DNA of 64,000 nucleotides from Dethiobacter alkaliphilus (GTDB lineage Bacteria > Bacillota > Dethiobacteria > DTU022 > UBA8154): assembly GCA_016841605.1 (NCBI GenBank), contig JAENYV010000001.1, positions 1-64,000 of the forward strand. Direction: 5' to 3'. Made by a program: the position numbers and the translations under genes. Below are positions 1-64,000 of this stretch, one piece after another (within the stretch, counting starts at the first letter, position 1; every line of letters starts with the position of its first letter). Under the pieces are notes generated by a model, which saw nothing but the letters and a program-made list of their open reading frames with translations, made no database searches and was not told the DNA's origin.

Positions 1-237
<237 letters not shown>

Positions 238-244
238 CTAAACA

Positions 245-283
245 GGGATGCCTTCCATATTGAAGGCATCCCAATATTTTTTT
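245..283 (+). terminator. Rho-independent terminator after the collagen-like gene
   Basis: A perfect 11-bp stem (245-255 with 262-272) and a 6-base loop are followed by a T-rich run to 283. It lies 28 bases after the collagen-gene stop. Confidence 0.9.
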
Positions 284-332
284 ATAACATTAAATACAAA
301 TAGCTTATAATCGGTAAAGATATTGATCTTTA

Positions 333-360
333 ACAACATTATGGGCACCTGCATATGATA
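333..360 (+). promoter_or_regulatory. SigK-type promoter for the first glycosyltransferase operon
   Basis: AC at 333-334, a 17-base spacer, and CATATGATA at 352-360 match the mother-cell SigK pattern AC-N16/17-CATAnnnTA. It lies 60-130 bases before the candidate starts of the next gene. It is one of four exact matches in the island. Confidence 0.6.
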
Positions 361-491
361 TTTATGAAGTTTACTTTGTATGGTTACGGCTGTATGTTAA
401 AACTATTTGATCATTAAAGGTGAAAGATATGTCTTTTCTGGATACATACGGCCTTAAATGTTTTCAACAAGAGAAAGAAAGGAATGGCGAA

Positions 492-1574
492 ATGATTACC
501 ATTAGTCTATGTATGATTGTTAAAAATGAAGAAGAGACACTTGCTCGCTGTTTGGATACCATTAATGATATTGTTGATGAAATTAATATCGTGGATACGG
601 GTTCATCGGATCGAACAAAAGAAATTGCCGGACAATATACGGATCGTGTTTTTGATTTTACCTGGATAAATGATTTTGCTGCAGCCCGAACTGAATCCTT
701 CAAATATGCGACAAAAGATTATATTTTATACCTGGATGCGGATGATGTAATTCTGGAAGAAGATCGAGTCAAATTAAAGGAGTTGAAAGAAACCCTTGAT
801 CCGTCTGTCGATTCAGTTTCTATGTATTACAATGCAGGTACGGACGAATTTGGTAATGTTACATTAAAATTTCGACGTAATCGTCTTGTTAAGCGGGAAA
901 AAAATTATCAATGGCGGGGGGATTGTCACCAGTATTTAGATGTGCACGGGAAAATTATCAATTCGGACATTGCTGTAACCCATAAAAAAATTCGTCATGC
1001 GGTTGGCCGGACCATTTCCATTTATGACCAAAAGATAGCACGAGGAGATATATTTACAGCAAGAGACTACTTTTATTATGGAAACGAATTAAGGGAAAAC
1101 GGGCACTATGAAAAGGCCATAGAAAGCTATGAAAAAAACATATCCTTCAAAGAAGGATGGGTCGAAGATAAGATATTTGCCTGTATCTTTCAAGCAGACT
1201 GTTATCGTTATCTTGGAGATATGCAAAATGAGCTGTCGTCATTGTTTCGTTCTTTTCAATTTTCAGCACCCAGGGCGGAAGCATGCAGCCGTATAGGCTA
1301 TAATTTTCAACGGAGGAGGGAGTATAAAACGGCTGCTTACTGGTATGAATCGGCTGTACAACAGGTTCCGGATCATGAACGATGGAGTTTTATCTATCTC
1401 ACCTATTATACCTGGTACCCCCATCTGCAACTGTGCGTTTGCTACTATAATTTAAAAGACTTTCAAAAGGCTTATGAACATAATGAACAGGCCGGAAAGT
1501 ATCGGCCTGAAGACAAGAGAGTACTGCACAATAAAAAATTACTTGAGGGGATACTGGGAAAACAGGAGAAGTAA
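492..1574 (+). CDS. GT2 glycosyltransferase with C-terminal TPR repeats
   Basis: A GT-A fold family 2 glycosyltransferase, about 360 residues from this start. The N-terminal part has the opening strand ISLCMIVKNEE, then VDTGSSDRT and the metal/nucleotide site LDADD. From about residue 195 the protein becomes helical with repeated Y-x-x-x-G and A-x-x-x-Y patterns typical of TPR motifs, as in SunS-like and surface-glycan transferases. I chose ATG 492 because AAAGGA lies 8 bases upstream and the GT2 core begins there. ATG 429, behind AAAGGTG, or GTG 420 would add 21 or 24 residues. It probably adds sugars to a spore-surface protein such as the collagen-like one upstream. Donor and acceptor are unknown. 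Confidence 0.8.
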   Translation: MITISLCMIVKNEEETLARCLDTINDIVDEINIVDTGSSDRTKEIAGQYTDRVFDFTWINDFAAARTESFKYATKDYILYLDADDVILEEDRVKLKELKETLDPSVDSVSMYYNAGTDEFGNVTLKFRRNRLVKREKNYQWRGDCHQYLDVHGKIINSDIAVTHKKIRHAVGRTISIYDQKIARGDIFTARDYFYYGNELRENGHYEKAIESYEKNISFKEGWVEDKIFACIFQADCYRYLGDMQNELSSLFRSFQFSAPRAEACSRIGYNFQRRREYKTAAYWYESAVQQVPDHERWSFIYLTYYTWYPHLQLCVCYYNLKDFQKAYEHNEQAGKYRPEDKRVLHNKKLLEGILGKQEK

Positions 1575-1590
1575 AGGGAGATTTAGCAAG

Positions 1591-2604
1591 ATGCAAAAGC
1601 GAATTATAGATTATGATTATGTGCTCAATTCATTGAATAAACTGCGTCCGGGCTTTGGTCTTGAAACTAACGGTAAAGGTCCTATGGATTTACCCATGGC
1701 TTATGGTCTGATTGCTTCTGCAAGTGCTATGCGAAAAGATGTTCAAACCGCGATATTGGCTGCGAACTGGTTGGTCGATAACCCTGCATCTGAATGCAAA
1801 CCGGGTTGGGGGCTCGGATGGGCCTATGATGCATTCCGGGATGGATCGATTAATCCTGCTGATACTGTCTACGGTATAACAACAGCATTAGCAGTGGATG
1901 GACTAATTCGAACATATAAACTTGTAGGTGATAAACGTTTTTTAACAGTTGCTGTTAAAGCTTTGGAATATTATGCGAACTATATAAATTTGCGAGGTAC
2001 TTCTCTAACGTTCTGGTATAGCGATCAGCTCCAGGATAAATTGTATGATGCGCATAATGTAACATCTATGCTCATGGGACAATATGCAGACGTGGGCTGT
2101 TTAACCGGGAACAACGATTTTATAAGAATTGCCGAAGGTGCTCTGAATAATTTAAAAACAAACGTAAAAGAGGAGCAAAATTATTGTTTTTGGCATTATG
2201 CTGAAGGTATCAAAAGGGTAAGCCCTAACTGTCTTGTTCACGTTTCTTATATTGTTTACGGATTATGGAAGTATGTTAGTTCTATGAAAAGGAGTTATAA
2301 TTTACTGGAACAAGCCGGCAGATATCTGGATGGTTTTGTTACGGATAGCGGTGTTTTAGAGTTTCACCCCCATCATGTACTGCGGGGAATTAAGGGGCGA
2401 CGCGCCCGGAGTTGGGGATTAGGTATGCTTCTATTTATCTCCACACTTCTTGAAAACGAGAAAATGCGAGAAAAAATATTGACGTTTTTACCTGAATATG
2501 AATTTTCAAAGCAACGGTTTTCGTACCAATACGGCGATAAATTACACAGTCCACGTTCGGTAGCGTATCTTCTGCTCGGTCTTGCCCCGTCTTCCGTTTA
2601 TTGA
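1591..2604 (+). CDS. Six-hairpin (alpha/alpha)6-type glycan-acting protein, unassigned
   Basis: A 337-residue soluble protein without signal peptide or membrane segment. It has repeated helix pairs with aromatic and Gly-rich turns (WGLGWAYDAF, DTVYGITTAL, LTFWYSDQ, RARSWGLGMLL), the look of alpha/alpha-barrel glycosidases and epimerases. I cannot name the family. The start at ATG 1591 has GGGAG ten bases upstream; an in-frame ATG at 1474 lies inside the previous gene and has no ribosome site. It follows the GT2 gene by 16 bases and precedes the GT4-GT2 gene by 22, so it is in the same operon and probably modifies or trims the glycan. Confidence 0.5.
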   Translation: MQKRIIDYDYVLNSLNKLRPGFGLETNGKGPMDLPMAYGLIASASAMRKDVQTAILAANWLVDNPASECKPGWGLGWAYDAFRDGSINPADTVYGITTALAVDGLIRTYKLVGDKRFLTVAVKALEYYANYINLRGTSLTFWYSDQLQDKLYDAHNVTSMLMGQYADVGCLTGNNDFIRIAEGALNNLKTNVKEEQNYCFWHYAEGIKRVSPNCLVHVSYIVYGLWKYVSSMKRSYNLLEQAGRYLDGFVTDSGVLEFHPHHVLRGIKGRRARSWGLGMLLFISTLLENEKMREKILTFLPEYEFSKQRFSYQYGDKLHSPRSVAYLLLGLAPSSVY

Positions 2605-2626
2605 ATAGAGATAAGGAGTGTTATTT

Positions 2627-4651
2627 TTGACAAATTCGTTGGAGCTTCCATCAGAATGTGAAAAAAAGCTTAATCGATTAAAAATAGTTTTTTTTGTTAA
2701 ACCCGGGTTGGATGCGTTTTTAAATCCTGTGGTTGAACAGCTTTCCCGGACCTACTGCACGCTAAAAGTTGTGGTTAAGGATATGAAACAAATAGATGAG
2801 GGGATGAAGTGGGCGGATATCTGCTGGTTTGAATGGTGCGATGATTTAGTTATCTATGGAAGTAGGTTGTCTCAAGCGAATAATAAAAAAGTGATTTGCA
2901 GACTGCACAGCTATGAAGCTTTCACTAACAATCTCAGGATGGTTTACTGGGAAACGATAGACCGTGTAATTTTTGTGGGAAAACCGATTAAAGACTATGT
3001 ATTAAAGCAAGTTGCCCAGCTTAAAGGAAATAAAACAATTATCATAGAAAACGGGGTAGATTTAAATAAGTTCACTTTCAGGACCCGGAAAAAAGGATTT
3101 AAAATCGCTTATGTTGGCTACATCAATTATAAAAAAGGCCCCATGCTTTTGCTTCACGCTTTTAAAGCCGTACATGAGAAGGATCCAAGATATACCCTTC
3201 ATATTGCCGGAACCTATCAGGATAGACGGTATGCCTTGTATTTCAACCAAATGATCGAGGATTTGCATTTAACAGACAGTATAAAATTTGATGGATGGCA
3301 AAGCGATGTTAATCAATACCTGGAGGACAAAGACTATATTATTTCGACAAGTCTTTTTGAAACCCAGCACATGTCTGTAATGGAGGGAATGGCTAAAGGA
3401 CTCAAGCCTCTTGTGCATAATTTTTACGGCGCTAAAGAAATCTATGACGCATCTTATGTTTGGAGTACAATCAATGAATTAGTTGATATGGTTACATCAG
3501 AGCATTATTTCCCGAAAACTTACCGTTTGTTTATTGAAAAACGTTATACGCTGGAAAACCAGATGGGTAAAATTAAAGAAATGATGCAAAAAATTGATAT
3601 ACAGAAAACGTCCCTTTTTGACTTGCCTGAAGAAAACATCCCCAAAATAACAGTAGGAATAATAAATTATAATTACAGCGATTATCTGGAGCAATGCCTT
3701 GAATCGGTTTTAAAGCAAACCTATCCAAATCTCGAAATTATTTTTGTTGATGATTGTTCTACCGACGGTTCGCTGGAGAAAATAAGCGGCTATGAAGAAA
3801 AATATGGAAACATAAGGGCTATCTTTCACGAAGAAAACCTGGAGATGCCCGATATTGCTATGCAAGAAATTTTTCAAGAAGCAAAAGGCGAATATGTATT
3901 ATTGTTAAGCGCGGATGATTTTCTGTTACATGACAAGGTCCTGGAGGATTATTTTCAGTGTTTAGTTGAACAACAGGATTTGGACTATGTGTATGGTAAC
4001 TTATTGCTGGTAGATAAAAACGGAAAAACCTTAAGCGAATGGAACTATAAATCCTACAATAATAATGGTGTGGTGAAACATATTTTTCAAAGGGGCGGGT
4101 CCGGAGTCATTCCCATGGTAGGGTTGTTTAAACTTTCGTTTTACCGGGATAATAATTATTCATGGATCGTTGATCCGGCAAAACCTATAGCCGGTGATAC
4201 CTTAAATTGTCTGATAAATATAAAACGAGGATGGAAACATTATCATTTGAATAAACCGGCCTTATGCTATCGCAAGCATGATCGGAACCTGTCATACAGC
4301 GGTTCTTATGATGTGGATAAACGAATTAAGTCCATGATTTATTTAATGGAGTATATTATACGCGAATTTAGTGAGGAAGTATACCTGCCGCATATTAAAT
4401 GGGATCAACTTGCCGGCAATGAATATCTCGCTTTAAAAAAGTATACTATTGGTCAATTCTACTGGAAGATGGTTAAAAGCTATCTAAACAATATTTATAC
4501 AAAACATCTCGATCACGAAGCAAAGAAAAAATGTGTCAAACCATTGCTCAATAAGGTGAACGAATACTTTCAAGAGAGCTTGACTTGTAATGAAATCTAT
4601 AAAGCAAATATTACTGCCATAGAAAAGGAAATTGCTACTTTATGCTTTTAA
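2627..4651 (+). CDS. Two-domain glycosyltransferase, GT4-like plus GT2
   Basis: A 674-residue fusion. Residues about 20-320 are a GT-B (family 4-like) domain: a Rossmann start (LKIVFFVKPGL), ENGVDLNKF, KIAYVGYINYKKGP and the ISTSLFETQHMSVMEGMAKG nucleotide-sugar region. From about residue 345 a GT2 domain begins (ITVGIINYNYSDYL, VDDCSTDGS, SADDF). The start is TTG 2627, with AAGGAG about 8 bases upstream; an in-frame GTG at 2618 overlaps that site. The C-terminal GT2 half closely resembles the separate gene at 12367-13380 (shared GVIPM and GDT-N motifs, and EE-YLP-IKW near the end). Its last 17 bases overlap the end of the opposing methyltransferase gene. Confidence 0.85.
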   Translation: MTNSLELPSECEKKLNRLKIVFFVKPGLDAFLNPVVEQLSRTYCTLKVVVKDMKQIDEGMKWADICWFEWCDDLVIYGSRLSQANNKKVICRLHSYEAFTNNLRMVYWETIDRVIFVGKPIKDYVLKQVAQLKGNKTIIIENGVDLNKFTFRTRKKGFKIAYVGYINYKKGPMLLLHAFKAVHEKDPRYTLHIAGTYQDRRYALYFNQMIEDLHLTDSIKFDGWQSDVNQYLEDKDYIISTSLFETQHMSVMEGMAKGLKPLVHNFYGAKEIYDASYVWSTINELVDMVTSEHYFPKTYRLFIEKRYTLENQMGKIKEMMQKIDIQKTSLFDLPEENIPKITVGIINYNYSDYLEQCLESVLKQTYPNLEIIFVDDCSTDGSLEKISGYEEKYGNIRAIFHEENLEMPDIAMQEIFQEAKGEYVLLLSADDFLLHDKVLEDYFQCLVEQQDLDYVYGNLLLVDKNGKTLSEWNYKSYNNNGVVKHIFQRGGSGVIPMVGLFKLSFYRDNNYSWIVDPAKPIAGDTLNCLINIKRGWKHYHLNKPALCYRKHDRNLSYSGSYDVDKRIKSMIYLMEYIIREFSEEVYLPHIKWDQLAGNEYLALKKYTIGQFYWKMVKSYLNNIYTKHLDHEAKKKCVKPLLNKVNEYFQESLTCNEIYKANITAIEKEIATLCF

Positions 4652-5210
4652 CTAAATAAAGAGTATTCTGTTTGCTTACATTGAAAGAGTAAATATCATT
4701 CATTCGCAGGATTTTTCCGTATCTTCTTGTAATATCGGTTTTTTTCTTAAAAAATCTGACGTGACTCTCGGAATTAAAATTTGGAACGGAAAATAAAACT
4801 ATGCTGGCTTTTCTAATTTTATTTAAAAGAAAAAGATCTTCAGTGAGATGTTCCAACACTTCAAGTAAAATAACAATATTATATTGGTCCTGATAAATCT
4901 GAGATTGATAGGCATTTTCAACAAAAAAAAACTCAGCAAAACGCTCGTTGGTTCTTTTTGCCAAACTGATCGCTTCTTGACTATAATCAATACCTTTATA
5001 TTCAAAGATTCCGTGATCAAACAACAGGTTGGCAAACTGACCGGCCCCGCACCCAATTTCTATTATTTTAGGCTCTTTTACCTCTTTAACCAGTTCGAGA
5101 GCCTTTTCCCAGAGTGGCAAATATAGGCTCTCCTTATAGCTTTTATGATATAAATTTTTATAGCCGCCCTGGAGATAGGCTTTGTTATAAAAATGTTCAT
5201 CTTTTTCCAT
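4635..5210 (-). CDS. Class I SAM-dependent methyltransferase
   Basis: A 191-residue protein with the SAM-binding motif IIEIGCGAGQFANLL, the acidic end of strand 2 (YKGIDYSQEA) and VILLEVLEHL, as in the UbiE/Methyltransf_11-23 group. It starts 4 bases after the stop of the CgeB-like gene, so both are expressed together. Methylation of a glycan is a reasonable role; the substrate is unknown. Confidence 0.8.
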   Translation of the reverse strand: MEKDEHFYNKAYLQGGYKNLYHKSYKESLYLPLWEKALELVKEVKEPKIIEIGCGAGQFANLLFDHGIFEYKGIDYSQEAISLAKRTNERFAEFFFVENAYQSQIYQDQYNIVILLEVLEHLTEDLFLLNKIRKASIVLFSVPNFNSESHVRFFKKKTDITRRYGKILRMNDIYSFNVSKQNTLYLVKSIK

Positions 5211-5214
5211 TTGT

Positions 5215-6201
5215 TTACTCTATGCTCTCCTTTTCCTTTAAATATTCTTCAATAAAACAAATAAATTGTTTTGCCCGCGCTTCATTAGTATGATATTTAT
5301 GCATAAAAGCGTAGCCGTTATCCGTAATTCTATTTCTTTCTTTTTTGTTTTTGCTGTAGTACATTGCTTTTTTATAAAGATTGTCGGTATCACAGGCTAC
5401 AAAGTTTTCTCCATCTTTAAACCCTAACTCCAAAATATCGGGATTCGGCTCTGCTAAAAGCAAAGTTCTACACCCCGGTGCTTCAAAAAATTTGTTAACA
5501 GGATATTGAACAATTCCTCCACAGGTAAAAAAAATTTCGGATCGGTTTAGTTCTTGCGCAAAGTTTTCATTAACCATATGAGCACTACGGGTACGATGTC
5601 CCGGGTGTTTATTAAATTTAAAACCTTCCGCCTGCCCCAATTGCTTTAAGACTTCTTCTCTGAATTTGTATCGTCCTTTTGGCGGATGGCTGACTTTATC
5701 ATAATGAACTAATCCCATAAGTAGAAATTTAATGTTTTTTTCCAGATTCCAATCTTTAAAAGTATCGGGATCAATAGAAAACGGTACCCACCTGAGCTTT
5801 TCTGAAAATGTTGAATACTCCTTTAAAAAAGGATTTTTTGTCACGGAGAATATCAGGTCAATTTTATTGTTTATAAAATATTGAACCCTTGTGTTCTTTT
5901 TCCAGTGAACATCTATGACATAACATCCCTTAGGAATATTTATTTCCGCAAGACCCGTAATCGTTGGAGCGAAAAAGCCTCCCCAGGCCAGATCATAATG
6001 CAGAATAAAATCCGGTGTTACGCCTATTTTCTTAATAATATCAAAAATGTTCCCATTCTGATCCCAGTAGTAAACCTCGGCAAATTGTTCCAATGCCTTG
6101 ATCATCTTATATTTCATTTTGTGTTTTAAAAAAACTTTACCAAAATTTTTGATAAGAATTAATATTTTTAGTTTTAATTTTGGAGCCATCCTATTATTCA
6201 T
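5215..6201 (-). CDS. CgeB-like glycosyltransferase
   Basis: A 328-residue GT-B-like protein. It lacks the usual long N-terminal Rossmann signature but has VPFSIDPDTF, KFLLMGLVHYD, RSEIFFTCGG and the C-terminal FEAPGCRTLLLAEPN region seen in CgeB/DUF3880-type spore glycosyltransferases. B. subtilis CgeB acts in the outermost spore layer under SigK. ATG 6201 is the start used; ATG 6189 is an alternative and the ribosome sites are weak. A SigK-type promoter lies just upstream. A relative is at 16949-17986. Confidence 0.7.
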   Translation of the reverse strand: MNNRMAPKLKLKILILIKNFGKVFLKHKMKYKMIKALEQFAEVYYWDQNGNIFDIIKKIGVTPDFILHYDLAWGGFFAPTITGLAEINIPKGCYVIDVHWKKNTRVQYFINNKIDLIFSVTKNPFLKEYSTFSEKLRWVPFSIDPDTFKDWNLEKNIKFLLMGLVHYDKVSHPPKGRYKFREEVLKQLGQAEGFKFNKHPGHRTRSAHMVNENFAQELNRSEIFFTCGGIVQYPVNKFFEAPGCRTLLLAEPNPDILELGFKDGENFVACDTDNLYKKAMYYSKNKKERNRITDNGYAFMHKYHTNEARAKQFICFIEEYLKEKESIE

Positions 6202-6221
6202 CCTAATTACACTTTTTAATA

Positions 6222-6249
6222 TAGGTTATGGATAAACCATATATTATGT
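6222..6249 (-). promoter_or_regulatory. SigK-type promoter for the CgeB-like/methyltransferase pair
   Basis: On the minus strand AC (6249-6248), 17 bases, then CATAACCTA (6230-6222). The gene starts at 6201. Most of the surrounding 33 bases are shared with the promoter at 13403-13430. Confidence 0.65.
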
Positions 6250-6279
6250 TACAGATGAAAAGATATGAACAAATCAATA

Positions 6280-6306
6280 ACATTCGTTGCAAACCCGAAT
6301 ATAATA
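6280..6306 (+). promoter_or_regulatory. Possible SigK-type promoter for the 6400 operon
   Basis: AC at 6280, a 16-base spacer, AATATAATA at 6298-6306. It has one mismatch to CATAnnnTA and lies about 95 bases before the gene. Confidence 0.35.
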
Positions 6307-6399
6307 ATGTAACAAACAAACTTCGGAGTGTCCGGGGTTGCAGCGAGCACTATAAAGTATGTTTAAGAAGCGGAAACTCGAAGGGTTGGATGAAAGGGA

Positions 6400-7455
6400 A
6401 TGAAAATTCTTTTTGTGCAGAAATATCCTTGTATAAGAAACTGGAAAATGGCTCGTGCCCTAAAGGCAAAAGGGTTCAATGTTGATTTGGCCTATACTAT
6501 TTCAACGGCAAGTCGGATTTACAGCGGTTTAAGCGATGATGTTTATGCTCGCTGCATAAAAGTCGGATCTGAAGAAGAACTAAAAGAGCTGGCCTGCAAT
6601 TATGATCTTGTGCACAGCCATAATGAGCCGGACAATTTAACGGTGGCTTTGCTTCCGGTAGGGGTTCCGGTAATCCACGACTCCCACGACATGATTTCTC
6701 TGCGACCGAATCCTGATAAAAAAGCGCAGAAAAAAGTGGAGCTCCTTGAAGATGCCGCGCATCGCGGGGCAGCGGGCAGGGTGTACGTCAGCGATTATAT
6801 GTTAAAGGTAGCTGTGGAGCGCTATAATGTAGATCCACAAAAAAGCATCGTTTTTGAAAATTATGTAGATGATAATGATATTCCGGCTTCTTTACCGCCT
6901 CATACAGCAGAAGAGGGAACCCATATTATTTATCAAGGTAGTTTGAGTATAAGAGGAACGCACAGGGATTATAGCTCAATATTTTCCAGCCTTAATGCTG
7001 CCGGTATTCATTTGCATGTTTATCCTACTCCTAATCGGGTTAAATTTGCAAATTTATTACAAAAATCTTCATATTTACATCTTCATAAACCTGTTTCTCC
7101 CTTAAGGATTATTGAGGAGATCGCACAATATGATTTCGGCATAATTCCTTTTAATATTACTCCCCAAAACAGAGTGTTTTTAAACCAGAGTATGCCCAAC
7201 AAATTATTTGAATATCTGGCTGCCGGTTTGCCTGTTATCGCCCCCCGGCTTTATAGCCTGGAAAAATTTATATGTTCAACCAATGCAGGTATTATATATG
7301 ACCATCCTGCGGAGATCCCCGCACGTCTTGATGAATTAACTACAATTAGAAATACGGCAAATGTGAGGCGGTTTGCCCGATCTTATCAGGAAGAAATAAT
7401 GCGCCTTATTGATTTTTATGATCTCATTGTATCGAGTAAAGGAAGAAAAAAATGA
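6400..7455 (+). CDS. GT4-like glycosyltransferase
   Basis: A 351-residue GT-B protein: MKILFVQKYP start, DLVHSHNEPDNL, VIHDSHDM, then a C-terminal domain with IIYQGSLS, FGIIPFN and the PNKLFEYLAAGLPVIAP motif that binds the nucleotide-sugar donor. AAAGGG sits 1 base before the ATG, an awkward spacing, but no better in-frame start lies upstream. The stop overlaps the start of wecB by 4 bases (ATGA), indicating translational coupling. Likely builds a surface glycan containing the sugar supplied by the next gene. Confidence 0.85.
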   Translation: MKILFVQKYPCIRNWKMARALKAKGFNVDLAYTISTASRIYSGLSDDVYARCIKVGSEEELKELACNYDLVHSHNEPDNLTVALLPVGVPVIHDSHDMISLRPNPDKKAQKKVELLEDAAHRGAAGRVYVSDYMLKVAVERYNVDPQKSIVFENYVDDNDIPASLPPHTAEEGTHIIYQGSLSIRGTHRDYSSIFSSLNAAGIHLHVYPTPNRVKFANLLQKSSYLHLHKPVSPLRIIEEIAQYDFGIIPFNITPQNRVFLNQSMPNKLFEYLAAGLPVIAPRLYSLEKFICSTNAGIIYDHPAEIPARLDELTTIRNTANVRRFARSYQEEIMRLIDFYDLIVSSKGRKK

Positions 7456-8543
7456 AAAAAAAAATCTTAACAATAGTGGGGACCAGACCCCAGTTTATCA
7501 AAGCTGCTCTTATTTCCAAACTTTTACGGAAAAGTAGAACAAAGACAGAAGTGCTTGTTCATACAGGACAGCACTATGATGATAACCTTTCAGCAGTTTT
7601 TTTTAAGGAAATGGAGTTGCCGGCTCCCGATTACAATTTAAATGTGGGCTCCGGTAGCCACGCCGAACAAACCGGAACGATGTTGATTATGATTGAGAAA
7701 ATAATATTGAAGGAAAAGCCCACTCTGGTCCTGGTCTATGGGGATACAAATTCTACTCTGGCAGGGGCACTGGCAACAGCAAAGTTTCATATTCCCCTTG
7801 TTCATATAGAAGCCGGTCCCCGTTCTTTTAACAGGAAGATGCCGGAGGAGATTAATCGCATTATCACAGACCATCTTTCCTGTTTTCTTTTTGCACCAAC
7901 AGCCAGGTCAGCGCTTAACCTTTATCAAGAAGGGATACCCGCAGACCGTGTTTCTAATACCGGTGATATTCTGTACGATCTATTTCTTTATTATAGCTCT
8001 TTTGCTAAGCGAAGCACTGTTTTAGAACAGTTGGGCATCAAGGAAAAAAAATATTTGCTATTGACAATTCACCGGGCTGAAAATACGGATAACAGCCGGC
8101 GTCTTCGCCACATTGTCGAAGCGCTGAATATGCTTACTTCGAAATACCCGGTTATCGCGGCTTTGCATCCGCGTACCCGTGCAGCCCTTAAAGTGAATGC
8201 GCTGGAACTAGGGCAAAATATTATACCCATTAAACCTCTCGGGTATTTAGATATGTATAAATTGGAGAAAAGTGCTCGCCTGATTATTACTGATTCAGGA
8301 GGAGTCCAGAGAGAAGCCTTATTTCATAGAGTACCTTGTGTAACGCTGCGCATGGAGACCGAATGGCCCGAAACAGTACAATGTGGATGGTCACGGCTTT
8401 TGCCTCCCAATTCGGACTTAGGAATACTTTTAAAAAAAGAAGTAGAGCATCCTTGGAAAGGTTCTCTGCTGAAGGTAAATTTTTTTGGTGATGGAACCGC
8501 AGCCCGCAAGATGGTAAGTCTTCTTGATCAGTTTGTTTCCTAA
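7452..8543 (+). CDS. wecB: UDP-N-acetylglucosamine 2-epimerase (non-hydrolysing)
   Basis: Interconverts UDP-GlcNAc and UDP-ManNAc in the cytoplasm. At 363 residues it is of family length. Motifs in order: VGTRPQFIKAA, HTGQHYDD, VYGDTNST, HIEAGPRSF, MPEEINRIITDHLS, TIHRAENTD, DSGGVQREA. The Glu, His and Arg residues of the active site are in place. It sits between a GT4 gene and a methyltransferase gene, so ManNAc or a derivative is probably added to the surface glycan. A second, different epimerase is encoded at 10169-11293. Confidence 0.93.
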   Translation: MKKKILTIVGTRPQFIKAALISKLLRKSRTKTEVLVHTGQHYDDNLSAVFFKEMELPAPDYNLNVGSGSHAEQTGTMLIMIEKIILKEKPTLVLVYGDTNSTLAGALATAKFHIPLVHIEAGPRSFNRKMPEEINRIITDHLSCFLFAPTARSALNLYQEGIPADRVSNTGDILYDLFLYYSSFAKRSTVLEQLGIKEKKYLLLTIHRAENTDNSRRLRHIVEALNMLTSKYPVIAALHPRTRAALKVNALELGQNIIPIKPLGYLDMYKLEKSARLIITDSGGVQREALFHRVPCVTLRMETEWPETVQCGWSRLLPPNSDLGILLKKEVEHPWKGSLLKVNFFGDGTAARKMVSLLDQFVS

Positions 8544-8576
8544 ATGATACTTAAAATGAAGAAAGGAAGATAGAAA

Positions 8577-9170
8577 ATGAACATAACCTGGCTGGTAGCA
8601 AATAAATTATTATTAGAAGTAACAAAAAAACTTGAGCCCGCAAAGACCATTCTTGATATTGGCTGCGGAATTCGCCCCCAGAAACTGGTTCAACCAGCAA
8701 TTCATATCTGTTGTGAACCCTTTGAACAATATGTTTCCTATTTACAAAAGGAAGTAATACCAAAAGCTAACTATGACTGTATTATATTAAAAACAAAATG
8801 GGAAGATGTAATAAATATTCTTCCACCTAAATCGGTTGATACAGTATTTTTACTTGATGTCATTGAACATTTAAATAAAAAGGATGGCCTTAACTTGTTA
8901 AAACCTACGGAAAAAATTGCTCGTCACCAGATTATTATTTTTTCTCCCCTGGGATTTTTCCCACAGGAACACCCTGATGGCAAAGACGCTTGGGGATTTG
9001 ATGGGGGAAGCTGGCAAACCCATAGATCAGGCTGGTGCCCGGAAGATTTTGATGAAACATGGGATATATATGCCTGCAAAGATTACCACAAAATGGACAA
9101 CATGGGTAATAGGCTTAAAGAACCTAAAGGGGCATTTTGGGCTATTAAAACTCATCCTGAAGCTAATTAG
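8577..9170 (+). CDS. Class I SAM-dependent methyltransferase
   Basis: A 197-residue protein with ILDIGCGIRPQ as SAM motif I and FLLDVIEHLNKKDG. The sequence then goes into IIIFSPLGFFPQEHPD, as in small methyltransferases of O-antigen and cell-surface clusters. A good AAAGGAAG site precedes ATG 8577. Last gene of the 6400-9170 operon. Confidence 0.75.
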   Translation: MNITWLVANKLLLEVTKKLEPAKTILDIGCGIRPQKLVQPAIHICCEPFEQYVSYLQKEVIPKANYDCIILKTKWEDVINILPPKSVDTVFLLDVIEHLNKKDGLNLLKPTEKIARHQIIIFSPLGFFPQEHPDGKDAWGFDGGSWQTHRSGWCPEDFDETWDIYACKDYHKMDNMGNRLKEPKGAFWAIKTHPEAN

Positions 9171-9228
9171 TTGAACCCATCATAAATTGTCACCATTAAA
9201 AGGCAATCAATCCAGGGACAATAAAACA

Positions 9229-9272
9229 GGAAGGGCGAGGTCACTTCCCTTGATAAGTGCCTTCACCCTTCC
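9229..9272. terminator. Hairpin between converging operons
   Basis: An imperfect stem, GGAAGGG at 9229-9235 with CCCTTCC at 9266-9272, continues inward through AAGTG/CACTT. It lies between two convergent genes. On the minus strand it is followed by TGTTTTATT. Probably a two-way terminator; the T run is weak. Confidence 0.45.
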
Positions 9273-9304
9273 GAAAGATCAAAGTTTTACTGCTATGCTT
9301 CCTC

Positions 9305-10168
9305 TTAAATATTATAGTGTGAATAAAAAGAGTGATGGTTTATGATCCATTCTTTCATCTCAGAAATCATAAATTTATAATCAGGAACTTTATAATTAAA
9401 ATCACAACGCATATTAATTAAAGTTTTGTCTGATTTTTCATTAAAATATTTGTTTATTTGAAGGTCATTTCTCTTTAAAGTTTCTTTAAAGAGCATGAGT
9501 AACTCATACTTATTGATTCTTTTGGGAGGAACCAGATGATATATACCGGATAAATCTTCTGTTATAGCCTTTTCCAGTGCTTTTGCCAGCTCAATTGTTG
9601 TAATACCGGTCCAGATGGCATTTACATAGCCGTCTATTTCTCCTTTTGCTTTCATGAACCAATTAAAAAGACCAATTCCTTCATAATTAAGATCAGGACC
9701 GATTATGGATGTTCTAATAGTTAGATTGTTATTGCATATTTCTCCCAATGCCTTTGTTCGCGCATAAATCGTATCACCGTCTTTAAAAGAAGTTTCCAGA
9801 TAAGGACCTGTTTTGCCTGAAAATACACAATCTGTACTCAAATGAACAATTTTAGTCGATGATGCCTTATATTTCCCTTCCAAAAAATGAGGCAAATAAC
9901 TATTTAACAGTATAGCCTGATCTTTAAAAGTATCGGCATCTTGGTTTAAAATACCTATACAATTGATAATAATATCGAAATTTTCTTTATTTAATAATGC
10001 ATCAAACATGGGAAAATCAGTTACGTCAGCCAAAAAAGTTTTTTTATTTAATTTTTTTCTATGTGCTAGATTAAAAACTTCAAAAGTATTTTTTTCCTCA
10101 AAAGAAGTAGTAATGACATGTCCTGCCATTCCCGTTGAACCTAAGACCAATATTTTTTTCTTGTCCAA
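9305..10168 (-). CDS. RmlD-like NDP-sugar reductase
   Basis: A 287-residue short-chain dehydrogenase: ILVLGSTGMAGHVI as NAD(P)-binding motif, DVTDF, INCIGI, HLSTDCVFSG with the catalytic region, and YARTKALGE supplying Tyr-x-x-x-Lys. It is RmlD-sized and lacks the C-terminal cupin half found in CapF/WbjC, so it resembles WbvR-type reductases. TTG 10168 directly follows the TAG of the epimerase gene, with GAAGGGGA just upstream. With the next two genes it should make a UDP-2-acetamido-2,6-dideoxy-L-hexose. Confidence 0.8.
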   Translation of the reverse strand: MDKKKILVLGSTGMAGHVITTSFEEKNTFEVFNLAHRKKLNKKTFLADVTDFPMFDALLNKENFDIIINCIGILNQDADTFKDQAILLNSYLPHFLEGKYKASSTKIVHLSTDCVFSGKTGPYLETSFKDGDTIYARTKALGEICNNNLTIRTSIIGPDLNYEGIGLFNWFMKAKGEIDGYVNAIWTGITTIELAKALEKAITEDLSGIYHLVPPKRINKYELLMLFKETLKRNDLQINKYFNEKSDKTLINMRCDFNYKVPDYKFMISEMKEWIINHHSFYSHYNI

Positions 10169-11293
10169 CTATAAATCCCCTTCCCTCCAGACTGTTCGCA
10201 TAACATAGTCTGTATAGCTCATAATAATTCTTACAACTTTATCAGATACGTTCAGAACATTGTAATCCGGTACAATCCTGTTACCGGAAGCTTTATTACT
10301 TGTTACCATATCAATAGACTGTAATACTCTATCTGCCTTAAGTCCCGATAAAATAAGCACACCTTCATCCATTCCTTCAGGCCTCTCATGGGCATTTCTA
10401 ATCGTGATCGCAGGGAAAGAAAGTAATGATGCCTCTTCCATAATTGTTCCACTATCAGAGATTACGCAAAATGCATTCATTTGAAATTTTATATAATCAA
10501 AAAATCCCAATGGCTTTATCCATTCAATTTTAGAATTGAGATCAGACTTATTGAACTCAAGCACTTTTTTCATCGTTCTTGGATGGGTAGATACAATAAT
10601 TCTTTTATTGAATTTTTGGGCTAGCACGTTTAAAGTGTGAAGAAAGTCCTTAAAATTTTTTTCTGAATCGATATTTTCTTCTCTATGGGCACTAACCGCA
10701 AAATAGTCATTTGCTAGTAAATTCAACTTAAGCAATATTTCCGATTTATTGATGTCGTTTTTATAATAATTAAGTACTTCCTTCATTGTTGAACCGATTT
10801 TTATGATCGTCTCCCCTCTGATACCTTCCTGAATTAAGTACCTCCTTGCATGCTCCGATATGGGCATATTGATATCACTTAAATGATCCACTACCTTCCG
10901 GTTTATCTCCTCAGGTACTCTTTGATCAAAACAGCGATTGCCTGCTTCCATGTGAAAAACAGGAATTTTTTTTCGTTTAGCGGCTAGAACAGATAAACAG
11001 CTGTTTGTATCACCATAAATTAAGATTGCATCAGGTTTCTCTATTTTCATAATCTCATCTGCTTTAACCAGTAAATTTGCAATGGTTTCAATCGGGGTCT
11101 TTCCGGAAGAATTTAAAAAATACTGGGGCTTTCTTATCCTCATTTCTTCAAAAAAAATTTCATTAAGTTCATAATCAAAATTTTGTCCGGTATGCACAAG
11201 AATGTGTTCTGTATATTGATCAAGTTTATCGATAACCCTGCATAATTTAATGACTTCAGGCCGGGTTCCCACTACCGTCATAATTTTTATCAT
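10169..11293 (-). CDS. UDP-L-amino-sugar 2-epimerase (FnlC/CapG/WbvD type)
   Basis: A 374-residue member of the WecB family: VVGTRPEVIKLCR, HTGQNFDYELN, IYGDTNSCLS, HMEAGNRCFDQRVPEEINRK, SAHREENID, DSGTIMEEASLL. It lies between a 4,6-dehydratase gene and a reductase gene. That points to C2 epimerisation of a UDP-L-amino sugar rather than to UDP-ManNAc synthesis. In the CapEFG/FnlABC pathway the product is UDP-L-FucNAc; in the WbvBRD pathway it is UDP-L-QuiNAc. The second seems likelier given the small reductase. Confidence 0.85.
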   Translation of the reverse strand: MIKIMTVVGTRPEVIKLCRVIDKLDQYTEHILVHTGQNFDYELNEIFFEEMRIRKPQYFLNSSGKTPIETIANLLVKADEIMKIEKPDAILIYGDTNSCLSVLAAKRKKIPVFHMEAGNRCFDQRVPEEINRKVVDHLSDINMPISEHARRYLIQEGIRGETIIKIGSTMKEVLNYYKNDINKSEILLKLNLLANDYFAVSAHREENIDSEKNFKDFLHTLNVLAQKFNKRIIVSTHPRTMKKVLEFNKSDLNSKIEWIKPLGFFDYIKFQMNAFCVISDSGTIMEEASLLSFPAITIRNAHERPEGMDEGVLILSGLKADRVLQSIDMVTSNKASGNRIVPDYNVLNVSDKVVRIIMSYTDYVMRTVWREGDL

Positions 11294-11306
11294 TTGTTTG
11301 GTTTCC

Positions 11307-12320
11307 TTAACTTTCCAACAATTTTTTCTTTATATAATTAAGACTCAGCAGCATTTCTTTTAATTCTTCATACGATAGCCTTTTTGTATTATTAGAATTA
11401 TAATCAGTCAAATTGGAGAACATTTTTTTGCCGTACCGCGTATACTTGTCATAATTAAGGTCCCTATTATCGGCGGGTATCCTAAAGTAATCTTTTAAAT
11501 CCTCAGCAATGGCCATTTCTTCTCTTGTTAATAATGTCTCGTGTAATTTTTCTCCATGACGGGTTCCCATAATTGTAATAGCATTACCGGCATTAAAAAT
11601 ATCCTTTAAAGCATTGGCCAACTCCCATATGGTTGTGGCAGGTGCCTTTTGGACAAATATATCTCCCTGTCTGGCATGGCAAAACGTAAAAAGGACTAGA
11701 TCTATCGCATTATCCAGGGTCATCATAAACCTGGTCATATCCGGATCTGTTACTGTAATCGGCAATCCGGACTTTATTTGCTTGACGAATAAGGGGATAA
11801 CGGATCCTCTTGACGCCATTACATTCCCATATCTGGTTCCACATAAAACAGTGTAATCTTCACTCACATTTTTTGAAGTAGCAACCATTACCTTTTCCAA
11901 TAAAGCTTTTGACATTCCCATGGCATTAATCGGATAGACGGCTTTATCCGTGCTTAAGACAATAACTTTTTTCACTTTATTTTCAATTGCTGCATTCAGC
12001 AAATTTTCTGTTCCGATAATATTGGTTTTAACCGCCTCCATGGGATAAAACTCACATGAAGGTACCTGTTTTAAAGCCGCAGCATGAAAAACATAATCCA
12101 CTCCTTGCATGTTTCTGGATATCGAATTGTAATCTCTGACATCTCCAATATAAAATTTAACTTTGTTATTATTCAATTCATGGCGCATGTCTTCTTGTTT
12201 TTTTTCATCCCTGCTGAATATACGGATTTCTTTTATATCAGTCTGAAGAAATCTATTGAGAACTGCATTGCCGAACGAACCTGTTCCTCCGGTAATAAGT
12301 AAAGTTTTTCCGGAAAACAT
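11307..12320 (-). CDS. UDP-GlcNAc 4,6-dehydratase/5-epimerase (FnlA/CapE/WbvB type)
   Basis: First enzyme of the L-amino-sugar branch. 337 residues; ITGGTGSFGNAVL binds NAD(P). YIGDVRDY and FHAAALKQVPSCEF follow, and the catalytic stretch STDKAVYPINAMGMSK carries Met-x-x-x-Lys in place of Tyr-x-x-x-Lys, the signature of the inverting dehydratases (PseB, FlaA1, FnlA, CapE). ATG 12320 is preceded by GAAAGGAAGAG. It is followed at 13 bases by the 2-epimerase and then the reductase. Confidence 0.9.
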   Translation of the reverse strand: MFSGKTLLITGGTGSFGNAVLNRFLQTDIKEIRIFSRDEKKQEDMRHELNNNKVKFYIGDVRDYNSISRNMQGVDYVFHAAALKQVPSCEFYPMEAVKTNIIGTENLLNAAIENKVKKVIVLSTDKAVYPINAMGMSKALLEKVMVATSKNVSEDYTVLCGTRYGNVMASRGSVIPLFVKQIKSGLPITVTDPDMTRFMMTLDNAIDLVLFTFCHARQGDIFVQKAPATTIWELANALKDIFNAGNAITIMGTRHGEKLHETLLTREEMAIAEDLKDYFRIPADNRDLNYDKYTRYGKKMFSNLTDYNSNNTKRLSYEELKEMLLSLNYIKKKLLES

Positions 12321-12366
12321 TAAACTCTTCCTTTCACGGACTATTCAGATAATAACTTACAAGTTT

Positions 12367-13380
12367 TCAGAAAATATTTTTGTACTGTTTTTCCAGATCT
12401 ACTAATTTATTTTTAAGCGTGTCACCTTGTGTTAATCCTGCTTGAATATAGTGCAGACCTTCTTCAATAAAAGGGCTTAAACATTCCTTTATCTTTTCTT
12501 TTGTTATAGTAACTTTTATATGACAGGGTAAACTTTCAAGGCGAATATAACCCATTATTTTGTTATATAAAAACGAAGCAATGGCATAATTTTTTAGTTG
12601 TTCTCTGTTGGTATATTTACTCCACTTTATATTTGGTAAATATATCTCTTCATTAAAATTTTTGATGATATAATCATGCACTGTTAATGATGTCCTGATT
12701 CTTTCTTCAACATTATGTGAACGGTTATTTTTGTGCACCCGATAATATATTAAGCTTTTGTTTATCATGCCGTATTTCATGCCGTTTTTAATAAGGTAGA
12801 GTGAATTGATGGTGTCACCGGAATATTCATTGTTTTTATAGTTGATCCAGGTAAGATTGTTTTTATGAAAAAAATCCGACCTGTATAAACCATTCATGGG
12901 TATAACCCCTGAACAGTTTGCAAAAATTCTAGACACTATTTCATCAAGTGTAGGAATTATATAGTTCCAATGTGCTGTAACCATATTTTTTTCATTTATA
13001 ATGTTGAAATTACAAAAAACATAATCGTTATTAGTCGTTTCCAAATAATTAACAAATTTTTCTATAGCATTTTTTTTCACATAATCATCTGAGGCAATCC
13101 ATTGAAAATATTTACCCTGTGCTTCTTTAATTAATTCTTGAATGCCCTGTGAAGGGCCACCGCTATTTTTCACGTGATAAATGCATTTTATATTTTCATA
13201 ATTTCGTTCCAACTGCTGCAGTATCTCAATAGAGCCATCAGTTGAACAATCATCAACAACAATAATTTCTATATTTCCATAGGACTGATTAAGATAGGAC
13301 CTGACACAATTTAATAAATATCTTATACAGTTATAATTAAGTATTCCGATACTGACCAGCGGTACAGGCAAACTATCCAT
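12367..13380 (-). CDS. GT2 glycosyltransferase
   Basis: Up to 337 residues: VSIGILNYNCIRYL, VDDCSTDGSIE, SGGPSQG, ASDDY as the metal-binding site, then SGVIPMNGLY and GDTINSLYL. It is a paralogue of the C-terminal half of the fusion at 2627-4651. ATG 13380 directly abuts AAAGGAG. TTG 13371 has that site at the normal 9-base distance and is probably the real start, giving 334 residues. First gene of a four-gene minus-strand operon with the L-amino-sugar enzymes. Confidence 0.85.
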   Translation of the reverse strand: MDSLPVPLVSIGILNYNCIRYLLNCVRSYLNQSYGNIEIIVVDDCSTDGSIEILQQLERNYENIKCIYHVKNSGGPSQGIQELIKEAQGKYFQWIASDDYVKKNAIEKFVNYLETTNNDYVFCNFNIINEKNMVTAHWNYIIPTLDEIVSRIFANCSGVIPMNGLYRSDFFHKNNLTWINYKNNEYSGDTINSLYLIKNGMKYGMINKSLIYYRVHKNNRSHNVEERIRTSLTVHDYIIKNFNEEIYLPNIKWSKYTNREQLKNYAIASFLYNKIMGYIRLESLPCHIKVTITKEKIKECLSPFIEEGLHYIQAGLTQGDTLKNKLVDLEKQYKNIF

Positions 13381-13402
13381 CTCCTTTATTACCCTTTTTA
13401 TA

Positions 13403-13430
13403 TAAACTATGGATAAACTAGATATTATGT
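13403..13430 (-). promoter_or_regulatory. SigK-type promoter for the L-amino-sugar operon
   Basis: On the minus strand AC (13430-13429), 17 bases, CATAGTTTA (13411-13403). Near-duplicate of the site at 6222-6249, at the same distance from its gene. Confidence 0.65.
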
Positions 13431-13577
13431 TACATCAAGCAATAAAAGGCAGAAAAATTTTAGCCTACTATTATCCATTTTGTACTCATTAGAATAGTAT
13501 AAAATAAGCTATTTTTCCGTAGTAGAACATCTATAAGAATTTAAATATTTGAAGGATATGTCTGAGGGGGATTTTCA

Positions 13578-14573
13578 TTGACAGAGAGCTATATCTCAAG
13601 CCAACAGCTTCAAATACAAAATCATCTGGCCGTGCTGCCGTGCGGAGATTTTTCGGACAATAATCTATTAAATTGGACAGATGAACAATTAAGACCATAT
13701 CTTTTTTATACAATAAATGGACAAAATTTTGACACTATGTTTGGAGGATTAGTTTTCAATATTATTAGAGCAAGAGAAAATCACTATATCTACCCGATGT
13801 ATACTCCTTTCGGAGAACCGCCTGAAAAGGTAGATTGGCAGATGGCAATTGACAATCTGTTTAAACCGAATTTTAACTTTGATGTTGCTGCCAAAACAAA
13901 ACTAAATATTGATATTTGGGTTTCGCTGCCTTATCCACATCCCGTACAGAAGAGTTTTGGAGAGATAAATGGAAAGATTTTAAATTTTACAATTGAAGAA
14001 GATCGATTGGCAGCCTTACAGTGGTGGATAAACACTTTTCTGGAACTTTGGAAAAAGAAAAGCAGTTTCCTGTCTCCGCTTATTTTTAGAGGATTTGTTT
14101 GGCAAAGAGAATCAATTGATGGAGAAGATATTCCGCTTGTAAAAAAAATAAACAGCTATATTCACCTGCATCATTTATTAAGCCTGTGGTTACCTAATTA
14201 CGGGGCCGCAGGCTTAATAGACTGGAAGGGTTTTGCCTTTGACGCGGTATGCGTTAATCCCAATTATTACGGAAATACAAATCACGATTATCAATGGATT
14301 AATAATGCTGCGCTGTTTGCTAAATATTACCAAAACGGTATACAAATTTATTATGGAAAAGGATTGCTTTTTAATGATACTCACCTGTTGGAATATTTAA
14401 ATCTGGGGCTGCCGGAGCACAATAATTACGTGGAAAACTGTTTACTGGTATACCAGTTTCCCAATCAAACTTTAAAAGAAGTAGCCGAAAAGAATGTGGT
14501 TGATTATATCAGAATATACAGTTTTATGAAAAAAATATATACTAAGGTTTTTTATCCGGGAATTCCTTATTAA
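13578..14573 (+). CDS. DUF4855-like protein
   Basis: A 331-residue protein with no signal peptide. The middle and C-terminal parts resemble DUF4855 proteins: IRARENHYIYPMYTPFG, IDIWVSLPYPHP, FRGFVWQRESI, LWLPNYGAAG, WKGFAFDAVCVNPNYY and a final Y-MKKIY. DUF4855 is a presumed glycoside-hydrolase-like TIM-barrel family of Firmicutes. TTG 13578 has GAGGGGG 7 bases upstream. It stands alone on the plus strand, and its last 4 bases overlap the end of the opposing gene. It may bind or trim the surface glycan. Confidence 0.6.
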   Translation: MTESYISSQQLQIQNHLAVLPCGDFSDNNLLNWTDEQLRPYLFYTINGQNFDTMFGGLVFNIIRARENHYIYPMYTPFGEPPEKVDWQMAIDNLFKPNFNFDVAAKTKLNIDIWVSLPYPHPVQKSFGEINGKILNFTIEEDRLAALQWWINTFLELWKKKSSFLSPLIFRGFVWQRESIDGEDIPLVKKINSYIHLHHLLSLWLPNYGAAGLIDWKGFAFDAVCVNPNYYGNTNHDYQWINNAALFAKYYQNGIQIYYGKGLLFNDTHLLEYLNLGLPEHNNYVENCLLVYQFPNQTLKEVAEKNVVDYIRIYSFMKKIYTKVFYPGIPY

Positions 14574-14989
14574 ATTGTATCTACAATGAGATAAGGAGGA
14601 TTATCTTCCGGGAAATGTACTGCTTCCCCGGTTTTTAATTTTAAATATATACCGTAGTTTTCTTTGTTTTTGAAACGCCATTTTAAATTAAAAGCCGTAA
14701 TATCTATGATTAGCTCATCTTGACCGGGGTAGCACGGTAAGTAGCGAGTGTTGGTGCAGGGAGGAAAGATGCCGTTTTTTATGGACTTTTCATTCCAATC
14801 TGCGGTGATCTCTTTAACATACATCACCGCAGACCGGGAAATTTTCGGTAATAATGCATGAAAGGCTATAAAGAGTACGTTCATATCAACAGGGATAACT
14901 GCTATATTAAAGGAAACAAACAACCTATATCCTTGTACAAACAGTCTATTGGGAAGAAAAAACATCTTTTTCTCCAGCGAACTCAACAT
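14570..14989 (-). CDS. DNRLRE-like domain protein
   Basis: A 139-residue protein made almost entirely of a beta-rich module. It has VLFIAFHALLP, then ITADWNEKSI with a Pro pair (FPPCTNT), ELIIDITAFNLKW and YGIYLKLKTG. These resemble the order of strands in DNRLRE/CBM96 modules (W-T-x-x-S-V, F-D-V-T, G-hydrophobic-x-L). It could be a carbohydrate-binding surface component. AGAGGGTGA precedes ATG 14989. Last gene of the operon that begins at 17986. Confidence 0.5.
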   Translation of the reverse strand: MLSSLEKKMFFLPNRLFVQGYRLFVSFNIAVIPVDMNVLFIAFHALLPKISRSAVMYVKEITADWNEKSIKNGIFPPCTNTRYLPCYPGQDELIIDITAFNLKWRFKNKENYGIYLKLKTGEAVHFPEDNPPYLIVDTI

Positions 14990-15003
14990 GTCACCCTCTT
15001 TTT

Positions 15004-15987
15004 TTAAAGTCCTGCATAAATAGACAGCAATTTATCCGCGACTACATCTTTCGCATGATTTTTTTCAGCATACTGTCTTCCCTTGATCCCTAAACTCACC
15101 CTCATTTCGGGATCTTCAAGCAGCATTTTTATGCTTTCTTTAACAGTATCCGGATTACCGCTGACGATCGGTAAATCAGGGGGAAAAGTATCTTTTAAAT
15201 CCGGACGGATAAAGGCAATGACCGGCTTTCCCAAAGCCATGGATTCAACACTGAGAAGACCGTATGAACCACAAAGAATTTGATCCACAATTAGATCCGC
15301 CGCTTTATATAAACTAATAACTTGTTCATGATTCATTTTTTCTATCCGTTGATAATCAAAGTCATGAGTTAATTTTAATTGTGCAATGGCATTCTCAATA
15401 TGGGGTGTGCCTTTAAAATCAGGATTAGTCGGCGCGTGCAAAATAAGCGGGCGTTTTTTTGTTATATCCGGATAAACCGGCTGGAAATTTTGCAGATCAA
15501 TAGCTATGGGTAAAATATGGACCTTTTTGTAATATGACTTCACATAAGGCAGAACTTCGTAATCCTGGACAATCGCTTCCGGAATATATTGTGAGATTTT
15601 CGATAGCTTTTCATGAATTTCTATATCAGGCGGGGAGTCTCCTGTATAAACATAAGGGTTATTTAATCTTGCTATATCATAAGAGCGAACATCATTTCCC
15701 CAGTGATGCATAATTATTTTTTTACCCTTGTCCTTAATTTGTTTTAAGTCATCAAATTGCGGTGATAATGTGACTCCATAATGATAATGGAATAAATCGT
15801 AAAAATTAAGAATATGCTGGAATACCTTTTGCACTTCAAAGATATCGGTATTAATGATATGTTCCTTATAGCCTAAATACGAATGATAGGTGTTATATCC
15901 AACCGCAATATGACCCCTTTTTTTTAAAGCCCCGCACAAAATACCCATTTGTCCTGCAATCTCAACTATCCCATGAAAAACTCTCAT
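15004..15987 (-). CDS. GT4-like glycosyltransferase
   Basis: A 327-residue GT-B protein: RVFHGIVEIAGQ start, LFHYHYG, MHHWGNDVRSYD, PLILHAPTNPDFKGT as the core of the donor domain, ADLIVDQILCGSYGLLSVESMALGKPVIAF as the sugar-nucleotide loop. The start overlaps the upstream epimerase gene by 26 bases, so translation is coupled. Confidence 0.85.
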   Translation of the reverse strand: MRVFHGIVEIAGQMGILCGALKKRGHIAVGYNTYHSYLGYKEHIINTDIFEVQKVFQHILNFYDLFHYHYGVTLSPQFDDLKQIKDKGKKIIMHHWGNDVRSYDIARLNNPYVYTGDSPPDIEIHEKLSKISQYIPEAIVQDYEVLPYVKSYYKKVHILPIAIDLQNFQPVYPDITKKRPLILHAPTNPDFKGTPHIENAIAQLKLTHDFDYQRIEKMNHEQVISLYKAADLIVDQILCGSYGLLSVESMALGKPVIAFIRPDLKDTFPPDLPIVSGNPDTVKESIKMLLEDPEMRVSLGIKGRQYAEKNHAKDVVADKLLSIYAGL

Positions 15988-16933
15988 TGATCCTTTCCCC
16001 CTTAAACCATTGAAAAGTTTTTTTCAGCCCTTCGGAAAGGGAATGATTGACTTTCCACTGCAGCTCTTTTTGGATTTTTTTCGCATCTATAGTTCGTCTC
16101 TCTACTATATCCACAAGCCTTTTAGGTTTATATCGTATCGCTTCTTCAGTAACGCCTGTAATTCGTTTAATTTCTTTTGCCAGCTCGCTCACGGTTGTTT
16201 CTCTTCCGGTTCCAACGTTGTATACCTGCCCTATTGATTCCTCTCTTCCGGCGGCGAGTAAAAATGCCTGCAGCGCGTCTTCGATAAAAGTAAAATCACG
16301 TGTTTGCTGCCCATTACCGTAAATGATGAGGGGCTCTTTTCCCTTTACAGCTTCAAAAAACTTGGCAACAACGCCACAATAAGGATTTGTGGGCGATTGA
16401 CCAGGACCGAATATATTTGACAAGCGTAACACTGTAACCGGTAGTTGGTACAACCGGTAATAAACATGGCAGTAATGCTCAACGGAAAATTTACTTGCTG
16501 CGTAGGGAAGCCGGATTTTATAATAGTTTTCCGGTGTGGGAAAGACAGAAGCATTGCCGTAAATGGAGCAAGTAGAGGCATAGACAAACCTTTTCAAATC
16601 CCAACAATAAGTGTGTGCACTTTGCAGCAGTAGATATCCGCCGTAAAGATTGGTCTTAAAGTCTCCATCAAGGTCTTCAACAGATTTCAATAAATTACTG
16701 CAGGCTAAATGAAAGATATATTCAACCCGGGGTAAAATACTTCGCAAAACTTTTTTATTGGTGATACTTTCTTCGATAAATGTAATTTTCTGAGAAGATG
16801 GTATTGCTTCACGCTGTCCTGTAGACAAATCGTCGATTACATAGATATGGCTGCTCAGGGGAAGGATCTTTCGAATAAGCTGAGACCCTATAAAACCGGC
16901 ACCTCCGGTAACTAAAACATTGCCTGATATCAC
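15962..16933 (-). CDS. NAD-dependent NDP-sugar epimerase/dehydratase
   Basis: A 323-residue extended SDR: VLVTGGAGFIGSQL, DDLSTGQREA, FHLACSNL, STCSIYG, then YAASKFSVEHY with Tyr-x-x-x-Lys, and RDFTFIEDA. It resembles GalE-type UDP-hexose 4-epimerases and related UDP-glucuronate enzymes; the exact substrate cannot be read. Together with the flanking GT4 and CgeB-like genes it provides a further activated sugar. Confidence 0.85.
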   Translation of the reverse strand: MISGNVLVTGGAGFIGSQLIRKILPLSSHIYVIDDLSTGQREAIPSSQKITFIEESITNKKVLRSILPRVEYIFHLACSNLLKSVEDLDGDFKTNLYGGYLLLQSAHTYCWDLKRFVYASTCSIYGNASVFPTPENYYKIRLPYAASKFSVEHYCHVYYRLYQLPVTVLRLSNIFGPGQSPTNPYCGVVAKFFEAVKGKEPLIIYGNGQQTRDFTFIEDALQAFLLAAGREESIGQVYNVGTGRETTVSELAKEIKRITGVTEEAIRYKPKRLVDIVERRTIDAKKIQKELQWKVNHSLSEGLKKTFQWFKGERINESFSWDS

Positions 16934-16948
16934 ATTCTCTCGCTCCTT

Positions 16949-17986
16949 TTATTTTTCCTGTGCTACAGGGGATAATCGAAGCGTCCCCATACTTTGCTTT
17001 TGTTTCAGTAAAATATCTACCATTGGCCAGATTTTTTCCAATTGATGTTGGAAGGTATATTGTTCCATTATTTTCCGCCGGGCATTTTCACCGATTTCAA
17101 ACCTTAATTCCGGCCTGTTAAGATAAAAGTTTACCAATTCGATCGTTTTTTCCGGTGAACTGCTAACAACAACCTCTCTCCTATCTTCGAACATTTCCAT
17201 AATTGCCTGAGTTTTGCTGGTAATCATAAAAGAACCTGTTCCCAATATTTCAAATGTACGCTGTGAAACCTGATCCAGAGCATTTTGGACACCCAAGACA
17301 ATTTTTGATGAACGATAGACTGAAGCAGTCTCCTTATATGGAAGGTATCCCCGGATCCAGTCACCGGGCACCTGCCTGCCGAAATGTTTTTTTATAGTTG
17401 CTTGGGATTCATGCCATCCATAGCCCCAGATATGTGTTTTTTTCCCGTCTTGTATAAGTGGAAAGAGCAGGTGTCTGAGGCTTTCATAACGGTAGGTTTT
17501 TACATGTAGATGAGTTGTGCCGATCAAGGAAATATCGAATATTTCCTTATCTTCCTTTTTTTTTGTCGGAAACATCCTTGGATTAAAAGAGAAATTTAAA
17601 TAGCTTGCCGGAGTACCGAGTTTCTCATATTTTTCAATACAATCGGGATGAATTGTCCAGACCAAATCGGGTCTGAAACGCTGAAGAAAAGGGACTGACC
17701 AGGTTGTATGGTGAATTTTGTCTTCTGTTGCCCAGTAGATATGGAACAGGCGGTACTTCTTACATAATTCATGTATTCTATCCGGGTATCGTGAACGGAG
17801 GGGGATAGGACACCAGCCGACAGTAATGAAAATATCCGGCTTAAAATAGGCAATCCCCGCTTCCACTTCATCAGGCAGTAAGGATGACTGGTAAAAAATT
17901 TTATGACCTAGCTGAGCCAATGAATCCCCCAGGCTGTTCAGATATTGAGACCTGTGTTCCAGAAAAAATATTTTATAGGTTTGCAC
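16949..17986 (-). CDS. CgeB-like glycosyltransferase
   Basis: A 345-residue protein of the CgeB/DUF3880 plus Glyco_trans_1_2 type: FFLEHRSQYLNSLGDSL, DIFITVGWCPIP, HIYWATEDKIHHTTW, WTIHPDCIEKYEKLG, FDISLIGTTH, TFEILGTGSFMIT. First gene of a four-gene minus-strand operon (CgeB-like, epimerase, GT4, DNRLRE-like). A SigK-type promoter lies upstream, agreeing with the SigK control of cgeB in B. subtilis. Confidence 0.85.
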   Translation of the reverse strand: MQTYKIFFLEHRSQYLNSLGDSLAQLGHKIFYQSSLLPDEVEAGIAYFKPDIFITVGWCPIPLRSRYPDRIHELCKKYRLFHIYWATEDKIHHTTWSVPFLQRFRPDLVWTIHPDCIEKYEKLGTPASYLNFSFNPRMFPTKKKEDKEIFDISLIGTTHLHVKTYRYESLRHLLFPLIQDGKKTHIWGYGWHESQATIKKHFGRQVPGDWIRGYLPYKETASVYRSSKIVLGVQNALDQVSQRTFEILGTGSFMITSKTQAIMEMFEDRREVVVSSSPEKTIELVNFYLNRPELRFEIGENARRKIMEQYTFQHQLEKIWPMVDILLKQKQSMGTLRLSPVAQEK

Positions 17987-18298
17987 ATAATACTCCTTCT
18001 GACGTAGGAAAGTTTCTCCTCTTAATCCGGATTAATAAATGCTACATTTACTTTATGTTTTATGCGCAATTGTTGTGACTGAACCATGTACTAAGCTTCT
18101 TTACCTTGAAGGATGCTGCATAATAAAAAGGAAGAGAAAAATAAAAATTTATAAATATTTAAATATAAGAAGGGTTACAGAGCAAAAAGTAAAATATTTT
18201 AATGGGTAAGGAGAGCAGGCTTAAGAGAAAATAATTACATAAAAAATAATGATTCAATTCCAAGAAAATAGCAAGGAATAGAACAAGGAGGCGGAATT
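17987..18298. other. Intergenic region between divergent genes
   Basis: 312 bases between the CgeB-like gene and the purC-like gene. It holds the SigK-type site at 18049-18076 and, next to purC, an AT-rich stretch and the ribosome site AAGGAGGCGG. No further gene is visible. Confidence 0.6.
18049..18076 (-). promoter_or_regulatory. SigK-type promoter for the CgeB-like operon
   Basis: On the minus strand AC (18076-18075), 17 bases, CATAAAGTA (18057-18049). The gene starts at 17986, leaving a leader of about 55 bases. Confidence 0.65.
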
Positions 18299-19327
18299 AT
18301 GGGCAGTGTTAAGGACTTAAAGATTTTCAGGGAAGCCACAAAAGAACAAACCGGAAGGGGCCGATTTATTTTTTCCGACCGTTATTCGGTTTTCGACTGG
18401 GGAGAAATGCCGGATCAGATTGATCATAAGGGAGCGGCCATTGCTCTTTTAGGGGCTTTTTTCTTTGAAAAGCTGGAACAGATAGGAATTTCTACTCACT
18501 ACCTTGGTTTGGTGGAAGGTGATCAGGTAAATAAACTATCCCATATTAAAAGGCCTGTAGATATGATGGAGGTTAAAATACTGCAGGTCATCAAGCCGGA
18601 AATGAAGCGCGACCAGTATGATTATTCCCGGTATCAGGAAGAAAAAGGCGGTTTTTTGATTCCTCTGGAGGTAATTTACAGGAATTCTTTGCCGCCGGGG
18701 TCCAGTGTTTTTAAGCGCCTGGAAAAAGGAGAGGTCAAGCCGGAGGATCTTGGACTTCAGGGTATGCCTGTTCAGAACCAAAAGATGGTTCCGCCCCTCC
18801 TGGATGTTTCCACAAAATTAGAGGTAACGGACCGGTACATTACCTGGGACGAAGCCGGAAACCTATCCGGCTTATGCCGGGAGGAAATCGGGGACCTGAA
18901 AAAACTGGTTAATACCGTAAACGAACTTATCACCAGGGAATTCTCCCGGATAGGCCTTGTTAATGAAGATGGAAAAATAGAGGTGGGATTCGACCACCGG
19001 CGCCGCTTGATGGTGGTCGATGTACTGGGAACCCTGGATGAGTGCCGGTTCACTTATGAAGGACTTCCGGTAAGTAAGGAGATTTTACGGATTTACTACC
19101 GGAATACTCCGTGGCACCGGGCAACGGAAGAGGCCAAGGCCAGGAACAGGCAGCGCTGGAAGGAAATATGTCCGTTAGGTCCGGAACCGTTGCCCTCCCG
19201 GCTAAAACAACTGGTTTCGCAGATTTACTGCGCCTGTACAAATGAAATCACAAAAAAAGAGTGGTTTAAAAACACGCCTCCCATTAAAGAGGTTATGACA
19301 AAGATTAAAGAATTCTTAAAAGACTAA
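18299..19327 (+). CDS. purC: SAICAR synthetase-like protein (PurC family)
   Basis: Phosphoribosylaminoimidazole-succinocarboxamide synthase joins CAIR and aspartate with ATP in purine synthesis. The protein opens with GSVKDL, then FIFSDRYSVFDWGEMPDQI and THYLG, the ATP/CAIR region of the family, and later STKLEVTDR and VDVLGTLDECRF. At 342 residues it is well above the common bacterial size of about 240 and resembles the longer variant. No other pur gene is adjacent. The stop is followed by a terminator, so it is transcribed alone. AAGGAGGCGG precedes ATG 18299. Confidence 0.8.
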   Translation: MGSVKDLKIFREATKEQTGRGRFIFSDRYSVFDWGEMPDQIDHKGAAIALLGAFFFEKLEQIGISTHYLGLVEGDQVNKLSHIKRPVDMMEVKILQVIKPEMKRDQYDYSRYQEEKGGFLIPLEVIYRNSLPPGSSVFKRLEKGEVKPEDLGLQGMPVQNQKMVPPLLDVSTKLEVTDRYITWDEAGNLSGLCREEIGDLKKLVNTVNELITREFSRIGLVNEDGKIEVGFDHRRRLMVVDVLGTLDECRFTYEGLPVSKEILRIYYRNTPWHRATEEAKARNRQRWKEICPLGPEPLPSRLKQLVSQIYCACTNEITKKEWFKNTPPIKEVMTKIKEFLKD

Positions 19328-19379
19328 TTATACAATACAAAAGTAGTATACAAATATAAGGCAGTAAAATTTTTTTAAT

Positions 19380-19419
19380 AAAAAAAACGACTTCTGTACA
19401 GATGCCGTTTTTTTTTTTG
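19380..19419 (+). terminator. Terminator after purC
   Basis: Hairpin around CTGTACAG at 19393-19400, extended outward to ACG/CGT with mismatches, followed by about 12 T. The A run before it also lets it serve the opposing MCP gene. Confidence 0.8.
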
Positions 19420-19427
19420 AATTATTA

Positions 19428-20975
19428 TCAGAACTGAATTTGCCAACTGAGGTTTTCCAGTTCTTTCATTAACTCAGCCAGTTCGGCATTTGATTTGCCG
19501 GTTTCTTCTACAACAGACCTGATTTGCAGAATACTTGTGGTAATATCTCCGGCATCATTGGAAATATCTGCTGCTTTCTCGGCTACCATAGCTACTTTTG
19601 CCGCAACTTTAACGGCATTTTCAGCTACCTCATTGGCCCCCTGAACCAGTTCATTGGTCGATCTGGCGATATCGTGAACGGCTTTTGATACTTCCGAAAT
19701 ATTATCGGCAGCTTGTTGGGAACTGGCCGCCACTTCTCCTATTTCATTTGTAATGTGGTTAACTTTTTCCGCTGCAGAAATAACAGATTTGGAAATTTCT
19801 CCGGTAGTAGCCGACTGTTCCGCTACCGCTGAGGCAATAGTTCCTGTAATATTATTGCTTTCTTCAATAACCAGGGTGATAGTCTCCATGGCTTTGACGG
19901 CATTTTCCATGCTGGCTTGCATAGTTTCTATTTGCTGGCCTATTTCATCAGTAGCTTCTGCTGTTTGCTTGGCCAGTTCTTTTACTTCATTGGCTACGAC
20001 TGCAAACCCCCGGCCTGCTTCTCCGGCACCCGCTGCTTCTATGGCTGCATTTAAGGCCAGCATGTTGGTCTGGTCTGCGATGTCGTTGATAACATTAACA
20101 ATCTTGCCGATTTGTCGGGAGGATTCGTTCAAGTTTTCAATAATAGTTTTGGTTTCCCGGGCTTTGGTTTCAGCATCATCAGTAATCTTTGTTGAGCGTT
20201 CGCAGCTTTCACTTACTTCATTGAGGGAAATATTTATTTCTTTAACAGCTGTAGCAACGCTGTTGACAGAATTGGACATATCTTGAGCCGAAAAGGAAAT
20301 GCTGTTGATACTGGATGAAATTTGATTAACACCCAATGAAACATGTTCAATACTGGCCGAGCTTTGCTCGGTAGCAGAAGCCTGATGTTGAATGGTGCTG
20401 TTCATTTCTTCTACGGCCGACACAATTAAAATTATGCTATCGTTTGCTTCGGAAGATGCAGAAGCCGTTTCATTGATGTTCCCGGAAATTTGCGTAACGG
20501 CTTGATTAACGGCGTTAGTTTTATTGTCCATCTCTTCATTTATTATTCCCATACTGGATGTTACGGTGAACATATTATCTAGAGATTTATTAAAAGCGGT
20601 TTTATTCTCATTAATTTTTCCGGTTACCTGTTGAATTTTATCTATGAACCTGTTGAAATCATTTGTCAACCGGCCAATCTCATCTTCGGAAATAACTGTC
20701 CCTCTGGTCGATAAGTTACCCTGGGCAGCCTGGATAATCATTGTCTGAATTGCTTGTAAAGAATCGGAAATTATCCTGATTAAGAAGCGATCCAATATAA
20801 CTGCTGCAATAAAAAAAACTGCCAAAGTAGTAAGAAATATTCTTAAGGGCAGATTTTCCGCATCCTGTTGACTTTGATAATAATTAAGAAACGTTGTTAT
20901 GACCAGGACAAGCAGCAAAGTGAGAACAATGATGCTTAAAAATTTAAGCCTGATGCTTTGTGACCATCTTTTCAT
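19428..20975 (-). CDS. Methyl-accepting chemotaxis-type protein without sensor domain
   Basis: A 515-residue MCP. Two membrane segments (about residues 10-28 and 42-60) are separated by only about a dozen residues, so there is no periplasmic ligand domain. A HAMP region (about 62-115) follows, then a long coiled coil with the signalling hairpin [33 protein letters not shown] near residues 290-325, the CheA/CheW contact site. It may sense membrane state or pair with another protein. The FIST-like gene starts about 700 bases away on the other strand. No che gene is in the window. Confidence 0.9.
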
Positions 20976-21441
20976 GTTATCAACCGCCTTCTGAAGAAGT
21001 CGTAAATAATAACAAAATATTTAGGATTATTATACCATGTCGGGAGGCTTTTAGGAATACCTTTAGTGTCGGAATATTGTCGTAATATAAAGATATTGCT
21101 CAGAAGATGGATATTTAAAGATCAACTAATGAGCTTCTTTTCTGACAAAAAAGGCTATAAAAAAAGAAATTCCATTTTATCAGCGTAGTAACTTGCCAAC
21201 AAAATAAAATTTATTAATTGGTAAATTTTTCTGCAGGAATATTTTAACATAGTTTAGAATTTCTATCTAACCAATAAAAAATAAGAAAGAAATTTGGCCG
21301 GTAAACACTGTAATTTTTGTCTATATCCCAACTTAGTTCCTTGTCCTAACAGGATAAAGTGATTTTAGACTTTTTAGCTATTTCGTGCTAAAAAATTTCA
21401 TGCAGTATATTTTTTTAAAAAAGAGCTAGGAGGTAAAAAGC
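20976..21441. other. Intergenic region with a hairpin
   Basis: 466 AT-rich bases between the divergent MCP gene and the 21442 gene. It holds the MCP promoter and an 8-bp perfect hairpin, TTTTTAGC at 21371-21378 with GCTAAAAA at 21387-21394, about 50 bases before the next start. No coding potential is apparent. Confidence 0.5.
21029..21057 (-). promoter_or_regulatory. Possible SigA promoter of the MCP gene
   Basis: On the minus strand TTCCTA (21057-21052), 17 bases, perfect TATAAT (21034-21029). The -35 is weak. Confidence 0.4.
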
Positions 21442-21666
21442 ATGGCAGAGGATTTAACTTTAAAGTTGGAAAAATTGATTAAAGGACAGGCTAAATATCA
21501 ATCGGATAACCTGGGTTTAAATCTATTAATTTCACGCGTGCAGAGAAAATATGCAGCTAGTCGGAAACCGTCAGAGTTAATAAGTTGTTTGGAGGAAATA
21601 AAAGCGTTTCTTAAAAAATATAGTTCTATCACGGCAAATGATGTTGAGGCATTGAAAAAATTATAG
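21442..21666 (+). CDS. Small helical protein of unknown function
   Basis: 74 residues, mostly predicted helix and Lys/Glu/Leu rich, without Cys, membrane segment or signal peptide. The ribosome site GGAGG sits 8-9 bases before ATG 21442. It ends 12 bases before the FIST-like gene, so the two form an operon. I do not recognise the family. Confidence 0.65.
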   Translation: MAEDLTLKLEKLIKGQAKYQSDNLGLNLLISRVQRKYAASRKPSELISCLEEIKAFLKKYSSITANDVEALKKL

Positions 21667-21678
21667 GAGGTAGGAAAA

Positions 21679-22653
21679 ATGTTTGTTACATTGGAGGAAG
21701 CAAAGAAATTAATTGAAAAAGGCAGTATTTTGCATATTGCAGCAGATGAATGCTTGTTGGAACAATTACCAAAAGGCAATTGGATTGCAGGAACTACTCC
21801 TTATTTTATTACGGAAAATGGTGGGACTACTTGTAAGGATAAATTATTTATAAATGAAATCATCGATGCAGTTGAATGTAAAACCGTATTTTACGACAAG
21901 GAAAATATATTTGATATTACAAAAGATGCATACTCTAACGGATTGTCGCTTTTAGTTATGCCCTTTGCAAGTGATGTTGCAATGTTTTATGCAAAGGAAG
22001 CACCAAACGAAGATCATTTATTATTAACACCAATAGTCGGTTGGATTTCCGGTTTTGATCTTTCTACTGACGGATGTGCAAAGGTTTATGATGGCACTAC
22101 CGGTTTATCTCATACTAACAAAGCAGTTGCATTACATGTTTGCTTACCCGATGATAAGTTGGCGTCTCTTGGAATTGTGAATATCTTTAGCACTAATCCT
22201 AATGACGCAAAAATTGAGTTCGTGGAAGATGCTCTATCTGTAAAACAATGTTTGGTCAATGGTAAAGAAGTGTTTTTTGCAGATTATATAGCAGAAAATA
22301 AAATTGATACACGTTTACCATTAGTGGCAGATTATAACAGCGTATTGATAAATGTGTCTATCAAAGCAATTTCTGAAGAAAATAAAACAGTAGATTTCTA
22401 TGCTCCTGTATTTTCAGGAAAGGAGTATTACTTTGCAAGTCATGTTAGTGATTATGCAGCAAGTTTTACTGCACACTTAAAAGATTTTAAGGATATCAAA
22501 CCGGTTTTTTCGTGTAATTGTGTTCTTAATTACCTTTATGGTGAATTGGATGGTAAAGCAACACCTCCGTTTGCCGGACCAGTAACATTTGGAGAAATTG
22601 CATACCAATTATTGAATCAAACCCTGGTGTATGCAGAGATTATTGATAAATAA
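21679..22653 (+). CDS. FIST-like protein
   Basis: 324 residues, soluble. The C-terminal region (about residues 255-324) has FSCNCVLNYLYG, then FAGPVTFGEIAYQLLNQTLVY. This matches the end of FIST_C domains, with a Gly/Phe-rich loop, GEI and the final LxNQT strand. FIST proteins are sensory modules, thought to bind small ligands, and often pair with chemoreceptors or cyclic-nucleotide enzymes. GGAGG precedes ATG 21679. Family assignment is by pattern only. Confidence 0.5.
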   Translation: MFVTLEEAKKLIEKGSILHIAADECLLEQLPKGNWIAGTTPYFITENGGTTCKDKLFINEIIDAVECKTVFYDKENIFDITKDAYSNGLSLLVMPFASDVAMFYAKEAPNEDHLLLTPIVGWISGFDLSTDGCAKVYDGTTGLSHTNKAVALHVCLPDDKLASLGIVNIFSTNPNDAKIEFVEDALSVKQCLVNGKEVFFADYIAENKIDTRLPLVADYNSVLINVSIKAISEENKTVDFYAPVFSGKEYYFASHVSDYAASFTAHLKDFKDIKPVFSCNCVLNYLYGELDGKATPPFAGPVTFGEIAYQLLNQTLVYAEIIDK

Positions 22654-22773
22654 AGTTTTTTTCCTTTATTTACTAATTAGAGACTTGGTAAACTATCCTT
22701 TTATATTTGCAAGAATATAGAAAGTAAATAAGGAGAAATTAAGTTTACAACCGGGAAAAAGGAGGTGATTTTC

Positions 22774-23100
22774 ATGCGCAAACTTGGATTAGCTTTGGTT
22801 TGTGTTTTATGTTTAGTATTAGCACTTGGAGCATTGCCGGTTAATGCAAAAACTTTGCCCGTTAATTCGGCAAACGAGAAAGTGCAGTTAAATGAAGCAC
22901 AAAAGAAAGAGTTAGCTACACTTCACAAAGATATTTTGGAAAAACAAAAAGAAGTGGTATCCAAATATGTAGAGTATGGAGTCATCTCAAAAGAAAAGGG
23001 CGATAAAATAATATCTCGGTTGGACGAACGCTATGAGAAGCTTGTAAAGAATGAATTTATACCACGTTGGAGTAAATGTAAAAAACAAAAGCTTGAATAG
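22774..23100 (+). CDS. Secreted DUF2680-like protein
   Basis: 108 residues with a signal peptide (RK, then a Leu/Val-rich core to about residue 22, ending in NAK). The mature part is a charged helical domain containing LNEAQKKELATLHKDILEKQ and YGVISKEKGDKI, the pattern of DUF2680 (YckD-like) proteins. ATG 22774 is placed correctly behind AAAGGAGGTG; an in-frame GTG at 22765 is part of that site. Probably a small exported protein of the cell wall zone. A terminator follows. Confidence 0.75.
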   Translation: MRKLGLALVCVLCLVLALGALPVNAKTLPVNSANEKVQLNEAQKKELATLHKDILEKQKEVVSKYVEYGVISKEKGDKIISRLDERYEKLVKNEFIPRWSKCKKQKLE

Positions 23101-23110
23101 CGTTTAAGGA

Positions 23111-23149
23111 AGGAGCCGCTCCCTTAAGGAGCGGCTCTCTTTGCTTTTT
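23111..23149 (+). terminator. Terminator after the DUF2680-like gene
   Basis: Perfect 10-bp GC-rich stem (23113-23122 with 23128-23137), 5-base loop, then a T-rich tail. Confidence 0.9.
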
Positions 23150-23173
23150 ATTTCTTAATGGAGGCGCGATAAT

Positions 23174-24112
23174 ATGTCAAAAATTGCAAAAAATTTAACG
23201 GATTTGATTGGTAATACTCCACTGCTCGAGCTTAGCAATTACAACCAATCTAATAAGCTTAAGGCAACCGTGATTGCCAAGCTGGAGTATTTTAATCCGG
23301 CTGGTAGTGTTAAGGACAGAATTGGTTTTGCTATGATTAAGGATGCTGAGGGAAAGGGTTTAATTAAAAATGGTACTGTTATTATTGAGCCCACCAGTGG
23401 CAATACCGGTATAGGTCTGGCCTTTGTAGCAGCTGCCAAGGGATACCGATTGATTCTTACTATGCCTGATACCATGAGTATTGAACGTAGAAGTTTGTTA
23501 AAAGCCTTAGGAGCAGAATTAGTCTTGACTCCCGGAGGTGAAGGAATAAAAGGAGCTATTAAAAAAGCCGAAGAACTGGCAGCGGAGATTGACAATTCTT
23601 TCATTCCCCAACAGTTTAAAAATCCGGCTAACCCGGAAATACATCGGCAAACAACGGCGGAAGAAATCTGGCGGGATACCGATGGATGTATTGATATCTT
23701 TGTCGGAGGAGTCGGCACCGGCGGTACTATTACCGGTGTAGGTGAAGTATTAAAACAGAAAAATCCCGGCATACAAATTGTAGCTGTAGAGCCTTTTGAT
23801 TCACCAATTATTTCCGGCGGTAATCCCGGCCTTCACAAAATCCAGGGCATAGGAGCCGGTTTCATGCCGGATATCTTAAATAAATCTATCATTGACGAAG
23901 TCTATAAAGTTAAAAACAAAGAAGCCTTTTTCACTGCCCGCCGGCTCGCCTCCACTGAAGGCCTACTAGTAGGAATATCTTCGGGAGCTGCAGCTTTTGC
24001 AGCTACCCAACTGGCGAAACGTCCGGAGAATAAAGGCAAGAAAATTATTGTCTTGTTACCGGATACAGGCGAAAGATATTTGTCTACCCCTCTATTTCAG
24101 GACTTACAGTAA
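23174..24112 (+). CDS. cysK: Cysteine synthase (O-acetylserine sulfhydrylase)
   Basis: PLP enzyme making L-cysteine from O-acetylserine and sulfide. 312 residues; IGNTPLLEL, the PLP Lys in [11 protein letters not shown], the substrate loop [25 protein letters not shown] for phosphate binding and the SSGAAA end are all present. GGAGGCGCG precedes ATG 23174. It faces cysE, which supplies its substrate. Confidence 0.95.
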
Positions 24113-24164
24113 TTTGTAAATTTGAAAGGAGAGCACTTCCCTTCATCCCATCCTTTCTTAACAG

Positions 24165-25070
24165 CTATATATCCAAATCCATGTATTGATTGTCTTCCCC
24201 TTTGAATACCAAATCGGGAGTTTTAATACTTACTTTGGTTCCGGCGGGAACAGATTTGGTTAAGAAAACATTACTGCCGATGACTACACTCTTACCGATA
24301 ACTGTTTCCCCGCCGAGGATAGAAGTACCTGAATATATGGTAACATCATCTTCAATGGTAGGGTGGCGTTTTACTCCGCGCAGATTTTGAACGGCCCGTG
24401 TGGAGAGGGCGCCCAGGGTAACTCCCTGATATATTTTAACATTATTACCGATCGTGGTTGTTTCACCGATAACCACACCGGTTCCATGGTCGATAAAAAA
24501 GTACTTGCCGATCGTTGCTCCTGGGTGGATGTCAATACCTGTTACACTATGTGCATATTCGGTCATAATTCTGGGAATGAGCGGCACTGAAAGCAACTGC
24601 AGCTCATGTGCCACCCGATAAACGAAAATTGCGAAAACACCGGGATAGGAGAAAATGATTTCATCTTTGTCGGCAGCGGCCGGGTCCCCGTCAAATGCCG
24701 CCTGAACATCCATTTCTATCATTTTTCTTAAATATGCGATTTTACTCAAAAACGTATATATAATTCCGTCTATTGAAACGGTGGTCTTATGCGCTCTATT
24801 GTGAAGCGCATAAGCTATTTGTTCATAAAGCTTTTCATGAATCTCAATTAACAAATTACCAACATGATATTCAATAGTTGTATAAATAAGTTGCCGCTGA
24901 CCAAAATATTCAGGAAAAAGCAGCTCTCTTAATATAAAGATAATTTGAATTATCGTTTCCCGGTTAGGTATGGACGCAGAATCAAGAACGTTCTCAGGTG
25001 GATTCTCACGATAACCGGCTACAATATCTGTTACCAAGTTGCCGGTCTGCTCGGTACTAAGTTTACTCAT
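24165..25070 (-). CDS. cysE: Serine O-acetyltransferase (EpsC type)
   Basis: Makes O-acetylserine from serine and acetyl-CoA. 301 residues from ATG 25070, which follows AAGGTGATATA; a longer frame up to 25241 runs into the previous gene and has no support. The C-terminal left-handed beta helix is clear: DIHPGATIGKYFFIDHGTGVVIGE, IYQGVTLGA, GVKRHPTIEDDV with active-site His residues. Long helical N-terminus as in EpsC. It lies 97 bases after the desulfurase gene. Confidence 0.93.
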   Translation of the reverse strand: MSKLSTEQTGNLVTDIVAGYRENPPENVLDSASIPNRETIIQIIFILRELLFPEYFGQRQLIYTTIEYHVGNLLIEIHEKLYEQIAYALHNRAHKTTVSIDGIIYTFLSKIAYLRKMIEMDVQAAFDGDPAAADKDEIIFSYPGVFAIFVYRVAHELQLLSVPLIPRIMTEYAHSVTGIDIHPGATIGKYFFIDHGTGVVIGETTTIGNNVKIYQGVTLGALSTRAVQNLRGVKRHPTIEDDVTIYSGTSILGGETVIGKSVVIGSNVFLTKSVPAGTKVSIKTPDLVFKGEDNQYMDLDI

Positions 25071-25167
25071 TATATCACCTTCATTTTTAATGTACCTTAA
25101 GTTTACCCGGAGGAAAACAAACTTTGACCCCTCCCGGTTATGATTAATATTATATGATCCTTCTTTT

Positions 25168-26325
25168 TTAATTACACAATGGCGACATGCGCCGTAAGTT
25201 TTGGATAATTCCCGGAAGAACCTCCAGGACCATATTAACATCTTCGTCGGTATTTTCTTTGCCCAAGGTCAGGCGCAATGACCCATGAGCTATTTTATGC
25301 TGCAAACCCAGTGCCAACAATACATGAGACGGATCGAGTGAACCGGAGGTACAAGCCGAGCCGCTGGAAGCCAATATGCCGTAACGATCGAGCATCAGCA
25401 GAATGGACTCCCCTTCTACATATTCGAAACATACGCTTACACTACCGGGTAGCCGGTTTACCGGGTGCCCAGTCAAGCAGGTGTTGGAAATAGAATTAAG
25501 GATGCCCTCCTGTAAACGCTGGGCTAATTTAATTAATTTAGCCTGGTTTTTTTGTAAATCGTATTTCGCCAATTCACAAGCTTTGCCAAAACCTACGATA
25601 CCCGGCACATTCTCAGTTCCGGAACGTAGCCCCCGTTCTTGTTCTCCACCGTGGAGGTAGTTGCCTACTCGGATGCCTTTTCTAATGTACAGGCATCCGA
25701 TCCCTTTGGGACCATAAAGTTTGTGAGCTGAGGCAGACAGCATATCAACCCCAAGTTCCTTGACATCTATCGCTAATTTACCTACTGTCTGGACAGCATC
25801 GGTATGAAAAACAGCGTTACCGGCATGGGCAATGGCGGCCAGTTCTTTTATTGGCTGAATAGTACCCACTTCATTGTTGGCATGCATAATGCTAACTAGA
25901 GCAGTGTCAGGTCTTAAGGCACTTTGCAGTGCTTCAGGAGTAACTAACCCTTCGGGAGTAACCGGCAATATAGTTAATTCATAGCCTTGCTTTTGCATAA
26001 AGTGGCAGGTATCCAAAACCGCATGATGTTCAACTGCCGAGGTTATAATATGCCTACCCGCTTTAAGATTGCTGTTAAGATACGATATTATAGCTTGGTT
26101 GTTAGCTTCAGTACCTCCGCTGGTAAATACTATCTCTTTAAAGCCGGCCCCAATTAAATTAGCTACTGCCTCGCGAGCCTCATCCACCGCACGACGGGCG
26201 ATTCTTCCCAAAGCATGAATACTGGAAGCATTACCATAACTATCGGTATAGTAGGGTATCATGGCGTTAAAAACCTCCGGATCAACCGGAGTAGTAGCAC
26301 TGTGATCCATGTAGATCTGTTTCAC
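25168..26325 (-). CDS. Cysteine desulfurase (NifS/IscS family)
   Basis: PLP enzyme that takes sulfur from cysteine for Fe-S clusters and thiolation. 385 residues: YMDHSATTPVD, TSGGTEANNQAI, HHAVLDTC, the PLP Lys in SASAHKLYGPKG, GTENVPGIVG, and the active-site Cys in ASSGSACTSGSLDPSHVL. I chose GTG 26325 with AGGAGG 8 bases upstream; GTG 26334 overlaps that site. No iscU gene follows; the next gene is cysE. Confidence 0.93.
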   Translation of the reverse strand: MKQIYMDHSATTPVDPEVFNAMIPYYTDSYGNASSIHALGRIARRAVDEAREAVANLIGAGFKEIVFTSGGTEANNQAIISYLNSNLKAGRHIITSAVEHHAVLDTCHFMQKQGYELTILPVTPEGLVTPEALQSALRPDTALVSIMHANNEVGTIQPIKELAAIAHAGNAVFHTDAVQTVGKLAIDVKELGVDMLSASAHKLYGPKGIGCLYIRKGIRVGNYLHGGEQERGLRSGTENVPGIVGFGKACELAKYDLQKNQAKLIKLAQRLQEGILNSISNTCLTGHPVNRLPGSVSVCFEYVEGESILLMLDRYGILASSGSACTSGSLDPSHVLLALGLQHKIAHGSLRLTLGKENTDEDVNMVLEVLPGIIQNLRRMSPLCN

Positions 26326-26453
26326 AACAGCCACCTCCTGTAGTATAAATTTATAATAGATAACTAGATATATTGCCGCTCTGCGCTCGCAATAACAACA
26401 ATCCTATGGCGCCCCTTTTTTATACGCGGTTTTGGTACAGCCATCGTATAAAA

Positions 26454-26900
26454 TTAAATATCCTCAATTATTCCGCTTTTGAGGATATTTTTTTCTTCCT
26501 CAACCAGATCTTGCAGGGTATACGAATCTAAGATGTTAGAAACAGCGTCTCTCACTTTACGCCAAATTATCCGGGTAACGCACAGCGCAGCTCGTTTACA
26601 GCCGTCGGGATTTACTTCACTTACGCATTCCACGGGAGTAATGGGACCCTCCAACACTCTAATAATATCACCTAAGGTAATGTCGCTCGGTCTGCGGCCT
26701 AGAAGGTATCCTCCCTGAGATCCCCGCATACTTTTTACCAGGCCATTCTGTTTTAAAGGAATCAGAAGTTGCTCCAGATATCTCTCCGATATTCCTTGTC
26801 GTTTGGCAATGGTACCTGTCGTGATAGGTTCTTCATTCATATTGGCGGCCATATCTAACATGGCGCGGAGTCCATATCTGCCTTTGGTAGACAACTTCAT
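26454..26900 (-). CDS. Rrf2-family regulator (IscR-like)
   Basis: 148 residues: MKLSTKGRYGLRAML start, winged helix (IAKRQGISERYLEQLL, SMRGSQGGYLLGR) and a Cys trio C-x8-C-x5-C near residues 90-106, the place where IscR binds its Fe-S cluster. IscR itself has C-x5-C-x5-C. CymR-type regulators lack these Cys. ATG 26900 follows GGAGG. It is the first gene before the desulfurase and cysE and probably controls them. Confidence 0.88.
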   Translation of the reverse strand: MKLSTKGRYGLRAMLDMAANMNEEPITTGTIAKRQGISERYLEQLLIPLKQNGLVKSMRGSQGGYLLGRRPSDITLGDIIRVLEGPITPVECVSEVNPDGCKRAALCVTRIIWRKVRDAVSNILDSYTLQDLVEEEKNILKSGIIEDI

Positions 26901-27140
26901 AATAATCCTCCTTAAGACGACTAAATGCAGCATTTTGCCGTCTGTATAAAAATAAAACAAATTATGAACTGTAAGCTATCATTTATTTAAGTGCAACAGC
27001 AACCTTTTCTTATTGAGCATTATGTTAGTGATAGTACAGTAACTCTATAGGGATTATAGAATAAATTTGGCCGGAAAGCAAGACGATACTTTTTAGAGGT
27101 AAATTGTAAAAGAAATTGCGGGGTACATTAAAATTTAAAG

Positions 27141-27169
27141 TTGCATAACTTAATATTAAATGTTAAAAT
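27141..27169 (+). promoter_or_regulatory. SigA promoter of tRNA-Pro
   Basis: TTGCAT, 17 bases, TAAAAT, ending 12 bases before the tRNA. Confidence 0.65.
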
Positions 27170-27181
27170 AATAGGAGTCAA

Positions 27182-27258
27182 CGGGGTGTGGCTCAGTTTG
27201 GTAGAGCGCTGCGTTCGGGACGCAGAGGTCGCTGGTTCGAATCCAGTCACTCCGACCA
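27182..27258 (+). tRNA. tRNA-Pro (anticodon CGG)
   Basis: 77 nt with encoded CCA. The acceptor stem CGGGGTG/CACTCCG has one G-T pair, the D arm GCTC/GAGC, the anticodon stem CTGCG/CGCAG with loop TTCGGGA, and the T arm has TTCGAAT. Reads CCG codons. Confidence 0.97.
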
Positions 27259-27266
27259 ATATTATT

Positions 27267-27295
27267 AGACCTGCTTAAATAGCAGGTTTTTCTTT
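27267..27295 (+). terminator. Terminator of tRNA-Pro
   Basis: ACCTGC (27269-27274) pairs with GCAGGT (27282-27287), followed by TTTTTCTTT. Confidence 0.85.
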
Positions 27296-27486
27296 ACCCC
27301 ATTTTTAACCTCTCTTTTTTTACCCCTACTTAATCGATTTTAACCCCTTCCTGGAGCCAATTTCCCAACAAATAAGCATGTTTTTAGTTGTTTAAAATGC
27401 TATGTTGCTTTGTTTTCGATTCGAACACCATGTTCGTTTCTAAATTATTAATTGATATTGTTGTAATAGGGCAATTTTACAAGGAA

Positions 27487-27514
27487 TTGGGATAAATATG
27501 TCGAATTGTATACT
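27487..27514 (+). promoter_or_regulatory. Possible SigA promoter of the Sia-like operon
   Basis: TTGGGA, 16 bases, TATACT, about 50 bases before the first gene. Confidence 0.45.
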
Positions 27515-27566
27515 AAATGGATTAAACTAATAGATAATCGTTGTTTAATTAAATAGGGGAGGAGAA

Positions 27567-29441
27567 ATGCTCAAATTAAAGAACTTTTTTAAATCCTATA
27601 TTGGAAAAGATTCCATATCCGCTCTTGAGCATGATACCATCAAAATCGTCATTGCCGGCTGTATTGCGATCTTAGTAGCGCTGCTTGTTATGAGCATTAC
27701 AGGTATAGCTATAACTAGAAACGCAGTTGTTAATAGGCTAAAAACAATTGATTTAAAAAATATGGCCGGCGCCATAGCAGCCACGATAGATGCAAAGATT
27801 GAAAAGGCTGTGGATGCTTCACTGCTCCTCTCGTATGATCCCATGCTTTTACGCTGGGTTCTAAGCAACGACACGGATAAAGAATCCGGACAATTTGCCA
27901 AAAACAAACTGGGAGAACTGGTCGAACAATTCGGCTATGATACTGCCTTTTTAACTAGTGCGTTAACACATAATTACTGGTCGTATAAAGGAGAGGAGTT
28001 TAGGCTCCTTAATGTCGTTTCACCGGAAAATCCGGCTGATAGCTGGTTTTTTAAGACTCTTGACATGCAAAAGAAGTATATTATTAATATAGATCCAAAC
28101 GAGGTGCTACAGGAAACATTCGTTTGGATTAATGTTTTGGTGGGGGATCTATCCGATCCGGTTGCCGTAACGGGTGTGGGCTTGAACTTGAGTGAGCTTA
28201 TTAATGAACTGGTCCGGGAAGAAGCTAAATATGAACTAAAGAATGATATTTGGCTGGTAGACGGGGGAGGTTTTATCTATCTGTCAAAAAATAAAGATCA
28301 CCTGGAGCAGGCCTTGCGAGACTACCTTCCCCAGGATCTGACTGAAACAATTATGGAGCCCGGCAGTTTGGTCAATGAATTTGCCGTAGCGGAATATTAT
28401 AATAAAGAGGGAGAGCTTTTCGACGTTGTGTATAAAACTATCAAAGATACCGATTGGAAGTTGATTGTGCAAATACCCCGTTCGGAAAGCCTGGGTTTTC
28501 TTAATTCCATTATCATTAATACAGTTGTAGCCGGATTAAGTATAGTTATTTTTATGGTTGGTATGTTTAATTTCATTACCAAGAGAGTGGCAAATCCTTA
28601 TAAACGTACGCTTCAACTCAATCAGGAATTAGAAGAAAAAGTAAGAGAGCGGACCAGGGAACTTAATGAAAAGAACATTAAAATACAGGACAGCATTGAA
28701 TATGCCAAGCTTATTCAGGAGACGATACTTCCTTCCCGGGCTGAGCTTGGCACCGTCCTGCAAGATTTCTTCGTCATCTGGAAACCACGGGACATTGTGG
28801 GTGGCGACTTTTACTGGCTCAAAAAATTTGCTGACGGCTTCCTGCTGGTCATCGGCGACTGCACAGGACATGGAGTGCCGGGGGCCCTCATGACCATGGC
28901 TGTCCACTCCATGTTGAACCATATTGTTGAAGATGTCGGCCATAGGGACCCTGCAGCTATTTTAGAAGAACTTAATCGGCTCCTCAGCCAATCTTTTACC
29001 GGAAGCGAAAGCATAGAAAACATACGTCCCGGTTTGGATGCTGCTGTTTTGTTTGTTGCTAAAGATAAAAAAATCTTGTTTTCAGGGGCCAAATTGTCTC
29101 TGATTGTTTTAGAAGAACACAGCATAAAAGAAATTAAAGGAAACAAGGTTACACTGGACGGATTGGTCGGCAGGCAAAAACCCGGTCTAAGCAATTATGA
29201 AATAGAGTATGATAGGCAGAGGGCTTCGTTCTACCTGTTTACTGATGGTTTTACGGATCAGCCGGGAGGCGAAAGAGGTTTACCTTATGGTAAAAAAAGG
29301 CTTTTTTCAGAGCTTCAGGCGATCGGCAACCTTGCCATGAAACATCAGGAAACAGCGATACTCCAAACTTTCAAAAATTATACAGGAAATGAAATAATCC
29401 GTGATGATTTCACAATACTAGGGTTTTCCATTTGTAAGTAA
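27567..29441 (+). CDS. SiaA-like membrane PP2C phosphatase
   Basis: 624 residues. Membrane segments at about 26-49 and 311-334 enclose an extracellular Cache-like sensor. A coiled coil (about 345-385) leads to a SpoIIE/PP2C phosphatase domain with metal-binding Asp residues in VGGDFYW (about 411-417), GDCTGHGVPGALMT, TDGFTDQ and RDDFT. In Pseudomonas SiaA dephosphorylates the small regulator SiaC. The next three genes are SiaB-, SiaC- and SiaD-like in the same order, which identifies this protein. It differs from Pseudomonas SiaA in showing no clear HAMP. RBS GGGGAGGAG. Confidence 0.9.
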   Translation: MLKLKNFFKSYIGKDSISALEHDTIKIVIAGCIAILVALLVMSITGIAITRNAVVNRLKTIDLKNMAGAIAATIDAKIEKAVDASLLLSYDPMLLRWVLSNDTDKESGQFAKNKLGELVEQFGYDTAFLTSALTHNYWSYKGEEFRLLNVVSPENPADSWFFKTLDMQKKYIINIDPNEVLQETFVWINVLVGDLSDPVAVTGVGLNLSELINELVREEAKYELKNDIWLVDGGGFIYLSKNKDHLEQALRDYLPQDLTETIMEPGSLVNEFAVAEYYNKEGELFDVVYKTIKDTDWKLIVQIPRSESLGFLNSIIINTVVAGLSIVIFMVGMFNFITKRVANPYKRTLQLNQELEEKVRERTRELNEKNIKIQDSIEYAKLIQETILPSRAELGTVLQDFFVIWKPRDIVGGDFYWLKKFADGFLLVIGDCTGHGVPGALMTMAVHSMLNHIVEDVGHRDPAAILEELNRLLSQSFTGSESIENIRPGLDAAVLFVAKDKKILFSGAKLSLIVLEEHSIKEIKGNKVTLDGLVGRQKPGLSNYEIEYDRQRASFYLFTDGFTDQPGGERGLPYGKKRLFSELQAIGNLAMKHQETAILQTFKNYTGNEIIRDDFTILGFSICK

Positions 29442-29450
29442 AGGAGTTGA

Positions 29451-30014
29451 ATGTTTTTGGACGATTCACTTTACGCTCTTTATCAAGAGTTGAAGAAGAA
29501 AAAAATTCTTTTTTGCTACAGCGGACCTATTTCTCAGACAAGCCTTGAGGGGGTGGGAAACACCCTGCGTCGCAATCTTGAATATGAAGAAGCGGGGAAT
29601 AAGGCTACATTATCGGTTTTTTCCATTTTTGTCGAGCAGGTCCATAACATTTTAAACTATTCGGCAGAAAAGCTTGGTTATGGAGAAGACATTGATGAAG
29701 GGTTGCGTTTCGGCATCATTGTCATCGGTCGTGAAGAAAACGGAGATTATTATGTTTATTGTGGTAACCGGATTTATAATACGGATATACCGGTTCTCAT
29801 ATCTAAAATTGAAGAGGTAAGAAGGTTAAACAAGGATGAACTAAAGTCTTTATATAAAGAACGGCGTAAAATGGCTCCTGAAACAGGTCGCAAGGGTGCC
29901 GGACTTGGTTTGATCGAGATGGCGAGAAAATCAGGGAAGCCACTGGAGTATTCCTTCGTTACGATTAACGAAGAGTTTTCTTTTTTCAGCATTAAAGTTG
30001 TGGTGAGGAGGTAG
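29451..30014 (+). CDS. SiaB-like protein kinase
   Basis: 187 residues. HATPase-type fold without the usual His-kinase core: EQVHNILNYSAEK (N-box-like), YYVYCGNRIY, and RKGAGLGLIEMARKSG as the glycine-rich ATP lid, as in SiaB (DUF6272), which phosphorylates SiaC. It follows siaA by 9 bases. AAAGGAG is 4 bases before ATG 29451; TTG 29457 would be better spaced. Confidence 0.88.
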   Translation: MFLDDSLYALYQELKKKKILFCYSGPISQTSLEGVGNTLRRNLEYEEAGNKATLSVFSIFVEQVHNILNYSAEKLGYGEDIDEGLRFGIIVIGREENGDYYVYCGNRIYNTDIPVLISKIEEVRRLNKDELKSLYKERRKMAPETGRKGAGLGLIEMARKSGKPLEYSFVTINEEFSFFSIKVVVRR

Positions 30015-30021
30015 AATTAAT

Positions 30022-30399
30022 ATGCAAAATCTGCTTATTGAAAAAACAAATTCGACCCCTTATATCAATTTTAATGCAGTGTCAGGTGTTCTGCAAATTA
30101 AAGGGGAATCTTTCCCGGAAAATGCTGCCAAATTTTACAATCCGGTTATGGAATGGCTTCGAGAGTATCTGGACTGTACATCGGAACAGACCACACTCGA
30201 CTTTGAGATTGTTTATTTTAACAGCAGCACCTCCAAAATATTCATGACTATTTTTGATGTTCTTGATGAAGAGGTTAAAAACGGTAAAAAAATAGTGGTA
30301 AACTGGCGATGCGATGGGGAAAATGAAACAGCAATTGAGTGTGGGGAAGAATTTGAAGAAGACTTGAGGTATTTGCCTTTTAATATCATCCTGTTTTAA
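30022..30399 (+). CDS. SiaC-like regulatory phosphoprotein
   Basis: 125 residues, the full length of the SiaC (DUF1987) family: TPYINFNAVSGVLQIKGES, then YFNSSTSKIF with Thr70 in the place of the Thr phosphorylated in Pseudomonas SiaC, and VVNWRC. Unphosphorylated SiaC binds and activates the diguanylate cyclase SiaD, whose homologue is encoded next. GAGGAGG precedes ATG 30022. Confidence 0.92.
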   Translation: MQNLLIEKTNSTPYINFNAVSGVLQIKGESFPENAAKFYNPVMEWLREYLDCTSEQTTLDFEIVYFNSSTSKIFMTIFDVLDEEVKNGKKIVVNWRCDGENETAIECGEEFEEDLRYLPFNIILF

Positions 30400-30417
30400 G
30401 TTGAGGTATATCGTATA

Positions 30418-31131
30418 ATGGATAATATTTTCTCCAGAGAAGAACAGATAATATCCAGGGCTGAAGCGCTGCTAGGTACAAATTCGTTTCAATCGGCAAA
30501 GGATGCCTCCAATTATCGAGTTTTGCTGGATGAGTATAAAATATTGCTGCGCCAAATGATGAAAATAGTAAAGATGGCCGATAAAACACAACTTGATTTA
30601 AAGATTGTTTCAGAGAAGCTGAACCGTTTGTCGCACATTGATGTCTTGACGGGCCTTTACAACCGGAGATATTTTAATGAAGCCTATGTGAAGGAATGGA
30701 ACAGTGCCGTGCGTTCACAAAAAGAACTTGCCATTATTATGATCGATATTGATTATTTTAAAAAATATAATGATACTTACGGTCATCTACAGGGCGATGA
30801 ATGTTTAAAAGCAGTGGCAGATGTTATAAAAAAAGCTGTAAAAAGGCCCAGAGACCTTCTAGCACGTTTTGGCGGTGAAGAATTTGTAGTGCTCTTACCT
30901 GAAACAGGCCTTGAAGGTGCCGTCAGTGTGGCGCAGGATGTATTATTTCTTGTAAATGGGTTGGATATTGAGCATGCTGCCTCCCCCTTGCAAAAAAAAG
31001 TAACGGTATCTTTGGGAGTGGCCGCCACATTGCCCCAAAACAACCTGGCCAAGGAAGAACTTATTAACAACAGCGATAAAGCCCTTTATCTGGCCAAAAG
31101 CAGCGGCAGAAATTGTTACAAAGAATATTAA
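30418..31131 (+). CDS. SiaD-like diguanylate cyclase
   Basis: 237 residues: a helical N-terminal stretch (1-75) and a GGDEF domain with DVLTGLYNRRYF, IDIDYFKKYNDTYGH and the active-site loop RFGGEEF. RPRD five residues before GGEEF forms the inhibitory c-di-GMP site. It makes c-di-GMP from two GTP, presumably when bound by the SiaC-like protein. Last gene of the four-gene operon, 18 bases after the previous one. Confidence 0.93.
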   Translation: MDNIFSREEQIISRAEALLGTNSFQSAKDASNYRVLLDEYKILLRQMMKIVKMADKTQLDLKIVSEKLNRLSHIDVLTGLYNRRYFNEAYVKEWNSAVRSQKELAIIMIDIDYFKKYNDTYGHLQGDECLKAVADVIKKAVKRPRDLLARFGGEEFVVLLPETGLEGAVSVAQDVLFLVNGLDIEHAASPLQKKVTVSLGVAATLPQNNLAKEELINNSDKALYLAKSSGRNCYKEY

Positions 31132-31284
31132 GAAAAGATCTTTTAGTGTCTTTTGTTCTCAAATTTTAAAAATAAATGGTCATTTATGGCAACTTTTGCA
31201 GGAATAATATTTTTTATGTCGAAGATTAATGTCGAAGAACATATTATTTATGTTTTATTTATGTTAGAAGGTGGTGAAAGTCCA

Positions 31285-31518
31285 TTGGAGACAATTGCGC
31301 TCGGAAAGCGTATTAAAGCATTAAGAAGGTTAAAAAGGATGACTCAGCAGAAGCTGGCTGAGCAGTTGGACCTTTCCCCCAGCCTTCTTAGCAATATTGA
31401 GCGGGGAGTAAAAAAGCCCAAGGCGGAATTATTGGAAAAGATGGCTGCTACTCTTAATGTTCCCAAGGAAGAGTTTTTTATTCTTCCTTTAAACAGGAAT
31501 CATTCCCTTTATAAGTAA
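31285..31518 (+). CDS. Small XRE-type HTH regulator
   Basis: 77 residues from TTG 31285, which has AAGGTGGTG 8 bases upstream; the frame is open further back to 31153 but without a good start. LGKRIKALRRLKRMTQQKLAEQL, LSPSLLSNIERGVKKP is a classic HTH_3 domain (Cro/C1 type). No effector domain. It follows the Sia-like operon by 153 bases and is closed by a terminator. Target unknown. Confidence 0.85.
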   Translation: METIALGKRIKALRRLKRMTQQKLAEQLDLSPSLLSNIERGVKKPKAELLEKMAATLNVPKEEFFILPLNRNHSLYK

Positions 31519-31548
31519 TGCTAATGTGAAAATTTAAAATTGTTACAA

Positions 31549-31595
31549 GGCCGGGCAATGATCTGAGCGTCAATCAACCCCGGCTTTTTATTTTT
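31549..31595 (+). terminator. Terminator after the XRE gene
   Basis: GCCGGG (31550-31555) with CCCGGC (31579-31584), 23-base loop, then T-rich. Confidence 0.7.
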
Positions 31596-31615
31596 GGTAT
31601 TTTTTTAACATATAC

Positions 31616-31644
31616 TTGAATTACCGCTTTTAATCTGCTACAAT
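31616..31644 (+). promoter_or_regulatory. SigA promoter of the HTH/reductase unit
   Basis: TTGAAT, 17 bases, TACAAT; about 50 bases before the TTG start at 31693. Confidence 0.75.
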
Positions 31645-31692
31645 AACTGTGTTTACAAAAATGTGCACAAGCTTTTGAAGAGGTGATTTCTT

Positions 31693-32229
31693 TTGCGGGA
31701 TGAGCTGTTTCGGGTTGGTGAAAAGATGATCAGTATGCGCAAGATTGAGACAGCGGTACAGTCAATTCTCAAATTGCGTTCTGAAGGCCTTTCCCAACAA
31801 GATGTAGCCAATTCCTTACACCTGGATCGCTCTTTTATCTCCCGCCTGGAGAGTATAGGTGAAGTGCGCAAGGGTAAGAAAGTTGCTTTAATCGGCTTTC
31901 CCTTGCAAAATAAGGAGGAGATCATTCGACTTGCCCGGGAAAAAGGGGTGGATTTTGTCTGGGTGATGAATGAAGAAGAGCGGTGGGAACTGGTTAGCAA
32001 ACAGACAGCTATGGATTTTTTTAATCAGGTAATTGAAGTGATAGCAACGCTAAAGGCTTATGATACGGTTATTCTGGTCGGGTCCCGGAAATGGTATAAA
32101 ATTGCCGAGGCTTTACTGGACTGCCAGGTTATTTTTTTGGAGATTGGAAAATCTCCCATTAAGGAAGACTTCTTTTTAAGTCCGGATTATTTAAAAACGA
32201 CTCTTGAACAGGTACTGGTTAATCCATAA
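31693..32229 (+). CDS. HTH regulator with C-terminal ligand-like domain
   Basis: 178 residues. The N-terminal HTH is LKLRSEGLSQQDVANSLHLDRSFISRLESIG. The rest is alpha/beta (KVALIGFPLQNKEEI, DTVILVGSRKWYKIAEALL, VIFLEIGKSPI) and looks like a small-molecule or nucleotide-binding fold I cannot name. TTG 31693 follows GAAGAGGTG. It probably regulates the two genes downstream. Confidence 0.8.
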   Translation: MRDELFRVGEKMISMRKIETAVQSILKLRSEGLSQQDVANSLHLDRSFISRLESIGEVRKGKKVALIGFPLQNKEEIIRLAREKGVDFVWVMNEEERWELVSKQTAMDFFNQVIEVIATLKAYDTVILVGSRKWYKIAEALLDCQVIFLEIGKSPIKEDFFLSPDYLKTTLEQVLVNP

Positions 32230-32259
32230 GCTGGTGTAAGAAGGATGTGAATAGAGCAG

Positions 32260-33156
32260 GTGAAAAAGGTTATCAGTATTAGCCTGGGTTCGTCAAAGCG
32301 GGATCATTCAGCAGAAATAAATCTTATGGGGCAGGATTTTCTGGTCAGTCGCATTGGTACTGACGGGAATCTGGACAAAATGATTAAATTCATCCGGGAA
32401 AATGACGGGAAAGTGGATGCTTTCGGATTGGGGGGAATGGATCTCTATATTCAGGCCGTGGATCGGCGGTACTCGATTCGGGACGCAGAGAAGGTTGCAG
32501 CAGCAGCTCAAATTACTCCTATTGTGGACGGGTCAGGCCTAAAAAATACCCTGGAGCGCCGTGTGGTCCAGTACTTGCTCCAGGAAACCGATATTCTGAT
32601 GAAGAAAAAAAAGGCCCTCATTGTTAGTGCAATGGATCGTTGCGGCCTGGCGCAGAGCCTGGGAGAAGCGGGCTGTGAGATGGTTTATGGAGATGTGGCC
32701 TTTATTCTCAATATACCTATCCGGCTTAAATCACTGAAGACCCTTGCTTTTATTGCCCGTATGCTGGTTCCCATCATTCGTCGCCTTCCTTTTACGATGA
32801 TATATCCAACGGGGAAAAAGCAGGAAATCAGTAAGCCCAAGTTTCCCAGTTTTTTTCTGGATGCCGATCTTATTGCAGGGGATTTCCATTTTATCCGCCG
32901 CTATATGCCCGAAAGGTTACCGGGAAAGATTATTATCACCAATACTGTTACGAAGGATGATCTTTCCCTGCTCCGGGAAAAGGGTATTAAAACATTGATT
33001 ACGACTACCCCGGAGATCGAAGGACGTTCTTTTGGAACGAACGTTATGGAAGCATTGCTGGTAGCCTATACGGGAAGTAAAAGAGAATTAAAGGACGATG
33101 AATATTTACTTCTCTTAAAAGAGTTGGACTTTAAACCACGGATTGTGCAGTTCTAA
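32260..33156 (+). CDS. Conserved protein paired with the acyl-ACP reductase-like gene
   Basis: 298 residues, soluble. ISLGSSKRDHSAEI, VDAFGLGGMDLYI, IVDGSGLKNTLERR and TTTPEIEGRSFGTNVMEALL are the striking stretches. I believe close homologues are sometimes labelled quinate 5-dehydrogenase, but I see no Rossmann GxGxxG motif and would not accept that label. The constant pairing with the next gene suggests a joint function. GTG 32260, with AAGGATG 13 bases upstream. Confidence 0.7.
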   Translation: MKKVISISLGSSKRDHSAEINLMGQDFLVSRIGTDGNLDKMIKFIRENDGKVDAFGLGGMDLYIQAVDRRYSIRDAEKVAAAAQITPIVDGSGLKNTLERRVVQYLLQETDILMKKKKALIVSAMDRCGLAQSLGEAGCEMVYGDVAFILNIPIRLKSLKTLAFIARMLVPIIRRLPFTMIYPTGKKQEISKPKFPSFFLDADLIAGDFHFIRRYMPERLPGKIIITNTVTKDDLSLLREKGIKTLITTTPEIEGRSFGTNVMEALLVAYTGSKRELKDDEYLLLLKELDFKPRIVQF

Positions 33157-33179
33157 CGACTATATAAATTTACTTCCTG

Positions 33180-33213
33180 AAAGGAGGTTGCCGGTCAAAA
33201 GAGACCGGAACAT
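33180..33213 (+). promoter_or_regulatory. Hairpin between ribosome site and start codon
   Basis: AAAGGAGG at 33180-33187 is 26 bases from ATG 33214, too far for normal use. Between them CCGGTC (33191-33196) pairs perfectly with GACCGG (33203-33208). Folding it out leaves 3+5=8 bases, an ideal spacing. No start codon lies upstream in frame before the site. Confidence 0.6.
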
Positions 33214-34311
33214 ATGGGACCTGTTGATTTTTCTTTTATCCTCCATCCCCTCAGTAATGAGGATATTTTCCGTAAACTTAGGTTTATGCGTAATTGGCCT
33301 TCTTCCCTGGTGGAAAGGACCATCCGCATGCTTCCTCCCGTGTGGACATCCCGAATTACCGGAGTTGCCTCACCCCACAACAGCGTAGAGGGATGTTTTA
33401 TGGGTGTTTTCCTAACCACCAAACAGATGCTTCAACTTCCTCCTGAAGTGGTTATGCGTAAAATTATTATTGCAGGAAAAAAAGCTGCCCGGGCCGGTGC
33501 AAAAATTGTCGGTCTTGGTGCGATGACCGCTGTCGTGGGAGACTCCGGCTTAACAATTGACCGCAACCTGGATATTGCTGTGACAACCGGAAACAGTTAT
33601 ACTGTCGCGACAGCACTGGAGGGGACGGAAAAAGCTGCCGCATTGATGGATATAGATTTGGACCGGGCTGAGGTGGCTATTTTGGGGGCAACCGGTTCTA
33701 TCGGCAGCACCTGCGCTCGTATTCTGGCAAGAAAGGTTAACTTCCTGACATTGATTGCCCGCAATACTCAGCGCTTGGAGAAACTGGCGGACAATATCCT
33801 TGATGAAACGGGACTGGCTGTTAAGGTTACTTCCGGAGTAAAAGAAGCGATCCGAAAGGCGGATATCGTTGTCGCTGTTTCAAGTTCGGCTGAGAGCCTG
33901 ATTGAACCGGAGGACCTCAAACCCGGGGCCATTGTCTGTGATGTGGCCAGGCCACGGGATGTTTCCGTAAAAGTGAGCGAAAAAAGGGACGATGTCCTGA
34001 TTATTGAGGGTGGAGTTGTCGAAGTCCCGGGAGATGTTAATTTTAATTTTAATTTTGGCTTTCCCACGGGGATGGCCTATGCCTGTATGGCTGAAACAAT
34101 GATTCTGGCTTTGGAACGGCGCTACGAAAGCTTCTCCCTGGGTAAGGAGATGACAGTGGAGCAGATCGACGAGATCAAGTCGTTAGCAACAAAGCATGGG
34201 TTTAAACTGGCCGGTTTTCGGAGTTTTGAGAAAGCACTTAGTATGGAGGATATAGAGATAATAAAAAAGAGGGCCAGGGCCAATCTTCCGGCATTTGTCG
34301 CGGCGAGATAG
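33214..34311 (+). CDS. Long-chain acyl-ACP reductase-like (AAR family) protein
   Basis: 365 residues. It has the layout of cyanobacterial acyl-ACP reductase: GAKIVGLGAMTAVVGDSG, VTTGNSYTVATAL, the NADPH site AILGATGSIGSTCARIL, ARNTQRL, and near the C-terminus AYACMAETMILALE followed by a stretch ending KHGFKLAGF. Cys291 in that segment falls where the catalytic Cys that carries the acyl group sits in the cyanobacterial enzyme. Firmicute members are often annotated as shikimate dehydrogenase. No aldehyde-deformylating oxygenase is nearby, so alkane formation is not implied. Start set by the hairpin arrangement just upstream. Confidence 0.75.
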   Translation: MGPVDFSFILHPLSNEDIFRKLRFMRNWPSSLVERTIRMLPPVWTSRITGVASPHNSVEGCFMGVFLTTKQMLQLPPEVVMRKIIIAGKKAARAGAKIVGLGAMTAVVGDSGLTIDRNLDIAVTTGNSYTVATALEGTEKAAALMDIDLDRAEVAILGATGSIGSTCARILARKVNFLTLIARNTQRLEKLADNILDETGLAVKVTSGVKEAIRKADIVVAVSSSAESLIEPEDLKPGAIVCDVARPRDVSVKVSEKRDDVLIIEGGVVEVPGDVNFNFNFGFPTGMAYACMAETMILALERRYESFSLGKEMTVEQIDEIKSLATKHGFKLAGFRSFEKALSMEDIEIIKKRARANLPAFVAAR

Positions 34312-34375
34312 TTTTTGTTTTACGATATGTCTGCTTGATTTGACTGCTTTGAGATAAACGAAAAGTTCGTTCTTA

Positions 34376-34414
34376 AAAACTCGTTGCTACTTAATTAGAG
34401 ACGGGTTTTTTTTA
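34376..34414 (+). terminator. Terminator after the AAR-like gene
   Basis: AACTCGT (34378-34384) pairs with ACGGGTT (34401-34407, one G-T), followed by T6. Confidence 0.7.
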
Positions 34415-34453
34415 GATTTTTCTTTTTTGCGCTACAGTTAAGCAAATTTTTGT

Positions 34454-34482
34454 TTGACAAATGTGGGCTGTTTGTCTATAAT
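34454..34482 (+). promoter_or_regulatory. Consensus SigA promoter of greA
   Basis: Perfect TTGACA, 17 bases, perfect TATAAT. Start of transcription near 34489, giving a leader of about 210 nt. Confidence 0.92.
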
Positions 34483-34502
34483 GGGTTAAAACATGCGGCC
34501 TT

Positions 34503-34582
34503 ATCCTGTCGACTCCTGCATCGGCAGGATTAAACTTTTTCAATAAGCTGTTAATAAAGTGTCAAGTTAAGGCTTGGCACTT
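34503..34582 (+). promoter_or_regulatory. Structured leader of greA: two 10-bp hairpins
   Basis: First hairpin 34503-34512 with 34521-34530 (loop 8), followed by TTAAACTTTTT. Second hairpin 34557-34566 with 34573-34582 (loop 6). Each is fully paired apart from one G-T. The first, with its T-rich tail about 15 bases after the transcription start, could act as an attenuator. No known riboswitch motif recognised. Confidence 0.6.
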
Positions 34583-34697
34583 ATTCTTAATCTGTCGGCA
34601 AAGCGTTATCACACGGGAATATTTGATCGACTTAAAACATATAATGTCACCTATATGAATGAAATATCCTTACTATACAATTAAAGGAGAGAGATGC

Positions 34698-35168
34698 ATG
34701 TCGTCCAAAGAGGTGGTCCTTACTCAAAATGGACTAAAAAAACTGGAGGAGGAATTGTTATATCTAAAATCAGTAAAAAGACGGGAAGTAGCTGCACGGA
34801 TAAAAACAGCTATTTCATTTGGAGACCTCAGTGAAAACTCCGAATATGAGGATGCCAAAAACGAACAAGCATTTGTCGAAGGGCGGATTCTCACGTTGGA
34901 AAAAATGCTTAGAAATGCCCGTCTTATCGATAACGAAACGAGTAAGGAAGTGGTTGATTTCGGCACAACGGTTAAGTTAAAAGACCTTGAAAGCGATGAA
35001 GAGCTTCAATTTACTATTGTCGGATCAGCAGAATCAGATCCTTCAGATAATAAAATTTCCAATGAATCTCCAGTGGGAAGAGCCATCTTTGGCTCTCCGG
35101 TTGGGGCCGTTATCGAAGTAAAAGTTCCGGCGGGGGTTATGCGTTATCAGATACTTGGGATTGAATAA
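34698..35168 (+). CDS. greA: Transcription elongation factor GreA
   Basis: 156 residues, the standard length. It rescues backtracked RNA polymerase. N-terminal coiled coil with [13 protein letters not shown], the tip acidic residues in [16 protein letters not shown], and the C-terminal FKBP-like part ([21 protein letters not shown]). ATG 34698 follows AAAGGAGAG; a longer frame from 34659 lacks a site. lysS follows after 64 bases, a common arrangement. Confidence 0.96.
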
Positions 35169-35232
35169 TTACTTATAATTGCTGTAGAACGGGAAAAGCT
35201 AATATTAAACCAGACGGGGGTTTATTTTTTAT

Positions 35233-36699
35233 ATGATGACAAGTCATCTAAGCGATCAGGAACTAATTCGGCGCAATAAAATCGTTGCTTTTCGTCAGCA
35301 GGGTCTGGAACCTTACGGGGATAAGTACAACGTTGCTCAATATTCCCGGGAAATTCTAAAGGAGCCGGATCGTTTTGCAGGGGAAACCGTCAGCCTGACG
35401 GGCAGGCTCATGACTAAGAGGGGACACGGAAAAGCAGGTTTCGCCCACATTCAGGACAGTGAGGGACAGATTCAAATTTACCTCAGGGAGGACATTCTGG
35501 GAGAGAAGGCTTATGGACTCTACCGGGAACTGGATGTCGGTGATATTATCGGAGTTACCGGGGAAGTTTTTACAACAAAAAAGGGAGAGATTACAGTTAA
35601 TGTTTCTTCATTTTCCCTTTTGTCCAAATCCTTGCGTCCCTTACCGGAGAAATGGCATGGTTTAAAGGATATTGAGCTGCGTTATCGCCAGCGGTATCTT
35701 GACTTAATGGTTAATCCGGAGGTTAGAAATGTTTTTATTGCCCGGAGTAAAATTATTCAGGGTATGCGTTCTTATTTGACAGGTCGGGATTTTCTGGAGG
35801 TTGAGACGCCGGTTATGCATACTTTGGCCGGTGGGGCCAATGCCCGTCCGTTTATTACGCATCATAATACTCTGGATATCGACCTGTATCTGCGCATTGC
35901 CACCGAACTCCATCTAAAGCGGCTGATTGTCGGTGGGATGGATAAGGTTTTTGAATTGGGTCGTATATTTCGCAACGAGGGGATCTCTACGAATCACAAT
36001 CCCGAGTTTACCACTGTGGAGGTTTACCAGGCCAATGCAGATTATGAGGATATGATGATCCTTACAGAGGAAATGATTGCCTCTGTAGCCCGGGATGTGC
36101 TGGGCTCCTTAACCATCGAATACCAGGGAAAAGCCCTCGATCTAACTCCGCCCTGGCCGCGGCGCAATCTGCAGGATGTTGTTCTGGAGATGACAGGGGT
36201 TGATTTTAACTCCATTGAAAACGATGATGCCGCCCGCAAAATTGCCCGGGAAAAGAATCTTGAGCTGAAACCGGGATTAAGTCGCGGTGAAATCCTTTTT
36301 GCTTTTTTTGAAGAATTTTGCGAGGACAGGCTCCAGGGGCCGATTTTTATTTACGATTATCCTGTAGAAGTCTCACCTCTGGCCCGGCGCTGCAGTCACG
36401 ATCTCCGTTTTACATATCGCTTCGAGGCTTTCATGGCCGGAAAAGAAATTGCCAATGCTTTTACTGAGCTTATCGACCCGCTGGACCAGCGTGAACGTTT
36501 TGAACAACAGGTATCACGGCGCGCGTCGGGTGACGATGAAGCACATATGATGGATGAAGATTTTGTTACGGCTCTGGAGTACGGGATGCCTCCTACGGGG
36601 GGGCTGGGGATCGGAGTGGACAGACTGGTTATGATTCTAACCGACTCGCCTTCTATTCGTGACGTAATCCTTTTCCCAACTATGAAGCCAAGGGAGTAA
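35233..36699 (+). CDS. lysS: Lysyl-tRNA synthetase, class II
   Basis: 488 residues. OB-fold anticodon domain ([26 protein letters not shown]), motif 1 around FLEVETPVM, motif 2 [20 protein letters not shown], motif 3 [15 protein letters not shown] 35233 or 35236; the site GACGGGGG is weak. A terminator follows. Confidence 0.97.
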
Positions 36700-36702
36700 A
36701 TT

Positions 36703-36729
36703 TACGGCCTTATCCGGCCGTATTTTTTT
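36703..36729 (+). terminator. Terminator after lysS
   Basis: TACGGCC (36703-36709) with GGCCGTA (36716-36722), loop 6, then T7. Confidence 0.9.
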
Positions 36730-36751
36730 AACGTAAAGGAGGAGACAAAGT

Positions 36752-37942
36752 ATGTTATCAGAAAAGATTGCCGCTAACCTTAACCGTTCTTCTTGGATCA
36801 GGGCTATGTTTGAAGAAGGTGAAAAGCTAAGAGCTATCCACGGGGACGATAAAGTGTTTGACTTTACTCTGGGAAACCCCGATACAGAGCCTCCTGAGTC
36901 TGTTAAAAATGCCTTAAAAAAACTCGCTATGGGCGACATGCCGGGAATACACCGCTATATGAACAATGCCGGTTTTATAGATGTCAGGGAGGCGATAGCT
37001 GCGCAACTTCAAAAGGAGTCGGGTGTTCCCCTTACATCGGAACATATTGTTATGACTTGCGGAGCGGCAGGCGGCCTTAATGTTGTGCTGAAGACTATTC
37101 TCAATCCGGAAGATGAAGTAATTGTTCTGGCCCCTTATTTCGTTGAATATCTATTTTATATCGATAACCACGGAGGCGTACCGGTCATTGTCAATACATC
37201 TCCTGCAGATTTCCAACCGGATCCGCAAGAACTGGAAGCGCATATTACACCTCGAACGAAGGCGGTGATCATCAATTCGCCTAATAATCCAACAGGTGTT
37301 GTGTACAGCGAACAATCCCTGCGCCGCATGGCCGATGTCCTGGAGGCCAAAGAAAAAGAGTTTGGCAATACGATCTATGTTCTTTCCGATGAACCCTATA
37401 ATAAGCTTGTCTACGAGGGGATTGCCCTTCCCCAGGTTTTACAAATATTTAAAAATTCTTTTGTGATCAACTCTTTCAGTAAATCTCTTTCCCTCCCCGG
37501 CGAAAGAATCGGTTTTATTGCTGTAAGCCCAGGTCTGGAATACTGTAACCGGATTATGGACGGCCTAATTTTTTGTAACCGCACTCTGGGCTTTGTTAAT
37601 GCGCCGGCAATGATCCAAAAAGTTATTGCCGGGTCTTTGGGTGAAGCTGCGGCCGTAAATCATTACCGGGAAAAACGGGATATTCTTTATAATCACCTGA
37701 TCGATCTGGGTTTCTCCTGTATTAAACCGGAAGGCGCTTTTTATCTTTTCCCCAAGGCATTAATTCCCGATGATGTGGAATTTGCCGGTATCGCCCAAAA
37801 ATATAACCTGCTCTTGGTTCCTGGGAAGGGTTTTGGCTGGCCGGGATATTTTAGACTTGCTTACTGTGTCAGTCTAAAGACTATTGAAGGTTCTTTACCT
37901 GCTTTTGAAGCCCTGGCTACAGAAATGCGGAGTAAAGCCTGA
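36752..37942 (+). CDS. PLP-dependent aminotransferase, class I/II
   Basis: 396 residues of the aspartate-aminotransferase fold: FTLGNPDTEPPESV, TCGAAGGLNVVLKTI, NSPNNPTGVVYS, LSDEPYNKLVY, and the PLP Lys in INSFSKSLSLPGERIG. C-terminal substrate Arg in YFRLAYCVS. The amino-acid substrate is not certain. AAAGGAGGAG precedes ATG 36752. Confidence 0.92.
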   Translation: MLSEKIAANLNRSSWIRAMFEEGEKLRAIHGDDKVFDFTLGNPDTEPPESVKNALKKLAMGDMPGIHRYMNNAGFIDVREAIAAQLQKESGVPLTSEHIVMTCGAAGGLNVVLKTILNPEDEVIVLAPYFVEYLFYIDNHGGVPVIVNTSPADFQPDPQELEAHITPRTKAVIINSPNNPTGVVYSEQSLRRMADVLEAKEKEFGNTIYVLSDEPYNKLVYEGIALPQVLQIFKNSFVINSFSKSLSLPGERIGFIAVSPGLEYCNRIMDGLIFCNRTLGFVNAPAMIQKVIAGSLGEAAAVNHYREKRDILYNHLIDLGFSCIKPEGAFYLFPKALIPDDVEFAGIAQKYNLLLVPGKGFGWPGYFRLAYCVSLKTIEGSLPAFEALATEMRSKA

Positions 37943-38046
37943 TACGGAAATACAGGGGTCGGAAGTAAGGAGTGCCGGCAGGCCGGAAAACTATCCTGGT
38001 TCTATATGAAGTGTTATATGAGGTGTTAAGTGTTAAATATTATAAG

Positions 38047-38126
38047 AACAGCCGAGGAATTTACTAAATCTAACCTTTAAAGGCTATTCCCTGCATTGCG
38101 CAGGAGATTTAATGTCCTCGGCTGTT
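38047..38126 (+). ncRNA. Candidate structured RNA, three-way fold
   Basis: Outer stem of 12 perfect pairs (38047-38058 with 38115-38126). Inside it TAAATCT and AGATTTA form a second helix, which encloses two small hairpins, CCTTTAAAGG and CCTGC-5-GCAGG. It lies 104 bases after the aminotransferase and 97 before the next gene; no T run follows, so it is not an ordinary terminator. The fold reads on either strand; plus is assumed as a leader of the 38224 gene. Confidence 0.5.
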
Positions 38127-38223
38127 GTTAGTATTATGGCCCCCTTGCCTAAGAAATATTCACCAAACAAAAATATTTTTTTTAATAAATATTTATAAGA
38201 AATTTATATGAGGGTGTTTAAAA

Positions 38224-38967
38224 ATGTACCCACTTGCACATTTGTATTTTATGGAATTAGTTTTAAAAAGGCTGGATGATGCAGCTATTCTGGGTAGTAT
38301 TTTCCCCGATTTGGTCATATTAAGCGGATTAGACTGGAAAACTAGCCATTCCCTTGGAGAAAAGATCTGGCACCATTTTCAAAACGGCGGGGAAGAAAAA
38401 ATTCTGTTCTCTCTGGGTGTTTTCAGTCATGGGATCGAACCACGGGGGCTAGATTATTACAGCGATGAAAAATACGGAACTTTTGAAAGAGGTTACTGCT
38501 TTGAAAAAGCCAGGCCTCTGGTGGACGCTGTTATTGAAGCCTGCAGCCTCTCATCGAGCGATGGGTGGTGGAAAGCTCATAATTTTATTGAAATGGGTGT
38601 TGAATTATATATTAACAGGCGTAGGCCTGAGCTAATCTCTAATCTGCGCAGGGCTTTTTCCAATATCGCCCTGATTAGCATTTTATCGTATGAACTTTCT
38701 TCTATTCTTAAAATCGAAAAAGCTCTTCTGGAGGAGAGTTTTGCAAGATTTAAGCAGTTTGCCCAGGATGAACCAGTAGATGCCCGGACTCTGGCTCTGC
38801 GTTTTCAGAAGCAGATTTATCTTCGGTATAAAATTGAATCGATCAATATTAGCCGGTCCAGGGATATTATCGAGGAAGGGGAAAAAATTGTTCTGCAGGA
38901 TATTGAGTCCTTTTTTCAACATGTTAAGAAAAAAATGATTCCCATCTGGCCGATTTCTTTAAAGTAA
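38224..38967 (+). CDS. Unknown protein, metal-hydrolase-like His pattern
   Basis: 247 residues, soluble. Opening YPLAHLYFMELVL, then ILGSIFPDL, WHHF, VFSHGIEPRGLDYYSD and KAHNFIEMGVELYI. The early His, the GS-x-x-PD turn, the SHG-x-x-x-x-x-LD segment and AHxFIE recall the zinc-dependent phospholipase C-like family, but I cannot confirm it. GAGGG is the only ribosome site before ATG 38224. Single gene. Confidence 0.55.
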   Translation: MYPLAHLYFMELVLKRLDDAAILGSIFPDLVILSGLDWKTSHSLGEKIWHHFQNGGEEKILFSLGVFSHGIEPRGLDYYSDEKYGTFERGYCFEKARPLVDAVIEACSLSSSDGWWKAHNFIEMGVELYINRRRPELISNLRRAFSNIALISILSYELSSILKIEKALLEESFARFKQFAQDEPVDARTLALRFQKQIYLRYKIESINISRSRDIIEEGEKIVLQDIESFFQHVKKKMIPIWPISLK

Positions 38968-39002
38968 ACCCACTCGTTTTTTATCTTTTTACCGAATTTA
39001 TT

Positions 39003-39264
39003 AAAAAAGCAGGCCCCAACAAATCTTCATCGGCTTTTCCCCTTTCTTCCCCGCATCCGGTTCTACTTTCACGGACACATCATGGTGAGGCATTTACACT
39101 CTACGCCAATTATTGTCCCTTATTTTCGAAACCGAAAACCTTATGAGCACGAGCACAAGTTTCCACTCGGAGCTGTCTCCAACCCGCTTCAACTTTGCCG
39201 GTGCCTTCAAGCCGGGAAAAGAAAGCTTAAGGATTAACCTTAGGACTTCTCGGAACCTGCGTGC
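39003..39264 (-). ncRNA. Candidate ncRNA, paralogue A
   Basis: About 262 nt, transcribed minus from its own promoter (39271-39299). Ends pair: bases 39260-39256 (GCAGG) with 39013-39009 (CCTGC), extended by UUCCGA with UUGGGG to 11 bp with wobbles. A second helix pairs CUUUUCCC with GGGAAAAG. A 6-bp hairpin UUUUCG-guuu-CGAAAA lies in the middle. The RNA ends in T6. No open frame of note. The same architecture recurs at 40964-41224. It lacks the conserved sequences of SRP RNA, tmRNA, RNase P and B. subtilis 6S RNA that I know. Confidence 0.65.
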
Positions 39265-39270
39265 AAATAT

Positions 39271-39299
39271 ATTCTAACTTATGAGAAAGAGTTTGTCAA
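39271..39299 (-). promoter_or_regulatory. SigA promoter of ncRNA A
   Basis: On the minus strand perfect TTGACA (39299-39294), 17 bases, TAGAAT (39276-39271). Confidence 0.85.
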
Positions 39300-39352
39300 G
39301 GTATTTTCAAAAAAATTTCAATTATTACATTTAAAATTTTTAAATGAAAATA

Positions 39353-39379
39353 TTGTTGTTTTATCTTTTATGTTATAAT
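39353..39379 (+). promoter_or_regulatory. SigA promoter of the kinase-hpt operon
   Basis: Perfect TATAAT at 39374-39379 with TTGTTG at 39353-39358, spacer 15 (or 16 with ATTGTT). Divergent from the ncRNA A promoter. Confidence 0.5.
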
Positions 39380-39416
39380 TGCTAAAAGGAAAGAAAATAC
39401 CTGCTTAGGAGGAAAT

Positions 39417-40403
39417 ATGGCGGTTATTACCATATCCCGGCAATTTGGTAGCGGTGGAGAAGCGGTAGCCAGGTTGGTTGCTGAGAAAATGGGTTATCTG
39501 CTGGTAAATAAAGCAATGATTGTCGAAAATTTGCGATCGTATGGGGTAGAAGATGATTTCGACCAATTCGACGAGAAAAATTTTAGCCTGATCGAACAAG
39601 CAGGATACAGAGAAATAGAGGAGAAGCGACGGCATTATCTGGAAACATTACATAATTTTATTTATGACCTGGCTATTCGGGAAAATCTGGTTATTCTGGG
39701 GAGGGGAGGCCAGGTCTTATTTAAAGACTTTCCACCGGCACTGCATGTTAAAATTATTGCTCCTTTAAAGGGTAGGCTTGAGTTGGTTTGCAAATCTTAC
39801 GAACTGGATGAAGCTGTCGCGGCACGTCTTATCGAAGAACAGGATCAGGATCGCCGGGAGTACCTGCGACAGATTTTTGGCTACAATTGGCTGGATTTGG
39901 ACCTTTATCACCTGGTATTAAATACAGAACTTTTCGGTTTGGAAGAAGCCGTTGCACTTGTAGTCAACGCGGCCAGGGTTAAAGAAGAAATGGGTGACTT
40001 TCCACTTTCCTTGCCGGAGGATTCTAGACAGGAACAGGGGCTTTTAATTAGTCAGGTCCATGATGCTACGGGAAATGCTCCATCTTTTGCTCATCCCAGC
40101 GAGGAAGAATTTGCCAGGATGCTGGATTTTTATCAAATTAAATGGCTTTATGAGCCGAAAACATTTCCTCTGGAGTGGGATAGCGAAGGTAATATAACTG
40201 TTGCTTTTTCACCGGATTTTTATCTTCCGGAACAGGACATATATGTGGAACTGACCACCCAGAAGCAGAAGCTGGTCTGGAGAAAAAATAAGAAAATACG
40301 ACGCTTAAGGGAGATTTACCCCCATGTCAAGATTAAGATTATTTATGGTCGTGATTACAGGGGGCTCTTGCAGAAATACGGTATTGAAGAGAAAGGGGAG
40401 TAA
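39417..40403 (+). CDS. Cytidylate kinase-like domain fused to a nuclease-like domain
   Basis: 328 residues. Residues 1-190 match the cytidylate kinase-like family: ITISRQFGSGGEAVARLVAEK (P-loop variant), NLVILGRGGQVLF, and an R-rich lid DQDRREYLRQIFG. After a linker, residues about 235-325 contain FSPDFYLPEQDIYVELT and a Lys-rich helix. That pattern (PD, then acid-x-hydrophobic, then Lys) suggests a PD-(D/E)XK-like fold. AGGAGG precedes ATG 39417. hpt follows after 9 bases, pointing to nucleotide metabolism or nucleotide sensing. Confidence 0.75.
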   Translation: MAVITISRQFGSGGEAVARLVAEKMGYLLVNKAMIVENLRSYGVEDDFDQFDEKNFSLIEQAGYREIEEKRRHYLETLHNFIYDLAIRENLVILGRGGQVLFKDFPPALHVKIIAPLKGRLELVCKSYELDEAVAARLIEEQDQDRREYLRQIFGYNWLDLDLYHLVLNTELFGLEEAVALVVNAARVKEEMGDFPLSLPEDSRQEQGLLISQVHDATGNAPSFAHPSEEEFARMLDFYQIKWLYEPKTFPLEWDSEGNITVAFSPDFYLPEQDIYVELTTQKQKLVWRKNKKIRRLREIYPHVKIKIIYGRDYRGLLQKYGIEEKGE

Positions 40404-40412
40404 CGGTAAAGA

Positions 40413-40964
40413 ATGCCGGATGAAGAGGCGAACCAACTGGAAATATTATTGACCAGAGAGCAAATTTACCAGAGGGTTGCAGAACTGGGGGAAAAGATCT
40501 CAAAGGATTATTCCGGAATTGAGGAATTAATTGTTGTTGCTGTGTTGAGGGGAAGCGTTTATTTTGCAGTGGACCTTAGCCGTCGGTTAAGTATCCCTTT
40601 TAGCCTGGATTTTATCGGTATTTCCAGCTACGGGGCTACTTCTTACCCTCTGGGAATTGTTCGTATTACCAAGGATTTGGATATTAATATCGTCCAAAAA
40701 CATGTGTTATTGGTAGAGGACATTGTTGATACAGGTTTAACTCTCAATTACCTGATTAAAAATTTAAAAACCCGGAATCCCAAGAGCCTCCGGGTCTGTT
40801 CTTTTCTTGATCTTCCCGGAAGGCGAATCGTTGAAGTTCCTGTGGACTATCGAGGGTTCGAAATACCTGACCTTTTTGTAGTAGGATACGGGTTGGATTT
40901 TCAGGAGCGCTACCGCAACCTGGAAGTAGTGGCTGCCCTGAAAAAAAATCGGTCTGGTACATAG
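40413..40964 (+). CDS. hpt: Hypoxanthine phosphoribosyltransferase
   Basis: Salvages hypoxanthine and guanine with PRPP. 183 residues: VAVLRGSVYFAVDL, DFIGISSYG, the PRPP motif LLVEDIVDTGLTL and PDLFVVGYGLDFQERYR. Close to family length. Its stop lies at the 3' end of the opposing ncRNA B. Confidence 0.95.
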   Translation: MPDEEANQLEILLTREQIYQRVAELGEKISKDYSGIEELIVVAVLRGSVYFAVDLSRRLSIPFSLDFIGISSYGATSYPLGIVRITKDLDINIVQKHVLLVEDIVDTGLTLNYLIKNLKTRNPKSLRVCSFLDLPGRRIVEVPVDYRGFEIPDLFVVGYGLDFQERYRNLEVVAALKKNRSGT

Positions 40965-41224
40965 AAAAACACAGACCCCAACAGACCTTTCCGGGTAACC
41001 TCCATCACTTCTGTGATACAGCTTTCCAGTGCCTTTTCCGACGGTATTTCAGGGGAACCTTCCTTAAAATCCTTTCCACGGCACCGGTTTTTCGCTGCCC
41101 GAACTCCTTGACCGCACTTTACATCCCTGCGTTTAAAAACCACCAGTGATTTCTTCCGTCAGGGCAACCATTCTTTGCGTCTGGAGCCGGAAAAGTATCC
41201 TTTTTGCCTCTCGGAATCTGTGTT
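40964..41224 (-). ncRNA. Candidate ncRNA, paralogue B
   Basis: About 260 nt, transcribed minus. Bases 41223-41217 (ACACAGA) pair with 40975-40969 (TCTGTGT), extended by UUCCGA with UUGGGG to 13 bp. The second helix pairs CUUUUCCGG with CCGGAAAGG (one G-U), and CUCCA with UGGAG continues inward. A hairpin AUCAC-agaa-GUGAU follows. The RNA ends in T5. Relative to RNA A the stem bases differ but pairing holds, while UUCCGAGA and GUUGGGG next to the stem are kept. Confidence 0.65.
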
Positions 41225-41230
41225 AGCTAT

Positions 41231-41259
41231 ATTATCTCATAGCATGAATATTCTGTCAA
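41231..41259 (-). promoter_or_regulatory. SigA promoter of ncRNA B
   Basis: On the minus strand perfect TTGACA (41259-41254), 17 bases, GATAAT (41236-41231), ending 7 bases before the terminal stem. Confidence 0.85.
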
Positions 41260-41356
41260 CCCCTTTTTTAAAAAATATTTTATATATTTTATAAAATATC
41301 TGCGAGAAATAATTATACCTGTAAATGCTTATTCTAGTCTAAAGAGATGATGGGAG

Positions 41357-42331
41357 ATGAAAGAAAAGATGGGTTATAGTATTGGAGTGGACTTGGGAGG
41401 GACAAAAATGCTGATCGCTCTGGCAGGAGAAGGCGGAGAAATACTGCAAAGCAGAAAGTTACCAACCAGAGCCGAGAAAGGGCCTGAAAGAATTTTTAAA
41501 GATCTGGTAACCGGAATGACTGAGCTTTTTCGGGTTTCACCGAAAGAAATTGAAGGTTTAGGGTTCTGTATGGCAGGTTATTACGACCGACAAAGGGGAA
41601 TAATTATTGATTCTCCTAACCTTCCTGGCTGGGAGAATTATCCTGTTCAGCAGCAAATAAGCAGTTTGGCGGATATTCCCGTTGTCATAGAAAATGATGC
41701 CAATGCTGCGGCCTGGGGAGAATTCGTCTATGGAGCGGGAAAGGGGAAGAAAAATATTTTGTTGGTGACACTTGGAACAGGGATCGGTGGTGCTTTAATT
41801 ATAGAAGGAAACTTAGCCCGCGGTGCCCGGGGGCTTGCCGGAGAGATCGGTCACATTCCGCTTCTTCCACGGGAGGGCCCTTTTTGTAGCTGTGGAAAAC
41901 GTGGTTGCCTCGAGACTTTGGCATCCGGGACGGCCATTGCCCGGGAAGGCCGAGCCCTGCTTCAAACAGGTAAAAAGACTGCTGTGCGGGATGTGATGAA
42001 GGGAGCTACACTTCAGGCTGGTGATGTTTTTGAAGCAGCTCGACAAGGAGACCGGTGTGCTTTGGAAATTATTGATTTAGCTGCGTGGTATTTGGGGCAG
42101 GGGCTGGCTATCGCTGTTAACCTTTTCAATCCGGAAATTGTCATTGTGGGTGGAGGGATGGCCGGTGAAGGCGAGATACTTTTCGACCCACTTCGACATT
42201 ATTTTTCAAAAATGATTATCAGCCCTTTATCGGAAGAGGTTACCCTTGTTGCTGCCGAAATGGGGGAAGAGGCAGGCGTGAGGGGAATTCTGGCACTTCT
42301 TAACGAATCATTTTTTTGGCAAGAAAATTAA
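41357..42331 (+). CDS. ROK-family sugar kinase (probably glucokinase)
   Basis: 324 residues. ATP site IGVDLGGTKMLIAL, then ENDANAAAWGEF, LGTGIGGALI with EIGHIPL, and the zinc-binding CSCGKRGCLE of ROK proteins. It phosphorylates glucose or a related hexose and may feed the alpha-glucan genes 4-13 kb downstream. ATG 41357 follows GGGAG closely; ATG 41369 is an alternative. Confidence 0.9.
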   Translation: MKEKMGYSIGVDLGGTKMLIALAGEGGEILQSRKLPTRAEKGPERIFKDLVTGMTELFRVSPKEIEGLGFCMAGYYDRQRGIIIDSPNLPGWENYPVQQQISSLADIPVVIENDANAAAWGEFVYGAGKGKKNILLVTLGTGIGGALIIEGNLARGARGLAGEIGHIPLLPREGPFCSCGKRGCLETLASGTAIAREGRALLQTGKKTAVRDVMKGATLQAGDVFEAARQGDRCALEIIDLAAWYLGQGLAIAVNLFNPEIVIVGGGMAGEGEILFDPLRHYFSKMIISPLSEEVTLVAAEMGEEAGVRGILALLNESFFWQEN

Positions 42332-42424
42332 ATCAGCAGAGCAACCTTTTTAACTTAAGAACGTTATACATATTAAAGAATGTTTAAGAATGTTAAAAAA
42401 TGATGGGAAAATGTGGTCCTTTGT

Positions 42425-42521
42425 AAGCAGGCAGGAGAACTGCCGGCGGAAAGAGAATTATATTGGCGGAAAGATATTTATCAAAAAAGAAAACCGACCC
42501 GCCCTCCTGCCGACTCTGCTT
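42425..42521 (+). other. Long imperfect inverted repeat before the ECF sigma gene
   Basis: AAGCAGGCAGGAG (42425-42437) pairs with CTCCTGC (42504-42510) and CTGCTT (42516-42521) with a 5-base bulge. Inside, GGCGG (42445-42449) pairs with CCGCC (42499-42503). Two copies of GGCGGAAAGA lie 20 bases apart (42445, 42465). It may be a leader structure of the sigma gene or a terminator of the ROK gene. Confidence 0.45.
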
Positions 42522-42614
42522 AAATATACGGATCCTTTCAAGGCTTGTTTGAGTTGATATGTTAATTTAAAGTCAGCAGGGGATTGACGGGCTTCAGGTT
42601 AAGGAGAGGTCCAG

Positions 42615-43184
42615 TTGCTGAATGAGGATAAGGAACAGGAGATCGTCTCCAGAGCTCAGCAAACCCCTGAATCTTTTGCATTGCTCTACGATCACTACTT
42701 CCCAAAAATTTATAATTTTATTTATCATAAAGTACATAATACCCAGTTGGCTGAAGATCTCGTCTCTGAAACTTTTTATAAAGCCCTGGCTAATATTGAA
42801 AAATTCAGGTGGAGGGAACGTTCCTTTGCCTGCTGGTTGTATACGATTGCACGCAATCAGGTTGTGGATACTTTCCGAAAAACAAAGCCTGTACTCCTGG
42901 ACGAAAGCTGGGCTGAAAGTATCGCCTCTCCGGGGAACGATCCTGAGGAAAAGGTTATACGGGATACCGTCAAAGATGAATTGTTGCTGACCATCCGTAC
43001 TCTCAGCCGGGATCAGCAGGATGCACTTCTGCTGAGGTTTCAGGAAGGCTTAAAAATTAAAGAGATAGCCCAGGTTATGAATAAAAATGAAGGGGCTGTC
43101 AAAGCACTCTTATTTCGAGGACTGAAAAATATGCGTAAAAAAATGGAAGGAGAGAATCCCCACAATGAAGACGGAGAGGGATAA
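42615..43184 (+). CDS. ECF-type RNA polymerase sigma factor
   Basis: 189 residues. Region 2: FALLYDHYFPKIYNFIYHKV, AEDLVSETFYKAL, RSFACWLYTIARNQVVDTFR. Region 4: LSRDQQDALLLRFQEGLKIKEIAQVMNKNEGAVKALLFRGL. TTG 42615 has AAGGAGAGG upstream. Overlaps the next gene by 20 bases, the usual sigma/anti-sigma layout. Confidence 0.93.
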   Translation: MLNEDKEQEIVSRAQQTPESFALLYDHYFPKIYNFIYHKVHNTQLAEDLVSETFYKALANIEKFRWRERSFACWLYTIARNQVVDTFRKTKPVLLDESWAESIASPGNDPEEKVIRDTVKDELLLTIRTLSRDQQDALLLRFQEGLKIKEIAQVMNKNEGAVKALLFRGLKNMRKKMEGENPHNEDGEG

Positions 43185-44520
43185 AATGCTGGAAGAGCTT
43201 TTTTCTCCCCTGGAAGAGCTTGCATCCCCAGGCGAAGAGACCCGTAGGCTGCGGGAAATTGCTTCCGGTCTGGTCAGTATGGAAAAGGCGGAGTTCTCTT
43301 CTTCTTTTCGTGATGAATTGAGAGAACGCTTGTTGCAAAAGGCGAGACTGCAGGAAGAAGCTTCCGCTACCTGGTTGAACCGGGTTTATAAGAGCATTTT
43401 TTCTCCGGCGAAACGGTTCCGTCCCGCTTTCGCCGCTGTTACAGCTGCGCTGATAATCGGCGTTTTAACGTTATTTTCCACCCAAACGGGGAATATTCCC
43501 CGTTCTGAAGTCGCGGATTCTCAAAAATCTTCCCAGGATCTTTATATTTCTATGGCGAATGAGGCGGATGAAACGACCGGCCTGGAGGAAGAAGAGCCGT
43601 CTTCAAGTGAACAGCACGCCTCCGAAGCGGAAGACCAACCCGGGTCCGAAGCAATTGAAGAAGTGCCTTCATCTCCAAAAGCCGAGACGGAAGTACTTCC
43701 CGAGAAAAACTCCCAGGATTCTCCTTCAAGCGTTCCTGAGAAGCCGGCCAATGCAGGAGAAAAGCCGGAAGCGGGAGATCCCGGAGATCCGGGAAAGGAT
43801 GCTGTTCTCAATGCTACCGAGGACGCGGAAGACCCATCAAGTTCTGAAATAAATGAACCCCTTCTCCCGGAACAACCGGAGTTTCAAATTCAAGGAGAAA
43901 CGCGCGATCTTCGTCTCGCCGGGGCGGTTATACTTTCACCCCTCTATGTGGGTAGTACAGCGGAAGAGAGTGCCCGGTATGAGAACGTATCTGCCGTCTT
44001 ACTGCCGGAAAAGGTTGACATAGCACAGGAGGGAGAAGATGTAACGATATTCGGATCAAGTGCTTGGGCTACTGAGCTGCTTAAAACCCAGGGTTTCATC
44101 GTCCAGGATAAAGACAGCCTGGAGGTTGTAACCCAGGAAACGCAGCAAGGGGCTTTTGCCGAGATTTTTTACCGGCCTGGCGGAAAGGAAAGCGGCCACC
44201 CGGCCCTAATTCTTCATTATGATGGAGAAGGGGGAAAAATTTTAGGTTATTTTTATCAAGAGAAGGGTGCATTTTTGGAGGCCGGCTATTATTCCCTGAT
44301 TTCTCCGGCACAAGCTTTGAAGGCAGCGCAGCAGATGGAAGTATATTCTTCTTCAAAGCCTTCCCTGGTTTTCAGAGAAGTTGATCTTACGTTTAGTGAA
44401 TTTTTCCTTGAGGAGAGCGGGGTGCAGCAAAATGTTACCCTTCCGGCCTATTGCTTTACCGGCATGGAGACGAAAACCGACAGCGAAATAAAAATCTATC
44501 TGCCGGCAATTTTATGGTGA
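43165..44520 (+). CDS. Membrane anti-sigma factor-like protein
   Basis: 451 residues. A cytoplasmic N-terminal part (1-85) probably holds the sigma factor. One membrane segment at about 88-105 (FAAVTAALIIGVLTLFS) follows. Then comes a 130-residue low-complexity Glu/Pro/Ser linker, and an outer domain from about residue 240 with alternating strands and no family I recognise. ATG 43165 (AAGGAGAG at 9) or ATG 43186. Release of the sigma factor by an external signal is inferred. Confidence 0.75.
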   Translation: MKTERDKMLEELFSPLEELASPGEETRRLREIASGLVSMEKAEFSSSFRDELRERLLQKARLQEEASATWLNRVYKSIFSPAKRFRPAFAAVTAALIIGVLTLFSTQTGNIPRSEVADSQKSSQDLYISMANEADETTGLEEEEPSSSEQHASEAEDQPGSEAIEEVPSSPKAETEVLPEKNSQDSPSSVPEKPANAGEKPEAGDPGDPGKDAVLNATEDAEDPSSSEINEPLLPEQPEFQIQGETRDLRLAGAVILSPLYVGSTAEESARYENVSAVLLPEKVDIAQEGEDVTIFGSSAWATELLKTQGFIVQDKDSLEVVTQETQQGAFAEIFYRPGGKESGHPALILHYDGEGGKILGYFYQEKGAFLEAGYYSLISPAQALKAAQQMEVYSSSKPSLVFREVDLTFSEFFLEESGVQQNVTLPAYCFTGMETKTDSEIKIYLPAILW

Positions 44521-44576
44521 GATCAAGGAGCGTCAAGCCTGCTGTAACTGTCTCCTGGAAAGATACGGACAAAGGC

Positions 44577-44611
44577 AAAGTTTCTTCCAGAGTGTGGAAG
44601 AAACTTTTTTT
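44577..44611 (+). terminator. Terminator after the anti-sigma gene
   Basis: 12-bp perfect stem AAAGTTTCTTCC with GGAAGAAACTTT, loop 7, then T. Confidence 0.93.
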
Positions 44612-44686
44612 AGGCTTTATAAGTTCTTTTTTTAATAAATAATTGGATATTTCAATATTTAACTTTAATTGGAAAGGAAGAGACAC

Positions 44687-45037
44687 TTGAGTGATAATAA
44701 TACTTCCCTGGAAGAACTTCGCGAGCTTGTCCGTATTTTTGTTTCCGAACGGGAATGGGAGGTCTTTCATACTCCAAAGGACCTGGCCATGTCCATTGCT
44801 ATTGAAGCTGCCGAATTGATGGAAATATTCCAGTGGTGTGACAGGCGGGAGCCGCTCGAAGGGCAAAAAATGGAGCTTTTCCAGGAGGAACTGGCAGATG
44901 TGGTGATTTACTGCCTGGCTGCCGCCAATGCAGCGAAAATTGATCTTTCCGAAGCAATTAAGAAAAAAATCAAAAAAAATGTACTTAAATATCCCCGGGA
45001 GCATTTTAGGGGGAGATATTCTCAGAAAGAATTATAA
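44687..45037 (+). CDS. MazG-like nucleotide pyrophosphohydrolase
   Basis: 116 residues: WEVFHTPKDLAMSIAIEAAELMEIFQW supplies the ExxE metal ligands and ELADVVIYCL the ExxD pair of the all-alpha NTP pyrophosphatases (MazG/RS21-C6 type), which clear unwanted dNTPs. TTG 44687 with AAGGAAG 7 bases upstream; TTG 44669 is less likely. Confidence 0.88.
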   Translation: MSDNNTSLEELRELVRIFVSEREWEVFHTPKDLAMSIAIEAAELMEIFQWCDRREPLEGQKMELFQEELADVVIYCLAAANAAKIDLSEAIKKKIKKNVLKYPREHFRGRYSQKEL

Positions 45038-45088
45038 AAAAATATCCCTTCAGGGGTTCCCCTGTCTAGTGGCTCTAAACTTAGCTTA

Positions 45089-45118
45089 TTTACAATATAC
45101 TTCCAATAATGCTATACT
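45089..45118 (+). promoter_or_regulatory. Possible SigA promoter of the HAD gene
   Basis: TTTACA, 18 bases, TATACT; 40 bases before GTG 45158. Confidence 0.5.
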
Positions 45119-45157
45119 AAAAACACTTTATCTTAGCATATTAGGGAGTGATATCTG

Positions 45158-45862
45158 GTGCTGCAAGCAGTTTTATTTGACTTGGACGGTACTTTATTGA
45201 AGGTAAATGCCGAAGAATTTGTTTGGGAATATCTAAAAGAAATTTCTGCAGCTACGGCAGCTGTGGTGGAACCGGAGTATTTTGTCCGGACGCTGCTGGC
45301 CAGCACAAAGGTGATGCAACAGAAACGTAAACAAAGGCGAATAAACGCTGAAGTATTCTGGGAGGATTTTTCCCGGCGACTCGGTGACGATATTGAAGAA
45401 TTAAAACCTTTACTGGAAGACTATTATGCCACTCAGTTTAATAACCTTTCAAGAATGACCAGGCAGGATAAGAAAGCCTATCAGGCGGTACAGAAAGCTC
45501 TGGAAATGGGCATGCGAATTGTGCTGGCTACTAATCCGGTGTTTCCGGAATCGGCTATCCTTGATCGGATGAATTGGGCGGGTGTTGGAGATCTTCCCTG
45601 GGAGCTGGTTACCAGTTACGAAAATATGCATCATTGTAAACCTTACCCCGAATACTACCTGGAGATTGCCTCGCGAATAAAGGTTGAACCGAAAAAGTGT
45701 CTTATGGTGGGCAATGAAGTGGAAAATGACATTATACCTGCCGCCGCCGCGTGTATGCGTACTTTCCTGGTCGCCGATTGCCTGACTGATAGTGGAACCA
45801 ATGATACCCGGGCAGACGGCTCCGGCAGTTTGTCCGATTTTATCGTTTGGCTAAGCAAATAG
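45158..45862 (+). CDS. HAD-family hydrolase
   Basis: 234 residues: motif I FDLDGTLL, helical cap, motif II around VLATNP, motif III Lys in HHCKPYPEY, motif IV CLMVGNEVENDI. Phosphatase with unknown substrate. GTG 45158 follows AGGGAGTGA. Confidence 0.88.
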   Translation: MLQAVLFDLDGTLLKVNAEEFVWEYLKEISAATAAVVEPEYFVRTLLASTKVMQQKRKQRRINAEVFWEDFSRRLGDDIEELKPLLEDYYATQFNNLSRMTRQDKKAYQAVQKALEMGMRIVLATNPVFPESAILDRMNWAGVGDLPWELVTSYENMHHCKPYPEYYLEIASRIKVEPKKCLMVGNEVENDIIPAAAACMRTFLVADCLTDSGTNDTRADGSGSLSDFIVWLSK

Positions 45863-45890
45863 CTCCTGCATAAATGCAGGAGCTATTTGC
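45855..45890. terminator. 16-bp hairpin shared by convergent genes
   Basis: Perfect 16-bp stem (45855-45870 with 45875-45890), loop TAAA. It includes the HAD stop codon. No long T run, but stem ends are A/T rich on both sides. Confidence 0.7.
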
Positions 45891-45916
45891 TATGGTGTAC
45901 CCGGCGAGAATAAAGT

Positions 45917-47542
45917 TTAGGTAATCGGCAGTTTCTCTCTTTCGACCGGCACAGTTCCGGCCATATGCTGAAACAGGCGGTAATCCAGTTGTGGAAAGAG
46001 GTTGTCGGCGTTTTCCAGTTTTTTCAACCAGGTCGTGTCAATATTGTTTTTGCGAATTTGCCTTTCCAGTTTGAGTAAGCGAGTTATATGGCTCGTTTGC
46101 CTGGCCCGCGCATACATATCCATCGTGCCGGCTGTCATAATGAAAGGCCAGTCGCTGCTCTGCGCCAGCAGCAGTTCTCTGGCTGCCTGAGTAAGAGCAT
46201 CTCTGAGGATCCCTTCAGCTTCGGGATAATCTGAAGCGAGGGCAATCATTCTTCTGGCTCCCTGATGCAGATGGCGGTAAATCCAATCATTTTCCCCGTT
46301 GAGCCATACTTCGTAATACCCCTTGTCTCCCCAACTGGAGGCGTTGGGCGTGGAAAGCTGCAGGGGATAATTTTTCTCCAGATACCGTCCGGGGGTGATC
46401 ATCTCGATATGCTGATTATTTACTATGAGTCGACAGAGATTTTTTAACCACTGGGGTCCTTCAAACCACCAGTGACCGAAAAGTTCGGTATCGTAAGGGG
46501 CGACGACAATTGGCGGGCGATCCATAAGTCCGCCATAGTACTCCACCTGTTTTTCCCGGTTAAAAATAAAATTGGCCGCGTGTTCCCGCGTTTTATCAGC
46601 CGCCCGCCGGGGGTCATAAGGCTCCTTGTAATTGTCCGGACCTGTAATGCGGTAGTATTTAAAGCCCGTATTGCTTCGCAGCCCCGGGGGATGCAGGTAT
46701 TTCCCCACATAGTCCGGATCCAAATCAAACCCGATATCCCTGTAAAACTCCCGGTAATCATAATCTCCGGGGTATCCTTCCTTGGCACTCCAGACCTGGT
46801 GAGAGGTCTCAGGGTCCCGGCCGAAAGCCGCGGTACCGCTGGGGGTAAGGATGGGGCTGTAAACGCCGTACTTGGGTCTGGGCGAAGCATAAAGGATCCC
46901 GTGAGTGGCGGCAATAAAATAATGCAGTCCAAGTTCTCCCAGGATTTCTTCAATCTGAGGGGTATACCCACATTCAGGAAGCCAGATCCCTCTGGGGGGG
47001 GCGCCGAAAACCTGTTCAAAGTAATCCATTCCGGCAGCAAGCTGAGCATATACAGCTTCTTTCTGCGTGTAAAGAAGAGGAAGAAAACCGTGGGTTGCCG
47101 AGGATGTGATTAGTTCCAGGCAGCCGCTTTGCTGCAGTTCTTTAAAAGGTTTAACCAGTTGTCTTTCATATTTTTCATTATATATATGAGAGACCTGCGC
47201 AAGGTTTTCCCGATACATTTGTGCTAAAGGAGCAAAAACAGGATCTCCCGCTGTTCTCTCTTCTTCTCGTGAAGCAAGCTCCTGCATCTTGGAGAGATAG
47301 CCGCCGTATCGCTCTTGCAGAAAAGGGTCCTCCATCATAGCCAGCAGGGTCGGTGAGAGCGAAAAAGTCAGACAAAAAGGAACCCCGTCTCGTTCAAGCT
47401 CCTGAAATACTCGGATCAGCGGTATGTAGCACTCCGTAATCGCTTCAAAAAACCACTTTTCTTCAAGGGAGTGGGCATATTCCGGGTGTCGGACGTAAGG
47501 TAAATGAGCATGTAAAATTAATGCCAGGTAGCCTTTAGTCAA
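45917..47542 (-). CDS. GH57 1,4-alpha-glucan branching enzyme-like
   Basis: 541 residues, cytoplasmic. GH57 regions: LILHAHLPYVRHP; GIWLPECGYTP with nucleophile Glu190; APYDTELFGHWWFEGPQW with acid/base Asp351; and a C-terminal helical DUF1957 domain (SSDWPFIMTAGTMDMYARAR). This matches TK1436-type branching enzymes that form alpha-1,6 branches. Start overlaps the DUF4912 gene by 8 bases. Confidence 0.9.
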   Translation of the reverse strand: MTKGYLALILHAHLPYVRHPEYAHSLEEKWFFEAITECYIPLIRVFQELERDGVPFCLTFSLSPTLLAMMEDPFLQERYGGYLSKMQELASREEERTAGDPVFAPLAQMYRENLAQVSHIYNEKYERQLVKPFKELQQSGCLELITSSATHGFLPLLYTQKEAVYAQLAAGMDYFEQVFGAPPRGIWLPECGYTPQIEEILGELGLHYFIAATHGILYASPRPKYGVYSPILTPSGTAAFGRDPETSHQVWSAKEGYPGDYDYREFYRDIGFDLDPDYVGKYLHPPGLRSNTGFKYYRITGPDNYKEPYDPRRAADKTREHAANFIFNREKQVEYYGGLMDRPPIVVAPYDTELFGHWWFEGPQWLKNLCRLIVNNQHIEMITPGRYLEKNYPLQLSTPNASSWGDKGYYEVWLNGENDWIYRHLHQGARRMIALASDYPEAEGILRDALTQAARELLLAQSSDWPFIMTAGTMDMYARARQTSHITRLLKLERQIRKNNIDTTWLKKLENADNLFPQLDYRLFQHMAGTVPVEREKLPIT

Positions 47543-48086
47543 AGAGTAATCCTCCTTTCTTTTTTACTTCCCGGTAGCGTTTTTCCCGATGCAGCATCAT
47601 CTCCAAAGAACTTAAACTGCTGCGGGCGATTCGCCAGTAAAGGCGTCTGGCCTGCCAGTCGGGCAAGCGCCACTTATCATCGATTACATCGCTTAGACTA
47701 TCCCTTGGTGTTGATACCAGGTTAGATGTCAAAACGGTAACGAATCCTTTTCCCGGAGGGTAATATCCCAGATCTACCCGGTACTGCCTGTCGGGAACAC
47801 CAACCTGAATATACCAGTTTAAGGCAGCAGGTTCGATCTTAATGTCGTAATAACTTTCTTCCCGGTTTTCTCCGTTAAAACGGTGTACCCTCAAAGCAAA
47901 CTCCAGTTCATCCCAGGTTTTATGAACGGTGGATTCAACCCTGTTTTTTGTTTCCCGGCTAAATTCCCAATAGGCAAACAGCCAGTACGGATCCCTGGGA
48001 AGCAGGACCATGCAATCTTCCCCGTAAAAAAGAGGCAGTATTTCTCCTCCATCTAGATCTTCCCAACTAAAAACATCAGGATGCAA
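47535..48086 (-). CDS. DUF4912 protein
   Basis: 183 residues: ILPLFYGEDCMVLLPRDPYWLFAYWEFSRE is the DUF4912 signature, followed by a beta-rich part (YYDIKIEPAALNWYIQVG, YRVDLGYY). Family members sit next to GH57 enzymes and may bind glucan. First gene of the two-gene minus operon. Confidence 0.85.
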   Translation of the reverse strand: MHPDVFSWEDLDGGEILPLFYGEDCMVLLPRDPYWLFAYWEFSRETKNRVESTVHKTWDELEFALRVHRFNGENREESYYDIKIEPAALNWYIQVGVPDRQYRVDLGYYPPGKGFVTVLTSNLVSTPRDSLSDVIDDKWRLPDWQARRLYWRIARSSLSSLEMMLHREKRYREVKKKGGLLFD

Positions 48087-48238
48087 TGCTCTATCACCCC
48101 TTTCTTTTAAAGCTATTATATCCCTACTGTAAATTTTTATAGCAACATAAAGAGCAACAATGGAGATATTGTATAAAAAGAAAGTGAACGGGCAACATAA
48201 ATTTGTCCCGGCGATAAAAACGAGAGGAGTTTTGTTTT

Positions 48239-49684
48239 ATGTTGATAAGCCTGGCGACTTTCGAGCATCTGCCCATTCGCGTCGGAGGGTTGGCCGAAGC
48301 GGTAACCTCTCTGGGGGAAGCTCTGCAAAAACAAGCCGATGTGATGATCTTGATGCCTTCCCACGGATTGCTGCAAGATGAAGAAGTCAAGAAAACTTTA
48401 AAGCCGGAAAAATATTGCGATTACCGGATTTTTGTGGGGGACAATATTTTCCCCGTTACTGTTTACTCTGCCGCAAGAAAAGGTGTGCGAATGTTCTTTT
48501 TCAGCAATGAAGTGCTGGACCATGATAAAGTTTACGAACCCAGGCATATATTTATTCAAAAAATGGTTCACTTTACCAAAGCAGTCCCGGGTCTAATCAA
48601 TATGATGCTAAAAATTGAGCAGCAAAAGCCCGATATTATCCATATTAATGATTGGCACTGCGTTTTTGCCGGGGTTTTAGTAAAAAAATACTTTCAAGTA
48701 CCTTTTATCTTTACCATTCACCGGCTTTGTCATGAGAAGATTTCCTCCCACGAACTTGCCGAAGTAAACCTGGGTGAATTAATAGACCATCGTTTCCTGG
48801 AAGGAGATATGTTCAATATCGAAAAGTTTGGCGCTCATCATTGTGATCGTCTAACCACAGTCAGCTATACCTACTTAAATGAAGAGTGGCGCACTTTTTT
48901 TAGCACCTTTGACGGCAAAACCACCTATGTCTGGAATGGAACGGATTACACTTTTTGGAATACAAATGATCTTAAAAATGCTCATCTGTCCAGAGCAGAG
49001 AGGAAAAAAATGCTGTTGAAGGAAAACAACATGGAAGACGGTGTCTTTTTCTTTAATGTTGGCCGTCTTGACGTAGCGCAAAAAGGGGTTGATATTCTCC
49101 TGGGCGCGTTTGAAATAATTATGCGCGGGGAAGTTCCGGGTTCGGAGAAGGTCCAGGATAAAATTCGTCTTGTTCTTTTGGGCTCGGGAGATCATCACCT
49201 GGAAAACGAAGCCCGTCGCCTGGAAAATCTTTTCCCCAAAAATATGAAAGCAATTATTGCCTACCTCGGAAGAGAGACCACCAGGGAGTACTATGGTGCC
49301 GCAGATTTTTGCCTTATTCCTTCCAATTTTGAACCTTTTGGACTCGTTCAGCTTGAAGCCATGTGCATGGGGTGTATTCCCATCGGTTCCAGGGTTGGAG
49401 GAATTAACGATACTGTTTTGGATTTTCACGATTATCCGGAAGAAAGTACCGGCCGTCTTGTTCCGCCCCGAAACTCCACTGCTTTGGCCCGGGCTATAGT
49501 CGAAATGGCCCAGTTTTCCCTTTCAGGACAGGGAGACGAGGTTTTAAATAAGATGCGGGCCAGAGGTCGGGAGCATGTTATCCAAAATTTTAACTGGGAT
49601 AAAGCTGCCGACCGCTATATGACGGTTTATAACAATATGTCTTCTATTAAACTTCCCTTTGTCAGCTATTCCGAACCATATTAG
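48239..49684 (+). CDS. Glycogen/starch synthase, GT5
   Basis: 481 residues. RVGGLAEAVTSLGEAL at the N-terminus (KxGGL variant with Arg), HINDWHCVFAG, TIHRLCHE, NVGRLDVAQKGVDIL, and the donor loop FEPFGLVQLEAMCMGCIPIGSRVGG with the ExxxxxxxE pair. Extends alpha-1,4-glucan from ADP- or UDP-glucose. No glgC is nearby. GAGAGGAG precedes ATG 48239. Confidence 0.9.
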   Translation: MLISLATFEHLPIRVGGLAEAVTSLGEALQKQADVMILMPSHGLLQDEEVKKTLKPEKYCDYRIFVGDNIFPVTVYSAARKGVRMFFFSNEVLDHDKVYEPRHIFIQKMVHFTKAVPGLINMMLKIEQQKPDIIHINDWHCVFAGVLVKKYFQVPFIFTIHRLCHEKISSHELAEVNLGELIDHRFLEGDMFNIEKFGAHHCDRLTTVSYTYLNEEWRTFFSTFDGKTTYVWNGTDYTFWNTNDLKNAHLSRAERKKMLLKENNMEDGVFFFNVGRLDVAQKGVDILLGAFEIIMRGEVPGSEKVQDKIRLVLLGSGDHHLENEARRLENLFPKNMKAIIAYLGRETTREYYGAADFCLIPSNFEPFGLVQLEAMCMGCIPIGSRVGGINDTVLDFHDYPEESTGRLVPPRNSTALARAIVEMAQFSLSGQGDEVLNKMRARGREHVIQNFNWDKAADRYMTVYNNMSSIKLPFVSYSEPY

Positions 49685-49730
49685 CAAACTAAATCGAAAT
49701 TTTATCGTACATAAAAGGCTGGTGAAAAAT

Positions 49731-50801
49731 ATGCCCATGTTGAGGCAGGATCCTCTAACAGGTGAATGGGTAATTATTGCTACGGAAAGGGCCCGGCGTC
49801 CGGAAACATTTGCGCATAAAAAAGAAGAAAGAAAAACCCTGCCCCCCAGGGTCGATAACTGTCCATTTTGTCCGGGAAATGAGCATTTAACACCTCCGGA
49901 AGTGCTGATTTATCGCCAAAGAAACGCCGGAAAGGCAGAAAAGGAGTTTCCACAGGACAACTTCGACTGGAGCCTGAGAGTTATACCAAATAAATTTCCA
50001 GCCCTGGAAAGAGAGCAGGGGGCTTCTGTTGCTATGCCGTCTTCCAGGTGTGAGCTGTTTCAAAGCCATCCGGGATACGGGGTACACGAGGTAATTATTG
50101 AAACACCCCGGCACAACCGGCATATGGCGGATCTGGATGAGAATGAATTGGAAATGGTTTTAAGATCCTTCCAGGAAAGAACGGTTTCTCTTGCTCAAGA
50201 TGAGCAGCTCCGTTATGTTCAGATATTTCGCAATCACAGGCGTGAAGCAGGTGCTTCCATTGAACATCCCCACTGCCAGCTTCTGGCGCTGCCTTATATC
50301 CCACCTCTGCTGGAGAAGGAATACACGCGCTCTCATGATTTTTATCTGGAGGAGGGGCGTTGCCTGCTCTGCTCTCTGATTGAAAAGGAGGAAGAATCAG
50401 GCGAGCGAATTATCCTGCAAAATGACAGTTTTATAGCCTATATTCCTTTTGCTGCCTCACTGCCTTTTACCACATGGGTTGTCCCCCGCGAACATTATTC
50501 TTCCCTGGAGGTCAGTCCAAAGGGATGGGAAAAGAAACTGGCTCCTCTCCTCAAAGAATTTTTAAGAAGACTTTCTGATAAGCTGGAAGATCCTCCCTAT
50601 AATTTTTTCTTGCATACGGCACCACTACGGACTTCTATGCTTCCGTATTACCACTGGCACCTGGAGATCATTCCTAAATTAACAATTGTTGCAGGATGGG
50701 AAATGGCAACGGGTACCTTTATCAATGTATCGAACCCGGAAGAAGCCGCCAATTTTTTAAAAATGCCCGAGAGGGAAAAAGCCGGCATCTTAAAACAATA
50801 A
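49731..50801 (+). CDS. galT: Galactose-1-phosphate uridylyltransferase-like
   Basis: 356 residues from ATG 49731: RQDPLTGEWVIIATERARRP, zinc Cys pair CPFCPGNE, VIPNKFPA, and the active-site His-x-His in ASIEHPHCQL. In the cluster it may link hexose-1-phosphates and UDP-sugars with glucan synthesis. The frame is open back to 49659 but that stretch overlaps the previous gene. GCTGGTG is the ribosome site. Confidence 0.88.
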   Translation: MPMLRQDPLTGEWVIIATERARRPETFAHKKEERKTLPPRVDNCPFCPGNEHLTPPEVLIYRQRNAGKAEKEFPQDNFDWSLRVIPNKFPALEREQGASVAMPSSRCELFQSHPGYGVHEVIIETPRHNRHMADLDENELEMVLRSFQERTVSLAQDEQLRYVQIFRNHRREAGASIEHPHCQLLALPYIPPLLEKEYTRSHDFYLEEGRCLLCSLIEKEEESGERIILQNDSFIAYIPFAASLPFTTWVVPREHYSSLEVSPKGWEKKLAPLLKEFLRRLSDKLEDPPYNFFLHTAPLRTSMLPYYHWHLEIIPKLTIVAGWEMATGTFINVSNPEEAANFLKMPEREKAGILKQ

Positions 50802-50820
50802 TAAAAAGGGAAGGAAAGTT

Positions 50821-52869
50821 ATGTACTCTAACCGGATTTCTTCCCCCCATACAGAGCATCCGGCGGCCTGTCTCAAAAGTAATAAGCACCCCGTTTTTTT
50901 TGTGCTGGCTCTGCATAATCATCAGCCTGTCGGCAATCTTCAGGATGTCTTTGAGAGTTCGTTTCGTGACGCATATGCTCCCTTTGTTGACCTGCTTTAT
51001 AGCTATCCGTCCATAAAAGCCGTCTTGCATTACTCCGGGGTGCTCCTGGAGTGGATTGAAAAAAATCATCCTTCGTTTTTAGCGGCGCTGCGGAAAATGG
51101 TGCAAAGAGGGCAAATAGAGATGTTGGGTGGAGGCTATTATGAACCCATTTTTCCACTTATTCCTGATAGCGATAAAAGAGGTCAGATTCTTAAACTAAG
51201 CCGCTACTTACGGCAAAAAATAGGTGCCGTGGCGGAAGGTTTATGGCTTACTGAACGCGTTTACGAGCCGCACCTGGTTTTGCCTCTTTCCCAGGCCGGA
51301 ATGCGCTATGCTGTGGTAAATTACAACCATTTTGAACTGGGGATAAACAAAGAAGAGTTAAAAGGCTATTTTTTAACCGAGGAACAGGGTTTTCCATTAA
51401 ATCTTTTCCCCATTAATGGGAAGCTTCGTGACCTGATTCCTTTTCAAGAAGCAGAAAAAACTATTGAATATTTTGAAACTCTGTCAGAAAAAACCGGAAA
51501 TCTGGCGGTCCTAATAGATAATGGGGAAAAATATGGAAGCTGGCCGGGAACAAAGCTCCATGTTCACGATCAAGGATGGCTGGAACAATTCTTCCATCTC
51601 CTCCATGAAAACCGGGACTGGATCAAGACGACGACTTTTTCTCAATATCTTTCACAGTATCCCCCCAGGGGAAGAGTCTATCTGCCCTCTTCAACCTGCC
51701 GTGAGATGGACCGGAGGGAAGGGGGGTTCCAGCGCAATCTTTTAATTCGTTATCCGGAAAGCAATCGGATGCATAAGAAAATGCTGGCTGTCCGGCGCAG
51801 GCTGCATACCGTTACAAATAGAAAAAGAAGAGAGAAAGCCAGAGATTACATCTGGGCAGCTCAATGCAATTGTGCATACCGGCACTCTGAATTCGGAGGG
51901 GTGTCCCTTAATTTTTTGCGTTCTGCCGTCTATAGCAACCTGATTCGGGCAGAAAACATTATTGTGCGGGAACATCATCATCATAACAATTGGTTGGAGT
52001 TTAGGGTAGAGGATCGAGACTTCGACGGGCAAAGGGAACTCATTCTAAACAACGAATGTTTTTCCCTGTTATTGTCTCCCTCTCTGGGAGGGAGCCTCTG
52101 GGAGCTTTCTTACCGTCCGGCAGCGGTAAATCTCCTTGATACCCTGACCAGGAGTTCTCCGGAACTTTACCAAAGAGGTATGCTTCCGGGAGATAAAGAT
52201 GGGGAAGGGGAAGAGAAGTTATTATACGATCCATATCCCCGGGGTGGACTACTGGACCATTTTTTATTCCCGGAAGCGGATTTGGAGTTATTTTCCAGGG
52301 GAGAATTTACAGAAGTAGGAGATTTTCTCTTAAAGCCCTACCGGTACAGACTGAAATATGAAAAAGGAAAAGCACAGGTTATTTTTACTCGGAGAGGGAG
52401 TGCCGGTAATCGGGGCAATTATATCTGTTTGAAAAAAACCGTTTCACTGGAGGGATCGAGTCATTCGATAGGCATACAGTACAATTTGTCCAGTGGAGGT
52501 TGCAAGATAGGTCCGTTCAAATTTGGTGTGGAGTTAAATTTTTCTTTACTGGCAGGTTATGCCCCGGATCGCTATTTTTACTTGCCCGGGAGGGAATTGG
52601 AACTCCCCCACCTGGCCGGCAAGGGAGAAGAAGCTAATGTGGGAGAAGTTCATATTATCGATGAGTGGCGGCAATTGCGGGTAACACTGCTCTTTACCCC
52701 CCGGGCCGGATTATGGCGCTTTCCTGTGGAGACGCTTTCCAGGTCTGAGAGGGGAATAGAAAAAGTATATCAGCAATCTGTTCTTTTCCCCTTTTGGGAC
52801 CTTAATCTCCGCAGTGGAGAGCAGCAGTCCTTTTCCATGGAACTGTCGGTTAAGACGCTGGATTCTTAA
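50821..52869 (+). CDS. GH57 4-alpha-glucanotransferase/alpha-amylase-like, altered active site
   Basis: 682 residues with GH57 catalytic part plus C-terminal DUF1925/DUF1926 beta domains. Region 1 LALHNHQPVGN; region 3 GLWLTERVYEP with nucleophile Glu145; region 4 reads LIDNGEKYGSW, with Asn234 where the T. litoralis enzyme has catalytic Asp214 (DDGEKFG). Region 5 reads AQCNCAYRH instead of AQCNDAYWH. So either inactive or changed in reaction. AAGGGAAGGAAAG precedes ATG 50821. Confidence 0.85.
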   Translation: MYSNRISSPHTEHPAACLKSNKHPVFFVLALHNHQPVGNLQDVFESSFRDAYAPFVDLLYSYPSIKAVLHYSGVLLEWIEKNHPSFLAALRKMVQRGQIEMLGGGYYEPIFPLIPDSDKRGQILKLSRYLRQKIGAVAEGLWLTERVYEPHLVLPLSQAGMRYAVVNYNHFELGINKEELKGYFLTEEQGFPLNLFPINGKLRDLIPFQEAEKTIEYFETLSEKTGNLAVLIDNGEKYGSWPGTKLHVHDQGWLEQFFHLLHENRDWIKTTTFSQYLSQYPPRGRVYLPSSTCREMDRREGGFQRNLLIRYPESNRMHKKMLAVRRRLHTVTNRKRREKARDYIWAAQCNCAYRHSEFGGVSLNFLRSAVYSNLIRAENIIVREHHHHNNWLEFRVEDRDFDGQRELILNNECFSLLLSPSLGGSLWELSYRPAAVNLLDTLTRSSPELYQRGMLPGDKDGEGEEKLLYDPYPRGGLLDHFLFPEADLELFSRGEFTEVGDFLLKPYRYRLKYEKGKAQVIFTRRGSAGNRGNYICLKKTVSLEGSSHSIGIQYNLSSGGCKIGPFKFGVELNFSLLAGYAPDRYFYLPGRELELPHLAGKGEEANVGEVHIIDEWRQLRVTLLFTPRAGLWRFPVETLSRSERGIEKVYQQSVLFPFWDLNLRSGEQQSFSMELSVKTLDS

Positions 52870-52892
52870 TAAACTGATGAGGAGGCTTTTTT

Positions 52893-54614
52893 ATGTCCCA
52901 AAAAATTCTTTTTATTGCTTTTGTCTGGAATCAGCACCAGCCCTATTATCTGGATACCGGACGTAATGAATTTATTATGCCCTGGGCAAGGCTGCATGCT
53001 TCAAAGGATTATTTGCAGATGGCGGCGATATTGGAAAGCTACCCGGAGATCAGACAGACTTTCAGCCTCAGCCCTTCTCTTTTAGAGCAAATTCAGGGTT
53101 ATTTACAGTACGATTTACAAGATGAATATCTTAAGGTAACCAAAATACGGGCGAAAGATCTTAATGAAGCTCAACAGAGGTTTCTGTTATTGCATTACTT
53201 CGACATCCAGTGGGATAAGGTCATCGGAGCGTACCCTTTTTACTGCCAACTGCTGGATCGCCAGGGAAGAGTAACAGAACCCGGAAAAATTACGGAAGGC
53301 ATGAAAAGGTTTACCACTCAAGATTATCTGGACCTGCAAGTCTGGTTTAATCTGGTCTGGATTGATCCGGAAATTCGCCAAAGCGATCCTTTTTGCAAAG
53401 GATTAATGGAAAAAGGACGTAATTTTACGGAAAAGGAGAAAGAAGAAGTTATTCGCCGGCAGTATAACATTATGAGTAAAGTAATTCCTTATCACAAAAA
53501 GCTCCAGCAAAACGGACAGATTGAAATAATGACGACAGCTTATTATCATCCCATTATACCTTTATTGCTGGATAACCATTCAGCGCTGCGAGCTACACCG
53601 GGGCTTTCCCTGCCGCGGCGTTTTCAGTATAAAGAGGATGCAGTCCGACAAATCGAAATGGCTGTACAGCAGTACTGCTCTTTGTTTGGAGAAAAGCCGC
53701 GGGGATTCTGGCCGCCGGAACAGGCGATCAGCCCGGAAACTATACCCCTTCTGGCTGACCAGGGTTTTAAATGGACTATTTCCGATGAGCAGATCCTGTC
53801 CCGTTCTGTAAACGCAGAAATCTACCGGGACGGCTACGGACACGTCCTCAATCCTGAAGTTCTGTACAGCCCTTATTTGGCCTGCGGCGAAGGGGCGGAG
53901 ATATCAATTGTTTTTCGTGACCATCACCTTTCAGATCGTATTGGTTTTGTTTACCAGCATATGTCCCCGCAGGATGCTGTCGGCGACCTTATCCATCGCC
54001 TGCATAAGATCAGAGAGAACCTTTTTCAGAGTTCGGGAAGTTATCTTGTTACACTGGCGCTGGACGGGGAAAATGCCTGGGAATGGTATAAAGGTGATAA
54101 AACAGAATTTCTGCACTTGCTGTACCGTCAGCTTTCCTTTGAACCCTATCTGCAAACTGTTACTGTAAGTGAATTTCTGCAAGAAAATCCTCCGCGAAGG
54201 CAAATTACTCATCTTGCAACAGGTTCCTGGGTGGATCATAACCTCACCCGCTGGATTGGAACGGAAAATAAGAATATTCTCTGGAATTATCTTCTAGAGG
54301 CCAGGGCGATGATCAAAGGATTTCAGGAAAGGAATATTGAAGTTGAAAATGTTCAAAAGGCCTTGCGCAATATTTATATTGCTGAAGGAAGTGATTTTCC
54401 CTGGTGGGTTGATAGTACACCCTACTACCTGGCTGCTCCCTTTGAAGCGCTTTTCCGTAAGCACCTGATAAGGGCTTATGAAGTTTTCAAGCAGGAACCG
54501 CCTCATTACTTGTCTCAGCCTGTACTTAAACCTGATTGGGGAGAACAGGCCCGGCAAGAGTCTCCCTTGGCCGGCCCGGTCAGTATGGTGCCGGGCACTT
54601 CCAACAGTTATTAA
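52893..54614 (+). CDS. GH57 amylase/amylopullulanase-type enzyme
   Basis: 573 residues, no signal peptide. FVWNQHQPYYLD (region 1), GFWPPEQAIS with Glu276 as nucleophile, LALDGENAWEWY with Asp391 as proton donor, and GSWVDHNLTRWIG. Both catalytic residues are present, in contrast to the gene before. Acts on intracellular alpha-glucan. GAGGAGG precedes ATG 52893. Confidence 0.9.
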   Translation: MSQKILFIAFVWNQHQPYYLDTGRNEFIMPWARLHASKDYLQMAAILESYPEIRQTFSLSPSLLEQIQGYLQYDLQDEYLKVTKIRAKDLNEAQQRFLLLHYFDIQWDKVIGAYPFYCQLLDRQGRVTEPGKITEGMKRFTTQDYLDLQVWFNLVWIDPEIRQSDPFCKGLMEKGRNFTEKEKEEVIRRQYNIMSKVIPYHKKLQQNGQIEIMTTAYYHPIIPLLLDNHSALRATPGLSLPRRFQYKEDAVRQIEMAVQQYCSLFGEKPRGFWPPEQAISPETIPLLADQGFKWTISDEQILSRSVNAEIYRDGYGHVLNPEVLYSPYLACGEGAEISIVFRDHHLSDRIGFVYQHMSPQDAVGDLIHRLHKIRENLFQSSGSYLVTLALDGENAWEWYKGDKTEFLHLLYRQLSFEPYLQTVTVSEFLQENPPRRQITHLATGSWVDHNLTRWIGTENKNILWNYLLEARAMIKGFQERNIEVENVQKALRNIYIAEGSDFPWWVDSTPYYLAAPFEALFRKHLIRAYEVFKQEPPHYLSQPVLKPDWGEQARQESPLAGPVSMVPGTSNSY

Positions 54615-54691
54615 AACGTTTAATAAACGGCTGTTGACCGTGGTAGAGTTACGTGGTACTATATAATCCAAAGGCAAACGGAGGTAAAAGA

Positions 54692-55744
54692 ATGGATTAC
54701 CGTCAGGCCGGAGACAGGATTCGCAGGGGGGAGATTCATTCCCTCTATCTCTTTAGCGGGCCGGAGGAATATCTCAAAGAGGAGCTTTTACAAGACATTC
54801 TATTAATTCTGCAAAATAAAGGTACTAATTTCTCTTTAGAGAGAATTAATGCTAATACTCTGGAAAAAGGTATTCCGGAGCTTATTCGAGAGTTACGGCA
54901 GGCGACCATTCAGACATCTCTCCTCTCCGAAGGTAGAATTATTTGGGTTTATAATTCCTCTCTTTTTTCTCCGACCAAGAAGGATACTGCCAAAAAGAAG
55001 GACAAATCGGCTGAAGGTGAAAAAGAAATTCTGACGCTGATAGAGCAGGGTTTTTCCGATGTGATACTTATTTTTTCCGTTCCTCAGGTGGACAAGAGGA
55101 AAAAAATAGTGAAGATGTTTGAAAGGGCCGGAAAGTTTATTGACTTTCCGGCTTTAAAAGGATCTGCCTTGCTGAAATGGTTGACTGACCGTCTGGCCGC
55201 TGAAAATTTGGAGCCCGAAGATGGAGCTGTCCTTGAGTTGGTGGATCGGGCCGGGGAAAATTTAACTCTTTTGAACAATGAAATTGTAAAAATTAGCACA
55301 TACCTTTGCGGGAAAAAGACGGTATCAACGGAATTGGTCCGGCACCTGGTTCCTGGAAGCAGTCTGGGAAACATTTTTCAACTGACCGATGCCGTGGGTC
55401 GTAAAAACATGGACGAAGCTGTTCTGCACCTTTCCCGCATAATGCAAAATAACGAACATCCCCTGGTCATTCTTGCTATGATCGCCCGGCAATTTCGACT
55501 GCTTTTTCAACTTTGTTTATTACAGAAGAAAAATTTAACGCGTCGAGAAATTCTCGCCGCTGTAAAAATTCAACCCTTTCTTCTGGACAAGTTTCAAAAT
55601 CAAGCCAAAGAATATACTTCGGATTCTTTAGCGAAGATTATTTGCTATTTAAAGGAAACGGACAGCGCAATCAAAAGCGGCCGGTTGGAGGCAGGGGACG
55701 CGCTGGAGCAAATGGTCTTAAAGCTTACAGCCCGCTCGGTCTAG
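54692..55744 (+). CDS. holA: DNA polymerase III delta subunit
   Basis: 350 residues from ATG 54692 (GGAGGT 8 bases upstream). LYLFSGPEEYLKEELLQDIL, DVILIFSVPQVDKRKK, LTLLNNEIVKIS, IFQLTDAVGRKN, MIARQFRLLFQ. Opens the sliding clamp as part of the clamp loader. rpsT, often its neighbour, lies 2.6 kb on. Confidence 0.93.
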   Translation: MDYRQAGDRIRRGEIHSLYLFSGPEEYLKEELLQDILLILQNKGTNFSLERINANTLEKGIPELIRELRQATIQTSLLSEGRIIWVYNSSLFSPTKKDTAKKKDKSAEGEKEILTLIEQGFSDVILIFSVPQVDKRKKIVKMFERAGKFIDFPALKGSALLKWLTDRLAAENLEPEDGAVLELVDRAGENLTLLNNEIVKISTYLCGKKTVSTELVRHLVPGSSLGNIFQLTDAVGRKNMDEAVLHLSRIMQNNEHPLVILAMIARQFRLLFQLCLLQKKNLTRREILAAVKIQPFLLDKFQNQAKEYTSDSLAKIICYLKETDSAIKSGRLEAGDALEQMVLKLTARSV

Positions 55745-55786
55745 GTTAAATTAAGCTAAGCAATTTCAAAAGTCATTAAAAATAAG

Positions 55787-55860
55787 TTGACAAAATACTG
55801 ATTGCCATGTAAGATGAAAATGGGTCTCAGGTTGTCAAAATAGAATGAGAATGATTATTA
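55787..55860 (+). promoter_or_regulatory. feo promoter with Fur box
   Basis: TTGACA (55787-55792), 17 bases, TAAGAT (55810-55815). Downstream TGAGAATGATTATTA (55846-55860) matches the Fur core TGATAATnATTATCA with two mismatches. Iron repression is implied. Confidence 0.7.
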
Positions 55861-55897
55861 CTACTATAAGTAATTATTTTTGTCTGGAGGGGTTTAA

Positions 55898-56167
55898 ATG
55901 ACACTGGCACAGGCTGAAAAAGGTGAAAAACTTATTATTCGCAGTATTGACGATTCCGAAATGAGGATGAAGGCGATCCGTTTTGGTGTCATGGAAGGCG
56001 CGGAAGTGATCTGTGCCGAGACATTGCCTTCCGGACCGGTTGTAATCCGCAAAGGCCGCCAGGAACTGGCTGTGGGCCGCGGCCTTGCCCAAAATATCAC
56101 TGTTGAGCGGATTGCCGGTGCACAACACCGGAGAAGACATGGTCGTTTACACGGAGAATTTTTTTAA
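55898..56167 (+). CDS. feoA: FeoA iron-transport accessory protein
   Basis: 89 residues with the SH3-like fold: MTLAQAEKGEKLIIRSID, MKAIRFGVMEGAEV, VVIRKGRQELAVGRGLAQNI. An unusual basic His/Arg tail (QHRRRHGRLHGEFF) follows. CTGGAGGGG precedes ATG 55898. Confidence 0.9.
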   Translation: MTLAQAEKGEKLIIRSIDDSEMRMKAIRFGVMEGAEVICAETLPSGPVVIRKGRQELAVGRGLAQNITVERIAGAQHRRRHGRLHGEFF

Positions 56168-56211
56168 TTTGTCGTTATAATAACTCAGGTTTTTAGGCGT
56201 AGTAAGGGACG

Positions 56212-58068
56212 GTGAAGAGGATGGGGTTTCTTGAAATCAGCAAATCAATAAAAATTTCACCTGGTGCAAAAAAAATAGTGCTCGCCGGTAACCCCAATGT
56301 TGGTAAATCAGTTTTTTTTAACGCTTTGACCAACCGTTATGTGGATGTTTCTAATTTTCCGGGAACGACAGTGGACATCAGTTACAGCCCTTTGGGTAAC
56401 GACATATTAATAGATACACCCGGTATTTATGGTGTTTCTTCATTTAATGACGAAGAAAGAGTTGCCAGAGATGTGCTCATACAGGCCGATGTCGTTATTA
56501 ATATTGTTGACGCTCTGCATCTGGAAAGGGATTTATTTCTCACCCAGCAGATTATTGATTTGGGTATACCTATGGTTGTCTCCTTAAATATGATGGATGA
56601 AGCCGGAAAGAATGGTTTGGATATTGATATCCGGATTTTGGAAAGGGAACTTGGTGTGCCTGTTATTCCGACGGTTGCCGTTGAGGGGAAGGGGATTCAG
56701 GAGATCAAGAATGCTTTATCCCTGGCGTCTATGGGGAAAAAAGTGCCGCAGATTGCCGCGTTGCTTGAGCCTGTCCGATCTTTTTTTAAAACCCCCGGAG
56801 AAGCGCTTTTATATCTGGAAGAAGATCCTCTGGTCGAAGTTCCCGCAGCACTACCCCGGCAGTCAAAAAAGCAGGAAGAGATCTACATGCAAAGACGTCT
56901 CAGGGTTAATGAGATTACATCGAAGGCTGTTCGGGAAACAATGGAAGGAGCCTCGTTTTCTGCACGCCTGGGGCAGCTTACGCTCCAGGTTATCCCCGGC
57001 ATACCGTTTCTATTAATAAGTTTGCTTGCCGTTTATTATTTTGTTGGGGTTTTTATCGCTCAGGTAGTGGTTGGCTTTACTGAAGGGGTGGTTATGGAGG
57101 AGTACTATAGCCCCTTTATGGAGAACCTGGTAGCAAAGGTTTTTTCTCTGCACTCTCTTCCCGGTTATATACTGGCAGGAGAATATGGAATTCTAACTTT
57201 AACTGTTGTTTATCTCTTGGGATTGCTTATGCCGCTTGTCGCAGGTTTTTATTTTAGCCTTTCCATTATGGAAGATTCCGGATATTTGCCCAGGGTTGCT
57301 ACACTGACAGATCGCGTTCTGGTCAAAATGGGATTGAACGGCCGGGCAATTATTCCCATTATTCTTGGTCTCGGATGTGTAACTATGGCGGCGATCACTA
57401 CCCGGCTTTTAGGGTCTCAAAGGGAGCGGATCATCGCCACAGCCCTGCTGGGGATCGCTATCCCCTGTTCGGCACAATTAGGTGTTATTTTAGGTATGGT
57501 CTCTCCCCTGGGTATAGGCTATCTTTTCCTTTACCTGGCGGTGATTATCGGGGTTTTTATTCTTCTGGGGTTGGTTATGGCCAGGGTTCTGCCGGGTCGT
57601 TCAACGGATTTGCTCATTGATTTGCCTCCGTTGCGCCTTCCCCAGTTGAAGAACGTTTTGAATAAAACGTATCACCGTACTGGACATTTTTTAAAGGAGG
57701 CTACCCCTCTTTTTGCTCTCGGTGCGCTTATTATCAGTCTTTTAAATATTTCAGGAATTCTTATTTCTATTCAGAATTTATTAAGTCCTCTGGTAAGCGG
57801 GTGGATGAAGTTGCCCCGTGAAGCATCAACTGCTTTTATTATGGGTATTGTCCGCAGAGATTTTGGGGCTGCCGGTCTTTATTCTCTCAATATGGATTCG
57901 GGGCAGACCCTGGTGTCCTTGGTAGCTATTACCCTGTTTGTGCCTTGCATCGCCTCTGTTCTAGTTATTTTTAAGGAGCGGGGGATTAAAGACGGTCTTT
58001 TAATCTGGGTAGGTTCCTTTTTTACAGCCTTTTTGGTAGGTGGTATTCTGGCTGCCTTTCTAGTCTAA
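56212..58068 (+). CDS. feoB: FeoB ferrous iron transporter
   Basis: 618 residues. N-terminal G domain: GNPNVGKSVFF (G1), NFPGTTVD (G2), DTPGIYG (G3), NMMDEA (G4). From about residue 260 several membrane segments, with GCVTMAAITTRLL and the second gate region FIMGIVRRDFGAAGLYSL. Imports Fe2+ across the membrane. GTG 56212 or ATG 56221; AAGGGA fits either poorly. Confidence 0.94.
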   Translation: MKRMGFLEISKSIKISPGAKKIVLAGNPNVGKSVFFNALTNRYVDVSNFPGTTVDISYSPLGNDILIDTPGIYGVSSFNDEERVARDVLIQADVVINIVDALHLERDLFLTQQIIDLGIPMVVSLNMMDEAGKNGLDIDIRILERELGVPVIPTVAVEGKGIQEIKNALSLASMGKKVPQIAALLEPVRSFFKTPGEALLYLEEDPLVEVPAALPRQSKKQEEIYMQRRLRVNEITSKAVRETMEGASFSARLGQLTLQVIPGIPFLLISLLAVYYFVGVFIAQVVVGFTEGVVMEEYYSPFMENLVAKVFSLHSLPGYILAGEYGILTLTVVYLLGLLMPLVAGFYFSLSIMEDSGYLPRVATLTDRVLVKMGLNGRAIIPIILGLGCVTMAAITTRLLGSQRERIIATALLGIAIPCSAQLGVILGMVSPLGIGYLFLYLAVIIGVFILLGLVMARVLPGRSTDLLIDLPPLRLPQLKNVLNKTYHRTGHFLKEATPLFALGALIISLLNISGILISIQNLLSPLVSGWMKLPREASTAFIMGIVRRDFGAAGLYSLNMDSGQTLVSLVAITLFVPCIASVLVIFKERGIKDGLLIWVGSFFTAFLVGGILAAFLV

Positions 58069-58104
58069 TTTTTAAGTAAAATATTAGGAAAAGGATGTCT
58101 GATT

Positions 58105-58278
58105 ATGGTAAAAGCAAAACCCGGCAAGTGTCCGCGTTGTGGTTACCTTCTGCCCCAAAAAGATATGCTTCGCTGTCCGCGTTGCAATACAAGTATTGCT
58201 GAAAAATGTGCGGACTGTTCGGGCTGCGGTCCGGTTTTATGGGGAAAAAGAGAGGAATGCAAGAAAGAAGAAAAGTAA
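58105..58278 (+). CDS. Small zinc-ribbon protein
   Basis: 57 residues with CPRC, CPRC and C-A-D-C-S-G-C clusters, ending in a Lys/Glu tail. Two Cys pairs can form a zinc ribbon. AAAAGGA lies 10 bases before ATG 58105. It follows feoB by 36 bases and so probably belongs to the feo operon; it could also bind iron. Confidence 0.75.
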   Translation: MVKAKPGKCPRCGYLLPQKDMLRCPRCNTSIAEKCADCSGCGPVLWGKREECKKEEK

Positions 58279-58289
58279 TTCCAGGAGAA

Positions 58290-58335
58290 AAATAAAAAGG
58301 GTCTACCTGGCAGATGGTAGACTCTTTCATTCTTT
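58290..58335. terminator. Two-way terminator between feo and rpsT
   Basis: AAAGGGTCTACC (58296-58307) with GGTAGACTCTTT (58316-58327), one G-T, flanked by A and T runs. Confidence 0.85.
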
Positions 58336-58343
58336 TAAGCTAA

Positions 58344-58616
58344 TTAAATAGCCTGTTGGCTTTGGTTTAACTTTTTGGCCAGACGGGATTTCTTCCTGGC
58401 TGCGGTCTTTTTGTGTATAACTCCCTTAGAAGCAGCTTTATCGATTACCCTGCCGACAGAAATCAAGTTTTGACGGGCAGTTTCTTTATCTTCTTCTCCC
58501 AGAGAATTCATAAAATTCCGTACGGTGTTTTTAATCTTAGATTTTACCTGCTTGTTGCGCTGTCTTCTTACTTCAGACTGTCTGATGCGCTTAAGGGCTG
58601 ATCTTGTATTGGCCAT
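58344..58616 (-). CDS. rpsT: 30S ribosomal protein S20
   Basis: 90 residues, standard length: ANTRSALKRIRQSEVRRQRNK, DKAASKGVIHKKTAARKKSRL. Three-helix RNA-binding protein. CGGAGGTGA precedes ATG 58616. Confidence 0.97.
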   Translation of the reverse strand: MANTRSALKRIRQSEVRRQRNKQVKSKIKNTVRNFMNSLGEEDKETARQNLISVGRVIDKAASKGVIHKKTAARKKSRLAKKLNQSQQAI

Positions 58617-58645
58617 CGTGTCACCTCCGTTTTCATGCAGCCTTC

Positions 58646-58674
58646 ATTTTATCATGTTTACATGTAAAAAGCAA
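58646..58674 (-). promoter_or_regulatory. SigA promoter of rpsT
   Basis: On the minus strand TTGCTT (58674-58669), 17 bases, TAAAAT (58651-58646). Confidence 0.65.
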
Positions 58675-58819
58675 ATAAAAATCAGCTGTAACTGTATAAA
58701 AATTATCAGAATTACATGTCCGCGGTATTTTTTTCTTTATTAAAGCATATTACTGTACTGATTGGATATGCTATTTAAAAGAAATAACCCCTGAGGGTTC
58801 AAGTAAGGAGGTGCGAGGC

Positions 58820-59161
58820 TTGCGTTCATCAAGTTGGGTCGGTTTGATTGTTCGTTTTATCGTTTCTGCACTGGTTTTAATGCTGGTAAGTTTCCTTCTC
58901 CCGGGTTTTGCGCTGCTTTCTTTTGGCCAGGCTTTGATTGCAGCGGTTGTTATCGCGGTGTTGGGCTTTATTGTGGAAAGCCTTTTCGGTAAAAGAGTTT
59001 CTCCTCAAAATCGTGGCATTGTCGGATTTTTAACAGCTGCTGTGGTTATCTACATTTCTCAGTTTATTGTTCCCGGAATGAGTATTACCATCCTTGGGGC
59101 CTTGCTGGCGGCAATTATTATCGGGGTAGTTGACCTCTTTGTTCCCACAGAATTGCGTTAA
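58820..59161 (+). CDS. Holin-4_2-like membrane protein
   Basis: 113 residues with four membrane segments: IVRFIVSALVLMLVSFLLPG, ALIAAVVIAVLGFIV, a segment near VGFLTAAVVIYISQFIVPGM, and ILGALLAAIIIGVVDLFVP. Fits the Phage_holin_4_2 superfamily of chromosomal proteins. TTG 58820 is 6 bases from AAGGAGGTG; GTG 58811 is part of that site. Confidence 0.8.
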   Translation: MRSSSWVGLIVRFIVSALVLMLVSFLLPGFALLSFGQALIAAVVIAVLGFIVESLFGKRVSPQNRGIVGFLTAAVVIYISQFIVPGMSITILGALLAAIIIGVVDLFVPTELR

Positions 59162-59213
59162 TCCATTAGTTACCTATTAAGGCAAAACCAACAATTAAAA
59201 AAGCATTTTTTTT

Positions 59214-59252
59214 AAAAAACAGCCCCTTTTGATAGAAGGGACTGTTTTTTTA
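59214..59252 (+). terminator. Terminator after the holin-like gene
   Basis: AACAG-C-CCCTT pairs with AAGGG-A-CTGTT (59218-59228 with 59236-59246), then T. Confidence 0.9.
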
Positions 59253-59346
59253 TATCTTGAACGGAAATGTAAATTCCTGTACAATAAAGAAGAAAAAACA
59301 AAAGAAGAAAATGTTTTTATCTTATTTTATTGAAAGGGATGTTCTT

Positions 59347-60327
59347 ATGCTCGTGCCGGTTAAAGAATTAAAGGTTGGCATGAAATTGGCCCAGGATATC
59401 TTTTGCTCAAAGACAAACAGACGGCTACTCAGCAAAGGGCATAAGCTAACAGGCTTAAGCATCGCCATTATAAACGGGCGTGGTGAGTATGAACAACTGG
59501 AAATTGCCGAAGAAGAGGAAAAAAAGCAAATAGTAATTAATATTAAGCAAATTGTCGAGGAGATACCTGAGCTGTTCATGTCTCCTGTGCAGAAAAATAT
59601 GTATCACAATCTTTACAAGGCGGTGCAATCTTTTGTTCAGGCTGAAAACAATTATAATTGGGATTTATGCCGAATTAACATAAAAAAGTTTTTAAATTTA
59701 AATTATGATAGGATTAACGATTTTCTTTACGTCGTACACTGTGTTCCTGCCATAACAATTTTAACGGCCCGCATTATTAACTCAATGATCCAGGCTTCCA
59801 TCCTTTTAAAGCAGGTAAAAACCGGATTTGAAGATATCTATCGGGTTTGTCAGGCGACATTATTTGCTTATATCGGTTTAAAGAAATTTAATGATGAAGA
59901 TGATGAGCATATTAAATACGGACTTAAATTGTTAAAATCACTGGACCACGGAGTAACGGAGGATGTCCTGGAGGCGGTTGCTCAACATCATGAACGCCTG
60001 GATGGCTCAGGTTTTCCTGAAGGGGCAGGTGAGGTTCATCTCTGGGCTCAAGTTTTGGGAATTTGTGACGAGTACAACCAGTTCGTCTATCAAAGCATTC
60101 AGGAAGAAACCTTTGAAGAGAGGCCTTACTGGTTTAATAAGTTTGAACCGGAAATCATACAGCTTTTTTCCAAATCAATCACCGATATCAGTACACGCTG
60201 TTTTACGACAGAAGACGGAAAAATTGGTAAGATAATTTTTGCCAGAAATATTGAAAAGCCGATTGTAATGGTTGAGTCGGAAAAAGATTTTCGCGGTTGG
60301 AAATTTTCTATTTTGGAAAAAAAATAA
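59347..60327 (+). CDS. Degenerate HD-GYP domain protein
   Basis: 326 residues from ATG 59347 (AAAGGGATG upstream). N-terminal DUF3391-like part (VPVKELKVGMKLAQDIF). In the HD-GYP part HHERLDGSGFPEGAG is intact, but the HD-x-GK motif is replaced by AYIGLK and the next metal His by Tyr. So c-di-GMP cleavage is unlikely; a binding role is possible. Confidence 0.85.
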   Translation: MLVPVKELKVGMKLAQDIFCSKTNRRLLSKGHKLTGLSIAIINGRGEYEQLEIAEEEEKKQIVINIKQIVEEIPELFMSPVQKNMYHNLYKAVQSFVQAENNYNWDLCRINIKKFLNLNYDRINDFLYVVHCVPAITILTARIINSMIQASILLKQVKTGFEDIYRVCQATLFAYIGLKKFNDEDDEHIKYGLKLLKSLDHGVTEDVLEAVAQHHERLDGSGFPEGAGEVHLWAQVLGICDEYNQFVYQSIQEETFEERPYWFNKFEPEIIQLFSKSITDISTRCFTTEDGKIGKIIFARNIEKPIVMVESEKDFRGWKFSILEKK

Positions 60328-60364
60328 ATAGGTCAAGGATAATTTACCGGGAAAGAAAGGTAAC

Positions 60365-60391
60365 ACCATTTAATGGTGCATGAATATAATG
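60365..60391 (+). promoter_or_regulatory. Possible SigK-type promoter
   Basis: AC, 16 bases, AATATAATG. Similar flanking sequence recurs at 61505-61532. Confidence 0.45.
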
Positions 60392-60438
60392 TAATGAAAT
60401 GTAGTCCATCAGCTTTATATAAAAAAGGAGGAAGATTG

Positions 60439-60681
60439 ATGAAATATCAAGAGAAATATTTCGGTTATAAAGATGAATGTCTTGAAAACATGAAAATTAT
60501 CGTCTCTAAATTAGCTGAAGAAACACTGGAAGTCGAAAATCAGAAAGTTGAGGTTCCTGATACGGAACTGGGGTTTAAAGTAAAATATGAGGAAGATATT
60601 GAAGGAGGCCAATTAGTACTCAAAATCACCTGGTCTTCCGGAATAGAAGAGGAAGAGGAAGAAGAGGAAGGGGAAGAATAA
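60439..60681 (+). CDS. Small acidic protein, amphi-Trp-like
   Basis: 80 residues: LENMKIIVSKLAEETLEV, VPDTELGFKVKYEED, LVLKITWSS, then a run of Glu. The helix plus strands ending in a Trp strand resemble amphi-Trp domains. AAAGGAGG precedes ATG 60439. Sits beside cotE, probably a spore protein. Confidence 0.6.
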   Translation: MKYQEKYFGYKDECLENMKIIVSKLAEETLEVENQKVEVPDTELGFKVKYEEDIEGGQLVLKITWSSGIEEEEEEEEGEE

Positions 60682-60698
60682 CATAGTTTTAATATATG

Positions 60699-60732
60699 AA
60701 AAAAAGAGGGATTAAACCCCTCTTTTTTTTCG
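60699..60732. terminator. Two-way terminator before cotE
   Basis: AAAAAGAGGG with CCCTCTTTTT around loop ATTAAAC, T8 on plus and A run on the other side. Confidence 0.9.
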
Positions 60733-60796
60733 TAATTAAGTAAGAGCATAGAATATATGCTCTTACTTTAATATTACTTTTCTTTATTATTATTTT

Positions 60797-61387
60797 TTAA
60801 TCAACGTCATCATAATCTACATTATCTCCGTTTTCGGAAGTAGAATTTCCGTCTTGTTTATTTTTCTTATCTAATGTATATGATAAAACATTTATTTTGA
60901 CTTCCCCCATAATTTCTACACCCAGTTCATATTCGACTTGTATGGCAATTTTAGGTGCGCCGGCTTTATTTACAATCATGCTTCCCAGGAAAACAGGCTC
61001 TTTGCTGATCCAGGCTGTAATATGTTTATTGAAAAACTCGTCTTCAGCATAATTTTCGCTTTCTAAAGTTTCTACGGGTACGATTTCTGAAAATTTTAAA
61101 TTGCTTTTAGCTACAGTGGTATCTCCGTCGACTTCATACCAAACATGCAGTTCAAATTCCCCATCGATCCTGATTTGTATACTTTTTTTGGGAGAGCCCT
61201 CAAAATTCTTTTCTTTAATTTTCGCCTTTTTAATAGTACAGCCTAAAACACGATTTGGTTCGACATTTTCTTTAGGATTAATATATACTGTGGTTTGACA
61301 TGTTTGCACGGCTCTTCCACAAACCGCTTTAGTTACAATAGTTCTCATAGCATTTGTATACTGAATTTTATTATTCATATTCTTCAT
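60797..61387 (-). CDS. cotE: Outer spore coat protein CotE
   Basis: Morphogenetic protein that assembles the outer coat around the forespore. 196 residues: TIVTKAVCGRAVQTCQTTVYI, RVLGCTI, FELHVWYEVDGDTTVAKSNLKF, then VEYELGVEIMGEVKINV and an acidic Asp/Asn tail, matching CotE (PF10628). ATG 61387 is 8 bases from AGGAGG; GTG 61396 overlaps it. Confidence 0.92.
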   Translation of the reverse strand: MKNMNNKIQYTNAMRTIVTKAVCGRAVQTCQTTVYINPKENVEPNRVLGCTIKKAKIKEKNFEGSPKKSIQIRIDGEFELHVWYEVDGDTTVAKSNLKFSEIVPVETLESENYAEDEFFNKHITAWISKEPVFLGSMIVNKAGAPKIAIQVEYELGVEIMGEVKINVLSYTLDKKNKQDGNSTSENGDNVDYDDVD

Positions 61388-61435
61388 TACATACACCTCC
61401 TATTCATTAAGAAATAAATCTTTTTCTTATTATAA

Positions 61436-61463
61436 TATTCTATGAAGATAAGAAGTGCTATAT
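61436..61463 (-). promoter_or_regulatory. SigE-type promoter of cotE
   Basis: On the minus strand ATAT (61463-61460), 15 bases, CATAGAATA (61444-61436). CotE is SigE-controlled in B. subtilis. Confidence 0.55.
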
Positions 61464-61504
61464 AAGTAATAATTTTAAAATAATACCTGAAACACGAGAA
61501 CGTA

Positions 61505-61532
61505 ACATCTTTAATGGCGAAAGAATACAATG
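61505..61532 (+). promoter_or_regulatory. SigK-type promoter of the cotS genes
   Basis: AC, 17 bases, AATACAATG. About 100 bases before the gene. Confidence 0.5.
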
Positions 61533-61630
61533 TAATGTAAAGGAAATAAAGTGAGAGGAAAATTTTTAACTAAACTTCTAATTGGAACAGGGGGAGTAGT
61601 TCCCTCTTTTTTTTTAAGGGAGGAAACAAA

Positions 61631-62665
61631 ATGGCCAATAGCCTTATGGAAGATATCAAAGAAGTCTTAAAAGAATATGATATTGAGGTCTTAAACATTA
61701 AAACAGAATCTTACAAAGGAAAAAAAGGAGTATGGTGGATTAAAACACCAAAAGGAAATAAAATCCTTAAGCAACAAGCTTATTCTTCAAAGACTTTAGA
61801 ATTTATCATTGCCGCTGTGGAGTATTTAATTAGCAACGGCATTCATATACCGGAAATATACAAAACAAAGCAAGGAGAGAAATATGTTCTCTTCAATAAA
61901 ACCTGTTATGTATTAAGTGAAGCGATCGAAGGTAAAAATCTTGATTATGGAAGCTCCGAAAATATGCAAAGAGTTGTTCAGGAACTGGCTAAATTTCATA
62001 AAGCTTCTCAGGGATTTGAACCACCAGCCAATGCTAAAATTCGGACACATTTGGGCGGATGGATTGATAAATATCAAGAGCAAGCAAAAAAACTAAAAGG
62101 TTATTTTGAACTTGAATGTTCCAAGAGCAGTCATACAAAGTTTGGAGAGGTTATTATCAAAGAATTTCCATTTTTTTATGAAAGAATGGAGAGAACGATT
62201 ATGGAATCAGATCAGCCTATATATCATAATTGGGTGGAAGCAATAAGGCAAACAGGAGGCTTATGTCATCAGGATTTTACGGCAGGCAATCTTATTTTGG
62301 ATAAAAGAAATAGAATCTACGTTCTGGATACGGATTCTATTACGTTTGATATACCGCTCAGGGATATTAGAAAATTGTTGAATAAAATTGTTAAAAGAAA
62401 AGGACAGTGGGATCTGATGCCGGTTAGAGATATTTTAATATGGTATCAGCGACAAAATCCTTTGCAAGATTGGCAGTGGCAGCTGTTAAGGCCGACATTA
62501 TCATATCCGCACTTATTTGTTGGAATTATGAGTAAATATTATGAAAAAAGAGAGGAAACCTGGACAGAAGGAAAATATTTGCAAAGATTAAATGAAATGA
62601 TCAACATTGAAAAATCAAAAGAGCCCATCATAAATAATGAAGCTCTGTTTTTTCCGCTGTCGTAG
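61631..62665 (+). CDS. CotS-family spore coat kinase-like protein
   Basis: 344 residues of the aminoglycoside-phosphotransferase-like fold: KGVWWIKTPKGNKILKQQ with ATP-site Lys, YVLSEAIEGKNLDYG, LCHQDFTAGNLILD as the catalytic HxDxxxxN loop, YVLDTDS as the metal Asp. All key residues are present, so it may be an active kinase. Leader includes an AAGGGAGG site. Followed by a relative after 16 bases. Confidence 0.9.
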   Translation: MANSLMEDIKEVLKEYDIEVLNIKTESYKGKKGVWWIKTPKGNKILKQQAYSSKTLEFIIAAVEYLISNGIHIPEIYKTKQGEKYVLFNKTCYVLSEAIEGKNLDYGSSENMQRVVQELAKFHKASQGFEPPANAKIRTHLGGWIDKYQEQAKKLKGYFELECSKSSHTKFGEVIIKEFPFFYERMERTIMESDQPIYHNWVEAIRQTGGLCHQDFTAGNLILDKRNRIYVLDTDSITFDIPLRDIRKLLNKIVKRKGQWDLMPVRDILIWYQRQNPLQDWQWQLLRPTLSYPHLFVGIMSKYYEKREETWTEGKYLQRLNEMINIEKSKEPIINNEALFFPLS

Positions 62666-62681
62666 TTAAGGAGGTATTTAA

Positions 62682-63692
62682 TTGCAATTGGAAAACGATA
62701 CGAAGAGCTTAAATACAACGGCTCAAAAGGTTTTATTACATTATGATATTACTCCGGAATCTCTAAGTATCATTCAGAACAATGGTTTAAAAACATTATG
62801 GAAGTTTACATGCAATAATGAAAATAAATGCTTAAAACGGTTAAAACATACCTGGGATAAGGCTTTGTTTACGGTAAATGCTCAAATTTATATCTACCGG
62901 ATGGGGGGATCTGTCCCAAAAGTTTACTTAAATCTTGAAGGAAAACCTATTACCGAATATAATGGGCAATTATTTGTCCTGTATGAATGGATTGAAGGAA
63001 GAGACTTTAATTTTGGCAGACCTTCCGATTTGCGTATGGCTATGGAAGGTTTAGCGGAATTTCATGTGCGATCAAAAGGATATACGGCACCGGAGGAGGC
63101 CAAAGTCTCTTCAAAACTTGGCAGGTGGCCTCACCAGTACGAATCCATGATTAGTAGAATGTTGAAATGGAAAAAGGAGGCTAAAGACAAGTCGCAAAAT
63201 CCGGTATATGCCGCTTATCTTCAATATATTGACAGTATGAAAAAAATTGGTGATATGGCAATTGATGCTTTACAGAAATCTTCTTATCATACTTTAACGG
63301 ATATTGCTTTAGAGAAATCGACTTTATGCCATCAGGATTACGGGGTAGGAAATGCGCTTCTTAAAGGGGATATCGTCTATGTTCTTGACCTGGATGGAAT
63401 AACTTATGATCTGCCAATGAGAGACTTACGAAAAATAATCGGTAAACGTATGGAAAAACTTGGAAAATGGGATAAAGAATTGATTCAAAAAATTGTCTTA
63501 TGGTATGGAAAAAACAATAAGCTTTCATCAGAAGAAAAGGCATTATTACAAATAGATTTACTTTTCCCGCACTGGTTTTTTGGGACTGTTAAAAATTTAT
63601 TTAAAAAAAATAAATTGCTTAAAGCCAGTGAAATCGTCGGAATTGGAGAATTTGAACAGAGTAAAATGTCTGTTATCAAAGATTTGTTTTAA
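62682..63692 (+). CDS. CotS-family spore coat kinase-like protein, second copy
   Basis: 336 residues: LWKFTCNNENKCLKRL, FVLYEWIEGRDFNFG, TLCHQDYGVGNALL, VYVLDLDGITYDLPMRDLRK. Tandem paralogue of the previous gene. TTG 62682 follows GGAGG. Confidence 0.9.
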   Translation: MQLENDTKSLNTTAQKVLLHYDITPESLSIIQNNGLKTLWKFTCNNENKCLKRLKHTWDKALFTVNAQIYIYRMGGSVPKVYLNLEGKPITEYNGQLFVLYEWIEGRDFNFGRPSDLRMAMEGLAEFHVRSKGYTAPEEAKVSSKLGRWPHQYESMISRMLKWKKEAKDKSQNPVYAAYLQYIDSMKKIGDMAIDALQKSSYHTLTDIALEKSTLCHQDYGVGNALLKGDIVYVLDLDGITYDLPMRDLRKIIGKRMEKLGKWDKELIQKIVLWYGKNNKLSSEEKALLQIDLLFPHWFFGTVKNLFKKNKLLKASEIVGIGEFEQSKMSVIKDLF

Positions 63693-63703
63693 GGAGGATT
63701 ATC

Positions 63704-64000
63704 GTGAAGGTTGCATTAATTTCTACTGAGAAACTTCCTGTTCCTCCCGTTTTAGGAGGCGCGATTCAAATTTATATTGATGCTATCCTGCCTATTTTGG
63801 CAAAGCATCATGAAGTGACTTTATTTAGTTTATATAATAATAAGTTGCCGGTTAAATATACATCGGGGAATATAAGACATATTCGTGTCAGGGGAAAAAC
63901 TGCCGACGAATATATAAACAATATTAAAAAAGCAATGACAGAGGACTCTCTTAAATACGATTTGCTACATGTCTTTAATAGACCCCTTTGGATAATTCGC
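63704..64000 (+). CDS. GT4 glycosyltransferase, CotSA-like (start only)
   Basis: 99 codons to the window edge from GTG 63704, which follows AAGGAGG: KVALISTEKLPVPPVLGGAIQ and YDLLHVFNRPLWII, the acceptor-side Rossmann fold of GT4 enzymes. In B. subtilis cotSA lies beside cotS, so CotSA is the best guess. Incomplete at the 3' end. Confidence 0.85.
   Translation, partial: MKVALISTEKLPVPPVLGGAIQIYIDAILPILAKHHEVTLFSLYNNKLPVKYTSGNIRHIRVRGKTADEYINNIKKAMTEDSLKYDLLHVFNRPLWIIR

Follow-up and report, generated by a model that had tools for sequence, protein, structure and literature searches.

A SiaABCD-kind partner-switch locus in Dethiobacter alkaliphilus and the predicted SiaC-docking stalk of its diguanylate cyclase

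Introduction

The Sia system of Pseudomonas aeruginosa, whose mechanism serves here as our model (PMC7647112, PMC8457831), couples a phosphatase (SiaA), a kinase (SiaB) and a phosphoprotein (SiaC) to a diguanylate cyclase (SiaD). The active-site residues of the SiaA PP2C domain are D457, D474, G477, D600, G601 and D653, and the phosphate of SiaC sits on T68 (PMC7647112), while SiaC grips the stalk of SiaD at two motifs, S50/Q54 and S82/Q86 (PMC8457831). Proteins of the SiaC family (DUF1987) are widespread, and in the HsbA/HsbD and BgrV/BgrR systems a STAS-like partner protein likewise controls a diguanylate cyclase (PMC8457831); the partner there is a classical STAS protein, unlike the PF09345 protein of the locus described below. 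This type of module is already known, and such genes are already named in databases. Our literature search, incomplete in coverage, returned work on the Sia module from P. aeruginosa alone. We know of no biochemistry on any Bacillota member of SiaABCD.

Results

The sia locus and its genomic setting

We analyzed a window of 64,000 nucleotides (the whole stretch of DNA under study) from Dethiobacter alkaliphilus. Four open reading frames lie in one direction on the plus strand (27567-31131), separated by gaps of just 9, 7 and 18 bases:

27567..29441, plus strand: siaA-like gene, 624 aa, membrane PP2C/SpoIIE phosphatase with a dCache_1 sensor and a coiled-coil linker
29451..30014, plus strand: siaB-like gene, 187 aa, GHKL-type Ser/Thr kinase (DUF6272) with conserved E62 and N66
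30022..30399, plus strand: siaC-like gene, 125 aa, STAS-fold phosphoprotein, matched by PF09345 and by its structural model
30418..31131, plus strand: siaD-like diguanylate cyclase gene, 237 aa, GGDEF domain with I-site
27487..27514, plus strand: candidate promoter upstream of siaA, a weak sigma-70-like consensus match and at most suggestive

The original prediction had read these genes, in order, as a PP2C phosphatase, a SiaB-like kinase, a SiaC-like protein and a GGEEF cyclase with an RxxD site, an assignment borne out by profiles, PDB relatives, catalytic residues and the SiaC model. It had placed the start at 27487, which is upstream DNA; the coding part begins at 27567. Its description of the system as complete and SiaABCD-type is correct as to which genes are present and in what order. 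All four proteins, though, score under the NCBI equivalog cut-offs (SiaA 302.6 of 700 bits, SiaB 142.2 of 225, SiaC 115.5 of 150 and SiaD 174.5 of 290) and the locus belongs to a clade apart from P. aeruginosa. It is a genuine relative of SiaABCD, matching far beyond chance, and not a close orthologue of the Pseudomonas version. The two share the A-B-C-D order, the PP2C phosphatase, the DUF6272 kinase, SiaC and a stalked GGDEF cyclase with an I-site, together with the catalytic residues and most contact residues. The window version differs in having Ser68 for Thr68, Ala at the position of S82 and no HAMP match in SiaA.

A tRNA-Pro (CGG) at 27182-27258 immediately precedes the sia genes; tRNA genes are common insertion points. 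This tRNA was the sole match in an Rfam search, so no known riboswitch accounts for the locus. About 130 bases upstream of siaA, at 27422-27436, is the palindrome CGAACAccaTGTTCG, which occurs once in the window (0.07 occurrences would be expected if up to two mismatches are allowed) and could be a regulator site; its spacing is wrong for a LexA box. On the downstream side, the product of 33214-34311 is a relative of acyl-ACP reductase and of the N-terminal region of PigE, scoring far under the equivalog cut-offs; it is preceded by a 298-aa protein (32260-33156) with no Pfam or NCBIfam match. At 4.07 Mb, the genome itself is larger than the other two available for the genus (2.1 and 2.4 Mb), and the sia genes may be part of a larger accessory fraction in it. 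Its Bacillota relatives and its Spo0A gene, the latter compatible with spore formation, make the host a candidate for the Gram-positive spore former of the earlier description.

Phyletic patterns and architectures

The distribution of the system in the phylum is patchy. SiaB and SiaC are each single-copy in the window genome, and SiaC is absent from 59 other genomes of its genus, family and order. It was found in 2 of the 98 genomes of the class, namely the window genome and one other, and scored above the cut-off in 10 of 398 genomes of the phylum, with another class showing it more commonly (17 of 83). The nearest relative (L016), from another family of the same class, has the same four genes, with no conserved neighbors beyond them within the stretches compared. 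In a tree of concatenated SiaB and SiaC, the window falls in a separate Bacillota clade (support 100) with L016 as its sister, whereas P. aeruginosa branches with Azospirillum, nearer a second Bacillota type. This tree is midpoint-rooted with several weak deep nodes and therefore does not separate transfer from loss.

In almost every Bacillota locus examined, the A, B and C genes adjoin a cyclase with a stalk; there are two main architectures. Class I has the order A-B-C-D with a short cyclase (the window, L003/L043, L004, L016 and L019). Class II has the order B-C-A-X or A-B-C-X, where the effector X is a protein of about 540 residues combining the stalk with GGDEF and HD-GYP domains. Class II loci share with the window SiaB, SiaC, a dCache-PP2C SiaA and a stalk-bearing effector, but differ in the nature of that effector, in mostly having Thr68 and in lying outside the window's clade. 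Among the variants, L025 shows the order A-D-B-C, and L023 has a PAS-histidine kinase in place of the cyclase. We also observed SiaB-SiaC pairs in Bacteroidota, on plasmids of Bernardetia (L060, 5419-6378) and Persicobacter (L064), neither with an adjacent cyclase match and the former also with no adjacent phosphatase match.

SiaB, SiaC and the phosphosite

The window SiaB is recovered by the Pfam DUF6272 profile (1.8e-42) and by the NCBIfam model for SiaB family kinases (NF038262; 190.8 bits against a cut-off of 85), with 6kko_A as a PDB relative (6e-29), and its Glu-Asn kinase pair is E62 and N66. SiaC matches PF09345 (DUF1987) at 1.4e-43 (147.8 bits against a curated cut-off of 24.5) and 6kko_C at 4e-20. 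The profile check proposed for these two products is hence answered by a match in each case. The predicted SiaC model matches the P. aeruginosa SiaC structures 6kko, 7e6g and 6k4f, and no structures besides SiaC at E<0.001.

The phosphosite had been placed at Thr70, which the SiaC alignment rules out as off by two: Thr70 aligns with P. aeruginosa Ser70, and the residue aligned with T68 is Ser68.

30223..30225, plus strand: Ser68 codon; this residue opens helix 2 and is the phosphosite predicted from an alignment of 36 SiaC proteins

All 36 proteins carry Ser or Thr at position 68, and the preceding N67 is invariant. Ser68 occurs in all class I Bacillota SiaC proteins, and in the window model it caps helix 2, which spans residues 68-86. 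By analogy with T68, Ser68 is the predicted phosphosite.

SiaA and its outer sensor

28836..29423, plus strand: PP2C (SpoIIE) phosphatase domain; Pfam 5e-17, 6k4e 1.5e-57
27753..28469, plus strand: dCache_1 sensor domain, SiaA residues 63-301; Pfam 6e-07, 29.7 bits, under the 45-bit cut-off

The closest solved relative of the phosphatase domain is P. aeruginosa SiaA-PP2C (6k4e), and the metal-site residues D414, D431, G434, D560, G561 and D613 correspond to D457, D474, G477, D600, G601 and D653 of that protein. Transmembrane segments, read by eye, lie near residues 27-50 and 313-336. The prediction of a Cache-like outer sensor with no clear HAMP is upheld on both counts: the dCache_1 match, though under its cut-off, is accompanied by a fold match to 8bmv, and no HAMP was matched by Pfam at E<=0.1. 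HAMP is present in the SiaA of two other loci (L019 and L023). Since the predicted SiaA model has a mean pLDDT of 50, the outer domain alone was interpreted.

By sequence, this sensor is closest to McpH (8e-12), with uric acid as its ligand, and Htc10, with guanine and hypoxanthine as ligands; the top Foldseek matches of its model are purine-binding dCache domains. These dCache_1PU sensors are the closest solved relatives, and the pocket Y, W and N are kept. The variants listed in PMC11245519 give a five-residue motif, Y-[KR]-W-F-[DN], with Lys or Arg in second place, from which the Y-N-W-W-N of the window SiaA departs both there and in having W for F. Across all SiaA proteins compared, the second position is N, D, G, E or Q and never Lys or Arg. 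We accordingly do not propose purine sensing, despite the nearest structures being purine sensors, and the amino-acid ligands of dCache domains look unlikely as judged by eye.

SiaD and its predicted docking stalk

30418..30615, plus strand: SiaC-docking stalk of SiaD, residues 1-66, from profile comparison with the stalks of other effectors
30574..30591, plus strand: docking core M53-A54-D55-K56-T57-Q58, aligned with P. aeruginosa SiaD I81-S82-D83-R84-Y85-Q86
30844..30855, plus strand: RxxD inhibitory site, RPRD, SiaD residues 143-146, five residues before GGEEF
30871..30885, plus strand: GGEEF active-site motif, SiaD residues 152-156

The GGDEF domain is matched by Pfam at 3.3e-51, and its closest structures are WspR-type GGDEF domains, with SiaD (7e6g) also matched. 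Compared against the published contact list (PMC8457831), the SiaC-SiaD contacts of P. aeruginosa are largely kept on both sides (SiaC Y65, N67, S69, M75, D79, E110 and D114; SiaD K49, K52, D55, K56 and Q58). An exception is S82, which contacts the phosphosite residue and corresponds to Ala54 in the window; L016 also has Ala here and the remaining class I loci have Ser. Where P. aeruginosa SiaD has two docking motifs (S50/Q54, S82/Q86), the window SiaD has one: a second SiaC-binding motif was not found in it, and the single MADKTQ at 53-58 aligns with the second P. aeruginosa motif. One motif suggests a 2:2 complex, with two SiaC per SiaD dimer rather than four, though this stoichiometry is a guess.

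The stalk on other effectors

Profile comparison identifies the SiaD and X-protein stalks as homologues along some 65 columns, with a probability of 97.6% and a score of 67.0. A merely fortuitous resemblance between helical stalks was rejected: 100 column permutations gave at best 17.2, and the SiaA coiled-coil linker, used as a control, 13.4 and 18.6. In the X proteins the Gln is one residue nearer the Asp than in SiaD, and the contact with SiaC may therefore differ in detail. A stalk profile run against the window genome picked out SiaD as the sole match, even at E<=1. Across the 398 phylum genomes it picked out exactly the ten with SiaC over the cut-off, part of which had supplied the profile (G129, G184, G411 and G428 had not). 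Based on this homology and co-occurrence, the stalk probably binds SiaC.

In three genomes belonging to a single genus, the stalk is also found on soluble histidine kinases coded divergently from the adjoining sia genes:

L018, 5517-6542: stalk-bearing soluble histidine kinase beside an OmpR-type response regulator, divergent from the sia genes
L021, 5487-6497: the same arrangement
L045, 9709-10767: the same arrangement

Further, a histidine kinase of Azospirillum lipoferum 4B, coded between siaC and the cyclase, bears it. The PAS-HisKA-HATPase kinase beside siaC in the SiaABC set of L023 (7115-8284) is a separate observation: that locus has no stalk match and no stalk-bearing effector beside SiaABC. 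We consider it probable that SiaC serves as a general clip, holding a portable N-terminal stalk of about 65 residues, carried by cyclases, GGDEF-HD-GYP proteins and histidine kinases in Bacillota and Azospirillum, such that one Ser/Thr switch would drive both c-di-GMP and two-component signaling; the window would then present its simplest form, with one motif and a 2:2 complex. In the literature searched, incomplete in coverage, no description of a portable stalk was found, especially on histidine kinases.

Proposed mechanism and alternative explanations

The gene set, the folds, the catalytic residues and the docking stalk are shown by the analysis, and the central reading of the original prediction, a Cache-type outer sensor and a partner switch acting on a diguanylate cyclase, is well supported. 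We are strongly inclined to regard the locus as a SiaABCD-kind module, a partner switch relaying a signal to c-di-GMP. In the proposed mechanism, SiaB would phosphorylate SiaC at Ser68 and so keep it away from the cyclase. A signal from outside, read at the dCache domain of SiaA, would alter the coiled-coil linker and switch on the PP2C domain, which would strip the phosphate from Ser68. Dephosphorylated SiaC would then bind the single MADKTQ motif on the helical stalk of SiaD, clamping two SiaD chains together and stabilizing the dimer for c-di-GMP synthesis, which the RxxD site would end by feedback. The direction of the switch, the role of Ser68 and activation by SiaC are inferred from P. 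aeruginosa, while any proposal for the sensor ligand or the biological output would be a guess. The genome has 16 further GGDEF matches and two PilZ matches; thus, a c-di-GMP network exists to take up the signal.

What limits our confidence in the SiaABCD reading is that all four proteins are below the equivalog cut-offs and that Ala54 replaces S82. SiaC might act on other or additional targets, with SiaD one of several outputs, as could be envisaged from the relatives in which histidine kinases and GGDEF-HD-GYP proteins coded next to sia genes bear the stalk, and from those 16 other GGDEF matches. We hold this to be unlikely, as the restriction of the stalk match to SiaD in this genome makes SiaD look like a dedicated partner. 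That the locus is instead an Rsb/SpoIIA-like switch acting on a sigma factor, in which the cyclase would be a mere bystander, is very improbable: the matched families, PF09345 and DUF6272, are those of SiaC and SiaB, the SiaC model matches SiaC structures alone, and the adjacent cyclase bears the docking stalk, even though SiaB and SiaC share general folds with the SpoIIAB/SpoIIAA kind (PMC7647112 for SiaC) and the host carries Spo0A. Finally, the patchy distribution and the Ala at the S82 position might be taken as signs of a degenerate or non-functional copy, but we give this hardly any credence, given four intact and tightly spaced frames with the catalytic residues and conserved sites kept, and the retention of the same gene set by L016 in another family of the class. 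The preferred reading remains the SiaABCD-kind module.

Conclusions

The analysis documents a separate Bacillota lineage of the SiaABCD switch and corrects the residue for testing. Nothing is overturned by the sia locus of the window; the proposed portable stalk is the part worth following. The comparison pinpoints the SiaC-docking element of the cyclase and places histidine kinases among the new targets predicted for SiaC, whereby the idea, put forward in PMC8457831, of DUF1987 proteins as modulators of adjacent proteins becomes directly testable.
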